Shown here: piece after piece, positions 1-31,875 of the stretch
Numbering within the stretch: position 1 is the first letter of the stretch
How the letters are laid out: each line of letters begins with the position of its first letter
Virus record (IMG/VR): IMGVR_UViG_3300031785_000030
Coordinates: 1 to 31,875 of that record
DNA: 31,875 nt
Strand: one strand, 5' to 3'
Source: a virus
The notes under the pieces: generated by a model
Database searches by the model: none
What the model was told of the DNA's origin: nothing
Seen by the model: only the letters and a program-made list of their open reading frames with translations
Translations under genes and position numbers: made by a program

Positions 1-95
1 ACTTGAATAACACTACCACTTGGTAGACTATTAGATACTTGTGTAGCTATTGAGCCTTGACCACTTCCATTAAAATTTAATTTTGTTAATGCCAT
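1..95 (-). CDS. tail fibre-like protein, N-terminal fragment cut by window edge
   Basis: Minus-strand reading from the ATG at 95 is open for 31 codons to the window edge. It begins MALTKLNFNGSGQGSIA and reaches LPSGSVIQ, a style of opening I associate with small receptor-binding or fibre proteins of marine podoviruses (family impression only). It starts 4 bases beyond the stop of nothing further downstream and lies directly after the chaperone gene at 100-489, at the end of the tail block. The body of the gene is not in the window; a matching C-terminal piece may be at 31816-31875. Confidence 0.6.
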   Translation of the reverse strand, partial: MALTKLNFNGSGQGSIATQVSNSLPSGSVIQ

Positions 96-99
96 AATA

Positions 100-489
100 T
101 TAAGGTTTCGTTGGAAATTTAAAATTTTTATCTTTCATACTTGTAAATGTTTTTGTTATATCTCTGAGGTCTTGTCTATACTTTTTCATCTCATCTGACA
201 TAGTTACATCTGATAAAGCATAAAAGTCTGTTTCTGCAAGTAAAGTATTTCTTGCTTCTCTAAGTTCTTTTAAAGGTTCAGCTTCATTTAATTCTTTTAA
301 CTTTGTTGATACTTTTGTCCAATCTGTACCAAAATCTTTTGGATCAGAACTTATTATTGCACTTCCATTTGAATCTGTGCCAGTTATTTTTTTAAAACTT
401 TTTTTAAACTCATCTTCAGATGTAGGTGTACCAATCAATGTCCACTCTTTAACATCTAATTCCATTAATGCTTCTGATACTGATGCCAT
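100..489 (-). CDS. probable tail assembly chaperone (Phage_tail_APC-like), paralogue A
   Basis: 129 residues, started at ATG 489 behind the ribosome site TAGGAGAATAG. The C-terminal half carries the pattern RNTLLAETD...LSD followed by YRQDLRDI and an end rich in Pro/Lys, which matches my recollection of the Phage_tail_APC tail assembly chaperone family; such proteins help fibres or tail parts fold and are usually not in the virion. The N-terminal 70 residues (WTLIGTPTSEDEFKKSF, then TGTDSNGSAI) are clearly homologous to those of the next gene at 492-794, so the two are tandem paralogues with different C-termini. Context between fibre genes supports a fibre-assembly role; the exact client is unknown. 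Confidence 0.7.
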   Translation of the reverse strand: MASVSEALMELDVKEWTLIGTPTSEDEFKKSFKKITGTDSNGSAIISSDPKDFGTDWTKVSTKLKELNEAEPLKELREARNTLLAETDFYALSDVTMSDEMKKYRQDLRDITKTFTSMKDKNFKFPTKP

Positions 490-491
490 AT

Positions 492-794
492 CTATTCTCC
501 TATCAATGCTGTAATTTCATCATCTGTTAAACCTAATGATTTTAATTTTTGTTTGCCTTTATCTTTATCACTCATATTTTTTTCTGCTGTTTCTAATTCA
601 GTTTTTTTTGTTTTAATTTGCGACCAAGTAACACCGAACTTTGATTCATCATCAGTTAATATTGCAGAGCCATTTGAATCTTCTCCAGTAACTTTTCTAA
701 AACTTTTTTTAAATTCAGCTTCTGTTTTTGGCTCTCCATCTAAAGTCCAATTTTGTATTTTTAATTCAATTAATACATCACTTATTTTTACCAT
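492..794 (-). CDS. paralogue B of the tail chaperone-like protein
   Basis: 100 residues from ATG 794, behind AGGAAAATATT. Residues 5-70 align with the neighbouring protein at 100-489: shared WTL, EFKKSF, TG-DSNGSAI and a following FG-x-W-x-x-V/I-x-T segment. The C-terminus is unrelated to the paralogue: a short charged linker (KNMSDKDKGKQKLKSL) ends in LGLTDDEITALIGE, a small helical UBA- or hinge-like tail common in phage tail accessory proteins. It is separated by only 2 bases from paralogue A and 9 from the fibre gene upstream, so all are co-transcribed. Function unrecognised beyond a probable tail-fibre accessory role. Confidence 0.65.
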   Translation of the reverse strand: MVKISDVLIELKIQNWTLDGEPKTEAEFKKSFRKVTGEDSNGSAILTDDESKFGVTWSQIKTKKTELETAEKNMSDKDKGKQKLKSLGLTDDEITALIGE

Positions 795-803
795 AATATT
801 TTC

Positions 804-1787
804 CTATGTTAATACACTTGAAGCTATTTCCATTATTGTAAATGTAGAAAGATTATTATTAATTTGACTATAAACATTACCACTTACTTTTTTATGTTTA
901 AGTTGATAAGTTATTGAACTTGTAGTACTTGGATTATCTAATAAACAAGCACTTACACAGTTAGGATAAGGGTTATACACATATTGAGCCCCATAAGTGC
1001 CACCACTACTTAAATCAGTTGAATCTCTAAATACAGTTAAAGCAGAAACACCGCTGTTTGCATATAAATTCACACTATACATAACTAAAATTTTATTTGA
1101 AGCTGATGATGGTGTAATACTTAAACTTGACACTCCATTTGCAACATAACTTGTACTATCAGTTGTGGATTCACTTGAAGTACTTGTGCCTTTTACTTGC
1201 AGTATACCACCTGCACTACCAAAAGCTAATTGTCCTACTGCAGTTGTTCCTGAACCAGTAATACTATCAACTGTTAAAGCTGTACCTGCTGTTACATTAC
1301 CAGTTGGAAACTTTAGTGTGTAAGATTGACCTGCTGAATGAGCAGGTGATTCTAACTTAATACCATGACTATTATTACTACAGTTTAGTTGTAATTGACC
1401 ACCAGTACCACTTGTTGTTCCATCACCTTTGATAGATAACCCTGCATTAGAAGATGTAGATATGAAATTAGTTTTTGCATTTGTTACTGTGCTATCACTC
1501 GGTGTTCCAATGTCTAATACATTACCAAGAACTAAAATAAAATCTATAACATCAGAAGATGATAATGTGCCACTACTAGGTAAGAATGTAATAGTAGAAC
1601 CTGACACACTAAAAGCAGTTGAAGGTGCTTGTATCACACCATTAAGACTTACAATCATATGATTGGCAGACTCAGGAGTAAATGCCACACCACCATTTAA
1701 TAGATTATAAGTATTTGTACTTGAAGTTGTTATTGCATCTAGCTTAACAAAGTTTCCTACTGTGGGTGTTTTTCCTATATATGACAT
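804..1787 (-). CDS. tail fibre / receptor-binding protein
   Basis: 327 residues, Ser/Thr/Gly/Asn-rich with almost no charged segments, typical of beta-structured phage fibres. It opens MSYIGKTPTVGNFVKLDAI, a virion-attachment type N-terminus I associate with marine podovirus fibres. The C-terminal third (from about residue 210) contains SITPSSASNKILVMYSVN and ends FTIMEIASSVLT; the same module is seen in the gene at 2081-2698 and the end pattern recurs in the fragment at 31816-31875. No catalytic motif is visible. The start at 1787 follows AGGATAGATT. Likely one of several interchangeable tip proteins that bind the host surface; the receptor cannot be inferred. Confidence 0.75.
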   Translation of the reverse strand: MSYIGKTPTVGNFVKLDAITTSSTNTYNLLNGGVAFTPESANHMIVSLNGVIQAPSTAFSVSGSTITFLPSSGTLSSSDVIDFILVLGNVLDIGTPSDSTVTNAKTNFISTSSNAGLSIKGDGTTSGTGGQLQLNCSNNSHGIKLESPAHSAGQSYTLKFPTGNVTAGTALTVDSITGSGTTAVGQLAFGSAGGILQVKGTSTSSESTTDSTSYVANGVSSLSITPSSASNKILVMYSVNLYANSGVSALTVFRDSTDLSSGGTYGAQYVYNPYPNCVSACLLDNPSTTSSITYQLKHKKVSGNVYSQINNNLSTFTIMEIASSVLT

Positions 1788-1790
1788 AAT

Positions 1791-2084
1791 CTATCCTTTT
1801 GGGTACTTATCTTTTACAGCTTTAATTGTAGTTTTCCACCCTTCTATTCCGTTATGATATAAGTCATCTAATTGATCTTCTATTGTTGGATACTCTAATT
1901 TTCTTTTTCTTTGATATTCATTATTACTATAAGCAGTTTCTAATTCTTTTTGTTTAGCTAAGATATCTTTTTCTGCAATTGGTTTTGTATCTCCTTGCCA
2001 ATCAATATTTTTTATATCATCATTTTTTACAACAACTTTAGCATTAGGATTTATGGCTAATATAGCATTTAAAATATCTGTCAT
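1791..2084 (-). CDS. small tail-associated protein with YPTIEDQLD motif
   Basis: 97 residues. The start ATG 2084 overlaps the stop of the fibre gene upstream (ATGA) and has GAGGTGGTAGC before it, so translation is coupled. The C-terminal half has R-KLEYPTIEDQLDDLYHNG, then W-K-x-x-I-K-A-V-K-x-K-YPK. This YP-x-I-x-x-QLD-x-L signature recurs in small proteins encoded next to fibres in many phages and is often annotated as a tail protein or fibre assembly chaperone. No membrane segment or catalytic motif. I infer a chaperone or adaptor for the fibre encoded just before it. Confidence 0.65.
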   Translation of the reverse strand: MTDILNAILAINPNAKVVVKNDDIKNIDWQGDTKPIAEKDILAKQKELETAYSNNEYQRKRKLEYPTIEDQLDDLYHNGIEGWKTTIKAVKDKYPKG

Positions 2085-2698
2085 GCTACCACCTCAAAAA
2101 GTGTCATTGTTGACATTCCTCTTATACCTAAAGTGTTATTTCCATCTTGTGTTGTTTTATTAGTTCTAAGAGTAGGTACTGTGCAAGTCACATCACATTT
2201 ATATGTTGTTTCACTTGTTGTGCTAGGACTATCTAAAAAAGTAAAATTATGATTACCCATACGATAATCAAAATTAGCATTTAAAGCAGACATAATACCA
2301 AACGATACAAGAGGTCTACTTGATGAAGTAGCACCTGCACCTATCACAGTTGTACCACGTTTGATTTGTCCGTAGCCATAAGAATTGTTATCTCCACCTA
2401 TATTAATAGACACAAATATTAATATTTTATTACTGCTACTTGATGGTGTAATTGCTTGTGTAACAATAGTTGAGGTAGCTCCACTACTAATAGCATCAGT
2501 ATTAGTAGATGTATTTTGTAAAATTTGTAATATTTTTCCTGCACCACTAATCGTGCCAGTAAAAGCATAATTATCTGTTAAATCTAATTTTGTATTATCT
2601 ACTGCATCATTTGCAATTTTTGCTGTTGATATAATACCATCTGTAATATCTGATGATGTTAGTGGAACTATTGCAGGTTGTACTCCGATAAATCCCAT
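2081..2698 (-). CDS. tail fibre / receptor-binding protein
   Basis: 205 residues, low in charge and rich in Ser/Thr/Asn/Gly. The N-terminus MGFIGVQPAIVPLTSSDI followed by GIISTAKIANDAVDNTKL is a recurrent opening of marine phage fibre proteins with a pseudo-repeat of A-K-I/L steps. From about residue 80 it shows AITPSSSSNKILIFVSINI, homologous to the module in the fibre at 804-1787, and it ends MSTMTLFEVVA, parallel to the FTIMEI ending there. It is smaller than the other fibre and may be a side fibre or an alternative tip. The stop overlaps the next start by four bases. Confidence 0.72.
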   Translation of the reverse strand: MGFIGVQPAIVPLTSSDITDGIISTAKIANDAVDNTKLDLTDNYAFTGTISGAGKILQILQNTSTNTDAISSGATSTIVTQAITPSSSSNKILIFVSINIGGDNNSYGYGQIKRGTTVIGAGATSSSRPLVSFGIMSALNANFDYRMGNHNFTFLDSPSTTSETTYKCDVTCTVPTLRTNKTTQDGNNTLGIRGMSTMTLFEVVA

Positions 2699-2705
2699 AT
2701 TACAC

Positions 2706-3071
2706 CTATGTAATCTCTAATACTGATAAAGAACCTGATAGCTTATCTGCTACTGAGCAATCTATTTTTAAAGCATCACCTGCTTCAAGGACTACTTTAC
2801 CACCAGTTAATAATTCTAAGGTTGATCCATTTGGTATACTAACATCTTTAACTAAAAAAGATGTCCCATTTGCAACATTATTATCGCCACCTCTATTTGC
2901 TGTTGTAGATACAAGTTCTACTTCTGTTGTTACAGATGTTGTATGTATGTTAGTAAGCATCAAGCCAATAACTATTGTTGTAGTTGATGAGGCTACTGTA
3001 TACATGGTATAGGGTGTACCTGCCGAAGCAGGTTCTGCTGCAAAGTTTATTTGTTTAAAGGTATTTGCCAT
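2706..3071 (-). CDS. conserved small virion or tail protein, function unknown
   Basis: 121 residues from ATG 3071, preceded by AAGGAGATATAA. The sequence is a compact, almost entirely beta-type domain: MANTFKQINFAA, then YTVASSTTTIVIGLMLTNI, LVKDVSIPNGSTLELLTGGK and LEAGDALKI. I recognise this as a recurrent small protein next to fibres in marine podoviruses and other phages but know no established function; the fold may be a tail-tip or capsid decoration jelly-roll type. It lies between the T7-type fibre and the small fibre, which favours a tail-tip role. Confidence 0.65.
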   Translation of the reverse strand: MANTFKQINFAAEPASAGTPYTMYTVASSTTTIVIGLMLTNIHTTSVTTEVELVSTTANRGGDNNVANGTSFLVKDVSIPNGSTLELLTGGKVVLEAGDALKIDCSVADKLSGSLSVLEIT

Positions 3072-3081
3072 TTATATCTCC

Positions 3082-3918
3082 TTATCCAAGTCCAATCGCA
3101 AAAGCTATTGGGTCAGCAGTAACAGCAACAGTTACAGTATCAGTAGAACTAGCAGTTGTGCTGATACCTGAACCTGCAGCAATAGTAAGTGTATTACCAT
3201 TTGTTATAGTTTGAGGTGAACCTGATGTACCTGCCACATTAAAACTTACCATATCACCATCAGCACCATCTGCACCTGCAGGACCAGTTGCACCAGTAGC
3301 ACCAGTAGGTATACCAAAAGCAAAAGTTGCTGTATTACCTGATTGTGACACAGAAACAGTAGCACTAGCACCTGCACTCAAAGTAGAAACTGTTACAGCA
3401 GCAGTAGTAATATGATTAACTGCTTCAGCATTACCACTAGATGAATTAAATCCTAATATTTTACCTGCTCTATCTGCCTTTAAAGGCAATGTAAGAGTAG
3501 CTGTTACATCATTATCAAGTAATCTTATTGCTCTTGAGTTTTCATCTTGTGAATCAGATATCATAGTAAGTAATGTATCTAATTCTGTATTAAGTTTTGC
3601 TATTTCAAAAGCACCACCACTAGGAAAATCAGTTGTTCTTGCTAATGGTATTGATCTTGTAATAACAACTGTACTACCACCACTTGCACCAGTTACAGAT
3701 GTTGTAACTGTTCCAGTAGAGCCATCACCACCAGACACAGTATACAAAGATGTACTAGAAGTTGAAGCATCAAAAGTCCTTTCAACATTATCAACAAAAA
3801 CATTTAAATCTGTACTTGCTGTAAAGAATACAAAAGGTACTGGAAATGATGTTTGTGTTACACCTTGATTGACTGTGTAACTTATTCTTGGTGTATTTGC
3901 ACTTAATGCTATTGTCAT
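3082..3918 (-). CDS. tail fibre with T7 gp17-like N-terminus and collagen-like stretch
   Basis: 278 residues. Residues about 13-130 match the N-terminal attachment domain of T7-type fibres: YTVNQGVTQTSFPVPFVFF, LNVFVDNVE, then ITRSIPLARTTDFPSGGAF. A Gly-X-Y run at about residues 206-221 (GATGATGPAGADGADGD) forms a short collagen-like shaft, followed by a Thr/Ser-rich C-terminal part. This is the fibre that would anchor to the podovirus tail. At 278 residues it is much shorter than T7 gp17, so receptor binding may be delegated to the separate fibre genes downstream. Its ATG overlaps the stop of the ejection protein gene (TAATG). Confidence 0.85.
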   Translation of the reverse strand: MTIALSANTPRISYTVNQGVTQTSFPVPFVFFTASTDLNVFVDNVERTFDASTSSTSLYTVSGGDGSTGTVTTSVTGASGGSTVVITRSIPLARTTDFPSGGAFEIAKLNTELDTLLTMISDSQDENSRAIRLLDNDVTATLTLPLKADRAGKILGFNSSSGNAEAVNHITTAAVTVSTLSAGASATVSVSQSGNTATFAFGIPTGATGATGPAGADGADGDMVSFNVAGTSGSPQTITNGNTLTIAAGSGISTTASSTDTVTVAVTADPIAFAIGLG

Positions 3919-6900
3919 TAAAACCTGCTTCTCATTGTTCTATCAAAGCCATCATCTTCCAAATCCACCAAAACTGAAGATAATTCACTTACACTTCCTT
4001 TAATAAACCATAATCGCATAAATGGCAAATTTTTTATTACTTGTGCAGAGCCACGACCATATTTACCTTCAATAGCAAAATCATGTAAACCCCTTACAAT
4101 ATCAACAGTAATAGCAGGTCCTGCACCACCTACAGATGTTATTGCATCAGCAACACTTTGATCTTGTGGGAACTTAGGCTCTAATAATCCCATTGAAATA
4201 TCAGGTCCACCAAGAGCCAAACTTGTGTGCATTGATGTATAAAATAAATCACTATACATTGCCAATAAACCTGAAGCATCTATTGATCTTGCAAGTTTAT
4301 CCTCAAAAGATAATCTATCCCAATTATATTCAGCAAATGGAGAGCCAAATTGACTTTTCACTTCGAGAGATAAATAACCTAATCCAATAGCAGTTGTAAA
4401 AGCTGCTGCTCTATTCTTAGCTTGTCCAGTTGCCATTGCAGCAGTAATCTTATTTGCAGCAGCAAAACTATAAGACCAAAACTGAAATGGTAATCCTGCT
4501 AAACCAGTTTCAATTCTTGAATACCCTCTATATCTTTTATCAGCTTTTAATCCAAACTTACTGCCAATCCACTCAGGTATGTAAACAACACCATCAGCTA
4601 TAATAGGTTTATCAGCAGGTGTACCCATTAAGATTGTATTCATAATACCATTATTCAAACCACCTCTAAATGTATCAAGTGTTTCTTCTGCCACACCATT
4701 TTCTAACCATTTTTCTGTATTGCCTAAGTAAACACCACTACCATTTTCTTTTGTATTTTGTATAACACCATCATCAACTAACTTAGATATTTCTTTAGCC
4801 ATCTTTTTGTCAATATTATATCTTCGTAAATATTCGATATCAGCTTGTTTTGCCACACCTTTAGCATCAGCTACAGAAAACTGTATTAGTTCATGTGTTC
4901 TTATAACAGAATCTAATCTCTTCATTAAATTAGTCATAGGTGCTAAACCATTAAGAATATAAAAAGCATTTCTTGTTTTTGATAGAGCAAGTTCATAACC
5001 AGTAGCCAAAGGATTATTTGTTAAGTCTTCTACAAATCTTAAATGTGTATCACCTTGTAATATCTCTAATATCTCACCTGCAAGTCTGCCTTCTTTTGCA
5101 TTTAATTTAACTCTTGAATCTGAAAGCAATCCAGTTAATCCTTTCATTACATTACCAAGATCATGTTCCATTAACACTTTAGCTAAATCAGGTAATGTAC
5201 TAAATCCTGCACTACCAAGATAATTTAACTGTGCTAAATCTCTCATTATAGTAATTACTTTTTGATCAAATCTATCAGGATTAGTAATAACTCTACCAAC
5301 AACTCTATCATACATATGTAAAAAGTCTTTTCTAACTTCATTCATTTGTTTAAATGAAGCACCTGCTTTATACATATCAGTATCCATATCTGCTAACACT
5401 TGATCAACTGTTCTGCCATTAAATTGTTTGGCAAACTCATAACGACCTGCAACTCTTTGTGTATAAACTCTCATTACTTGAACTGGATTTTTTATTATAT
5501 AACTGGTTACTAGTTTATTGGGTATATCAAGAGTTCTATGTCTAAAATGTTTTGATTTACCATGTCCATAAAATGCCATAGCATCATCTGTAATATCTTG
5601 TCTTTCTTTAATTATTGTATCAACTGTGTCTTTGACTCTTTTGGCAACACGAGTAGGGTCTGTGGCTTTTATTATTTCGTCAGGTGTAAGTGCCTCAGTT
5701 CTTTCCATGTAACCTTGTTTATTTTTAGTTAAGATAGTTGGGTTATTAATATACCATTCAGTTAATATTCTTTCAAAGTCTGCACGATTAGCTTTGATTG
5801 CAGTTATATCCCAGTATCTTGGAAAGAAAAATTCTTCATTATTTGGTTTTACTTTTGTAGTTTTGGCTACTTCAAGATTTTCTTTTAACATTTTAAGATC
5901 ATCTTGTATTCTACGAATTTCAGCAATTACAGTTTCATTTTTATAATTATTAGTTCTTTGTTTATAGAAACCACCTATTCTATATTTTTCTAATTCATCT
6001 AATCTTTTGCCAATATTTAGTTCTTTTATTTCTCCTCTTGTAAAAGCAATGATTTCTTTTTCTAATTCTTCAGCAACATCATTAATTTTTAATCTTTTAC
6101 CTTTTGGGTCTTCTAATACTTCTCTTAGCTTTGTTGCATAATTTTGTAATCTTATATTTTCTTGTGTAATTCTAGTTCTTATATTTTCTGTAGTGCCAAT
6201 AACACCTTGTTCTCTTAATCTTTTTTCCCAAGTTGTCATAAATCCATCAACAATAGATTTAACTTTTTTATCTAAATCTGATAGAGGTTCTTGTTTTAAT
6301 ATTCGTGTGTAAGTATCTTCAAGCCATTGATGATAACCTTTTTTTTGAAAATCAATATCAATAATATTTCTATTCTTACCAGTATGTTCAGAGTATAATT
6401 GTCTTAGAGCATCATGTGCTTTTACATATTCTCCATTACGAACTGCTGCTCTTGTATATACAGACATTCCTAATGTATCGCCAAGTTTTGCAGCAACTTG
6501 TGTAAGACCTGCATCATTTGCTAATTTACTAAAGTTTCTTTTTATTGCTAAAGGCAATTCACTTTGAAACACTTTTTTCATTGGAGTTACTAAAGCCTTA
6601 TAAACAAAATTATTTGTATACCAATTTGGCTCAAGTTTATATTTATCTACTGGGACACCATCTGCATCTAGTAATGCTTCATCTTCAGTTCTTCTAATAG
6701 ATAGTTCTGTATCAATTTCTTTTATTTCTTTTAATAGTCGACCTTCTTGTTTTCTCATAGTACTTACAGCGGAAACTTTGCCTAAATCTTTTTCTAATTT
6801 AGCATTTTCATTTCTTATTTCATTAACTCGTTCTTGACTAATTAAATCATCAGTACCTTCATATTTTTTTCTAAGTTTTGCAGTATTTTGATCTATTATC

Positions 6901-8126
6901 TTTTGTGCTTTTTCTACGTCTTGTATTCTTTTTTTTATCAAAGCAGTTTGTTTTTTGCTTAGAAAGTATGCTTTTTCTTGCTGTTCAATTCTTTTTAAAA
7001 AAGCTATTTGTTTTTTTGACAAGCCTATATTAAAACCTCTTTGCCCTCTAAACTGTGCCAATAATTCTTCTTTTATTTTTAATAAACCTTCAGCATATTT
7101 ATCACGAGTTAATTTAATATCTTCTAAAAATTTAACTATATTTTGTGCTTTTTTTGTATGTCTTTTATTTTGAAAAACTAAATTTTGTATTATTCTTTTT
7201 CTTCTTGCTAATGTTTTTCTATTTTGAAATAAAGTTTGTCTAGCAGAAACTGCCTCATCTTCAGTCAATAATGTTTTATCTTGTTCTAAAGATTCTTTTT
7301 TTGCTCTTAATTCATCTAAAGTATTAGGTAATTGTTTTTGTTCTGCAACTAATTCTTCTTGTCCTGCTTTACCTTTTGGTCTTATTTTTAAATCAACATT
7401 ATCTCTTGCTTTATTTACAGACTGAATAGTATCAGCTAAATTATTAAAATCTTTTATTTCTTTTTCTATTTGTTTTTGTGCAGCCTTTACACGCAGTTTA
7501 TTAGCACCTGCTATAGCACCACCTAATATTGCACCTCCTACAGTTGCTATTGCAATATTACCTATAACTTCTTCTTTAGTTGCCAATGGATCAAATGGAA
7601 ACCTTGCCCCTTCAGCTAATGTTGAAATAGCACCTACACCTGCACCAGTACGAAAACTTGCAGATAATACACCTTTACCCAATCCACCAAAAGGCAAAGC
7701 TATTAAATTAATAGGATCAAATATACCTGCCACAATCTGAGAGCCAATACTACTATTCTGTAATATCTTTCTTCTTTTCATGTTTTCTCGAAGTTGATCT
7801 TTTAAAACATTCATATGCTCTTCATTAACAGCATCTTTTAAATAATCTTCATGTCCTGCGAACCCTTCCATATCATCAAAAGGATTATAGTTTTGATCTC
7901 TATCTTCTTCTGTATATGTTAAGTTTGATAAATAATCTATTATTGGAGAATAAGAATATCCTAAAGAAGCACCAAGTGTTTGTGAAAATGATACATCTAC
8001 TGGTGCATCAGCTTCAGGCAAACCTGAAGGAATTTGTAATCCTGAAGCTATTTCACTTGGTGTAACAAGACCTCTGCCTGAGTTATAATTATAAACAGTT
8101 GTATCAAATAAATTATAATTACCCAT
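3918..8126 (-). CDS. large internal virion (ejection) protein, T7 gp16-like by position and size
   Basis: 1402 residues, the largest protein in the window and close to T7 gp16 in length. The N-terminal part has two glycine/alanine-rich hydrophobic stretches (about residues 130-175 and 187-207, including GGAILGGAIAGANKL). Residues about 215-480 are highly charged and coiled-coil-like. The rest is helical with a few hydrophobic patches near the C-terminus. I do not see the lytic transglycosylase motif found at the start of T7 gp16. Gene order (tubular protein B, gp14-like, gp15-like, then this, then fibre) is the T7 order, so I infer a protein injected with the DNA to span the cell envelope. 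Confidence 0.75.
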   Translation of the reverse strand: MGNYNLFDTTVYNYNSGRGLVTPSEIASGLQIPSGLPEADAPVDVSFSQTLGASLGYSYSPIIDYLSNLTYTEEDRDQNYNPFDDMEGFAGHEDYLKDAVNEEHMNVLKDQLRENMKRRKILQNSSIGSQIVAGIFDPINLIALPFGGLGKGVLSASFRTGAGVGAISTLAEGARFPFDPLATKEEVIGNIAIATVGGAILGGAIAGANKLRVKAAQKQIEKEIKDFNNLADTIQSVNKARDNVDLKIRPKGKAGQEELVAEQKQLPNTLDELRAKKESLEQDKTLLTEDEAVSARQTLFQNRKTLARRKRIIQNLVFQNKRHTKKAQNIVKFLEDIKLTRDKYAEGLLKIKEELLAQFRGQRGFNIGLSKKQIAFLKRIEQQEKAYFLSKKQTALIKKRIQDVEKAQKIIDQNTAKLRKKYEGTDDLISQERVNEIRNENAKLEKDLGKVSAVSTMRKQEGRLLKEIKEIDTELSIRRTEDEALLDADGVPVDKYKLEPNWYTNNFVYKALVTPMKKVFQSELPLAIKRNFSKLANDAGLTQVAAKLGDTLGMSVYTRAAVRNGEYVKAHDALRQLYSEHTGKNRNIIDIDFQKKGYHQWLEDTYTRILKQEPLSDLDKKVKSIVDGFMTTWEKRLREQGVIGTTENIRTRITQENIRLQNYATKLREVLEDPKGKRLKINDVAEELEKEIIAFTRGEIKELNIGKRLDELEKYRIGGFYKQRTNNYKNETVIAEIRRIQDDLKMLKENLEVAKTTKVKPNNEEFFFPRYWDITAIKANRADFERILTEWYINNPTILTKNKQGYMERTEALTPDEIIKATDPTRVAKRVKDTVDTIIKERQDITDDAMAFYGHGKSKHFRHRTLDIPNKLVTSYIIKNPVQVMRVYTQRVAGRYEFAKQFNGRTVDQVLADMDTDMYKAGASFKQMNEVRKDFLHMYDRVVGRVITNPDRFDQKVITIMRDLAQLNYLGSAGFSTLPDLAKVLMEHDLGNVMKGLTGLLSDSRVKLNAKEGRLAGEILEILQGDTHLRFVEDLTNNPLATGYELALSKTRNAFYILNGLAPMTNLMKRLDSVIRTHELIQFSVADAKGVAKQADIEYLRRYNIDKKMAKEISKLVDDGVIQNTKENGSGVYLGNTEKWLENGVAEETLDTFRGGLNNGIMNTILMGTPADKPIIADGVVYIPEWIGSKFGLKADKRYRGYSRIETGLAGLPFQFWSYSFAAANKITAAMATGQAKNRAAAFTTAIGLGYLSLEVKSQFGSPFAEYNWDRLSFEDKLARSIDASGLLAMYSDLFYTSMHTSLALGGPDISMGLLEPKFPQDQSVADAITSVGGAGPAITVDIVRGLHDFAIEGKYGRGSAQVIKNLPFMRLWFIKGSVSELSSVLVDLEDDGFDRTMRSRF

Positions 8127-10873
8127 TAATCACCATCACCAAAGTCAGGATTAATTCTTCTCATAACTTCATTTAAGTCATAAACAACATTAACACCATC
8201 AACTTGAACTGGTTGAAAAAAACCATTATTGTCTTTATAAAATGCCATATATCTTACTCTACTATTATCAGGTCCATAAGTGTTAGGTTGCAAATAGACT
8301 GCTGTGCCAGTTTCTTTTAAATCTCTTCTTTCTTTTAATATTCTTTCACCAACAGTCGTTCTTAACATTAACTGTTTTTCTTCAAAGTTAGGTCGCCAGT
8401 TTAAATAAAATTTAGATTCTTCGCCAGTAGCATCTACTGGACCAGTTATAGCACTTAGTTCGTTATGTATTAATATTCTAAATTGACTTCTCAAACTATC
8501 ATCAGGTATCATTCTAAGTAAACTATAAGGACTTCGAGTTAAAATATTACCACCTGAAGTTGTGTCAACAATAGTGCCTTCACCATCAGGATACATAGAA
8601 TCTTTTATTAAATTAAAATGTGCATCAATAGTAGTTTTAGGAACACCTAATTGAATCATAATATCCATAACTGGCTTTAAGTCTTGTGCTTCTTTTGCGT
8701 CAAAACCATAGCCTTCTGTCATTAGTAATTGAAAAGAATTAGTAATTGAATTATCACCAGATACAGCATTTAAATTAGATTTAAATATATTTGTATTTAT
8801 ATCCATTTGTTGTTCTGTTTCAATTAACTTTTGCATAATTTGTCCACTATCAAGACCTCGTTGATTATTTCTTAATGGTATACCAAAGCCAGTTCTACCT
8901 TTATATAAAGGTACAATCGAAGAAGCAGCAGATAATATATTATATGTTTTCTTATCTAAAACACCTGCAAGTTTATCTATAGTGCCACCTGATTTTTCAA
9001 CATTAGTATACTTTTTAAAAAATTGTAATGCAGTATCTACTGAAAAAGCATTAGCAGTATCTCTTGCACCAAAAGCCATAAAATCTAAAAACGATTTAGG
9101 AAAAGCACCATTTGATAAATATAATGCAACCTTTTCAGCTTTTTCTCTTTCAGGTGATTCTTCTTCTGCTCGTAAATCTTCTGCAAATTTTGTAGTAAAA
9201 TAATTTATATTTGTTCCTAATATTCTATCTAGATAAGAACTATTTTTAGGAGAATGTTTATATAATCCATTAGCACCATTAAATGCAAGAATTTCTAATT
9301 TTTTATCTTCTGCTTCATTTTGATCTTGTTTTAATTGTTTAATACCAAAGTCATTAAGAGCAGCAATAAAATTTTTCTTATATATTGTTGTTGGTCCTTC
9401 AGGTGTTTCTAAAATTGTTTTAATTTTATTCATTACCTTTTTTTGTTCTTCATCTAAGGCTGACTCATTACCAGTTGTCAAAGCATTAGCTAAATTTTCA
9501 TAGTCACTAGCAGTTTGAAATACATTATTATTTCTTAATACCTTTACACCTACATTTCTTAGATAAGCACTAGCTTGTGCAGTCACTTCGTCTGAAGTTA
9601 ACTTATACCCAACTGTTTGACCATCAACAGTAGTAGTTGTAAAATTTCTACGACTAATAATTGTATTAATATCTTTTTTTATTGTTTCAGTAATACTAGA
9701 AGTTATCTCGCCATCATTTTGATTAATCTGATTGCCAACATTATTACCTTGTTCTAAACTTTTTTCTTGATCATTCATTTCAAAAGTATAAGAACCTGAT
9801 TTCTTTTGTATTTCTTTTTCAAGTTTATTTTTTACTTTATCGTTATAACCTTCAACTGCTCTTTTATTTGCTTCATCATTTGAAACAACTTTTAAATCTT
9901 CAGTTAAAGTATCAATAGCAGCATCATCTTGATTTTCTTTTCTTATAAGTTCTAAAACTTGTTTTTCATAATCATTTAAAGTTTCACCAGTATCTTCACC
10001 AAATAAAATATTACGTCTAACTTTTCTAATAAACTCGCCATTCTTACCTTGTATTAGACCTTTCATTAAACCAACAACTTTAGCTTGTTTAATACTTCTA
10101 AAACTTGCACCATGTATACTTGGATTTTGATTATTAGTTGTTAAATTATCATCATTCTCTTGTATCAATTTATTAATAATAAATTGAGAGGCATTTATTT
10201 CTCCTGATAATGATTTTATACCTCCAACAGTTTCACCTGATGCAGTTTTACCAACTTGATTATTAGATACAACACTATCAGATATAGCTGTGATGTAATC
10301 ATTTTTACTAGACTCAATAATATATTGTTTATTTTTTGCTGCTATAATTAATGATTCTTTAAATTCTTCGGAAGACATATCATTATAATGTTGTGATGAT
10401 ATTCTTGCTATATCTTGTGTTATAACACCTTCATAAGCTTTGCCACCAAAGTTGTTAACTTGTTTAACATATTCACTCATAGTAGCTTCTATATTATTTT
10501 TAAACTCTTGAGAATTCCTTGATCTTTGTCTTACTTTTTGAATTTCATTACCAATATCAACACGCAATGCTTCTGCATATCTTTGTCTTACTATTGGCTC
10601 AGCACTTGCTCGAGCAACAGCACTTAATGTGCCATCTAATTCTTTAAATTGTAATTTATTATTTTCATCACGAATATCAATTTTCATTGATCTAGCAACA
10701 GATTCACCTAAAAGTTTTTCTTCTGATGCTGCTCTAGCAAAAGCCTCTGATCCTATTTTATTAAATGTAGAAGCAATAGTCTGCCCTAATTGTTTTGCAC
10801 CAGTATCTACACCAACTACTCCTACTGGCTTATTTAGAAAAGAAGTTTGTTTTGCTTTTAAAAATTGTACCAT
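8126..10873 (-). CDS. internal virion protein, T7 gp15-like by position
   Basis: 915 residues, mostly helical and polar, with no membrane segment, no cysteines of note and no catalytic motif that I recognise. It begins MVQFLKAKQTSFLNKPVGVVGVD and contains long Asn/Asp/Lys/Glu-rich helices (about residues 90-420). Assignment is by position: it lies between the short gp14-like and the very long gp16-like gene, with 1-base stop/start overlaps (TAATG) at both ends, as expected of a co-translated ejection-protein set. In T7, gp15 forms part of the internal core and the trans-envelope channel. Sequence identity with T7 is not evident by eye. Confidence 0.68.
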   Translation of the reverse strand: MVQFLKAKQTSFLNKPVGVVGVDTGAKQLGQTIASTFNKIGSEAFARAASEEKLLGESVARSMKIDIRDENNKLQFKELDGTLSAVARASAEPIVRQRYAEALRVDIGNEIQKVRQRSRNSQEFKNNIEATMSEYVKQVNNFGGKAYEGVITQDIARISSQHYNDMSSEEFKESLIIAAKNKQYIIESSKNDYITAISDSVVSNNQVGKTASGETVGGIKSLSGEINASQFIINKLIQENDDNLTTNNQNPSIHGASFRSIKQAKVVGLMKGLIQGKNGEFIRKVRRNILFGEDTGETLNDYEKQVLELIRKENQDDAAIDTLTEDLKVVSNDEANKRAVEGYNDKVKNKLEKEIQKKSGSYTFEMNDQEKSLEQGNNVGNQINQNDGEITSSITETIKKDINTIISRRNFTTTTVDGQTVGYKLTSDEVTAQASAYLRNVGVKVLRNNNVFQTASDYENLANALTTGNESALDEEQKKVMNKIKTILETPEGPTTIYKKNFIAALNDFGIKQLKQDQNEAEDKKLEILAFNGANGLYKHSPKNSSYLDRILGTNINYFTTKFAEDLRAEEESPEREKAEKVALYLSNGAFPKSFLDFMAFGARDTANAFSVDTALQFFKKYTNVEKSGGTIDKLAGVLDKKTYNILSAASSIVPLYKGRTGFGIPLRNNQRGLDSGQIMQKLIETEQQMDINTNIFKSNLNAVSGDNSITNSFQLLMTEGYGFDAKEAQDLKPVMDIMIQLGVPKTTIDAHFNLIKDSMYPDGEGTIVDTTSGGNILTRSPYSLLRMIPDDSLRSQFRILIHNELSAITGPVDATGEESKFYLNWRPNFEEKQLMLRTTVGERILKERRDLKETGTAVYLQPNTYGPDNSRVRYMAFYKDNNGFFQPVQVDGVNVVYDLNEVMRRINPDFGDGD

Positions 10874-11385
10874 TAAAATGCTCTGTCAAATGTATTGCCA
10901 TAAAAAGTTGGAGTTGTAGTAGTTGCAGCAGTTTTAGGCATTAAAGGCTGTGCTTTCATTGCACCTGAAAACAAAGTTCCAAATGCTTGATACTTATAAG
11001 CACGAGATAAATTACGACCTTTTTCTGTAGCTATAGATTGTGACAAAGATAACTGACCTACTTGTTCTAAAGTTTGTAAAAATTTTCGATCTGTTTCTGT
11101 TGCAGTTTCTCTTTCAGCTTTTTCTTGTATAGCTTTAAAACTTCTATCAGAACCCATATCTCTTCCTGACACACCTACTAAAGATTCATTTGTAGCTTGA
11201 AATATTTGTAAATTTCTCATACGAGCATTATGATCTTGTATTGCAGCAAGTTGAGCACCTTCTATTTGATTTTGTAATTGTCTTCTTTGTAGTGCTGCTT
11301 CTCTTTTTGCTGCTGCTGCTGCACTCATTGAACCCATAAAAGATATGCCAGTAGATACTAAAGCTAATGCTAATGTAGGACTCAA
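10873..11385 (-). CDS. internal virion protein, T7 gp14-like
   Basis: 170 residues. The N-terminus (LALALVSTGISFMGSMSAAAAAKRE) is a hydrophobic, Ala/Ser/Gly-rich segment followed by a long charged helix with many Gln/Arg residues (about 27-60), the typical build of gp14-like internal core proteins that insert in the outer membrane during ejection. A central segment is ESLVGVSGRDMGSDRSFKAI; this SGR-x-x-G-x-S step recurs in the family. The start overlaps the stop of tail tubular protein B (ATGA), and the stop overlaps the gp15-like start, so it is translationally coupled on both sides. Confidence 0.75.
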   Translation of the reverse strand: MSPTLALALVSTGISFMGSMSAAAAAKREAALQRRQLQNQIEGAQLAAIQDHNARMRNLQIFQATNESLVGVSGRDMGSDRSFKAIQEKAERETATETDRKFLQTLEQVGQLSLSQSIATEKGRNLSRAYKYQAFGTLFSGAMKAQPLMPKTAATTTTPTFYGNTFDRAF

Positions 11386-13649
11386 AACGCCACCTCTACT
11401 ATCATGCCATTAATTTGTAAGTTTAAAGGAAAAGACTGCGAAACTGTTACTCTTGGATCACGACTATATCCTAATAATCTAAACTCTTCTTTACCAGTTA
11501 TAGCTGTTCTATCTGCTGACATATCATCTGTAACATTTCTTATAACTAAATCTCTTGTTGTAGAAGTAGTGTTAGGACCACTTACACTAACAGCAAGTGT
11601 TTCAAATAAATCTAATGTAACTTTAGGTATTTGTCTTGGTTCTCCAGTCAAAGGTCCTCCTTGTATCTGTGCATCTATAGGTAATGTTTTGAGTGTAGGT
11701 GTAAAAGCATAACCAATAAATGCTTGTGATATTCCAGTTTTAACACTACTAACATCTATTTGTCCACCTGATACTGTAAATGTTCCAAGAAAATCATTGC
11801 CATTTGTAGCTTTTACACTTGCACCATTACTAAAATGTGAAGTTAAACTACCAAACACACTAGAACTGCCACTAAAAGTATTGCAAAAATCCATTGGCAT
11901 ATCATCTTGAAACTCCTCAAGAAATAACTTTGTTGTACCTGACCCATCATCTCTTGCACATACAACAAACAATCTTTCATGTACTGCACATATACTATGC
12001 CATAATCCTTGTGTATTCCATAAACTCCAACCTGCTTTTTGATCACCTCTTATAGAATAAAAAACAGCAATAGTACCATCATTATTAATTAAAAAAGCAT
12101 AAGATTCACTTCTATTTAAAGCACCTTTAATAGAAGTTTGTTGTACTGGATCAAGTATAAGATGTGGTGCAAGACCTGATACTGCTACAGAAGTATAAGC
12201 ACCTTCTGCATCTGTAAATAAAAACTCTCTTAATGCACTACCAGTTTTCTGTATAAATAAAGTTGCACCATCAAATACTGTTGGTCTAACAAAACTACTA
12301 CCAAAAGGTGTCTGTCTTCTTATCTGTGCATTAGAAGGTGTAACTGGTTTATTAGATATTGTAGGAATAAATAATTCAGCACCAGTAGTAAATATCTGTA
12401 AATCTCTGTTAGATACTAAATGTCTTATAGAAAATATCTCACCAACATTAGCAGTTAAATCTAAAGCATCATTATCTTCTGCATCACCTACATCAAAGTT
12501 AAAAAACAATCCTGATCTACTACCCCAAATACCATCAGGTTGTGCAAGTGTGCCACCAAACCACAATCTATTTTGATGAAATGTAACAGCAGCAGGATAT
12601 CCTCGTAGAGCAGAATAACTTTGTTCACTAAACTCAGATGTTGCAGCACCAGTAACTATTCTTGGACTACCACCACCGATAGCACTAGATGTAGCAGTTG
12701 CACTACTACCTGCTGTAAACTCAAAAGTATTTTCATCAGGAACAGCAGTTATTGTTCTACTTCCATTAATATTACTATTAGCAATACCACCAACTGCACC
12801 TGCTCTCTCTACAGTAATAGAAGCACCAGTTGCTAATCCATGTAATGCTTTTGTAACTCTAACTGTACCACTACCTTCAAAAACTTCTATACTATCTGTT
12901 TCAAGTTGTTGTCTTAATGTTCCTTGTATAGCAGCAGTAACTTGTGTTGCACTTGTAAAACCAGTTATCCTTGCTCTAGTTTCACCTATGAGTAAATCAA
13001 TACCTACATGACTAGATGAAAAATAATCTGCTGATGTAGTAAGAGTTACAGTACCAGTTGTACCACTAGAGGCAATCGTCATACCTAAAGGCTGAAAGCT
13101 AAAATATGGCTGAAATATGTCATTACCATCTCTTGATGTATCAAAGTTAAAAGTAGATACAGTAAATGTAGTAAGACCAGTTCTTTCTAATATTCTAGTT
13201 TGAAATGTATTATGACATATAAACATAAGATCACCTTGCTGTGCAAAGGTAATTTCTTCAAGATAAGACGCTGATGTTGTATTAACTAACCATGATTGAC
13301 TTGTTAAAGATTGTATAGATGACACAGTCCCATCAGTAGGACTAATCTGAAATATCTCTATTCTTGTATTGCTAAATGCTATTATATATTTCTCATCATC
13401 TGAGAATATAAAAGGTTCTATTCTTACACTTTGTCTAAGACTTGCTAGTGCTGTAAAAGAAGGATTACTACCGAAGTTATGTATTCTTTTAGTTCCAGTC
13501 CTTTTTTTTAAACCACCTTCTGATCTAATAAAAAAGTTTCTAACTTCTTCTGCTGCATTTGTATATACTTTAGTATCTGTTCTTGATGTCAAAGCAGGAC
13601 TAACTTCACCAAACTGAAAGTTATTTAATGGCACTCTTATTCTTGCCAT
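11382..13649 (-). CDS. tail tubular protein B-like (nozzle) protein
   Basis: 755 residues, close to T7 gp12 (about 794). The N-terminus RVPLNNFQFGEVSPALTSRT followed by NFFIRSEGGLKKRTGTK is a strong signature of podovirus tail tubular B/nozzle proteins. The body is beta-rich with repeated hydrophobic blades, including FTTGAELFIPT and YSIRGDQKAGWSLWNTQG, compatible with the propeller of the nozzle. The protein forms the distal tail tube to which fibres and tip attach. It directly abuts tail tubular protein A (stop at 13650, start at 13649) and precedes the ejection-protein genes. Confidence 0.85.
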   Translation of the reverse strand: MARIRVPLNNFQFGEVSPALTSRTDTKVYTNAAEEVRNFFIRSEGGLKKRTGTKRIHNFGSNPSFTALASLRQSVRIEPFIFSDDEKYIIAFSNTRIEIFQISPTDGTVSSIQSLTSQSWLVNTTSASYLEEITFAQQGDLMFICHNTFQTRILERTGLTTFTVSTFNFDTSRDGNDIFQPYFSFQPLGMTIASSGTTGTVTLTTSADYFSSSHVGIDLLIGETRARITGFTSATQVTAAIQGTLRQQLETDSIEVFEGSGTVRVTKALHGLATGASITVERAGAVGGIANSNINGSRTITAVPDENTFEFTAGSSATATSSAIGGGSPRIVTGAATSEFSEQSYSALRGYPAAVTFHQNRLWFGGTLAQPDGIWGSRSGLFFNFDVGDAEDNDALDLTANVGEIFSIRHLVSNRDLQIFTTGAELFIPTISNKPVTPSNAQIRRQTPFGSSFVRPTVFDGATLFIQKTGSALREFLFTDAEGAYTSVAVSGLAPHLILDPVQQTSIKGALNRSESYAFLINNDGTIAVFYSIRGDQKAGWSLWNTQGLWHSICAVHERLFVVCARDDGSGTTKLFLEEFQDDMPMDFCNTFSGSSSVFGSLTSHFSNGASVKATNGNDFLGTFTVSGGQIDVSSVKTGISQAFIGYAFTPTLKTLPIDAQIQGGPLTGEPRQIPKVTLDLFETLAVSVSGPNTTSTTRDLVIRNVTDDMSADRTAITGKEEFRLLGYSRDPRVTVSQSFPLNLQINGMIVEVAF

Positions 13650-14240
13650 TTAACTTCTCCTATCAGTAATAAATCTTCTTGTAGATAATCTTCTTGAAGT
13701 TTGTTGTTGTGAGTCTAAGTTTCTAGCTTTTGCTAATAATTGTTGTGCTTTTTGTTCTATTCTAACCATCAAGCCATCATCTCTTGCTATAGATGTAGCA
13801 AAGATAGAAGCCAAAGCATATTCTACTGCTAAAGAAAAATAACTGGGAAAGGTATTTTCTTTTGCTCTAAAAGTAAAATCTGCAATTAAAGTATCTTGTG
13901 TAGACTGATCAGAAAATACTTTATCTCCATAAACAGTAAAGTCTACTAAGTTATCATTAACTGTTATAGTATGGACAACTAATGTATCTGTGGGTAGTTG
14001 ATGTGCAATAGTAAATCTGCCAGTTGGTGCATCTGTTAACTGTGCCAACTCAGCTTGTTCTGTAGCAAATCTCCATCTTGCACTAGATAAAGTTGCTCTA
14101 ACAACATCTTCGTACATATTTGTAGCAACAACTGCTTCACTACTACCATCTCCAAAACTTGTAATAGGCTCTGCACCAATAAGTATTAATGCTCTTGAAG
14201 CTATATCGATTGCTGAATTTGCTGCAGTACTTGTTGTCAT
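13650..14240 (-). CDS. tail tubular protein A-like adaptor
   Basis: 196 residues, the same length as T7 gp11. The motif IASRALILIGAEPITSFGDG, then SSEAVVATNMYEDVVRATL and ARWRFATEQAEL, is the classical opening of tail tubular protein A. The middle holds beta segments around LPTDTLVVHTITVN, and the C-terminus is helical and Arg/Gln-rich. It makes the ring between portal and nozzle. It precedes tubular protein B with no gap and follows a GC-rich hairpin at 14248-14267 that may separate capsid from tail expression. Confidence 0.88.
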   Translation of the reverse strand: MTTSTAANSAIDIASRALILIGAEPITSFGDGSSEAVVATNMYEDVVRATLSSARWRFATEQAELAQLTDAPTGRFTIAHQLPTDTLVVHTITVNDNLVDFTVYGDKVFSDQSTQDTLIADFTFRAKENTFPSYFSLAVEYALASIFATSIARDDGLMVRIEQKAQQLLAKARNLDSQQQTSRRLSTRRFITDRRS

Positions 14241-14247
14241 ATAAGAT

Positions 14248-14267
14248 GAGGGGGATTACTCCCCCTC
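14248..14267 (-). terminator. GC-rich hairpin between capsid and tail genes (weak terminator or RNA-processing element)
   Basis: On the minus strand GAGGGGG pairs with CCCCCTC around the 6-base loop AGTAAT. It lies just after the stop of the probable decoration gene and its 3' edge is only 7 bases from the ATG of tail tubular protein A. No U-tract follows, so full intrinsic termination is doubtful. A position just after capsid genes fits partial termination or mRNA 3'-end protection that keeps capsid levels above tail levels. Confidence 0.5.
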
Positions 14268-14271
14268 CCTT

Positions 14272-14577
14272 TTAATCGCTATCGGCTGTACTTAAATCCG
14301 AACCATCACCACAGTCTATTGCTGTAGCTGATACAGATTTAACTACTGTAGCAGATAAAGTTTTATGGGTTGAATTAGCATCACATATAAGAACGACATC
14401 ACCTTCTTTCATCATTCCTAATGCTGATTGACCATTCATCTCACCTCCAGTTGCATCTGGTGTAGAAAAATAGTTTGCTGCTCTTACTACAGACAAAGCA
14501 TCATTTGAGGTGTAGTACCATAGATTAACACCACTACCACCTGCTAGTCGTGTTAAGTTACTTAAATCTAAAGCCAT
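14272..14577 (-). CDS. probable capsid decoration / head-associated protein
   Basis: 101 residues from ATG 14577, preceded by AGGAGTAG. The sequence MALDLSNLTRLAGGSGVNLWYYTSND, with a following small beta domain (KEGDVVLICDAN, LSATVVKSVSATAIDCGDGSDL), resembles small proteins encoded directly after the major capsid gene in many marine phages, sometimes found as structural proteins. The W-Y-Y-x-T/S-x-D element followed by a D-V-V-x-I segment is the recognisable part. I infer a decoration or cement role from position and size; no direct evidence of virion incorporation. Confidence 0.65.
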   Translation of the reverse strand: MALDLSNLTRLAGGSGVNLWYYTSNDALSVVRAANYFSTPDATGGEMNGQSALGMMKEGDVVLICDANSTHKTLSATVVKSVSATAIDCGDGSDLSTADSD

Positions 14578-14586
14578 AATCTACTC

Positions 14587-15402
14587 CTATGTATTGTTAT
14601 CAAGAACTTCGTATACGCCATTGTCATCAATGACAGTAGCACCCATTGACATCATTGAAGTTGCCAAGTGTGATACTTTTTCAGCGACATAGTTCAGTTC
14701 AGTTGTTACGTCTGCACCAATACCAAGACCTATAGCAGTTGTATGATAGGCAATATTCTTACCTGCTGTTATTGCAGCAGTTGAGAATATCTTGAATCCC
14801 AAAAATTCTTTCATTGTCATACCACCTGCAAAAGGTAGATTTTGCTCACCAACAAAGTCTGATGATGCAAACTCATTAATTAAAAATAAGTCAGCATATC
14901 CTTTTGGGTGCATAGCTAAATATCTCTGTCCATCTTCAGGGATATTTGCAGTACCAAAAGTTTCAAACAATGTTAACAAGTCAGCCTTCTCAACTGCACC
15001 ACTAGTATCATGGATTTGAGTTGAGTTAGCACCTGAGTCCATAGCTGTATACAGCAACTCATCAGTCTTACGACCTAGAGCAGCAGCAGCACTTGTTGCT
15101 ATTGCTTGTCTTTCATCAATGTTAGTTTTTAACTCATCTAACTTATCGATAAACTCTGCAGCAAAAAAGTCTTGCATTGTTACACTTACATTAGTGTGAG
15201 CTAGTTCCATTGGTGTTACTTGTCCATTTCTAGACTTAGTAGTTGCAGTTCCAGTACCAATCTTTTGAAATCTTACTGTGTTTCCATTCACATTACTTAC
15301 TGTACGAACAGTATTTCTAAGTTTACTGCCCATTCTCTGATAAGCTAAATGAACTTCTGTTTCGAACTGCGTAATAAAGGCTTGATCTATTGTGTTAGCC
15401 AT
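14587..15402 (-). CDS. major capsid protein (HK97 fold, podovirus type)
   Basis: 271 residues. The N-terminal MANTIDQAFITQFETEVHLAYQ, then LRNTVRTVSNVNGNTVRFQKIG, is a typical start of the Phage_capsid_2-like major capsid proteins of marine podoviruses. Later elements include the E-loop region (TTKSRNGQVTPMEL), VTMQDFFAAEFIDKLDELKTN and, in the P-domain, GQRYLAMHPKGYADLF. It builds the icosahedral shell; the separate scaffold gene upstream fits the lack of a visible N-terminal delta domain. A promoter-like sequence lies just upstream and the ribosome site is AGGAGAGTGTA. The neighbouring gene order scaffold-GNAT-capsid is internally consistent. Confidence 0.88.
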   Translation of the reverse strand: MANTIDQAFITQFETEVHLAYQRMGSKLRNTVRTVSNVNGNTVRFQKIGTGTATTKSRNGQVTPMELAHTNVSVTMQDFFAAEFIDKLDELKTNIDERQAIATSAAAALGRKTDELLYTAMDSGANSTQIHDTSGAVEKADLLTLFETFGTANIPEDGQRYLAMHPKGYADLFLINEFASSDFVGEQNLPFAGGMTMKEFLGFKIFSTAAITAGKNIAYHTTAIGLGIGADVTTELNYVAEKVSHLATSMMSMGATVIDDNGVYEVLDNNT

Positions 15403-15452
15403 TACACTCTCCTATTAAAAGTTATTTACATTTCCAGTTATCTACTCTTTGT

Positions 15453-15481
15453 ATCATCTAGTTATCCAATAGGGCTATCAA
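15453..15481 (-). promoter_or_regulatory. candidate sigma70-type promoter for the major capsid gene
   Basis: On the minus strand TTGATA (15481-15476) is followed after 17 bases by GATGAT (15458-15453). The -35 box matches five and the -10 box four of the six consensus bases. The -35 overlaps the stop of the GNAT-like gene and the predicted leader is about 44 bases before the capsid ATG. The 75-base gap here is the longest in the capsid block, which fits a separate boost of capsid expression. Not verified experimentally. Confidence 0.35.
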
Positions 15482-16026
15482 CATTGAATAGGCTGTTCTT
15501 CTTTATTTATCAAAATTTTATTGCCTTTGCAACGAACAAATCTAAAAACCTTAAAACTATTTAATTTTATAGGTGGTGTCATCAACTCAAAACCTAAAAA
15601 CTGTAGCCAATCTATAGTATGTTTATGATCTGCAGGAACTACATTTTCTAGTTGATAATACTGTTCTTGATAGTAATTTACTACAGATTGTGACCATCTT
15701 ATAAACTTACGACCTCTTTTTTCTATTTCATAACTACCAAGAAGCCATATTCTTCCTATCATCATATCCATAATTGGATTCACACCAAACATACAGATAG
15801 GCTCACCATCTATAATACAAGTATAGTTCTCCCCTTTTTCTCTTACACCTGACATCAAAGCACGAAAAGGTGATGCACCATGTATTATACATTCTCGTAC
15901 ATCACTATCTCTTAGATTATGTTGTAATATGTTAGCGTGTTCTGATGTAGCTTTAGCTATGCTAAAGCCATCATAAACACCTTCACCCATAAAGTTTCTT
16001 AAAATTGGCTTCGACTTCTCTAACAT
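15478..16026 (-). CDS. GNAT-fold phage protein (T7 gp13 / DUF2833-like)
   Basis: 182 residues from ATG 16026; an internal ATG at 15990 would give a shorter product starting MGEGVYDGFSIAKAT and reduce the overlap with the scaffold gene from 44 to 8 bases, and either may be used. The core reads GFSIAKATSEHANILQHNLR, then CIIDGEPICMFGVNP, RIWLLGS and HKHTIDWLQFLGFEL. The last step is the usual end of a GNAT acyltransferase fold, and the pattern matches the DUF2833 family that includes T7 gp13. Such proteins sit between scaffold and capsid genes in podoviruses. Catalysis is unproven. Confidence 0.7.
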   Translation of the reverse strand: MLEKSKPILRNFMGEGVYDGFSIAKATSEHANILQHNLRDSDVRECIIHGASPFRALMSGVREKGENYTCIIDGEPICMFGVNPIMDMMIGRIWLLGSYEIEKRGRKFIRWSQSVVNYYQEQYYQLENVVPADHKHTIDWLQFLGFELMTPPIKLNSFKVFRFVRCKGNKILINKEEQPIQC

Positions 16027-16735
16027 AATTCATATCTCTTTGTTTATTATCCCAATATCTAGGATCACGCATTGCTGCTTCAAGATCACCTTGCGTTAGT
16101 TTACTTGGTTGTGCAACTTCTTGCTGTGGATTCATTCCTTTAAATTTTTCTTGTATAAGTTCTAATGCCATTATACCTTCTTTACTTGTGCCAAGCTGTG
16201 CCACAGCATCTTGCATTTCAGGTTTAAAAAACTTTTGTATAAATAACTGTGTTGCTTCAACTCTTGCATTAGCATTATCACCCAAAGACTTTTTTATCTC
16301 TTCAGGATCAGTATCATTTAAACCATTATGCTCTGCCCATTTTTGTATACCTTCATCAAACTCTTCTTGTGATAATCCATTTGACCAAGAATAATCTGCC
16401 CACCATTTAAGAAGAGGATTAGTTGCTGCTTCTGCCTCATCTAATATTTCAGGTATTTGATAATCACCTGCACTTGCAGGTCTATTAGCATAAGCCTCAG
16501 TTTCTAGTTCTTGTAATAAAGTATTACGAAGATCCTCTTCTTTTTTTCCTAATTTAGCTGAAAGTTCGTCATATGATTTTTGTAAATCTTCTCCACTTTC
16601 AAACTTTTCATTTAGCCAAGATGGTCTTGGATTAGCTACTGGGTCTGCTACTGATTCAGTTGTGGGAGGATTACTTATCACATCTGATGTAGGCTCAGTA
16701 GCAGATTCTTGTGTTACTTGTTGTTCTTCATTCAT
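15983..16735 (-). CDS. capsid assembly scaffolding protein (T7 gp9-like)
   Basis: 250 residues, acidic at the N-terminus (Glu/Thr/Ser/Pro-rich, unstructured to about residue 35), then PSWLNEKFESGEDLQKSYDELS and a coiled-coil-like stretch. The middle holds AGDYQIPEILDEAE and WWADYSWSNGLSQEEFDE, and the C-terminus is basic and helical (MNYVREVEANFKKLYG). The order acidic tail, GDY-type segment, helical C-terminus, and the place before the capsid gene are those of T7-type scaffolds, which template the procapsid and leave before DNA packaging. Starts at 16735, overlapping the preceding gene by 8 bases. Confidence 0.85.
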   Translation of the reverse strand: MNEEQQVTQESATEPTSDVISNPPTTESVADPVANPRPSWLNEKFESGEDLQKSYDELSAKLGKKEEDLRNTLLQELETEAYANRPASAGDYQIPEILDEAEAATNPLLKWWADYSWSNGLSQEEFDEGIQKWAEHNGLNDTDPEEIKKSLGDNANARVEATQLFIQKFFKPEMQDAVAQLGTSKEGIMALELIQEKFKGMNPQQEVAQPSKLTQGDLEAAMRDPRYWDNKQRDMNYVREVEANFKKLYG

Positions 16736-16985
16736 TTTTTAACCTCATTGCATGATTGATTCTTTTGACTATTAAAGCAACGAGATATCGTTGCCCTTCC
16801 AAGTGCCTTAGTTCGGCATCTGAAATATTACTGCCTGATACTGCTTCTATCGTTACAGACTTTAAATATTTTAAAACTTCTTGACCAGCAGGTGTTTTGA
16901 ACAAAGATTCTATATTCTGAGATATTATTTTATCTTGTTCTTTACTTCGTGGGAATCCATCAACCCCTAAGTTCTTCGGTTGCAT
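16728..16985 (-). CDS. Bbp19-like small phage protein
   Basis: 85 residues. The reading frame is open further upstream to 17057, but ATG 16985 is preferred because AAGGAGG lies 11 bases upstream and it limits the overlap with the portal gene to 26 bases. The sequence MQPKNLGVDGFPRSKEQD, then LFKTPAGQEVLKYLKS and SDAELRHLEGQRYLVALI, matches the Bbp19 family that is routinely encoded beside portal genes in podoviruses. Its role is unknown; position suggests head assembly. No membrane segment or metal site is visible. Confidence 0.75.
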   Translation of the reverse strand: MQPKNLGVDGFPRSKEQDKIISQNIESLFKTPAGQEVLKYLKSVTIEAVSGSNISDAELRHLEGQRYLVALIVKRINHAMRLKNE

Positions 16986-18504
16986 TTTGTGGTAATCCTC
17001 CTTGTTGTTGCATCTGTTGTGCCATCTGTACAATCTGCTCTCTTTCATCAGCATCACGAATTAGTTTATCAGGCACACCAAACTTCTTAGCAAGATATAG
17101 TGCAGTTTCTTCTGAAGAGATAAGTATATTTAATATCTCAGGACCAAAAGAATTAGCAACTGTTTGTAAGAATCTATTTAAAGAAACTATATCTTGATTG
17201 CTTTGTGCTTGTGCTAATGGAGATACACTTCTAATTTTTACTTCTCTTCCATTAACTGTTGGCATTTCAATACGACCTTGTTTCTTAAGAATATAAACTA
17301 CTCTTTGTAAAACTGGTTGTACCATTTCTGCTTGTAGCCTACCAAAAGCAGAACCAATCTTTCTTGATAAGTCAGCCATTCTTTCTGCTACCTCTGTTGC
17401 AGAGGCAGGTGTTTTATTTGGATCACCTAACATATCATTATATAATGCTCTTTTAATATTACTTCTCATATCATTTAAAACTAAATTAGCTACATCAAAA
17501 GAACCTGCTGTTCTAATTGGCTGTAGTCCTTGTGTATTAGGTGCTTTCGGAATAACAGTTCCGGGCAAAAGATTTATTGTATCTACGTTAATAACACCAT
17601 CATCATCTATCTGATAGATACCTGATATAGCCATCTGTGCATTTTCTAATACAAGTTCTATAGTTAAGTTTGTTGTTTTGATTGCACTCAAAGCATTGAC
17701 TGCAGGACCTCTACCATAAACTTCCCCTGATGCTTTACTCCATCTAAAAGCTATAAATGGATTAGAGCCAACACCTTCATAAGTTTCCTGCATAATCATT
17801 TGTTTATCAGCTACATCTATGACCATATAAGAATATCTTTCTTCGTTTGGCTTATCATATAACTTACAAGATACTTCTAATATTTTAGTTTTAGCTTCAG
17901 GATTATTTTGTATTCTATTAGCAATATTAGGACTAACAACTGCATTAGGATATGCAATCATAATATCTTCATTCTTCATCATTCGTTCTCTATAGATATG
18001 ATCTACTTTACCATCAGGTCCAGTATCTAAAACAACATGAGGCAAAGGTATAGATTGAAAACGAATAGGATTAACAGCGTCACCTTCCATGACACAAAGT
18101 ACAGCAGTACCCAAAGCCAAGTCGATAAAGCACTCGTGTATCTCTTGGGCAAAATTTGATGTTTGCAATATTTCAAATACATAATCTGTTACACTATCAA
18201 GAGCATTATTAATATCATCTTTTTCCTCCTCTGGAACTTCTTGTCCAGTTACAAAGTCTGCCCATCTTGCAAAGTTTGGAGTTAATCCTGATTGCAATCT
18301 TGATGCAAACTCTTGTATCCCTACAACTGCTGTTTCATCAAATATCTTATCATCTCTTCTTTGTCCTGCAGAATAATTTTTAAAACCTTGTCTTTGTGGC
18401 AAACAATATTCAAAAATCTCATCATAGAGTTCTTCAAACTCTCGCCTTATAGCAAGAGCCTTCTCATATTTTTGAATCATTATGTCTGCAGTTTTTTCGT
18501 GCAT
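16960..18504 (-). CDS. portal (head-to-tail connector) protein, T7 gp8 type
   Basis: 514 residues, near the 536 of T7 gp8. It begins with a helical segment IMIQKYEKALAIRREFEELYDE and CLPQRQGF, then GIQEFASRLQSGLTPNFARW, a typical T7-type connector motif. Later landmarks are YGRGPAVNALSAIKTTN (strongly conserved in podovirus portals) and PASATEVAERMADLSRKIG, and the C-terminus has a Gln-rich helix (EQIVQMAQQMQQQGG). Twelve copies form the DNA entry and exit vertex and dock the terminase. Its ATG overlaps the stop of the small gene before it by one base. Confidence 0.92.
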   Translation of the reverse strand: MHEKTADIMIQKYEKALAIRREFEELYDEIFEYCLPQRQGFKNYSAGQRRDDKIFDETAVVGIQEFASRLQSGLTPNFARWADFVTGQEVPEEEKDDINNALDSVTDYVFEILQTSNFAQEIHECFIDLALGTAVLCVMEGDAVNPIRFQSIPLPHVVLDTGPDGKVDHIYRERMMKNEDIMIAYPNAVVSPNIANRIQNNPEAKTKILEVSCKLYDKPNEERYSYMVIDVADKQMIMQETYEGVGSNPFIAFRWSKASGEVYGRGPAVNALSAIKTTNLTIELVLENAQMAISGIYQIDDDGVINVDTINLLPGTVIPKAPNTQGLQPIRTAGSFDVANLVLNDMRSNIKRALYNDMLGDPNKTPASATEVAERMADLSRKIGSAFGRLQAEMVQPVLQRVVYILKKQGRIEMPTVNGREVKIRSVSPLAQAQSNQDIVSLNRFLQTVANSFGPEILNILISSEETALYLAKKFGVPDKLIRDADEREQIVQMAQQMQQQGGLPQNATEELRG

Positions 18505-18731
18505 TAGTCCTGATACTCGTTATAAAAACCTATGCCACCACCTGAGCCTCTTAAGAGTGATCTTCTGCCAGTACCTTTTCTTTGTCTTGTAATATTTTCT
18601 TCTAGCACATCTTGTCTTGCTTCTTTTCTTTCAGCAGTTGCTACTTCTTTTTGTGCTTCTCTTTCTAATTTAGCCTCTGTCTCCTCTTTAGTTGGAGGTG
18701 GTGGACTTGGACTTCTACTTGGTAGACACAT
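18504..18731 (-). CDS. small proline-rich protein between terminase and portal genes
   Basis: 75 residues starting MCLPSRSPSPPPPTKEE, followed by a charged helix (EREAQKEVATAERKEARQ) and ending GRRSLLRGSGGGIGFYNEY. I recognise the build, a Cys/Pro-rich start, an acidic-basic helix and a GRRSLL-x-G-x-GGG-G end, from genes in the same slot in marine and other podoviruses. Function unknown. The conserved C-terminal motif and the slot between large terminase and portal suggest a head or packaging accessory. The start has GGAG 9 bases upstream, and its stop overlaps the portal start. Confidence 0.65.
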   Translation of the reverse strand: MCLPSRSPSPPPPTKEETEAKLEREAQKEVATAERKEARQDVLEENITRQRKGTGRRSLLRGSGGGIGFYNEYQD

Positions 18732-18742
18732 AATTTACTCCT

Positions 18743-20263
18743 TTACATTCTTGCCCATAAACCTTGTCTTCTTGCAGGTTTTGCTTTTCTTTGAAATACA
18801 TCATAGTCAACTCGTGCATTAAATGTTTCTAATGGTTTGTTCATACCTAACACTTGCCTTCCCTCACCTGCACCCAACATAAGATACTGCATAGCATCAT
18901 GGATATGTGAGTATCTATCCTTTAGAGGTTTATCTTCATATCGTTCTCCTGATACTTGAAGTCTGCGATATTGATAACCCCCTTCAAATCCTTTTACCAA
19001 TTCTTTACACCTAAAGTCAATTAAAATCCCTGATTGACCATCTACCATTCTATTTAAAACTGTAGAAACTGACTCAATTCTTAAGGACACATCATTACTT
19101 GTTGTAGGTCTAGCCATCAATCCTGCACCTCTCAAAACCTGAAAAGGTGTGCTTTCATCTGTCTGTGATCTAAAATCACCTGAAGGATCGCCATAAATAT
19201 TTATCTCAAGATTACCATAACGTGTTGCTATTTCTGATCTTAATAGTTCTGCAAATCTAACAATACCCATATCAAAAGCTACAAGTTCTTGTAAGATAAG
19301 CCAACGACCACGAACCTTTTGCCCAAAAACAGCAGCAGGTGTAAGACCAAAGTCTAGTCCAATATAAAGTGGCACACCATCTGCAACTGGTATTTCTTCT
19401 TTTGATACATGAGTATCTGCTACAAACATATTGTAAACTGGCTTACCATCTTGTATTGAACCAAGCCTATTCATCACATACACATCTATCCAAGACTTTG
19501 TTTTACCTTGAACAAGATTAGAATAATATGATTCTAAAATATTTTTTCGATTCTCTGCTTTGTCATTTGGCTCATATCCAATAACAGTACCATTATCATC
19601 TTTCTTTTCTATCATGCCACTAGGTTGTGTAAAGAACTGCCAGTTATCAGGCTTAATTAACATACGACTTTCTTCAATAGAGATATGATCAGGTACTGGC
19701 ACAGCACCACTCATTATTGACCACCAATGATCTTCTTCAGGACTATTTGTATCACAGATAACACCTGACCAAGTTGCACCCCCATCTTTAACAGAAGGAT
19801 ATCTACCAACTCTCATAGTGCAAGCATCTATAATTGACTTAGGTATTTCTCTTGCTTCATTGACCCAAACCCCAGTAAGTTCTAAAGATAATAGTTTCTT
19901 CACATCTTCAGGTCTATCAAGTGCAAGAAAGATAACCTCCATCTCAAGATCACCTGCTGTTATATTATGAGTATAAGGAACTGACCAAGCAAACTTACCC
20001 CAATCATTTTCAGGAAACCAATCAAGCCAAGTCTTAATAGTTGTTGTTCTAAGTTGTGGATTTGTATTTCTTATGATTGCCCATCTACTTTTGCGTTTAC
20101 CAGACTTATCAGGTTGTTGCATTAAGGCTCTTCTAAATATTTCTATACTACAAGCAACTGACTTGCCACTACCAACTGGACCTCTTATGCCACGAAAAAA
20201 AGTATTATCTTTCATAAAACTTTTAAGCACATCTCCATCAGGTTTATATTTAAACTGTATCAA
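18743..20263 (-). CDS. terL: terminase large subunit
   Basis: 506 residues. The N-terminal ATPase shows Walker A GPVGSGKS (residues 28-35), a Walker-B-like strand ending GVWVNEARE (131-139) and the coupling segment CDTNSP (170-175). The C-terminal RNase H-like nuclease shows GLDFG (302-306), YGDPSG (357-362) and HIHDAMQYL (453-461); Asp304, Asp359 and Asp456 are the likely metal ligands. It cuts concatemers and pumps DNA through the portal. It is unusual that its partner-like small subunit is separated from it by seven small genes. The start at 20263 overlaps the preceding gene by 14 bases. Confidence 0.95.
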   Translation of the reverse strand: MIQFKYKPDGDVLKSFMKDNTFFRGIRGPVGSGKSVACSIEIFRRALMQQPDKSGKRKSRWAIIRNTNPQLRTTTIKTWLDWFPENDWGKFAWSVPYTHNITAGDLEMEVIFLALDRPEDVKKLLSLELTGVWVNEAREIPKSIIDACTMRVGRYPSVKDGGATWSGVICDTNSPEEDHWWSIMSGAVPVPDHISIEESRMLIKPDNWQFFTQPSGMIEKKDDNGTVIGYEPNDKAENRKNILESYYSNLVQGKTKSWIDVYVMNRLGSIQDGKPVYNMFVADTHVSKEEIPVADGVPLYIGLDFGLTPAAVFGQKVRGRWLILQELVAFDMGIVRFAELLRSEIATRYGNLEINIYGDPSGDFRSQTDESTPFQVLRGAGLMARPTTSNDVSLRIESVSTVLNRMVDGQSGILIDFRCKELVKGFEGGYQYRRLQVSGERYEDKPLKDRYSHIHDAMQYLMLGAGEGRQVLGMNKPLETFNARVDYDVFQRKAKPARRQGLWARM

Positions 20264-20444
20264 TCTTTGTGTTCTTTCCTACCCTTAATAATTTATCAAC
20301 TGTTTCAGGTCCAATAGCAGCAATAACTTTATCAGCTTCTAAGTCTGTACAAAATTGTTCAGGGTGATGTTTGAGATGTACTCTCTTAACAACTAAACGA
20401 AGTATTCTTCGTTCTTCAGGTTTTAGTGTGTGTAAAAATGTCAT
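20250..20444 (-). CDS. small protein directly upstream of large terminase, unknown
   Basis: 64 residues: MTFLHTLKPEERRILRLVVK, then HLKHHPEQFCTDLEADKVI and GPETVDKLLRVGKN. It is an all-helical, basic-leaning protein of a kind found in front of terL in marine podoviruses. It overlaps terL by 14 bases, so the two are probably translationally coupled. Its helical hairpin pattern could suit a terminase partner or DNA-binding subunit, but I see no defined motif. It is less lysine-rich than the basic cassette that precedes it. Confidence 0.65.
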   Translation of the reverse strand: MTFLHTLKPEERRILRLVVKRVHLKHHPEQFCTDLEADKVIAAIGPETVDKLLRVGKNTKIDTV

Positions 20445-20453
20445 TACTTAAAC

Positions 20454-20714
20454 CTAGCTAAAACTTCTAAACTTCTTCGTTTTTCTAGCAATCGCTTTTG
20501 GCTGTTTAGAAACTTGTTTTCCTCTTCGAGTTGCTTTACGCTTTTCAGCCGAAGTCTTGGCGTATTCACTAGCAGAAAGAGCCTTAATCGCCGCTTCAGG
20601 TAAATAACGTTCGCCAGTTGCTTTACTCCCTTGTGTACTAGGTTTACCTGATTTGGTTCTCCATTTCTGTCTTGTCCAAGCACGAAGCGACCTTTGTGAT
20701 TTACTAAGTGACAT
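20454..20714 (-). CDS. small basic protein, WTRQKW/RYLP family, unknown
   Basis: 86 residues, strongly Lys/Arg-rich. The core MSLSKSQRSLRAWTRQKW, then TKSGKPSTQGSKATGERYLP and ALSASEYAKTSAEKRKATR, is a conserved family I know from marine phages and some other viruses without an assigned role. The order of short motifs, S-x-x-Q-x-x-L-x-x-W, TKSGKPS, GERYLP and Q-x-K-x-I-A-x-K-T, suggests a small nucleic-acid-binding protein. A shorter frame at 20444-20683 on the same strand is its shadow. It is the last of the contiguous basic cassette in transcription order. Confidence 0.75.
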   Translation of the reverse strand: MSLSKSQRSLRAWTRQKWRTKSGKPSTQGSKATGERYLPEAAIKALSASEYAKTSAEKRKATRRGKQVSKQPKAIARKTKKFRSFS

Positions 20715-20985
20715 TCTTTTGTTTCCTTAAGGTATCTTTACCTTTTTTAAAAATATTTACAACTGCTCTTTTTTTCATAACCTTTGCTCTTTGTTCTCCA
20801 ACAGTTAGTATCTGTATCTTACGAGCATAAGGTTTCTTAATCCTCATAACCTTACGAACAGTTGCACGAGCATCAGCAGGTGTAGCAAATTTTATAGATA
20901 CAGTATCTCTAGGGTTCTCATCTGTATAAAGTCTGCGACCAGTACCCTTTGGTTTCTTACCAGTACCTACTTTAGGATCAGCCAT
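20704..20985 (-). CDS. small basic protein, RRLYTDENP family, unknown
   Basis: 93 residues, highly basic. It reads MADPKVGTGKKPKGTGRRLY, then TDENPRDTVSIKFATPADAR and KPYARKIQILTVGEQRAKVM. The middle, SIKFATPADARATVRKVMRI, looks like a small folded alpha/beta unit between two lysine-rich tails. I know relatives from marine phages with no known function. The start forms a 1-base overlap with the stop of the 51-residue protein before it (TAATG), and the end overlaps the next start by 11 bases. Confidence 0.72.
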   Translation of the reverse strand: MADPKVGTGKKPKGTGRRLYTDENPRDTVSIKFATPADARATVRKVMRIKKPYARKIQILTVGEQRAKVMKKRAVVNIFKKGKDTLRKQKNVT

Positions 20986-21140
20986 TACTTCCCAACTTTT
21001 TTCATAGCTTTCTTATGACTAGCTGTAAAAGACATTCCTGCCATCATATCTTTTTTCATACTGGACATATGCTTTGCAGTATGATGTTTAGCATGACGTT
21101 TGAGTGCAGCCTTCTGTCTTGGAGTAAGTGCCTTCTTCAT
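20985..21140 (-). CDS. 51-residue Lys/His-rich protein
   Basis: 51 residues read from ATG 21140: MKKALTPRQKAALKRHAKHH, then KHMSSMKKDMMAGMSFTASH and a KKAMKKVGK end. I count 13 Lys and 5 His. The pattern LTPRQKAALKRHAKHH followed by a second helix resembles short DNA-binding or histone-like peptides found next to terminase genes in marine phages. Its start lies inside the stop of the preceding gene (ATGA), and its stop TAA shares a base with the next ATG, so it is embedded in a coupled translation chain, which supports it being real despite its size. Confidence 0.68.
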   Translation of the reverse strand: MKKALTPRQKAALKRHAKHHTAKHMSSMKKDMMAGMSFTASHKKAMKKVGK

Positions 21141-21310
21141 CTATACCCTCCACCTTTTGCTTTGTATTGTTTAGCCAACATCTGTGCTTTTCTTGCAGAC
21201 CATTGACCTGCTTTGCCACCTTTAGTTCCTGCTTTTATCCTTTGGAATAAAGCCTTTCTCATTGTTGGCTTGGTATAGTTACCTGCCTCATTGACTCGTG
21301 ACTTTGCCAT
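21137..21310 (-). CDS. 57-residue basic protein, NYTKPTMRK family
   Basis: 57 residues from ATG 21310: MAKSRVNEAGNYTKPTMRK, LFQRIKAGTKGGKAGQWSAR and KAQMLAKQYKAKGGGYR. The run N-Y-T-K-P-x-M/L-R-K-x-L-F-x-x-I-K-A-G-x-K-G-G and the ending QWSARKAQ-x-L-A-K-x-Y-K-x-x-GGGY are a very recognisable family spread over phages, giant viruses and bacteria, with no known function as far as I know. Both ends are coupled to neighbours (TAATG upstream, ATGA downstream). A role in DNA or RNA binding is inferred only from charge. Confidence 0.78.
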   Translation of the reverse strand: MAKSRVNEAGNYTKPTMRKALFQRIKAGTKGGKAGQWSARKAQMLAKQYKAKGGGYR

Positions 21311-21441
21311 TACTTCATTTTTTTCTTTTTAGAAGCCATAATTTTTTTCTGCAGACTTGCAGGAAGTGTCTTCTGTTTCTTAGTAAGACCTCCGTTTGCC
21401 TTCTTCTTAGTAGCAGTCTTTTTCTTCATTGAATGATACAT
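21310..21441 (-). CDS. 43-residue lysine-rich peptide
   Basis: The frame is open to 21597, but ATG 21441 has AAGGAG 7 bases upstream and lies in the gap after the 103-residue gene, whose stop is at 21464, so I take 43 residues: MYHSMKKKTATKKKANGGLT, then KKQKTLPASLQKKIMASKKKKMK. Sixteen of 43 residues are Lys. A central L-x-K-x-Q-K-T-L-P-x-x-L-Q-K-K-I helix is the only amphipathic element and recurs in small phage peptides. Likely nucleic-acid binding, unproven. Confidence 0.65.
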   Translation of the reverse strand: MYHSMKKKTATKKKANGGLTKKQKTLPASLQKKIMASKKKKMK

Positions 21442-21463
21442 AGCTTTCTCCTTTTCTAATGTA

Positions 21464-21775
21464 TTAATTTTTTTTCTTAGACTTCTTTGCTTTATTTCGT
21501 TTACTAATAGCTCTAGCTTTTGCTCTAGCATCTGCTTTAGTCGAAGCACCCCATGCACGAAGCGATAGTAATAAACGAGTAGGTTTTCCTTTAGCATCTC
21601 TCTCTGGTCCTTTCATGTTACCCATTCGAGCAAGAAAACTTGCACGTCTAGGATTATCACCTGATTTAACTGGAGGTTTTAATGTGCCACCTTTATATGA
21701 AGCACGACCCTTAGCATTTAGACCACCTTTTGGATTCTTGCCTTCTTTTCGTGTCCATGCAGGTGTTTTAGCCAT
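21464..21775 (-). CDS. 103-residue basic protein, AWTRKEGKNPKGGLNAKG family
   Basis: 103 residues, among the most basic in the window. It reads MAKTPAWTRKEGKNPKGGLN, then KGRASYKGG, LKPPVKSGDNPRRASFLARM and KGPERDAKGKPTRLLLSLRA, and ends in a Lys-rich tail (RNKAKKSKKKN). The W-x-R-K-E-G-x-N/S-P-x-G-G-L-N family with a following RR-x-SF-x-ARM box is widespread in phages; I recall it being classed as a domain of unknown function. It begins the cassette that separates the small- and large-terminase genes. Confidence 0.78.
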   Translation of the reverse strand: MAKTPAWTRKEGKNPKGGLNAKGRASYKGGTLKPPVKSGDNPRRASFLARMGNMKGPERDAKGKPTRLLLSLRAWGASTKADARAKARAISKRNKAKKSKKKN

Positions 21776-21850
21776 TACGAGCCTTTTTGAATATTATTGT
21801 CTGTGTAAGACCATGTCATGTGTTGAGTCTGCATTTTTTAGTCCCCCTAG

Positions 21851-22222
21851 TCAAGTCAAGTCTATGTTTACAGAGATATTACCCTGCACAAGTGTCATGT
21901 TCTTTTCTACTGGTTTGTACCCTGCTCTATCAAGTATGTCTTTACTTGCTTCAAGCTGTACGTACTCAGACTTAGCATTGCTTGCTAAGTCGAGTACTTT
22001 TCTTGAAGCAATCGTAGCATTTAGTCCAATGCTCTGTCTTATACATTGTTGCATATACTCTTGCACATGAGGCAAACGCAAAGTCTTACTGGCAGTCACT
22101 CTTCCTGATTCACCCTCAGCGTATCCAGACTTTGCACTTGCCTCTTTGACACTACAACCGAATGCTACGATCGTATCAACAAGTGTCTTTTGTTTCTTTG
22201 TAAGTCTATATTGTTTTAACAC
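21851..22222 (-). CDS. terS: terminase small subunit-like DNA-binding protein
   Basis: 123 residues if translated from GTG 22222. The frame continues open to 22369, but that extension runs through a GC-rich hairpin and AAGGGGGG lies 5 bases before the GTG, so the internal start is preferred. The protein reads MLKQYRLTKKQKTLVDTIVA, then the helix-turn-helix CSVKEASAKSGYAEG, a central helical oligomerisation region (LRLPHVQEYMQQCIRQSIGL) and AKSEYVQLEASKDILDRAGYKPVEK. This layout is that of Terminase_2-type small subunits, which recognise the packaging site. It is first in the late operon. Confidence 0.82.
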   Translation of the reverse strand: MLKQYRLTKKQKTLVDTIVAFGCSVKEASAKSGYAEGESGRVTASKTLRLPHVQEYMQQCIRQSIGLNATIASRKVLDLASNAKSEYVQLEASKDILDRAGYKPVEKNMTLVQGNISVNIDLT

Positions 22223-22243
22223 GAAAACCCCCCTTGTCCCCCC

Positions 22244-22273
22244 TTTATGGGACAAGTGGGAATGCCCTGTCAA
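22244..22273 (-). promoter_or_regulatory. candidate late promoter for small terminase, inside palindromes
   Basis: On the minus strand the consensus -35 TTGACA (22273-22268) is followed after 18 bases by CATAAA (22249-22244). Predicted initiation near 22237 would give a leader of about 15 bases carrying the AAGGGGGG ribosome site before the GTG start. The -35 box is exactly the loop of a 7-bp palindrome (AATGCCC / GGGCATT), and the -10 box lies in the loop and edge of a second 8-bp palindrome (CTTGTCCC / GGGACAAG, 22233-22256). These symmetric elements are natural operator candidates for a dimeric repressor or activator. Confidence 0.55.
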
Positions 22274-22287
22274 GGGCATTTTTTTTC
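22261..22287 (+). terminator. rho-independent terminator reading rightward
   Basis: On the plus strand AATGCCC (22261-22267) pairs with GGGCATT (22274-22280) around a 6-base loop and runs into eight T residues (22279-22286). This is a classic intrinsic terminator. It would stop transcription entering the control region from the left, for example antisense transcripts of the late arm, before the structured region begins. The same palindrome holds the -35 box of the opposing small-terminase promoter. Confidence 0.7.
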
Positions 22288-22339
22288 TTGTGTTAAAACA
22301 AAGACTTACAGGAGAAACACACACTTGTGCCTGATACGT

Positions 22340-22361
22340 GTTCTTTGTTCCGACAAAGAAC
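22340..22361 (+). repeat. perfect 9-bp hairpin with TCCG loop
   Basis: GTTCTTTGT (22340-22348) pairs perfectly with ACAAAGAAC (22353-22361) around TCCG, which as RNA is a UNCG-type tetraloop. It is the first stem of the structured region and is not followed by a T-tract, so it is not a terminator. Confidence 0.8.
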
Positions 22362-22372
22362 CAAACCAAGGT

Positions 22373-22520
22373 ATGTACAACCTTGTAGAACTACTCAAGC
22401 ACAAAGCATAATAAGGTCATGCCGAAGGGCATGGCTTTATTTATTTGTGCTTGACCAAATAAAAGCGACATTGCTCTGCAATGCCTTTTATTTGCTTAGT
22501 AGTTCTTGGAGGTTGTATAT
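22373..22520 (+). ncRNA. three-way junction domain
   Basis: The closing stem pairs 22373-22395 with 22498-22520 (outer part ATGTACAACCT, inner part AGAACTACT, with a 2-base mismatch between them and two G-T pairs). Branch one starts on the very next base: CAAGCACAAA (22396-22405) with TTTGTGCTTG (22444-22453), then a small internal loop, then a 14-bp arm (22410-22423 with 22428-22441, two G-T pairs) capped by the loop GAAG. Branch two pairs CAAATAAAAG (22456-22465) with CTTTTATTTG (22485-22494) and CATTGC with GCAATG inside. The compact nesting is far beyond chance hairpins and resembles a folded RNA domain. Confidence 0.75.
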
Positions 22521-22530
22521 TCTTTCCTAA

Positions 22531-22613
22531 GATTAGCTTCAAGGAGTATCTGAATCTCACTTAGAAGTGCCTTGTCTAACCAATCATCAACAGATACTGC
22601 CTTGAAACTGATC
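22531..22613 (+). ncRNA. long stem, about 21 bp with one bulge and one mismatch
   Basis: GATTAGCTTCAAGG (22531-22544) pairs with CCTTGAAACTGATC (22600-22613) with one C-A mismatch and one T-G pair. The stem continues after a bulged G (22599) with AGTATCTG (22545-22552) and CAGATACT (22591-22598). The 38-base terminal loop holds a small CACT/AGTG hairpin. The bulge and mismatch argue for an RNA structure or protein-binding site rather than a recent inverted duplication. Confidence 0.72.
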
Positions 22614-22629
22614 AGTCTTACAAATCTAA

Positions 22630-22687
22630 AGAAAGTTGGCTAACACCATTTGTTTGTATCTATCAAACAAATGCGAGACAACTTTCT
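22630..22687 (+). repeat. stacked hairpin, 9 + 10 bp
   Basis: AGAAAGTTG (22630-22638) pairs with CAACTTTCT (22679-22687), and inside CATTTGTTTG (22647-22656) pairs perfectly with CAAACAAATG (22664-22673) around a 7-base loop. GTTGGC (22635-22640) could alternatively pair with GCCAAC (22688-22693), so two mutually exclusive folds are possible. Confidence 0.75.
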
Positions 22688-22690
22688 GCC

Positions 22691-22768
22691 AACAATTCTT
22701 GTCACAAGTGCTAAGACTAGCAATCATATCCCTTTGAACATTTGGTACACCTTAACTCAAGAATTGTT
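22691..22768 (+). repeat. 11-bp stem enclosing a 5-bp hairpin
   Basis: AACAATTCTTG (22691-22701) pairs perfectly with CAAGAATTGTT (22758-22768). The interior holds TGCTA/TAGCA around AGAC (22709-22722). This is the last strong stem before the less structured part of the region. Confidence 0.7.
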
Positions 22769-22875
22769 AGTGGTAACATAGCGTCTCCTGCCAAGGATTG
22801 ACTCCTGTGCTTAAATAAGCATTAAACAAGTTTGTTCGCCTACTAAAAATTGTGAAAGCTCACTAAAAACACATC

Positions 22876-22887
22876 AAGTTTAAACTT
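22876..22887. promoter_or_regulatory. perfect 12-bp palindrome, candidate operator
   Basis: AAGTTTAAACTT is self-complementary over all 12 bases and too tight to form an RNA hairpin, so a dimeric DNA-binding protein site is more likely. It lies in the AT-rich, lightly structured middle of the control region. A second symmetric site, GGAATATTTCC, lies at 22909-22919. The XRE-type regulator at 25154-25384 is the only obvious repressor-like protein in the window; the link is inference. Confidence 0.35.
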
Positions 22888-22945
22888 AAATAATTCTAGC
22901 AGATGTAAGGAATATTTCCGATTTTCGTAATTTTCTAAGACCGTT

Positions 22946-22987
22946 TGTCTGCGTTAATCTGTTCACAACGAACTGATCATGCAGACA
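22946..22987 (+). repeat. hairpin TGTCTGC/GCAGACA
   Basis: TGTCTGC (22946-22952) pairs with GCAGACA (22981-22987), and GTTC (22961-22964) pairs with GAAC (22970-22973) at the tip. The intervening bases pair only partly. It opens the second cluster of stems in the region. Confidence 0.6.
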
Positions 22988-23010
22988 CTTTACCACTACT
23001 TTGCTTAGGA

Positions 23011-23070
23011 TCGCTAGGCGAACTGTGTGCGACCGGTGGAGTCGCACGCTTTATTTATTTCGCCAAGCGA
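23011..23070 (+). repeat. two-tier hairpin, 11 + 9 bp
   Basis: TCGCTAGGCGAA (23011-23022) pairs with TTCGCCAAGCGA (23059-23070) with one internal A-A mismatch. Inside, GTGTGCGAC (23025-23033) pairs with GTCGCACGC (23041-23049), including one T-G pair that is a wobble only in a plus-strand transcript. The stems are locally GC-rich against an AT-rich genome, as expected of a selected structure. Confidence 0.75.
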
Positions 23071-23077
23071 CAAGATG

Positions 23078-23156
23078 TAATACAAAAATAAGCGTGGTGA
23101 TTCGACAAGAACGCAACGAGTTGCGTGTCGAATCTACCACCTAGATTTTTGTATTA
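23078..23156 (+). ncRNA. extended 31-bp stacked hairpin
   Basis: Four stacked perfect stems: TAATACAAAAAT (23078-23089) with ATTTTTGTATTA (23145-23156); GTGGT (23094-23098) with ACCAC (23136-23140); GATTCGAC (23099-23106) with GTCGAATC (23127-23134); and ACGCAA (23111-23116) with TTGCGT (23121-23126) capped by CGAG. They are separated by small internal loops and a single bulge. No T-tract follows, so termination is unlikely. This is the longest continuous secondary structure in the window and lies about 70 bases before the first early gene. Confidence 0.8.
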
Positions 23157-23174
23157 TCCAGTAAAGTTGTGGTT

Positions 23175-23204
23175 TTGTGTCAGCATGGTCGTTGTGACCA
23201 TATT
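23175..23204 (+). promoter_or_regulatory. weak candidate early promoter with hairpin in the spacer
   Basis: TTGTGT (23175-23180) is followed after 18 bases by CATATT (23199-23204). Matches to consensus are modest. Initiation near 23212 would leave a short leader carrying the ACGGAG ribosome site before ATG 23227, the same short-leader design seen at the two better promoter candidates. The spacer contains the palindrome ATGGTC/GACCAT (23185-23201), a possible operator. Confidence 0.25.
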
Positions 23205-23226
23205 AACTTAACAAACGGAGAAAATT

Positions 23227-23664
23227 ATGAAAATCAAAAATATTACATCTACTGAATTATTTAAGTTGAAACTCGCTGTGGTGACCTTCCACAATGGCGA
23301 ACAAAATGCTTATTTAAGGGAGTCAATAGCAGGTGACGCTTGTTACTCATCTAACAATTCTTTAGAGTTTAAGGAGAACCAAATGTCAGATCAAAGGGCT
23401 AAGATCGCTAGTCTAACCCCTTGTGAGGGACAAGAAGTTGTTGACAAAAAGTTGGCATTTGCTGTTGATATCTACAGAAAAATGGAACTTGAGTTAGCCG
23501 AACTTACTGTTAGATTTGAGACTGATAAGGCAGTTTACAAGGCAGTAACTGATGAAGATTGGAAGCCAAGAGCAAAGACTTCTAAGCAAGATGTTTCTCA
23601 GATACTCAATGAAGCTGCAGCAATCTTAGGTAAGAATTACAAGCCTATCCAAGAAACTATCTAA
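23227..23664 (+). CDS. first early protein, unknown function
   Basis: 145 residues from ATG 23227, preceded by ACGGAG. The N-terminal 50 residues (MKIKNITSTELFKLKLAVVT, then YLRESIAGDACYSSNNSLEF) differ in style from the rest. From residue 53 (MSDQRAKIASLTPCEGQEVV) it is helical and charged, with VDIYRKMELELAELTVRFET and ILNEAAAILGKNYKPIQ. I do not recognise a family. It stands alone: a strong terminator follows at once, so it is a single-gene unit placed first in the early arm, a usual place for host-takeover or regulatory proteins. That role is inference only. Confidence 0.7.
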   Translation: MKIKNITSTELFKLKLAVVTFHNGEQNAYLRESIAGDACYSSNNSLEFKENQMSDQRAKIASLTPCEGQEVVDKKLAFAVDIYRKMELELAELTVRFETDKAVYKAVTDEDWKPRAKTSKQDVSQILNEAAAILGKNYKPIQETI

Positions 23665-23672
23665 CCTAATAA

Positions 23673-23700
23673 AAGGGCAGAGCAATCTGTCCTTTTTTTC
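23673..23700 (+). terminator. rho-independent terminator after first early gene
   Basis: AGGGCAGA pairs with TCTGTCCT (one G-T pair) around the loop GCAA, followed directly by seven T residues (23693-23699). It starts within 10 bases of the stop codon. The G-T pair is a wobble only in plus-strand RNA, so it is oriented to stop the rightward transcript. Confidence 0.85.
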
Positions 23701-23701
23701 T

Positions 23702-23778
23702 GTCAACCACGGTGGCTTTGTACTTGCTTATTGCACTAATCCTCAACTCCCCTTGATTATCAAAGTCAGGTGGTTGAC
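23702..23778 (+). repeat. inverted repeat in the gap before the second early unit
   Basis: GTCAACCAC (23702-23710) pairs perfectly with GTGGTTGAC (23770-23778), and CTTTG (23716-23720) with CAAAG (23761-23765). It begins directly after the terminator T-tract. It could be a regulatory RNA element or operator for the downstream operon; no clear promoter is visible. Confidence 0.55.
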
Positions 23779-23837
23779 CCAAACATCAGGCTGTAGATTT
23801 GTATATTTGCAGTAAACACAATCGAAAGGAAAACAAT

Positions 23838-23984
23838 ATGATAAAAAAATTAAACGACTTTTTTGAAAATAATATGATTGCATGGTGGCTACTTCACATT
23901 GTATTTGTCATAATAATGTGGATTGGTTTCATCTTTGCATTAGTCATTGCTTCAGATATAACTATGATTCACCAAGGAGGTTAA
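23838..23984 (+). CDS. small single-pass membrane protein
   Basis: 48 residues from ATG 23838, chosen because AAAGGA lies 7 bases upstream; the frame is open earlier but only from a poor start. After a charged N-terminus (MIKKLNDFFENN) there is one long hydrophobic segment, about residues 16-38 (WWLLHIVFVIIMWIGFIFAL), then a short polar tail. The positive N-terminus suggests an N-in orientation in the inner membrane. No family recognised. It shares the ribosome site of the next gene with its own stop (GGAGGTTAAC), so it is first in the DUF932 operon. Confidence 0.6.
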   Translation: MIKKLNDFFENNMIAWWLLHIVFVIIMWIGFIFALVIASDITMIHQGG

Positions 23985-23985
23985 C

Positions 23986-24873
23986 ATGAATCACATAACA
24001 CAAATCAATAACTTACAAACAGTCTTAGGTGACTATGACTTTCCAATAGATACAATATCTATGGCAGGTACATATGATGATGATTGTGAAACAAAGCTAG
24101 TCAAGTGCCATGATCGTATGATGATAGTCAGAACAGATACTATGGAATATCTTGGCAATCATTCGACTGCATACAGACCAGTAGAACACAAAGCTATCAT
24201 TGATCCTATTTATGAGATGATGCAAAAAGTATCAACAGACTTTGTGCCACAGATAACCATGATGCAAAATGGTGCAATGATGAAAGCTACATTTACTTGT
24301 AAAGATATTAAGATACAAGACCCTGCTCTTCAAGATTACATTGCATTTCGTATCACAGTTCGCAACTCATACAATGGTGTATGGTCTGTTATGATTACAG
24401 CAGATGGATTACGTTACTGGTGTAAGAATGGTTGTACTACTCCTGATAGGATTGCAAATTATACACAAAAACATAATGGTAAGTTCTATTACAAGTTTGA
24501 TCACATTGGACATTTGATTCAGGAGTTTCAATGTAATGAAGAACGCTATCGTGCATGGTACAACACACCAGTTACGCACCATGACGCAAATGAAATGTTT
24601 AATAAACTTACTTACACACCAAGACCTACAGTTGATGGCAGGTATCGTAATGAAAGACAGTTTCAAACTCTCATGGATACTTGGGCAAGATATCAAAAAG
24701 ACATTGGTTGTAACAAGTGGGGTTTATACAATGCAGTAACTGATTGGATATCTCACCCACAAGAAGTAAAAAATAAACATAAAACTACTGTCGAAAGAAA
24801 CAGTAAGTTGCTATCATATATGAACAGACCCAACTCAATGTTCTATATGAAAGGAAGTTACGGAACAATCTAA
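23986..24873 (+). CDS. DUF932-like phage/plasmid protein
   Basis: 295 residues, start ATG 23986 behind AAGGAGG. Landmarks are VRTDTMEYLGNHSTAYRPVE near residue 50, a conserved centre around AFRITVRNSYNGVWSVMITA and LRYWCKNGCTTPD, then KHNGKFYYKFDHIG and a late WGLYNAVTDWISHP. The order Y-R-P, beta-rich centre with N-S-Y-N/D-G, C-x-N-G and a late N-A-x-T-x-W helix is that of DUF932 proteins found on phages and plasmids. Function is unknown; they are frequent in early regions with replication and recombination genes. Confidence 0.78.
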   Translation: MNHITQINNLQTVLGDYDFPIDTISMAGTYDDDCETKLVKCHDRMMIVRTDTMEYLGNHSTAYRPVEHKAIIDPIYEMMQKVSTDFVPQITMMQNGAMMKATFTCKDIKIQDPALQDYIAFRITVRNSYNGVWSVMITADGLRYWCKNGCTTPDRIANYTQKHNGKFYYKFDHIGHLIQEFQCNEERYRAWYNTPVTHHDANEMFNKLTYTPRPTVDGRYRNERQFQTLMDTWARYQKDIGCNKWGLYNAVTDWISHPQEVKNKHKTTVERNSKLLSYMNRPNSMFYMKGSYGTI

Positions 24874-24890
24874 TAAAATGGAGGTTAACA

Positions 24891-25157
24891 ATGACACTAT
24901 TAGGTTTCAGAAAACAAGAGTTATCCACTTGTAGATCGATTGCAAGTATTGCTTTGCCACCTGAGTATAGGCTTATCTATACTCATATGGCTGCACTTGG
25001 AGTTGATCGTAGTGGACTCAATGAAGAATCATGGGTTAATAAAATGACTGCTATGACTATCAAAGTACATGAACGACAATATGCTGATAGACAAGCAAGT
25101 GTTATGATTCAAGATATACTTGATGATGCAGCAGTCAAACACATGAACTTCAAATGA
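24891..25157 (+). CDS. hypothetical early protein
   Basis: 88 residues from ATG 24891, behind TGGAGGTTAACA. MTLLGFRKQELSTCRSIASI is followed by LPPEYRLIYTHMAALGVDRS and a helical second half (VNKMTAMTIKVHERQYADRQ). No transmembrane segment, metal site or family is recognised. It is downstream of the DUF932-like gene with the same type of ribosome site, and its stop overlaps the start of the XRE regulator (ATGA), so the two are probably translated together. Confidence 0.65.
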   Translation: MTLLGFRKQELSTCRSIASIALPPEYRLIYTHMAALGVDRSGLNEESWVNKMTAMTIKVHERQYADRQASVMIQDILDDAAVKHMNFK

Positions 25158-25384
25158 AGAATACAGTAAGGTATCAATACAAATCAATAATAGAAAAATT
25201 AGTCTTTCTCCGTAAGATGAGAAGGCTTTCACAAGAAAAATTAGCATTAGAGATTGGTGTTGATACCAAACTGTTTGGTCAATGGGAACGACTAGCAGTT
25301 GAGCCACGACTATTTAACCTGCTTTGTTGGTGTGAAGCATTGCAGGTTTATTTAACTATAACAGCAACAGATGAGGAGTTTTAA
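25154..25384 (+). CDS. XRE-family helix-turn-helix regulator
   Basis: 76 residues. The domain spans almost the whole protein: IIEKLVFLRKMRRLSQEKLA, then LEIGVDTKLFGQWERLAVEP and LFNLLCWCEALQVYLTI. The order of R-x-x-R-x-L-S-Q-E-x-L-A, G-V-D, W-E-R and L-x-x-L-x-x-W-x-x-A-L is a Cro/CI-type helix-turn-helix. It is the only clear transcription factor with this fold in the window and a candidate for switching early and late expression, for example at the palindromes around 22233-22280 or 22876-22887. Start overlaps the preceding stop. Confidence 0.82.
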   Translation: MKNTVRYQYKSIIEKLVFLRKMRRLSQEKLALEIGVDTKLFGQWERLAVEPRLFNLLCWCEALQVYLTITATDEEF

Positions 25385-25540
25385 ATGTATAAGTTACAAT
25401 TTAATGAAGATGAAATGTCAGCTATGTCGGCAGTATTAAAATTTATGATCAAACATTTTTATAAAGATGATCTTGATGATAAAGTTTATTTACAGTTAAA
25501 TGCACTTAGAAATAAGATTGCAAATGCCGAGCAAGAGTAA
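25385..25540 (+). CDS. 51-residue acidic-helical protein
   Basis: 51 residues starting on the base after the XRE stop: MYKLQFNEDEMSAMSAVLKF, then MIKHFYKDDLDDKVYLQLNA and RNKIANAEQE. It is helical, without cysteines or a membrane segment. GAGGAG lies 6 bases before the ATG inside the preceding gene, which supports it. Its end overlaps the next gene by 17 bases. No family recognised. Confidence 0.6.
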   Translation: MYKLQFNEDEMSAMSAVLKFMIKHFYKDDLDDKVYLQLNALRNKIANAEQE

Positions 25541-25835
25541 ACGTAAAGGAAACTACCATGAGAATTGGTTTGTAAAACTATTTAACTCATGGAAGTTACC
25601 TGCTAAAAAAGTACCACTATCAGGTAGTCTTGGTGGTGAGCATACTGGTGACATCAAACTAATTATCAATGATAAAGAGTATGTTGTTGAAATAAAATAC
25701 AGAGCAGTAGATAAATTTCCTAGTGTTTTCAAAGTCTTAGAAGGAAAAGATATTGCTTTGTATAAAAGAAAAACTGGTGAACCAAGATGGGTTATGATTC
25801 TACCAGATATAATAGTAAAGGAGATACTAAAATGA
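25524..25835 (+). CDS. Hjc-like PD-(D/E)XK endonuclease
   Basis: 103 residues from ATG 25524 (MPSKSKRKGNYHENWFVKLF); the frame is open 8 codons earlier but only from a weak start. An N-terminal G-x-x-x-E helix (Glu13), then LSGSLGGEHTGDIKL and KEYVVEIKYRA give the pattern E...D-x(12)-E-x-K with Asp43, Glu56 and Lys58, the PD-(D/E)XK site as arranged in Hjc/RecU-type Holliday junction resolvases. It could resolve branched replication or recombination intermediates made by the ERF/exonuclease pair before packaging. Small size and lack of other domains fit a resolvase, although a nicking nuclease is possible. Confidence 0.72.
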   Translation: MPSKSKRKGNYHENWFVKLFNSWKLPAKKVPLSGSLGGEHTGDIKLIINDKEYVVEIKYRAVDKFPSVFKVLEGKDIALYKRKTGEPRWVMILPDIIVKEILK

Positions 25836-26029
25836 CAGACCTAAAATGTATCATCTGTAAAGGTGAAATAGATATTCATTATGATGACAATGGTGAAGTA
25901 ATATGGGATCAAGGCAATAATGCTCAACCAGTTGCTGATGGTAAATGTTGTGATAAATGTAATATGGATATTGTATTACCACATAGATTAGCAGATACTT
26001 ATTTAAATAAAGGAGGTGCAAATGGCTAA
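25832..26029 (+). CDS. Cys-rich putative zinc-binding phage protein
   Basis: 65 residues from ATG 25832, overlapping the previous stop (ATGA). CIICKGEIDI supplies CxxC, and GKCCDKCNMDIVLPHRL supplies CCxxC, 36 residues later, enough for one zinc site. Between them VIWDQGNNAQPVADG is a conserved loop; the whole pattern (C-x-x-C, W-x-x-G-N-N-A-x-P-V, CC-x-x-CN) is a small family common in marine and other phages. Role unknown; possibly nucleic-acid or protein binding. Confidence 0.75.
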   Translation: MTDLKCIICKGEIDIHYDDNGEVIWDQGNNAQPVADGKCCDKCNMDIVLPHRLADTYLNKGGANG

Positions 26030-26246
26030 CTTACAAAATAATGTATACCTTGAATACTTACAAAAGGTAGCAGAAATCGAAGGACTTGCAGTAAAAATCA
26101 GCGAGTCTGAAGATGTGGCTGAAGTAAAAAGATTCGTTAATTATAAAATGAAACCAAAACTTCAGCATGAAAAAGAGTGGTGTGACTTCTTCGCAGAACA
26201 ATTCTTTAATGAATACTGGGGAGAATACAATGCCGAAATTAACTAA
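26022..26246 (+). CDS. hypothetical small acidic protein
   Basis: 74 residues from ATG 26022, chosen because GGAGG lies 6 bases upstream. MANLQNNVYLEYLQKVAEIE, then SESEDVAEVKRFVNYKMKPK and WCDFFAEQFFNEYWGEYN. It is helical, with an aromatic-rich acidic end that could bind a partner. It overlaps the stop of the Cys-rich protein and the start of the DnaT-like gene. No family recognised. Confidence 0.6.
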   Translation: MANLQNNVYLEYLQKVAEIEGLAVKISESEDVAEVKRFVNYKMKPKLQHEKEWCDFFAEQFFNEYWGEYNAEIN

Positions 26247-26499
26247 CGAGTGGCAACCAAGCCAAGAAGTAATTAACAAATACAAGGAGGTCAACCATGA
26301 CAGAGAAATCAAATACTTCAAACATTTCTATATTACAAACTCGTATTCTAAAGAAGACTGGAATACAGTCTATAGCGAATGGTGTAAGAAACAACTCACT
26401 CGCAAAAACACTGGTCGAACAAGCAGGATCAGACCCAAACAAAGTAACGAAAGCGACAGTTTCTATCTTGGAGTCTATAATCAACTCAAAGATAACTGA
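26230..26499 (+). CDS. DnaT-like primosomal/replication protein
   Basis: 89 residues from ATG 26230, behind GGGGAGAATAC. The first 55 residues (KLTNEWQPSQEVINKYKEVN, then FKHFYITNSYSKEDWNTVYS and EWCKK) follow the pattern W-x-P-S ... F-x-x-F/Y-x-x ... D-W-x-x-x-x-x-x-W seen in DnaT C-terminal-domain-like phage replication proteins, with Trp8, Pro10, Trp44 and Trp51. Such proteins bind single-stranded DNA and help load the host helicase. The C-terminal 30 residues are basic and poor in pattern and overlap the next gene by 203 bases, so the true product may be partly dual-coded. Confidence 0.55.
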   Translation: MPKLTNEWQPSQEVINKYKEVNHDREIKYFKHFYITNSYSKEDWNTVYSEWCKKQLTRKNTGRTSRIRPKQSNESDSFYLGVYNQLKDN

Positions 26500-26908
26500 G
26501 AAAACTAACAATCAATACATATTCTTTCGTTGGGAGTTAGCACCTATATGTGAGATAGCTGATGACTTGTACGACAATCGTGTCAAAGTCATCAAAGCAA
26601 TGGAAGAGTGCATGACTGTAGCTGATACAAAAGATGTACATCAATGGCTGATGGAAGTCATGGTATGTACAGCAAAGCAGAGCCACTTAACAGAAAAGGA
26701 TCTAGCCTTCAAAGCAAGAGTGTATGCCAAGAAGTTTGAGCATGTACCTGCAGACATAATGAAATATGCTTGTGACAAAGTCATTATGAATTGCAAGTTC
26801 TTTCCAACTGTGGCAGAGATCAACGAGTATATAGAGCCAATGCTGCACTATCGTAAGTCATTGGTCGAAGCAGTATCAAGCAAACTAATTTCAGCAATAG
26901 GAGAATGA
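26297..26908 (+). CDS. putative helicase loader-like replication protein
   Basis: 203 residues from ATG 26297, which has a near-perfect AAGGAGG 6 bases upstream although it lies inside the DnaT-like frame. The C-terminal half shows CTAKQSHLTEKDLAFKARVY, then FEHVPADIMKYACDKVI and FFPTVAEINEYIEPML. The build, W-x-x-x-x-x-L, helix, P-A-D-x-x-x-x-A, then F-F/W-P-x-x-A-E-I, is shared by lambda P/G39P-type loaders and related alphaproteobacterial phage proteins. I infer recruitment of host DnaB helicase; there is no ATPase motif. Distinguishing loader from a general replication protein needs structure comparison. Confidence 0.6.
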   Translation: MTEKSNTSNISILQTRILKKTGIQSIANGVRNNSLAKTLVEQAGSDPNKVTKATVSILESIINSKITEKTNNQYIFFRWELAPICEIADDLYDNRVKVIKAMEECMTVADTKDVHQWLMEVMVCTAKQSHLTEKDLAFKARVYAKKFEHVPADIMKYACDKVIMNCKFFPTVAEINEYIEPMLHYRKSLVEAVSSKLISAIGE

Positions 26909-26909
26909 A

Positions 26910-27122
26910 GTGACAGAAACATATGAAAAAATGAATAAATGGGCAGAGCAAAATGAAATGAAAATATCTGAAGCAACACAAGTAGCTATAGATAGAGCAA
27001 TTATCTTACAAAAGATGAAAGGTAACGATACTTTCAAAGATATATGGCTTGGTAATGGTTGGCTATCAAAAGATAAAGATGGCAAAATTACTTTTACACC
27101 AACAAAACAATTACCTTATTAG
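26910..27122 (+). CDS. hypothetical early protein
   Basis: 70 residues from GTG 26910, with AGGAG 7 bases upstream. MTETYEKMNKWAEQNEMKIS, then EATQVAIDRAIILQKMKGND and WLGNGWLSKDKDGKITFTP. The protein is a helical hairpin followed by a small beta end. It follows the loader-like gene by one base and is probably translated with it. No family recognised. Confidence 0.6.
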   Translation: MTETYEKMNKWAEQNEMKISEATQVAIDRAIILQKMKGNDTFKDIWLGNGWLSKDKDGKITFTPTKQLPY

Positions 27123-27131
27123 GAGAAAAAA

Positions 27132-27308
27132 ATGAGTGAAGAAAGATTTGAAGATGCACCTGAAGCATTAAAAGAAAAAGATTATCAAAGGTACATACCT
27201 AAACCCTATATGAATTATTTCAAATCAGTTCAGTTTTATTCTGATCGAGATGAAAAAATTCAACCTAAAGGTGTGACTGCTGATTACAGAGGTTATGCAA
27301 AAGCATAA
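27132..27308 (+). CDS. 58-residue hypothetical protein
   Basis: 58 residues from ATG 27132, with TAGGAG 7 bases upstream: MSEERFEDAPEALKEKDYQR, then YIPKPYMNYFKSVQFYSDRD and GVTADYRGYAKA. It is charged and aromatic-rich, without membrane segments or cysteines. The ribosome site and the last place in the operon, just before an inverted repeat and a new promoter, support it as a gene. Function unknown. Confidence 0.6.
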   Translation: MSEERFEDAPEALKEKDYQRYIPKPYMNYFKSVQFYSDRDEKIQPKGVTADYRGYAKA

Positions 27309-27313
27309 ATAGA

Positions 27314-27367
27314 ATTTACATCATGTCTCAGTTACGTTCTGCAGGACAAAACACCTCTGATGTAAAT
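27314..27367 (+). repeat. 10-bp inverted repeat closing the first early operon
   Basis: ATTTACATCA (27314-27323) pairs perfectly with TGATGTAAAT (27358-27367) around a 34-base interior that itself contains the near-palindrome GTTCTGCAGGAC. It begins 5 bases after the last stop of the operon and ends 10 bases before the next promoter. No T-tract follows, so an operator or RNA-processing site is as likely as a terminator. Confidence 0.55.
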
Positions 27368-27377
27368 GATTAAGTGC

Positions 27378-27406
27378 TTGATTTATAACAATAAATGTAG
27401 TATGCT
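27378..27406 (+). promoter_or_regulatory. candidate sigma70-type promoter of the recombination module
   Basis: TTGATT (27378-27383) is followed after exactly 17 bases by TATGCT (27401-27406), each matching four of six consensus bases. Initiation near 27413 gives a 16-base leader containing TTGGAGG before the exonuclease ATG at 27429. Host RNA polymerase would be needed, which fits the absence of a phage polymerase. Confidence 0.55.
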
Positions 27407-27428
27407 GATAGCAAGATTGGAGGTCTAA

Positions 27429-28226
27429 ATGGCAGATGAACTACGTCACGCACCTATGCGTGAGGACTTCATCAGAGGTAGCGATATGGTATCTTTGATG
27501 CAAGGCAAGTGGGAAGAACTATGGAAAATCAAAATGGGATTGCTTGGTCGTAAAGATTTGCGATACGAGTTCAATGTTAGGTTAGGTTCTTTCACAGAAA
27601 CTTTTAACTTATTGTGGCTACAAGAATTTTATGAATATGATTTTGTACCACAACAAGCGTACACAAAAATGTATGGTAGCATCAAACTACAAGGTACATT
27701 AGATGGTGTAGAAGCTGATAGAAAGATTGGTGTAGAATGTAAGCATACACATAGTCGTAATCATATGAGCGATATGTTAGATTACTATATGCCACAGATG
27801 CAGTTCTATCTTTACATATCAGGACTAAAAAAAATGGTATTCTCTGTGATTTTTGGTAACAGACATGATTGTGTAGTTGTTAGTGCTAACGAACAATACC
27901 AAAGTGAGATGTTATATAAGATTAAATCATTTTGGGAATATGTTACACATAATAAACAGCCTGAAGATTATGTGTCAGAGATAAAGCAAAGTATCAAAGA
28001 CAACATACCGATTGATGGCAAAGTCAAACGTGATGTATCAAGAAGTAATAGCTTTGCACTAGCAAGTACAGAATATTTATTGCATGAAGAGAATGCAAAA
28101 GTATTTGAGAATGCAAAGAAAGAACTAAAAGCAGAGATGAAAGACAATGAGTCAGAAATATATAATGACAAAATAAGTGTCAAAAGAGATAAGCGTGGGT
28201 CAATTCGCATAACAAAAAAAGGGTAA
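27429..28226 (+). CDS. YqaJ / lambda-exonuclease-like PD-(D/E)XK nuclease
   Basis: 265 residues. Family landmarks: RLGSFTETF (Gly53 and Glu57), LQGTLDGVEAD with Asp92, GVECKHTH with Glu103 and Lys105, and YYMPQMQFYLYISG with the Gln123-x-Gln125 helix. This is the order of the YqaJ/lambda exonuclease fold, which digests the 5' strand of double-stranded DNA ends to give 3' tails. The gene for its natural partner, an ERF annealing protein, follows at 28273, so the two form a SynExo-type recombinase. The last 60 residues are a charged tail that may hold the partner. Its own promoter lies just upstream. Confidence 0.85.
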   Translation: MADELRHAPMREDFIRGSDMVSLMQGKWEELWKIKMGLLGRKDLRYEFNVRLGSFTETFNLLWLQEFYEYDFVPQQAYTKMYGSIKLQGTLDGVEADRKIGVECKHTHSRNHMSDMLDYYMPQMQFYLYISGLKKMVFSVIFGNRHDCVVVSANEQYQSEMLYKIKSFWEYVTHNKQPEDYVSEIKQSIKDNIPIDGKVKRDVSRSNSFALASTEYLLHEENAKVFENAKKELKAEMKDNESEIYNDKISVKRDKRGSIRITKKG

Positions 28227-28246
28227 GCAGACCCACTTACCCTTTT
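28217..28246 (+). terminator. perfect 11-bp hairpin at the end of the exonuclease gene
   Basis: AAAAGGGTAAG (28217-28227), which contains the TAA stop, pairs perfectly with CTTACCCTTTT (28236-28246) around an 8-base loop. The T-tract is only four bases and lies within the stem, so termination may be partial, lowering but not abolishing read-through into the ERF gene, which has no clear promoter of its own. Confidence 0.6.
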
Positions 28247-28272
28247 AACTATCTGTAAAATGGAGGTCTTAC

Positions 28273-28785
28273 ATGACAGATACTAATACTAATACCAAAA
28301 AAACTGTGCCAAGTAAAGCACACCCCAAAGTTACAGCAACTTTGAAACAAGCAATGCTAGAATTTCAAAGACTTGCTGTGACTGCCAAGAAAGATGGCAA
28401 GAACCCACACTTCAGAAGTAACTACTCTACGCTTGAGTCTGTTATCTCTGCAGTAAATCAGGGTAATCAGTTTGGTTTATTCTTTACCCAAGAGATTGAT
28501 TATGTTTACACCAGTCACATGGAAACCAAATCAGAAGTGGTAGTAGTCACTACAGTACGTCACGTTATTGATGAATCTACTTATGTGTCAAAGCTACCAA
28601 TCATAATGTCACAAACTAATTATGAAAACCCACAGAAGATTGGCTCTGCTATAACATATGCCAAGCGATATACATTGCAGTCGGTGTATGGTCTGCCATC
28701 AGAAGATGATGATGGTAATGAAGCAAGTAAGCCTACAATCCAAGTCAGCAAACCAAAGATGAAAGGAGAAGATGATGGATTATGA
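28273..28785 (+). CDS. ERF-family single-strand annealing protein
   Basis: 170 residues from ATG 28273, behind TGGAGGTCTTAC. The family signature GSAITYAKRYTLQSVYGL (residues 124-141) followed by an acidic DDDGN is unmistakable, and the upstream part KNPHFRSNYSTLESVISAV with F-x-x-Y-A/S-x-L-x-x-V is also typical. ERF proteins form rings on single-stranded DNA and pair homologous strands. With the exonuclease it can join terminal repeats or make concatemers for packaging. The C-terminal Lys-rich tail overlaps the next gene start by 14 bases. Confidence 0.92.
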   Translation: MTDTNTNTKKTVPSKAHPKVTATLKQAMLEFQRLAVTAKKDGKNPHFRSNYSTLESVISAVNQGNQFGLFFTQEIDYVYTSHMETKSEVVVVTTVRHVIDESTYVSKLPIIMSQTNYENPQKIGSAITYAKRYTLQSVYGLPSEDDDGNEASKPTIQVSKPKMKGEDDGL

Positions 28786-29191
28786 TAATACAGATAGAGG
28801 TAGTTTCTTCAAACCACGAGCAGATGAAAGTCTGCTCGTACAAGGCAAACTCAATAGCGAAGGATCAGAGTATCGTATTGCTATAGTCAAAGCCTCACTA
28901 CCTGATGGTGGTACAGCACGAGATGTCTATGTTAAAGTCGGTACTATGTATGAGAATGACAAATCATTGAATGAAAAAGCACCAGACTTTAGTGGACCAG
29001 TCACTATGCCAAGCCAAGAGAAACGTAGGATTGCTTGTTGGAAAACAGTATCCAAAGATGGCAATACTAAGTTTCTATCTGCACGAATAGGTGACAGTAC
29101 ACCAAGAGTAGAAGAACCTGCAAGGGATCAAACTATAATAGAAAATGAATCAGTACTAGGAGGTGAAGATGTCGATGATATCCCGTTCTAA
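28772..29191 (+). CDS. single-strand DNA-binding-like protein with SSB-type DDIPF tip
   Basis: 139 residues; a second ATG at 28775 has better spacing to AAGGAG and may be the actual start. The body (RADESLLVQGKLNSEGSEYR, then DVYVKVGTMYEND and RRIACWKTVSKDG with FLSARIG) is a small beta-rich domain, possibly of OB type. The end, GGEDVDDIPF, is the acidic tip by which bacterial SSB proteins bind RecO, PriA, exonuclease I and other partners. Next to the ERF gene this suggests a phage SSB or an SSB mimic that attracts the host replication and repair machinery. The body does not show a classical SSB signature. Confidence 0.68.
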   Translation: MMDYDNTDRGSFFKPRADESLLVQGKLNSEGSEYRIAIVKASLPDGGTARDVYVKVGTMYENDKSLNEKAPDFSGPVTMPSQEKRRIACWKTVSKDGNTKFLSARIGDSTPRVEEPARDQTIIENESVLGGEDVDDIPF

Positions 29192-29540
29192 AAAAGATCA
29201 AATGATTAGTAAAGCATTAGCAAGAACCCATGACCCTAAAACGTCATGGGAAGCTGCTGAAAAAGTCAATACAAATAGATTAGAATCATTTGTATTAGAT
29301 ATAGTAAAAGCACATGGCGATAATGGTTGCACTCATGATGAATTAATGGATCATTATTGGAAAATGTCAGCAAACTTTGCATCACATCACCCTGAATGGA
29401 CACCTGATGATATGCACTCAGTTGGTAGCATTACACCAAGATATGCAACATTAGAACGAAAGGGTCTAATAACAAGAGATGGCACTACACGGAAAGGTAA
29501 AAAAGGTAGAAGCCAACTTGTCATGTACTACAAAAAATAA
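29169..29540 (+). CDS. winged-helix DNA-binding protein
   Basis: 123 residues from ATG 29169, chosen over a GTG 2 codons earlier because AGGAGG lies 5 bases upstream. After ALARTHDPKTSWEAAEKV comes a winged helix: LESFVLDIVKAHGDNGCTHD, then ELMDHY, SITPRYATLERKGLITRD and GRSQLVMYYKK. The I-T-P-R-x-x-x-L-x-x-K-G-L-I recognition helix and wing are typical of the small phage MarR/PadR-like or replication-associated winged helices that follow ERF/SSB genes. It may regulate the recombination unit or assist it. It overlaps the SSB-like gene by 23 bases. Confidence 0.72.
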   Translation: MSMISRSKKDQMISKALARTHDPKTSWEAAEKVNTNRLESFVLDIVKAHGDNGCTHDELMDHYWKMSANFASHHPEWTPDDMHSVGSITPRYATLERKGLITRDGTTRKGKKGRSQLVMYYKK

Positions 29541-29558
29541 AATTGATTGGAGGTCAAT

Positions 29559-29936
29559 ATGAGAAGAGATGATATAGCAAATGCTAGAAGATTAAATCGT
29601 GAAGTTCGTTGTTATAATTGTCAGAAACCTGCTGAAAGAGAAGTAATAAAGCACTATGGTGAAAAGCCAAATGAAAAGTATATGGGTAATCTTGAGATTA
29701 GAAAAGAGATACCTGTTAAAGATTCAGATGGTAAGATAAGATATAACTATGAATTATTTACTGGTATGTGGATAATGAAGTTTGGTTATTTCTGTTCAGT
29801 AAAATGTGGTTTGATTTGGGCGTGTCATACTATTCAAAAAAGATTCGAAAAGAAAAGAGAGATGGTAAATCCTCTTCCTCCTAAAGAAACTGATAAACTC
29901 ATGGCTTTTATGGATAATTTCAAAAAAAAGTCTTGA
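29559..29936 (+). CDS. Cys-rich putative zinc-binding protein
   Basis: 125 residues from ATG 29559, behind TTGGAGGTCAAT. CYNCQKPAERE near residue 20 and FCSVKCGLIWACHTIQKRF near residue 85 provide CxxC and CxxxC for a zinc knuckle, with another Cys nearby. Between are charged segments (RKEIPVKDSDGKIRYNYELF) and a hydrophobic patch (GMWIMKFGYF). The end is a basic helix. The family is not known to me; it could be a treble-clef type nucleic-acid or protein-binding module. It is the last early gene. Confidence 0.68.
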   Translation: MRRDDIANARRLNREVRCYNCQKPAEREVIKHYGEKPNEKYMGNLEIRKEIPVKDSDGKIRYNYELFTGMWIMKFGYFCSVKCGLIWACHTIQKRFEKKREMVNPLPPKETDKLMAFMDNFKKKS

Positions 29937-29949
29937 TTTAAGCGTCATA

Positions 29950-29973
29950 CAGAGGGGGTAAACACCTCCTCTG
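29950..29973. terminator. hairpin between the converging early and lysis transcripts
   Basis: CAGAGGGGGT (29950-29959) pairs with ACCTCCTCTG (29964-29973) around AAAC, with one G-T pair that is a wobble only for rightward RNA. ATA and TAT can extend it past a bulge. No T-tract follows on either side. It sits in the 62-base gap where the early and late arms converge, which makes a (bidirectional) terminator the natural reading. Confidence 0.6.
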
Positions 29974-29998
29974 GTATAATTACACCCTGGAATATCTA

Positions 29999-30454
29999 CT
30001 AAGTCTGTATGTTTCTCATTCGTTGAATAAGACGATTAGCTCTATTTGGCACTTGTCTTGCCCACTTAGAGTCTAACATTTGGTTTGCAGCCTCTGTCCA
30101 ATCACTAGAATCTACAGCTTTCTTCATCTTATGAAAGCGAGATAGTCGAGGTCTGCCCATATTAAACATCATATTGCATAAAATTTTTTGTGCTTCAGCA
30201 GGTAACTCTTCGAACTGTGGATAAAGAAACTTTGTTTCTGCTACACAAGTATATAAATCTGCTTCAAATAGTTCAGCAACTCTTTCTTCACTTACTTGTG
30301 TGCCAACATCTAGTCCATGTTCAGGATCATCTTCACGGATAAGATGACCAACACCTACAGTTGGTAAGCCAAGATGATCGAGATAGATTTCATTAACTAC
30401 TCCTTCATCAGCTTTAATTTCTTCTGTCATTTCATTAAAAGTATCTGTGTTCAT
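29999..30454 (-). CDS. endolysin, T4-type lysozyme (glycoside hydrolase family 24)
   Basis: 151 residues. The T4-lysozyme catalytic triad is visible in the right spacing: Glu17 (IKADEG), Asp26 (YLDHLGLPTVG) and Thr32, followed by GVGH (34-37). Later come ILCNMMFNMGRPRLSRF and WARQVPNRANRLIQRM, both family landmarks. It cleaves the MurNAc-GlcNAc bond of peptidoglycan. There is no signal peptide, so it depends on the holin encoded two genes upstream. AGGAGGTTACA precedes the ATG 30454, which overlaps the stop of the zinc-ribbon micro-gene. Confidence 0.93.
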   Translation of the reverse strand: MNTDTFNEMTEEIKADEGVVNEIYLDHLGLPTVGVGHLIREDDPEHGLDVGTQVSEERVAELFEADLYTCVAETKFLYPQFEELPAEAQKILCNMMFNMGRPRLSRFHKMKKAVDSSDWTEAANQMLDSKWARQVPNRANRLIQRMRNIQT

Positions 30455-30561
30455 TGTAACCTCCTATTTTCTATTACACCACACATAGGACATTTCCATA
30501 CATTTTTTATAGCAGTAAGAATCATTGCAATCTTACAGCGTTCACATATAGGTATTGTCAC
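30451..30561 (-). CDS. 36-residue zinc-ribbon microprotein
   Basis: Reading from GTG 30561 gives MTIPICERCKIAMILTAIKN followed by VWKCPMCGVIENRRLQ. The two CxxC pairs, ICERC (Cys6, Cys9) and KCPMC (Cys24, Cys27), are spaced as in a rubredoxin-type zinc ribbon. The start overlaps the holin stop (GTGA) and the stop overlaps the lysozyme start (ATGA), so it is exactly fitted between the two, and the AGGAGG of the lysozyme lies inside it. The coding signal rests on this fit and the Cys pattern; function unknown. Confidence 0.65.
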   Translation of the reverse strand: MTIPICERCKIAMILTAIKNVWKCPMCGVIENRRLQ

Positions 30562-30956
30562 TTTGTAATCTTTTTATACTTTTCAAAAGTACGAAGTCCA
30601 CCCAATCCGAGCATACCCATCAGCACAGTCATCAATGATCCCATATCAAACTCAGGCAATGGTGGCATAGTGACACCAAACATAGCAGTAAAAAATATAA
30701 CAAAGGGTGCTATGACAAAGTGCCATGCCAAAGCAATACCACACACCCAACCAATAAAAGGTCGCCAACTTGCAACAAACCAATGACCTGATTGTGCTTC
30801 CATCTTGTTGACTTCTATCTGTGACTTGGCAAGTTCTTGTGCATGTTTCTCAGCCATAGTAGCAATGTCATGTGCCAGTTTATTCTTGGTATCTTTGTCT
30901 TCTATAAATTTGCCTAATAGTTTGGTGGCAGGACCAATCAATGCTTGTATCACCAT
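30558..30956 (-). CDS. holin of the 3TM / GTA-holin-like type
   Basis: 132 residues. An amphipathic charged N-terminus (IEDKDTKNKLAHDIATMAEK) is followed by SGHWFVASWRPFIGWVCGIA, which starts the first membrane segment (about residues 65-93), and a second one at about 106-122 (SLMTVLMGMLGLGGL) before a basic end (FEKYKKITK). The S-W-R-P-x-x-G-W motif before the first segment is characteristic of the holin family found in gene transfer agents and many phages. It would permeabilise the inner membrane and release the lysozyme. It starts 7 bases inside the stop of the previous gene. Confidence 0.85.
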   Translation of the reverse strand: MVIQALIGPATKLLGKFIEDKDTKNKLAHDIATMAEKHAQELAKSQIEVNKMEAQSGHWFVASWRPFIGWVCGIALAWHFVIAPFVIFFTAMFGVTMPPLPEFDMGSLMTVLMGMLGLGGLRTFEKYKKITK

Positions 30957-31144
30957 AACCTCATCTGTTTGTTGACGTTAACAAGTTTGCAGTAACAGTC
31001 ATATTTCTGTGTCTGTTCACCAATCTTGACTGTTTGATTGGCTAATCTTTCTTTAAAATAAGTACAGTTATTTACATTTGATAAATGTAATGTACCTGCA
31101 GGATTACCTGCAAGGTAGCATAATAAAACAAAAGCAGGTTTCAC
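30950..31144 (-). CDS. small Cys-rich lysis-block protein, unknown
   Basis: 64 residues from GTG 31144, selected because AAGGAG lies 8 bases upstream and GTGA overlaps the stop of the 160-residue protein; the longer frame to 31225 would begin inside that gene. VKPAFVLLCYLAGNPAGTLH forms a short hydrophobic, signal-like start, then VNNCTYFKERL and KYDCYCKLVN add four Cys in all. It could be exported or membrane-anchored. I know near-identical small proteins from marine podoviruses but no function. Position between a membrane protein and the holin suggests a role in lysis, perhaps outer-membrane disruption. Confidence 0.68.
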   Translation of the reverse strand: MKPAFVLLCYLAGNPAGTLHLSNVNNCTYFKERLANQTVKIGEQTQKYDCYCKLVNVNKQMRLW

Positions 31145-31623
31145 CCTCTCTTCTCCTTCCATAACCATGCTAAGAATACGATAAATCCTATGATAGTACA
31201 ACAAAGTAATACAATACCTATCCACTCAGCAATCTTTCTTCGAAGTTCTTGACGTTCATAGATTTCTTTTTGTCTTTGCTTTCGTATCTGTCCTTCCATG
31301 TGCAGTATCTCGTTCCAAGAATTAGCACCATAATGAAAGTTTATAAATGATTTAAGTTCTTGTCGTTGTGCTTCAAGTTTCTTTTTAGCAGTAAAAGCCT
31401 CGATAGCAGAAGTCTTGATGTCATCACCCTTAAATAGCTTTTGTAACAGAGATGGATTCTTAGCTTTCTTTTCAGTATTGTCTACGTCAGATACAGCACT
31501 AAGCCAACGACCTAAATCTTTGCCCATAGATTCTATATCTTTACCGATTGCGAAACCTTTTTTGATTGCTCCGAAAGCCTTAGATGCTGCAGTCAAAGCT
31601 AATCCTATAGTAGCTGGGTCCAC
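31141..31623 (-). CDS. lysis-block protein with C-terminal membrane segment, unknown
   Basis: 160 residues from GTG 31623, with GAGGTAGA directly upstream. The N-terminus MDPATIGLALTAASKAFGAI is amphipathic, followed by KGFAIGKDIESMGKDLGRWL and a charged coiled-coil-like middle ending KQRQKEIYERQELRRKIAEW. One strong transmembrane helix lies at about 134-154 (IGIVLLCCTIIGFIVFLAWL), then a basic tail. It is a conserved marine podovirus protein of unknown role. A C-tail-anchored coiled coil next to holin and lysozyme could be an antiholin, pinholin-like factor or an unusual spanin component; none is shown. Confidence 0.7.
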   Translation of the reverse strand: MDPATIGLALTAASKAFGAIKKGFAIGKDIESMGKDLGRWLSAVSDVDNTEKKAKNPSLLQKLFKGDDIKTSAIEAFTAKKKLEAQRQELKSFINFHYGANSWNEILHMEGQIRKQRQKEIYERQELRRKIAEWIGIVLLCCTIIGFIVFLAWLWKEKRG

Positions 31624-31624
31624 T

Positions 31625-31792
31625 CTACCTCACTAACAATCCTATTAAAAGGATAATGGTTGTACCTGCTGTGCCAATCATAATATGCTCAATACGTTTG
31701 ATACGAAGAATAGTTTCTTTCCATCTCTCTGCACACACAGCTTCATGTGTATCTATCTGTGACTTTACTTCTGTTACTGATGGTCTAGGCAT
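31625..31792 (-). CDS. small membrane-anchored protein at the start of the lysis block
   Basis: 55 residues from ATG 31792 (MPRPSVTEVKSQIDTHEAVC). A GTG at 31816, overlapping the fibre stop (TAGTG), would add eight residues; the ribosome site is poor for both, so the start is uncertain. The charged helix AERWKETILRIKRIE is followed by a transmembrane helix (IMIGTAGTTIILLIGLLVR) at the very C-terminus. This short-helix-plus-TM layout recalls XhlA/holin-partner type proteins. It is followed without gap by the 160-residue membrane protein. Confidence 0.62.
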   Translation of the reverse strand: MPRPSVTEVKSQIDTHEAVCAERWKETILRIKRIEHIMIGTAGTTIILLIGLLVR

Positions 31793-31815
31793 ATATTCTA
31801 ATATTACACCCCACA

Positions 31816-31875
31816 CTAGCCTTTGATTTCCATTAAAATTAAACTGCTTGTGCCATAATGATTTGCATGAAGATG
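31816..31875 (-). CDS. tail fibre-like protein, C-terminal fragment cut by window edge
   Basis: The minus-strand frame enters from the window edge and reads HLHANHYGTSSLILMEIKG before TAG at 31818-31816. The ending S-x-L-I-x-MEI resembles the FTIMEI end of the fibre at 804-1787. I infer that this is the missing end of a fibre gene, possibly the one that begins at 95. The evidence is short, so the call is tentative. Confidence 0.45.
   Translation of the reverse strand, partial: HLHANHYGTSSLILMEIKG

Follow-up and report, generated by a model that had tools for sequence, protein, structure and literature searches.

The window analysed here, by which we mean the whole stretch of DNA studied, is a 31,875-base virus record whose kin are marine phages, with Pelagibacter phage Hodr EXVC031P being the nearest cultured relative in a comparison of terminase small subunit (TerS) proteins. 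As noted in the preliminary description of this DNA, its genes are tightly packed and leave a single long gap. This gap, at positions 22223 to 23226, measures 1,004 bases, with the runner-up measuring 173, and is flanked by the leftward terS gene and by the rightward first early gene, here referred to as g145 (Table 1). In most relatives, a leftward promoter of the form TTGACA-N17/18-(C/T)A(T/C)AAA is found at a distance of about 50 bases from the start of terS, and Hodr has TTGACA-N17-TATACT 93 bases from that start. Since this late promoter is located between terS and the rod-like element described below, the late mRNA should not carry the element. A plus-strand "terminator" at 22258 to 22283 overlaps the -35 box of this conserved promoter. 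It is of note that an inverted repeat surrounds the promoter, takes in the region of the terS start codon and co-varies between genomes (in the related locus L025, for instance, as ctgAtttaac/gttaaaTcag). The window phage has recombination genes. A search of the window for tRNA and tmRNA genes found none, while a tRNA gene is present in the related locus L041 (2995 to 3065, minus strand; Rfam tRNA, 63.7 bits).

Table 1. Features of the terS to g145 interval (positions in the window)
Feature	Position	Strand	Support or remarks
terS, terminase small subunit gene, conserved left neighbour; GTG start at 22222	21851..22222	-	Terminase_2, E 2.5e-5; phrog_2538, E 1e-12
Inverted repeat around the late promoter, 22199-22227 with 22285-22310	22198..22311	.	
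Leftward promoter (late, conserved), TTGACA-N18-CATAAA; bounds the rod locus on the left	22244..22273	-	
Rod-base hairpin, loop UCCG	22340..22361	+	RNAfold
Further local rod-base hairpins: 22367-22385; 22395-22454 (inner 22410-22441); 22456-22494	22367..22494	+	
Left arm, non-coding inverted copy of the gene arm	22447..23011	+	Score 507, null 36
Head hairpin A with a U-rich tract after it; resembles an attenuator or terminator	23025..23059	+	
Head hairpin B, the other limb of the fork	23077..23157	+	Kept in L014, L041, L043, L044, L045 and L061
Right arm: leader, ribosome site, whole gene and terminator	23156..23710	+	
Predicted Shine-Dalgarno sequence (CGGAG) and ATG, inside the rod	23215..23229	+	
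First early gene (g145), 145-aa protein	23227..23664	+	
Predicted intrinsic terminator 3' of the gene, close to the right end of the rod	23671..23700	+	

The stretch from 22340 to 23201, described earlier as a non-coding region of nested stems, has a predicted folding energy of -301 kcal/mol on the plus strand and -289 kcal/mol on the minus strand (z about -12 on each), and none of 20 dinucleotide shuffles reached as low a value, which bears out a real, large and structured element. The nested stems are present as well and make up the base of a long rod and its forked head. The extent given earlier did not hold, as it halves the feature: the main partner of the left arm is the next gene, and this pairing had been missed because the gene arm lies outside those 860 bases. 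The element is thus not a free-standing non-coding RNA domain, since its pairing partner codes for a protein. A conserved overlapping reading frame, which had been named as evidence against a structured element, is present in one half only, with the partner arm being coding and the 860 bases themselves containing no such frame.

Between the two arms, 452 of 504 aligned positions are Watson-Crick pairs, and blast aligns the left arm with the gene arm at E values of 1e-76 to 1e-80. When both arms are folded jointly with RNAfold, 363 inter-arm pairs (363 to 406 across seven genomes) and -655 kcal/mol are predicted, as against -364 and -124 kcal/mol for the separate parts. The region between the arms is predicted to form a forked head, with hairpins at 23025 to 23049 and 23077 to 23157, the first of which is found in a GTG-stem-CGC form in most relatives. 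The mean predicted unpaired probability of the Shine-Dalgarno sequence and ATG is 0.00 with the left arm and 0.54 without it. At the far end of the gene, the terminator motif GGGCAGAG(C/A)AATCTGTCCTTTTTTT is kept in the seven genomes of the g145 type. Hairpins with NNCG loops, akin to that at the rod base, occur in loci L008, L013, L016, L036 and L040. Two shorter repeats were also seen: an exact 13-base repeat, GCTTTATTTATTT, lies at 22434 to 22446 and 23048 to 23060, each copy on the 3' side of a GC-rich plus-strand hairpin, and a short inverted repeat, TCAACCAC/GTGGTTGA, lies at 23702 to 23779, directly to the right of the rod, its left copy including a conserved minus-strand TTGACA with no recognizable -10 box.

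Two trivial origins of the rod were rejected. The left arm is not a minus-strand pseudogene or second copy of the 145-aa gene, since 22340 to 23010 contains many stops in every frame and the copy is riddled with indels. Nor is the rod an assembly or amplification chimaera, since it is also present in loci L001 to L004, which come from separate samples, in diverged relatives and, in a short form, in Hodr.

The frame of the gene within the right arm is free of indels in 10 relatives, with the diverged proteins being 55 to 62% identical. An AlphaFold2 model of the product (pLDDT 80.8) is all-helical with four helices. No match was obtained in Pfam, the fold search gave no significant match (phage T4 UvsY appeared only at an E value of about 1), and no relatives were found in the bacterial genomes and phage records searched. 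A C-terminal motif, Y..x(3-4)..G..[WFY].P, recurs in the first-gene products of the window, L013, L018, Hodr and others and suggests distant kinship or a shared function; profile comparison of g145 with the other first-gene families detected only this kind of weak C-terminal resemblance, which was not significant. In loci L082 and L083, a protein distantly homologous to the 145-aa product (32%) has its start codon under a short rod only, and gene-length pairing would hence be a later or a lost state.

The same architecture was found in six diverged genomes carrying g145, even though their left arms can often barely be aligned to one another. Against its own gene, a left arm scores 443 to 506, and against the genes of other clades 75 to 226, with a shuffled null of 27 ± 4. 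The left arm of the window scores 503 against the complement of its own gene and 105 against the orthologous left arm of L041. Among cells that distinguish two genes, a left arm is Watson-Crick complementary to its own gene in 85% and to the foreign gene in 6%. The pair maps are alignments fitted genome by genome; an artefact of aligning each left arm to its own gene was rejected both by a free alignment of every left arm with every gene arm and by controls in an independent group, A3, which does not carry the 145-aa gene. In this group, 27 of 129 pairs had changed on both sides, as compared with 10.2 ± 2.0 in shuffles (0 of 500 as high) and 0 to 2 in slid controls. Adjoining helix positions in L025, L028 and L030 have switched as G-C, T-A and C-G within near-constant flanks. 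How fast the element changes is shown by L014, whose flanks are 87 to 91% identical while its left arm and gene are 72 to 73% identical. Covariation among homologues, proposed earlier as a check, is therefore very strong, and the existence, size and co-evolution of the element are very secure.

The wider occurrence of such rods was surveyed in 76 loci with enough sequence, comprising TerS relatives, the window and Hodr; many of these are near-duplicates, and they represent about ten cassette types. Rods were present in 57 of the loci, scoring 73 to 510 as against about 30 after shuffling (two shuffles per locus), and no clear rod was seen in the other 19. In all 57 rods, including that of the cultured phage Hodr, the right arm covers the start codon of whichever rightward gene comes first and in most cases extends 30 to 160 bases into that gene (in L042 the gene is truncated by the contig end); rods outside the window type are shorter or of equal length. 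In 19 of 20 cassettes, the Shine-Dalgarno sequence and start codon were predicted to be less accessible once the left arm was added. The first genes under the rods differ between loci and are not demonstrably homologous, and that of Hodr is annotated only as hypothetical in the record of the isolate. Burial of the start site is thus securely conserved as a property of the sequence, and a role in regulation may be what it reflects. Across loci L005 to L084, the interval from terS to the DUF932 gene is a hypervariable cassette site, and loci whose TerS proteins are 85 to 94% identical have differing first genes, usually each with its own rod. No clear rod covers the start codon in L008 to L012, L019, L035, L046, L047, L052, L053, L055 to L060, L081 and L084, and several of these relatives have multiple small palindromes instead.

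Judged from its sequence, the element looks like an extreme and undescribed self-silencing leader. We propose, with a probability of roughly 0.45, that the rightward early mRNA carries it as a fold-back leader, by which the first early gene is silenced in cis. The rightward early transcript would begin near the left end of the element and pass through the left arm and the forked head with its attenuator-like hairpin before reaching the ribosome site and the gene. The emerging right arm would then zip onto the left arm, so that the Shine-Dalgarno sequence and the start codon become buried and, in the phage type of the window, the whole gene and its terminator are zipped as well. Translation would be possible only from RNA without the left arm, arising by an internal start or by processing, or from RNA in which the rod is held open. 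If terminated at the head hairpin, the left arm could in addition serve as a trans-acting antisense RNA. Complementarity would be maintained largely by templated copying between the arms, through template switching or conversion, with selection preserving the bulges and certain mismatches. As expected of a fold-back leader, upstream sequence is predicted to be able to pair with the Shine-Dalgarno sequence and start codon. Pairing over the full gene counts against a cis leader, as it exceeds what is needed to mask a ribosome site. Repression, the function of the protein, the copying mechanism and plus-strand transcription are steps that we infer. A broader reading, somewhat less probable, would amount to a new kind of gene organization in phages, namely, that the complete transcript of the gene is a self-complementary rod whose full-length non-coding mirror is copied time and again from the gene or along with it, and that the shorter versions with unrelated genes make up a hypervariable cassette family at one locus of marine phages.

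The best placed of the alternatives, though an unlikely one, is that the left arm and head form a separate, terminated RNA that pairs in trans with an mRNA from a downstream promoter, after the manner of type I toxin-antitoxin loci, with the protein being a harmful early product. Such an RNA could end at the attenuator-like hairpin between the arms, which has a U-rich tail on the plus strand; every rod has a left arm complementary to its ribosome site and to the start of its gene, and the first-gene products are small and have no assigned function. However, a promoter sought between the head and the gene was not found, g145 is not toxin-like by Pfam or by fold, and adjacency in cis would make intramolecular zipping quicker than pairing in trans.

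That the functional molecule is instead a structured RNA of the minus strand, running leftward and antisense to the first early gene, seems slightly less probable, and it is here that the evidence on strand conflicts. The minus strand folds better by 36 to 88 kcal/mol in 7 of 7 genomes, and usually better in the other relatives too. On the plus strand, mismatches in the rod are A-C in 120 cells and G-U in 24 (seven genomes; 85 to 19 in other relatives), so that the preliminary view of G-T pairs favouring a plus-strand transcript holds for some local hairpins and not for the long rod. The same mismatches read on the minus strand are of tolerated kinds, G-U, U-U and G-A, with C-C almost absent; a minus-strand RNA would leave such a spectrum. 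Base skew, as estimated from the composition of 4-fold sites, nevertheless covers about 1.5 to 2.2 of the 5-fold mismatch bias. If copying resets accidental mismatches, those that remain may have been selected as unpaired, which would make the spectrum compatible with a plus-strand RNA. The unpaired bases of natural RNAs are rich in A and G and poor in C, and the bulge bases of both arms have this composition on the plus strand (A, 0.42 to 0.44; G, 0.24 to 0.28; C, 0.09 to 0.10); on the minus strand they would be rich in U and C and poor in G. Also favouring the plus strand are the end of the rod near the plus-strand terminator and the U-tail of head hairpin A (mean of 5.2 U in the 10-base tail, as against 2.7 on the minus strand), a conserved feature that would be pointless in a minus-strand RNA. 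Furthermore, a minus-strand RNA needs a promoter within or behind the first gene, where none is conserved, and leaves unexplained why the start codon is always in the right arm. On the plus strand, no consistent rightward sigma-70 promoter was found, and the start site of the transcript was not located.

It is also rather improbable that the structure is largely neutral, an old inverted duplication whose arms are kept alike by template switching (quasipalindrome correction) and whose folding is not under selection. Hairpins are documented to be created and maintained by template switching, which has been proposed as a route to one-step double changes in RNA hairpins (PMC8794818). The arms within one genome are more alike than orthologous arms, as template switching or conversion would leave them. 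The double changes have a transition-to-transversion ratio of 604:802, close to that of the gene itself, and one-sided G-U states are nearly absent, which fits one-step copying from arm to arm, bypassing the usual G-U route. The repeated matched changes suggest that DNA copying itself preserves complementarity, and the hairpin at the late promoter co-varies too. However, N-side bulges of 4 to 8 bases recur at identical sites in four lineages (8 to 10 shared, about 2 expected; p at the floor of a circular-shift test), and all four have nine mismatched columns in common (0.09 expected), even as the pairs around them turn over. The g145 type is known from only about four independent lineages, and the shared bulges and mismatches may in part be ancestral. 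Pure copying would wipe out both, yet both persist, and the arms would thus be kept complementary by templated copying together with selection for an interrupted rod with fixed bulges. A neutral origin is also hard to reconcile with the recurrence of rods over different genes, always covering the start codon, and with the retention of 1 kb of otherwise non-coding DNA by a compact phage.

More improbable still is that the structure acts as DNA, in the form of a cruciform or single strand serving as a replication origin, primosome site or packaging site. The very low number of wobble pairs on either strand (0.75% on the plus strand and 3.7% on the minus strand), the position between the early and late arms next to terS, and the recombination genes of the phage would be in keeping with this. 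However, a function as DNA gives no reason to expect a start codon in the arm every time, or an arm that reaches the end of the gene and the terminator; rods and first genes differ among phages with about 90% identical TerS, which argues against a TerS-recognized pac site, and nothing was found to support the primosome origin or terminase packaging site entertained earlier. Membership in or kinship with the large ornate phage RNAs GOLLD and ROOL, suggested by size, phage setting and many stems, can be practically dismissed, since the element is an unbranched rod with a fork, not a multi-branched fold, and has a coding gene as its partner arm.

If the fold-back leader is correct, an unrecognized control switch operates at the first early gene of ocean phages, and since a cultured phage is among the carriers, this switch is directly testable. 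If the broader reading also holds, a protein gene can stay paired from end to end with a mirror copy that co-evolves with it. The dozens of double-sided changes provide a natural system in which to measure whether stems change via G-U intermediates under selection or by one-step templated copying.

A literature search for pelagiphage hairpins, Hodr and phage-encoded rods returned nothing relevant, and the element itself is undescribed there. On the features tested, it is not GOLLD, ROOL or an obelisk. With the covariance models of Rfam, no structured-RNA family other than the L041 tRNA was matched at the gathering score in the window or nine related loci, and GOLLD, ROOL and HEARO, whose models had been proposed as a check, were absent among the matches to 21800 to 23700 up to an E value of 10. 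GOLLD occurs in phages and has been seen in a marine metagenome (PMC12286853). The likeness consists of a large, structured RNA-like region in a phage; GOLLD forms a homo-oligomeric RNA nanocage, and the element described here has another architecture and overlaps a gene. The delta-virus rod includes a protein gene. Obelisks are rods common in the ocean, with the protein Oblin-1 having a beta-sheet clasp (PMC11922315). Like both of these, the element is a rod of about 1 to 1.4 kb with one protein gene in an arm, but it is part of double-stranded DNA phage genomes, between terS and the early genes, including the complete genome of an isolate, and is not a free circular RNA of about 1 kb. No ribozyme family was matched in Rfam in the window, or in 21800 to 23700 up to an E value of 10, with ribozymes being known in a subset of obelisks only. 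The g145 protein has no Pfam match, and its model consists of four helices without the beta-sheet clasp of Oblin-1. In the mitochondria of Nematomorpha, perfect palindromes of up to 284 bp have both arms coding (PMC6649704); these are likewise long inverted repeats imposed on protein-coding sequence, whereas the rod is imperfect, has one non-coding arm and covers a start site. Template-switch hairpins resemble the rod in their instant two-sided changes without G-U intermediates, but they concern short stems of RNA genes (PMC8794818), whereas here the arms are of gene length, one is coding and the bulges persist. Type I toxin-antitoxin systems pair a small toxic, usually membrane, peptide with an antisense RNA; g145 encodes a 145-aa protein predicted to be helical and soluble-looking. 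The closest likeness in mode of action would be to transposase mRNAs, among which those of IS10 and IS50 are controlled by fold-back of read-through hairpins, with stems of tens of bases. The ISPpu9 transposase mRNA has fold-back control in its 5'-UTR, together with small RNAs (PMC8450116). In these systems, translation is reduced by upstream sequence that base-pairs with the ribosome site, and small RNAs may open or close the fold. Unlike such leaders, the putatively repressive rods described here have arms of about 110 to 560 bases that enter the gene or span it entirely, and that evolve in step with it.
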